From: Candidatus Fermentibacterales bacterium
GTDB taxonomy: Bacteria > Fermentibacterota > Fermentibacteria > Fermentibacterales > JAFGKQ01
Length of the DNA: 6,170 nt
Direction of reading: 5' to 3'
Assembly: GCA_016928495.1 (NCBI GenBank)
Contig: JAFGKQ010000243.1
Span: 1-6,170, forward strand
How positions within the stretch are numbered: position 1 is the stretch's first letter; every line of letters starts with the position of its first letter. A model generated the notes under the pieces. It ran no database searches, was not told the DNA's origin, and was given only the letters and a program-made list of their open reading frames with translations. Positions 1 through 6,170 of the stretch are shown piece after piece. Made by a program: the position numbers and the translations under genes.

Positions 1-406
1 CGTGGGCATCGACACTTCGGAGATGATGATAGAGACCTGCAGGCGGCGTGCCCGGGAAGAAGGACTGGACGACAGGTGCAGCTTCATCCAGACGGACCCC
101 GCACACTATCGACCCGATTCGGCCTTCGACGTCTGCACGGCCATGGGGCTCCTCGACTACGTCAGAGAGCCCCTTCCCATGATGGCGAAGATGAGGGAGA
201 TGGTGCGGGACAGGGCCATCATGTCCTTTCCCAGGCGCCTGACCTGGAGGGCCCCGGTCCGGAAGGTAAGACTGATGCTGAAGGGCTGCTACGTACGCTT
301 CTACACCCGTAAGGAGATCGAACGCCTCGTGGAGGAGGCCGGCTTCGCGAGGCACGACTGTCAGGTCATCGGCAAGCTCTACTGCGTAACCGCTCTCGTG
401 GAGTAG
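1..406 (+). CDS. Class I SAM-dependent methyltransferase, C-terminal part (5' end outside window)
   Basis: About 134 residues of a Rossmann-fold methyltransferase are visible; position 1 is the last base of a preceding codon and the reading frame is open at the window edge. The fragment opens with V-G-I-D-T-S-E-M-M, the end of strand 2, whose Asp normally binds the ribose of S-adenosylmethionine. The glycine-rich motif I must lie just upstream, outside the window. Next come an acidic QTDPAHY segment (motif II region), the FDVCTAMGLLDYV strand, and SFPRR followed by an R/K-rich stretch and a YTRKEIERLVEEAGF helix near the end. This layout matches small cytosolic methyltransferases that often sit in glycan, lipid or cofactor gene clusters. 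The acceptor substrate cannot be inferred. It ends in TAG inside the 3' end of the convergent transporter gene. The family call is firm; the specific role is unknown. Confidence 0.85.
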   Translation, partial: VGIDTSEMMIETCRRRAREEGLDDRCSFIQTDPAHYRPDSAFDVCTAMGLLDYVREPLPMMAKMREMVRDRAIMSFPRRLTWRAPVRKVRLMLKGCYVRFYTRKEIERLVEEAGFARHDCQVIGKLYCVTALVE

Positions 407-1640
407 CGGGCCCCCCTCCAGCTCTGTCCGTCCTTCCGTAGAGCAACAGCCCGGCTGCCGCAAGAGCCGCGAACGAGGCCCCCGCGACGAAGGTCGCCCG
501 GGGCCCCATCCCGCTCCACAGAGCCCCGGCGATGACGCTGGCCAGAAGCAGGGCAGCTCCGCTGACCAGGTTGAACACCCCGAACGCGGTGCCTCGCATC
601 TCCACCGGCGACGCGTCCGCTACCAGCTTGGAGAGAAGCCCCTGGGTGAGGGCCATGTGAAGGCCCCCGAAGGCGGCTCCCAGCATCGCAGCCAAGGGCG
701 AGCCCGCGATGGCCAGCACCACGTCGGCAGCCACCAGCGCCGTCAGGCCCGCTAGCAGCAGGGTCCGCGCGGGAAGCCGGTCGGCAGCGATGCCGGCAGG
801 ATAGGATGCAGCGGAGTAGACCAGGTTCATCGCGACCATGATCAGGGGAACCAGGCCGATCCTCAGTCCGACGTCCAGGGCCCGCAGGATGAGGAAGGCC
901 TCGCTGAAGCGCGCCAGGGTGAAGACCCCGCCCAGCGCCACCACAAGCCAGTAGCGAAGTGGCAGGAGCCTCGCCGACGCGAGCGTGAGACGGCTGCCGG
1001 AGCCATGCTCCGGCTTGGAGGATCCCGGTTCCCGGACGAGGGCGACGAGAACGACAACGGCAACGGCGGCCGGCACGACCGCTACCCAGAGCACCGCCCT
1101 GATGTCGTCGGAGAGCCAGAGCATCAGGAGGATAGCGAGAAGGGGGCCGATGAGAGCCCCCAGCGAGTCGAGGGCCTGGCGGAGCCCGTAGGCCGCGCCG
1201 CGCAGCCCGGGCCTCGTGATGTCAGCAATCAGAGCGTCCCTGGGGGCACCCCGGATGCCCTTGCCGATACGGTCGGTGAACCTGGCGCCGAAGACCCATC
1301 CGATGCTCGTGGCGAGCGGGAAGACCGGCTTGGTGAAAGCCGCGAGGGAGTACCCCGCAACGGCCAGCGGCTTGCGCCTGCCCAGCCGGTCGCTGAGCGC
1401 CCCCGAAAAGACCTTTGTTATTGCCGCAACAGCCTCTGCAGCGCCCTCTATCATGCCGATGGTGAACATGGACGCGCCCAGAAGGGTGGCCATGAGCAGG
1501 GGCAGAAGGCTATGGACCAGCTCGGAGGAGATGTCCATGAACATGGATACGAAGCCGAGCGCCCAGACGCTTCCCGGAAGATCGCGGTAGGACCTGCCTC
1601 CGGTGTCGGAGTATCCCGATTCGGACAGGGCACCGCTCAT
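366..1640 (-). CDS. MFS transporter (MJ1317-like subgroup)
   Basis: A 424-residue inner-membrane carrier of the major facilitator superfamily, with about 11-12 hydrophobic segments and a normal family length. The cytoplasmic loop 2-3 motif A is clear at residues 80-90 (GALSDRLGRRK). A second strongly conserved stretch follows at 123-140 (DRIGKGIRGAPRDALIAD). Together with the N-terminal FMDISSELVHSLLP, these are hallmarks I associate with the MJ1317-like MFS group. The family probably exports small molecules by proton antiport, but the substrate is unknown. The ATG at 1640 was chosen because AAAGGA lies 8 nt upstream. A GTG at 1706 would add 22 residues that look unlike the family N-terminus and has no good ribosome site. 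The gene follows the lipoprotein gene after 106 bp in the same direction, and its last 13 codons overlap the methyltransferase 3' end. Confidence 0.9.
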   Translation of the reverse strand: MSGALSESGYSDTGGRSYRDLPGSVWALGFVSMFMDISSELVHSLLPLLMATLLGASMFTIGMIEGAAEAVAAITKVFSGALSDRLGRRKPLAVAGYSLAAFTKPVFPLATSIGWVFGARFTDRIGKGIRGAPRDALIADITRPGLRGAAYGLRQALDSLGALIGPLLAILLMLWLSDDIRAVLWVAVVPAAVAVVVLVALVREPGSSKPEHGSGSRLTLASARLLPLRYWLVVALGGVFTLARFSEAFLILRALDVGLRIGLVPLIMVAMNLVYSAASYPAGIAADRLPARTLLLAGLTALVAADVVLAIAGSPLAAMLGAAFGGLHMALTQGLLSKLVADASPVEMRGTAFGVFNLVSGAALLLASVIAGALWSGMGPRATFVAGASFAALAAAGLLLYGRTDRAGGGPATPRERLRSRACR

Positions 1641-1648
1641 CCCGGCTT

Positions 1649-1654
1649 TCCTTT
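1649..1654 (-). promoter_or_regulatory. Ribosome binding site deciding the MFS start
   Basis: On the minus strand this reads AAAGGA, 8 nt before the ATG at 1640. It favours that start over the in-frame GTG at 1706, and over the ATG at 1688, whose purine-rich stretch touches the codon directly and is too close to work well. Confidence 0.6.
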
Positions 1655-1713
1655 CAGTCGCGGGTTGGAGACCGATCCGAGCAGGCATCTCCTCTTTGCC
1701 CGCCACGGCAATC

Positions 1714-1740
1714 CAGATAAAGCCCGCGCAGAGAAGTCAA
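1714..1740 (-). promoter_or_regulatory. Weak candidate promoter for the MFS gene
   Basis: In the 106-bp gap between the lipoprotein stop and the transporter start, the minus strand carries TTGACT (1740 to 1735) and TATCTG (1719 to 1714), separated by 15 bp. The -35 box is good, but the -10 box is mediocre and the spacer is short. It could give the transporter its own transcript; otherwise the gene is read from the promoter ahead of the lipoprotein gene. This is inference from sequence resemblance only. Confidence 0.2.
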
Positions 1741-1746
1741 GACCGG

Positions 1747-2154
1747 TCAGGAGCTGGGGAAGAGCTCGACCTCCATGTCGAGTGCTTCCAGGGCCTCCAG
1801 GATCCGCCTCTGCATGGCCTCGATGCTGTCCTTGTCGAACCCTGAGCCCATGCCGGCTTCCTGGACGGCGACCACGCGGCCGTAGGGCCAGCAGGTGTCG
1901 GGAAGAGCCTCGAGCACCTCCGCGAGACTGCCGACCGGGAGCACCTCCGGAGACCCGCGGAGCATGTACCCGTCCGGGCATGCCACCAGATACGGGTTCC
2001 GCCATTCTTCCGCCGAGCCCACGCCCGGCCACGCCGGGGAATCGCTGCCGACAGCAGCATCCTGCCCGCCAGCCGCCCGGTCCCCGGGCGACGATGATCC
2101 GCATGCGGTCAGAGCAAGCACCACAAGACCCGTCAGCAATCGGCAGCGCCTCAT
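1747..2154 (-). CDS. Predicted lipoprotein of unknown function
   Basis: A 135-residue protein with a typical lipoprotein signal peptide: MRRCR, a hydrophobic core, then the lipobox L-T-A-C with the lipidated Cys at residue 18. Gly at the next position lacks the Asp that retains lipoproteins in the inner membrane of enteric bacteria, so an outer-membrane location is possible. A flexible Gly/Ser/Ala/Asp-rich linker runs to about residue 44. A compact domain follows (about 47-135) containing EEWRNPYLVACPDGYMLRG, LPVGSLAEVLEALP, WPYGRVVAVQEAG and a C-terminal helix-strand ending ALDMEVELFPSS. The pattern feels like a conserved hypothetical family, but I cannot name it and assign no function. The ATG at 2154 was chosen because it directly starts the signal peptide and has GAGAGGGG 8 nt upstream; an upstream in-frame extension to 2268 would bury the signal peptide. 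The MFS gene follows in the same direction. Confidence 0.75.
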   Translation of the reverse strand: MRRCRLLTGLVVLALTACGSSSPGDRAAGGQDAAVGSDSPAWPGVGSAEEWRNPYLVACPDGYMLRGSPEVLPVGSLAEVLEALPDTCWPYGRVVAVQEAGMGSGFDKDSIEAMQRRILEALEALDMEVELFPSS

Positions 2155-2196
2155 TCCGTGCACCCCTCTCACGCGACTGGACCGGACCCACCGGGC

Positions 2197-2202
2197 AGTA
2201 TA
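2197..2202 (-). promoter_or_regulatory. Candidate -10 box for the lipoprotein (and MFS) transcript
   Basis: The minus strand reads TATACT, matching five of six bases of the sigma-70 -10 consensus, about 43 bp before the lipoprotein ATG. No convincing -35 box is present at the right distance. Instead, that position falls inside the GC-rich inverted repeat at 2211-2233, which would suit a regulated promoter. Confidence 0.35.
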
Positions 2203-2210
2203 CCGGACGG

Positions 2211-2233
2211 GGCGGCGGGTTGTTCCCGCCGCC
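2211..2233. repeat. Perfect 9-bp GC inverted repeat in the divergent intergenic region
   Basis: GGCGGCGGG (2211-2219), loop TTGTT, then CCCGCCGCC (2225-2233). All nine pairs match. Neither strand has a T-run after the stem, so it does not look like an intrinsic terminator. It lies between the divergent lipoprotein and DUF6982-like genes and overlaps the -35 position of the TATACT candidate, so an operator or a 5'-leader hairpin is possible. The repeat is seen directly; the function is inferred. Confidence 0.6.
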
Positions 2234-2242
2234 TCTGGACTA

Positions 2243-2271
2243 TTGAGATCGAGCCTCACAGTTTGCATAGA
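2243..2271 (+). promoter_or_regulatory. Candidate promoter for the DUF6982-like/D-cysteine desulfhydrase unit
   Basis: TTGAGA (2243-2248, five of six with the -35 consensus) is followed after 17 bp by CATAGA (2266-2271, three of six with the -10 consensus). It lies in the least GC-rich stretch of the window, about 70 bp before the ATG at 2339. Position and spacing are right; the -10 match is weak. Confidence 0.35.
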
Positions 2272-2338
2272 TAGGCCAATACAGCCGGGACGGCTTTCTC
2301 ACGGACGACCCCGCTTCTGATGGAAGGGACAGGCAGGC

Positions 2339-2734
2339 ATGAACCGGCTCGTCGCAAGGTTCAGGGACGGCAGGACGACAAAGGGTCGAAGCACGGACTT
2401 CTCGCCCGGCAAGGAGTCCTTCAGCATGATGGCGCCGGAGGACCCCGGGCAGGTCACCAGGGTGATCGTGGAGGATCTCAAGGCCCTCTTCTTCGTCAGG
2501 GGGTTCGTCGGGGACTCGACCCATGATGCAAGAAAGAGCTTCAGCACCACTCCTCCGGGCTCGGGCAAGAAGCTGCGCGTGACCTTCAAGGACGGCGAGG
2601 TCTTCCAGGGAACCACGCAGGCCTACCATCCGGACGAGCCGGGCTTCTTCCTGATTCCCGCGGACCCTGACTCCAATACCATACGTGCCTTCATAGTGAA
2701 CTCGTCGGTGGAAAAGGTCGAGGAGATCTCCTGA
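2339..2734 (+). CDS. DUF6982-like small protein with two similar halves
   Basis: A 131-residue soluble protein with no signal peptide or membrane segment. It has two related units: about residues 4-52 (LVARFRDG, a Gly, DFSP, SFSM, then VIVEDLKALFF) and 78-130 (KLRVTFKDG, GTTQAYHPDEPGFFLIPADP, then RAFIVNSSVEKVEEI). Each looks like a small all-beta barrel carrying an F-[RK]-D-G turn. They are joined by a linker (53-77) rich in Ser, Thr, Pro and Lys. From memory this resembles the DUF6982 family, sometimes found with PilZ-type c-di-GMP proteins; that link is recall, not shown here. No catalytic motif is visible, so a binding or regulatory role is the best guess. The ATG has GGAAGGGA 9 nt upstream. 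The PLP-enzyme gene starts only 19 bp after its stop, so the two are probably co-transcribed. Confidence 0.75.
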   Translation: MNRLVARFRDGRTTKGRSTDFSPGKESFSMMAPEDPGQVTRVIVEDLKALFFVRGFVGDSTHDARKSFSTTPPGSGKKLRVTFKDGEVFQGTTQAYHPDEPGFFLIPADPDSNTIRAFIVNSSVEKVEEIS

Positions 2735-2742
2735 CGGGGATC

Positions 2743-2746
2743 GGAG
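2743..2746 (+). promoter_or_regulatory. Ribosome binding site of the D-cysteine desulfhydrase gene
   Basis: GGAG, 7 nt before the ATG at 2754. It selects this start over the overlapping out-of-frame ATG at 2750. Confidence 0.5.
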
Positions 2747-2753
2747 CGAATGC

Positions 2754-3770
2754 ATGAAGAGCTTTGGCCTGGATCTCCCGGACAGGCTTCGACTCGCGAA
2801 CCTCCCCACTCCGATACGCGAGCTGCACGGCCTCTCGAGGCAGCTGCCCGTCAGGGTCTTCGTCAAGCGCGATGACCTCACCGGGAGCGCAAACTCCGGC
2901 AACAAGATACGCAAACTGGAGTTCGTGCTGAAGGAGGCGATGGATCAGGGCGCCCACACCATCGTCACCGCCGGCGCCATGCAATCCAACCACTGTCGCG
3001 CCACCGCGGTGGCCTGCAGACAGGTCGGGCTGGACCCCTACCTGATACTCAGGAGGAACATCGAGCCGGAGCCAACGGGAAACCTGTTCCTGGACCTCCT
3101 CATGGGTGCCCGGACCAGGATGGTCGAGCCCCGGGAGTACGCCGAGAGACTCCCCGAAATCGCCGGGGAGATCGTCGAAGAAGAGAACGCCGCGGGCCGG
3201 AAGGCGGTCTTCGTGCCCGTCGGGGCCTCGACCTCCACTGGCTGCCTCGGGTACCTCTGCTGCGCGAGCGAGATAGCCGACTGGGAACGAGACACGGGAG
3301 TGTCTTTCGACAGGATCTACTTTGCCGCAGGCTCCGGAGGGACCTCCGCGGGCCTGCTGCTGGGCAAGGCTGCCTTCGGCCTCCGAGCCGCTCTCAGGGG
3401 CGTCAACGTGGGCGAGCCGCACGCGGAGTTCGTGGAGCGGATTCTCGCCATTGCGCGCGAGGCCGTCTCGAGGTTCGGGACCGGCGACTGGACACCGGAG
3501 CAGCCGGAGGTGGTCGAGGGGTACTACGGCGAGGGCTACGCTCATGCCGACGAGAGCGTAACGTCGTGCATACGCCGGCTGGCAAGATCGGACGGCCTGG
3601 TTCTGGATCCGGTCTATACCGGGAAGGCCATGCTCGCCCTTGTCGAGGAAGAGAAGAGGATGTCGCCCGGAAACGTCCTCTTCATCCATACCGGGGGCAT
3701 ATTCGGCCTGCTCGGCGCGAGGCCCGACCTCCTGCTCGGCGACTCGATCGAGGCACTCCGGCGGGGCTAG
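2754..3770 (+). CDS. dcyD: D-cysteine desulfhydrase / ACC deaminase-family PLP enzyme
   Basis: A 338-residue cytosolic enzyme of the fold-type II (tryptophan synthase beta) PLP group. D-cysteine desulfhydrase splits D-cysteine into pyruvate, sulfide and ammonia. It starts with a family-typical LANLPTPIREL segment and FVKRDDLTGS. The PLP-binding lysine is in SGNKIRKLEF (Lys51), and the substrate-side motif TAGAMQSNH carries Ser78, Asn79 and His80. The phosphate-binding loop AAGSGGTSAG is at 191-200, and LDPVYTGKAM near the end carries Tyr288. IHTGG at 311-315 is also typical. Thr289 follows that Tyr, where true ACC deaminases have Glu, so desulfhydrase or a related D-amino acid lyase is more likely than ACC deaminase. 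Length is close to the enteric homologue (about 328). It follows the DUF6982-like gene after 19 bp and ends inside a 4-bp overlap with hisD. Family is certain; the exact substrate is inferred. Confidence 0.9.
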   Translation: MKSFGLDLPDRLRLANLPTPIRELHGLSRQLPVRVFVKRDDLTGSANSGNKIRKLEFVLKEAMDQGAHTIVTAGAMQSNHCRATAVACRQVGLDPYLILRRNIEPEPTGNLFLDLLMGARTRMVEPREYAERLPEIAGEIVEEENAAGRKAVFVPVGASTSTGCLGYLCCASEIADWERDTGVSFDRIYFAAGSGGTSAGLLLGKAAFGLRAALRGVNVGEPHAEFVERILAIAREAVSRFGTGDWTPEQPEVVEGYYGEGYAHADESVTSCIRRLARSDGLVLDPVYTGKAMLALVEEEKRMSPGNVLFIHTGGIFGLLGARPDLLLGDSIEALRRG

Positions 3771-5050
3771 ACCGATTCGCCATCGAGCCGTGCCTCGGCG
3801 GCCCGGGCATGCCATTCCAGGCCCTCCATCCTGGCGAATGCTGCGACATCGCGAGCCGCTTCTCCTCCTCCTTCCGCGGCCAGGCGAACCCAACCCTGGA
3901 CCCTCAGAAACGACATCGGGCTGAGGGAGCCGCTGAACCGCGCGGCGGTCCCGGTCGGCAGGGTGTGGTCGGGCCCGGCCATGTAGTCACCGAACGCCAC
4001 GCACGACCCGGCCCCGATGAACACCGCTCCATAGTCTTCGAGCTTCTCGAGAGCCAGGTCTTCGCCTCTGGAGAGGTGCAGCTCGAGGTGCTCGGGGGCG
4101 AGCCTGTTGCAGGCAGCTATGCAGTCCTCCAGGCTGTCCAGCACCAGTGCGGATACCCGCTCCGACAGCCCGGTCTCGCCCGGCCTACGGGGGATGTCGC
4201 CCGTCAGCAGGAGCAGCTCCGACTCGACCGCCCGCGCAAGTGCCGGGCTGTCGGTAAGCAGCCAGCAGCGGGCATCGGGATCGTGCTCCGCCTGCGCCAG
4301 CAGGTCCAGCGCAACGGGACGGGGAGACGCCAGGCAATCCGCGATCACGGCGACCTCGCTGGGCCCGGCGATCATGTCCACTCCGACAAGGCCGTAGAGC
4401 TGCCTCTTGGCCTCGGTGAAGTACCTGTTGCCGGGCCCCGCGATCATGTCGACCCTGGGGAACCCGCCGGACCCGAAAGTCATCGCGGCGACGGCCTGCG
4501 CCCCCCCGAGGGAGCTTATGGTGTCGGCGCCCGCCCGGCGGGCAGCGTAGAGGACTTCCGCGGCCTCGCTGGGTGAGTAGACGTGCACTTCGCGAACGCC
4601 GGCAGCTCTGGCCGGGATGCATGTCATCAGGGCGCTGGAGGGCAGAGGATGCCTTCCCCCCGGAACGTAGCAGCCGACCCGTCTCACCGGCTGGAAGCGC
4701 AGGCCTGCCTGGAAGCCGGGAGAGCTGCACTCGTAGTCGTGGAAGCGGTCCATCATGCCCCGGAAGAACCTCTCCAGGTTCTCCGCAGCAGCGTCGATGA
4801 TCCTCTGGCTCTCGCGATCCAGGCTGGCTATCCTGCTGTCGACGACCGGGTCCCGAAGCCCGAGTGTCACCGGCTCGGGGTCGCCGAGGCGTCTGGCGAC
4901 CGCCCGCAGGGCCTCCAGTCCCCCCTCCCGCACCTCCTCCACTATGGAGGCAACCGCACTGGCAACACCATCACGGAAAGGGCGCCCGAGAGCGCTTGCC
5001 TCGTGCTCCTCCACCATCCCGAGCGCTTCGGCTCCCTCCGCAGTCCTCAT
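3767..5050 (-). CDS. hisD: Histidinol dehydrogenase
   Basis: A full-length, 427-residue HisD (the E. coli enzyme has 434). It oxidises L-histidinol to histidinal and then to L-histidine with two NAD+, the last two steps of histidine synthesis, as a cytosolic zinc dimer. Signature stretches are VGCYVPGGRHPLPSSALM (126-142), GGAQAVAAM (182-190), IAGPGNRYFTEAKRQ (203-217) and DMIAGPSEVAVIAD (225-238). The expected zinc ligands are all present: Gln253 and His256 (LLAQAEHDPDA), Asp361 (AGPDHTLPTG) and His414 (EGLEWHARAAE). The catalytic Glu320-His321 pair is in RLAPEHLELH. The ATG at 5050 overlaps the TGA of the upstream HisA-IE fusion as ATGA and has AAGGAGG 5 nt before it, so translational coupling is likely. 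It appears to be the last gene of the operon, since the next gene is convergent. No terminator is visible after it. Confidence 0.97.
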   Translation of the reverse strand: MRTAEGAEALGMVEEHEASALGRPFRDGVASAVASIVEEVREGGLEALRAVARRLGDPEPVTLGLRDPVVDSRIASLDRESQRIIDAAAENLERFFRGMMDRFHDYECSSPGFQAGLRFQPVRRVGCYVPGGRHPLPSSALMTCIPARAAGVREVHVYSPSEAAEVLYAARRAGADTISSLGGAQAVAAMTFGSGGFPRVDMIAGPGNRYFTEAKRQLYGLVGVDMIAGPSEVAVIADCLASPRPVALDLLAQAEHDPDARCWLLTDSPALARAVESELLLLTGDIPRRPGETGLSERVSALVLDSLEDCIAACNRLAPEHLELHLSRGEDLALEKLEDYGAVFIGAGSCVAFGDYMAGPDHTLPTGTAARFSGSLSPMSFLRVQGWVRLAAEGGGEAARDVAAFARMEGLEWHARAAEARLDGESV

Positions 5051-6170
5051 GGCCTCCTCCTTCCGGCAAGCTCGGACGTCACGTCCCGCCAGGCCACGCC
5101 CTCTCTCGAGGCCAGAACGGACAGGAAGTAGAGGAGGTCCGCGATCTCCCAGACCAGCTCTCCTCCGGAGGAGGCCTCGACCACCTCGCCTGCCTCCTCG
5201 AGTATCTTGGAGCGGAGCAGGGCCGGATCGGAGCCGAGTCTCGCAGTGAGCGAGCCGGTCGCTCCGGATGCCATCCTCTCCGAGAGTGTCTCCATGAGGA
5301 GGGGAATCCCGAACTTCCTGCTCCCGAAGCAGCTGTAGCTGCCGGTGTGACAGGCCGAGCCCGACTGGTCGACCGTGAAGAGCAGGGCGTCCCGATCGCA
5401 GTCGGCACGAACCCGCAGAAGACGCTGAGTACAGCCCGAGGTGCTGCCCTTGCGCCAGAGCATCCGTCGGGACCTGCTGTAGTAGACACCGCTGCCGCTC
5501 CTGAGCGCTTCCAGGAGAGACTCCCGGGTGCTGTAGGCGAGCATGAGAACCTGTCCGTCCCGATCCATGACGATCGTGGGCATGGGGCACGTCCTCTCGA
5601 AGTCGAGGCACTCCACTACAGCCTCCGCCGGGTCCAGTCTACCGGAGTAGAGGGACATCCCCACCTGCGCGTCGGCACCCATGGCCGCCAGTCCGGCTAT
5701 CTCGGACTCGTGGCGTATTCCGCCGGCGAAGGTCACCGAAAGGCTTGTGAGCCCGGCAATGCGCCCCGCCTCGTCCAGGTTGATCCCCCTCATGCCCCCC
5801 TCGTCTGCGACGAAGGTACAGAGCAGCGAACCAGCGCTCCCTTCCACCTGCCGGAGGCGCTCCTCGAGAGTCTCCCCTGTCCTTCTCCTCCAGCCGAGGT
5901 CCAGAACCTCTCCGGCATCGTGATCCAGGGCCACCTGAACGCACTCCCGAGGCAGCCTCCGGACGAATGACTCCCGGGCGCAGGTGCCGATGATCACCCT
6001 GCGCGCCCCTGCCCGGAGAAGCTCTCTGGCATGCTGCTCGCTCCTGATGCCGCCTCCCGCCCTCACGTCTGCCACCCTGCAGATGCTCCTGACGAGATCC
6101 CTGTTCTCGCCCTCACCCAGCGCCGCATCGAGGTCTATCACCGCGATCTCGCCGAATCGTCCGAGCTCTC
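5047..6170 (-). CDS. hisA/hisIE: HisA-HisI-HisE fusion (5' end outside window)
   Basis: The frame is open to the window edge (…GRFGEIAVIDLDAALGEG…); about 374 residues are visible. Numbering here counts the GTG codon at 6141 as Val1. HisA (ProFAR isomerase, TIM barrel) runs to about residue 178, with phosphate-binding AGGGIRS (29-35), RRVIIGT and FAGGIRHESEI. The first barrel strand with its catalytic Asp lies outside. HisI (phosphoribosyl-AMP cyclohydrolase) covers about 178-275: VLMLAY, YYSRSRRMLWRKGSTSG, and DCDRD. Zinc Cys248, Cys264 and Cys271 are spaced 16 and 7, as in the archaeal enzyme. HisE (phosphoribosyl-ATP pyrophosphohydrolase) covers about 280-360 with KILEEAGEVVEA and EIADLLYFL. 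All three visible domains look intact, so three consecutive steps share one chain. The GTG at 6141 is not the true start; it codes an internal Val of the second HisA strand. The stop overlaps the hisD start. Confidence 0.93.
   Translation of the reverse strand, partial: ELGRFGEIAVIDLDAALGEGENRDLVRSICRVADVRAGGGIRSEQHARELLRAGARRVIIGTCARESFVRRLPRECVQVALDHDAGEVLDLGWRRRTGETLEERLRQVEGSAGSLLCTFVADEGGMRGINLDEAGRIAGLTSLSVTFAGGIRHESEIAGLAAMGADAQVGMSLYSGRLDPAEAVVECLDFERTCPMPTIVMDRDGQVLMLAYSTRESLLEALRSGSGVYYSRSRRMLWRKGSTSGCTQRLLRVRADCDRDALLFTVDQSGSACHTGSYSCFGSRKFGIPLLMETLSERMASGATGSLTARLGSDPALLRSKILEEAGEVVEASSGGELVWEIADLLYFLSVLASREGVAWRDVTSELAGRRRP
5056..5062 (-). promoter_or_regulatory. Strong Shine-Dalgarno of hisD inside the HisE coding end
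   Basis: The minus strand reads AAGGAGG, 5 nt before the hisD ATG. It is made by three consecutive AGG arginine codons (R-R-R-P-stop) at the end of the HisA-IE fusion. Together with the ATGA stop/start overlap it implies coupled translation and matched amounts of the two proteins. Confidence 0.7.

Follow-up and report, generated by a model that had tools for sequence, protein, structure and literature searches.

Does a reading frame that runs through HisA, HisI and HisE encode one working protein, and where would such a protein belong among the known fusions of the histidine pathway? The question is raised by the end of a 6,170-nucleotide stretch of DNA from a Candidatus Fermentibacterales bacterium (the window), in which an earlier note, made from the letters alone, had claimed the body of HisA followed by HisI and HisE in one frame. 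The frame is as claimed: 373 codons on the minus strand carry, from N- to C-terminus, HisA, HisI and HisE, the enzymes of pathway steps 4, 3 and 2, and all three Pfam domains score above their curated cut-offs (Table 1). The chain accordingly covers steps 2-4, as the note had also held. About 40 residues of the HisA N-terminus are absent from the window copy because the contig stops at 6170.

Table 1. Features of the fusion gene and of the adjoining hisD in the window.
Feature	Position	Strand	Evidence
HisA-HisI-HisE fusion frame	6168-5050, then stop TGA 5047-5049	minus	373 codons, 5' end open
HisA domain, (beta-alpha)8 barrel	5599..6168	minus	Pfam PF00977 (His_biosynth), residues 6-178, 104.7 bits (cut-off 23.6), 6.5e-30
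HisA phosphate motifs GGGIR and AGGIR	6057-6043 and 5727-5713	minus	
HisA beta5 Asp motif ALDHD	5931-5917	minus	
HisA beta6 motif CTFVADEG	5820-5797	minus	
HisA-HisI junction DFERTCPMPTIV	5569..5604	minus	translation, coordinates, family alignment
HisI domain (PRA-CH)	5326..5544	minus	Pfam PF01502, residues 209-281, 102.3 bits, 1.3e-29
HisI metal motif DCDRD	5403-5389	minus	
HisI ACHTG/SCFG Cys/His residues	5355-5323	minus	
HisE domain (PRA-PH)	5062..5298	minus	Pfam PF01503, residues 291-369, 50.5 bits, 2.8e-13
HisE metal site EExxE...ExxD: ILEEAGEVVE and WEIADLLY	5205-5176 and 5151-5128	minus	
Fusion stop TGA overlapping hisD start ATG, as ATGA	5047-5049 and 5048-5050	minus	
hisD, histidinol dehydrogenase	3767..5050	minus	Pfam PF00815, 1.6e-117; TIGR00069, 386.8 bits (cut-off 243.8)

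The His_biosynth match spans profile positions 44-227 of 228, the first ~43 positions lying off the contig, and PRA-CH is followed by PRA-PH with the order and the intact metal sites of HisIE. The two equivalog models score below their cut-offs in the window copy: TIGR00007 (HisA) gives 106.5 bits vs 228.95, with the first ~43 positions missing, and NF002747 (HisIE) gives 152.1 bits vs 187. N-terminal truncation together with divergence may explain both scores. The junction is very short, as had been proposed, with the HisA part ending near residue 188 and HisI starting at about residue 196.

The next gene after the fusion is hisD, which is separate and unfused here, and the fusion would be expressed from a his operon, probably translationally coupled to hisD. 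The order (G-C-B-)H-F-[A-I-E]-D is recurrent; hisG-C-B-H-F-[A-I-E]-D was found, in full or in part, in Melainabacteria, KSB1, Eremiobacterota, Methanofastidiosia and the G045 phylum. In two contigs of Aminicenantes (L075:1-1296 and L082:1-1176) HisH and HisF are themselves fused and adjoin the HisA-HisIE fusion and hisD, a layout that parallels eukaryotic HIS7 plus HIS4. On the other side of hisD in the window, a PLP enzyme of the D-cysteine desulfhydrase/ACC deaminase family (2754-3770, plus strand) lies tail to tail with hisD, overlapping it by a few bases.

The HisA-HisI-HisE fusion is a real family that extends across many phyla. Profile models and a count of genomes had been suggested as a check, and beyond the three domains above cut-off a scan of 84,980 species genomes yielded 59 further contigs with the same chain, each in a single collinear frame whose match to the query starts at residue 1-4 and ends at residue 366-373. 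Their titles name Fermentibacteria, Eremiobacterota, Melainabacteria/Gastranaerophilales, KSB1, Calditrichaeota, Aminicenantes, Spirochaetes, Methanofastidiosia and others. The nearest relative, L025 (Candidatus Fermentibacteria), is 56% identical; frame length and identity are no different for the match in G005, which belongs to the order of the window organism. Among 42 searched genomes of that order, four carry the fusion (G000, G005, G013, G041), G002 has separate hisA and hisIE, and the remainder gave no match. A frameshift or stop within HisI, due to sequencing error or decay, breaks the G041 copy (L009:1240-2606) into two frames; this MAG is 71% complete. A broad sample of 385 genomes gave a HisI match in 224, and 15 of the best 30 matches, a lower bound for the sample, are intact fusions. 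The earlier note knew of no standard HisA-HisIE fusion; the fusion itself stands, but it is no isolated oddity, given this widespread family and precedents in Acanthamoeba and archaeal MAGs.

For the eukaryotic side of the comparison, provisional reconstructions of HIS4 from S. cerevisiae (799 aa) and Komagataella (842 aa) stood in for database entries, and every HIS4 result below is conditional on their accuracy. The HisIE tree has a branch with 100/100 support that separates all 39 standalone HisIE from the fusions and the reconstructed HIS4. One fusion origin followed by transfer or loss suffices for this split, and the family is apparently of single origin. A HisA tree sets the fusions, together with seven standalone HisA of the G045 phylum (L098-L104, from G187, G166, G213, G212, G216, G168 and G167), apart from 22 ordinary HisA (supports 97 and 83); the seven may represent the unfused state or later fissions. 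Yeast HIS6, likewise a reconstructed sequence, falls with this fusion clade of HisA, but its branch is very long.

It is very probable that the fusion is a trifunctional enzyme for three consecutive histidine steps, in a widespread HisA-HisIE family from which HIS4 also appears to descend. The C-terminal HisE domain would hydrolyse PR-ATP to PR-AMP, and the middle HisI domain would open the ring, producing ProFAR for the N-terminal HisA barrel to isomerise to PRFAR. The PRFAR would pass to HisF-HisH, encoded just upstream in relatives. Across 44 members the HisA beta5 Asp, beta6 Thr, active-site Trp and glycine motifs are invariant, as are, in L025 numbering, HisI columns D291, C292, D293 and D295 (motif DCDxD), the HisI Cys/His residues C308, H309 and C315, and HisE columns E359, E360, E363, E376 and D379. 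The beta1 Asp (D7) is present in 51/51 fusions that reach it and lies off the contig in the window copy, in which the beta5 Asp (D129) is present. The full-length Fermentibacteria protein L025, modelled with AlphaFold (pLDDT 92.5, pTM 0.83), matched, by Foldseek, Salmonella HisA with ProFAR (5a5w; E 2.5e-17, TMt 0.84) and also the HisIE/HISN2 structures 6j2l and 7bgn. The three activities, and a working role for Glu at the Asp176 position (E. coli numbering), are inferred.

A search for a separate hisA or hisI in the window's own assembled genome (81% complete), another check that had been proposed, found neither; there is one PRA-CH match and no other real HisA. Each of 16 intact fusion genomes tested has exactly one PRA-CH match, which lies inside the fusion. 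HisF and the fusion HisA account for every strong PF00977 match in 14 of these genomes; G392 and G136 have an additional HisA-family match. In G392 (C80:16143-16793), which also has the fusion, this second HisA-like match belongs to a frame of 432 residues that has no PRA-CH match. As the only source of HisI in 16 genomes and of HisA in 14, the fusion is under conditions that argue strongly that all its parts work.

One could suspect that a misassembly or frameshift error has joined two adjacent genes, hisA and hisIE, since the contig ends inside the gene and belongs to a draft MAG of 337 contigs. An error near 5610 had been named as what would overturn the reading, but the same junction occurs in 59 independent contigs and in near-complete genomes, the single-contig G136 among them, which rules out an assembly join for the family and makes an artefact exceedingly improbable. 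The reading of the HisA part meets a more specific objection. The position of Asp176 in beta6 is Glu in the window copy, in 52/52 fusions and in the 7/7 near standalone HisA, vs Asp in 22/22 ordinary HisA and 12/12 HisF, and D176 is the catalytic aspartate of Salmonella HisA (PMC9088769). This substitution leads us to describe the fusion HisA as a divergent HisA clade, and it could alter HisA activity. Taken further, the domain might not be a working ProFAR isomerase or might have another role, the protein being HisIE with a structural barrel, as HIS4 may be. We consider both variants very unlikely, because the beta1 and beta5 Asp, the beta6 Thr, the active-site Trp and the phosphate motifs are conserved, 14 of 16 fusion genomes have no other HisA, the Glu-bearing standalone HisA are located in his operons, and yeast HIS6 (reconstructed sequence), a known HisA, likewise has Glu at this position.

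The fusion HisA might instead double as TrpF, like actinobacterial PriA, and no TrpF was found in the window genome, G013, G643, G392, G649 or G445. The window genome is only 81% complete, however, and the other 14 genomes tested, 11 of them fusion-bearing, have a separate TrpF, so a HisA-TrpF dual enzyme is not supported as a general rule and such a role for this HisA is very improbable. We retain the reading of a trifunctional histidine enzyme.

Fungi use a separate HisA, HIS6. The N-terminal 160-220 residues of fungal HIS4 have been described as of unknown function and without detectable homologues, and no HIS4-like protein was found in prokaryotes (Fani et al. 2007, PMC1963479). That paper's account agrees with the domain limits of the reconstructed yeast HIS4. 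Peptides of this sequence, sought in papers, gave no match, and no fungal HIS4 was found in viral contigs and plasmids. When the HisIE part of the reconstructed yeast HIS4 was compared with the 385 genomes, the best 13 matches were all fusions, the top standalone HisIE being 14th. Reconstructed HIS4 nests inside the fusion part of the HisIE tree, with 18 fusion sequences around it (100/99), and the AU test rejected a topology that left it outside the fusion clade (p-AU 0.003). The reconstructed Komagataella HIS4 aligns through the HisA part of the fusion L092 (blastp, residues 23-383, 5e-67) and has the junction TTDRPDGL in common with it. Fungal HIS4 appears to be the closest eukaryotic relative of the bacterial fusion.

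The N-terminus of reconstructed HIS4 on its own resembles HisA weakly but collinearly: it exceeded shuffles with z=6.5 (Komagataella) and 4.9 (yeast), and was matched by only 2/300 and 1/300 segments of unrelated His enzymes, respectively. By HMM both sequences hit the same HisA segment at the expected place (E 0.003-0.005, for a single comparison), and global profile alignment with HisA gave P 0.01-0.03. Because the HMM alone reaches only these E-values, the case for a relict HisA rests jointly on the HisIE tree, collinearity and the pairwise z-scores, and we regard a relict HisA at the HIS4 N-terminus as likely but unproved. Transfer of a whole A-IE-D unit into fungi is not supported: the HisD proteins most similar to that of HIS4 (up to 54% identity) occur in genomes whose HisIE is ordinary, and the HIS4 HisD thus did not come from fusion operons. 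On balance we favour an origin of HIS4 from a bacterial HisA-HisI-HisE fusion, with the N-terminus a decayed HisA barrel and the Glu-bearing HisA clade common to the fusions and eukaryotic HIS6, as a reasonably probable scenario.

A literature search, with most subscription papers outside its scope, found no paper on a bacterial HisA-HisI-HisE family, which is apparently undescribed so far. It brings a widely spread and apparently undescribed bacterial architecture to one of the most studied pathways, offers a natural system for channelling tests through three successive steps and draws attention to a HisA clade in which a catalytic residue is altered. The most valuable lead is the evolutionary link to HIS4, which opens both the unexplained HIS4 N-terminus and the source of the eukaryotic histidine fusions to direct test.

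Among known systems, bifunctional HisIE (E. coli HisI, plant HISN2) has the same HisI-HisE order, metal and zinc motifs and a similar fold, but is without the N-terminal HisA barrel and falls across the 100/100 branch of the HisIE tree. The standalone HisA of the G045 phylum share the clade and Glu signature of the fusion but are unfused, with a separate HisI frame of ~150-164 aa in the three genomes checked. A 2024 survey noted HisA/F-HisIE fusions in four archaeal MAGs (cluster 787.1; PMC11237513) with apparently the same domain set, in one sentence confined to archaea that does not describe the family, its bacterial spread or the HIS4 link. Acanthamoeba has one heptafunctional protein of 1,682 residues with activities listed as HisHF, HisA, HisI, HisE, HisD, HisG (PMC6029752); compared by this description, it combines HisA, HisI and HisE in a single chain, and their listing follows the order of the bacterial operon, but it joins seven activities in a eukaryotic chain, unlike the three-domain bacterial fusion. 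Fungal HIS4 has HisIE of the same clade and an N-terminal region of similar length, but its HisD is fused at the C-terminus, whereas hisD is a separate gene beside the bacterial fusion, and its N-terminus has lost recognisable HisA catalytic residues.
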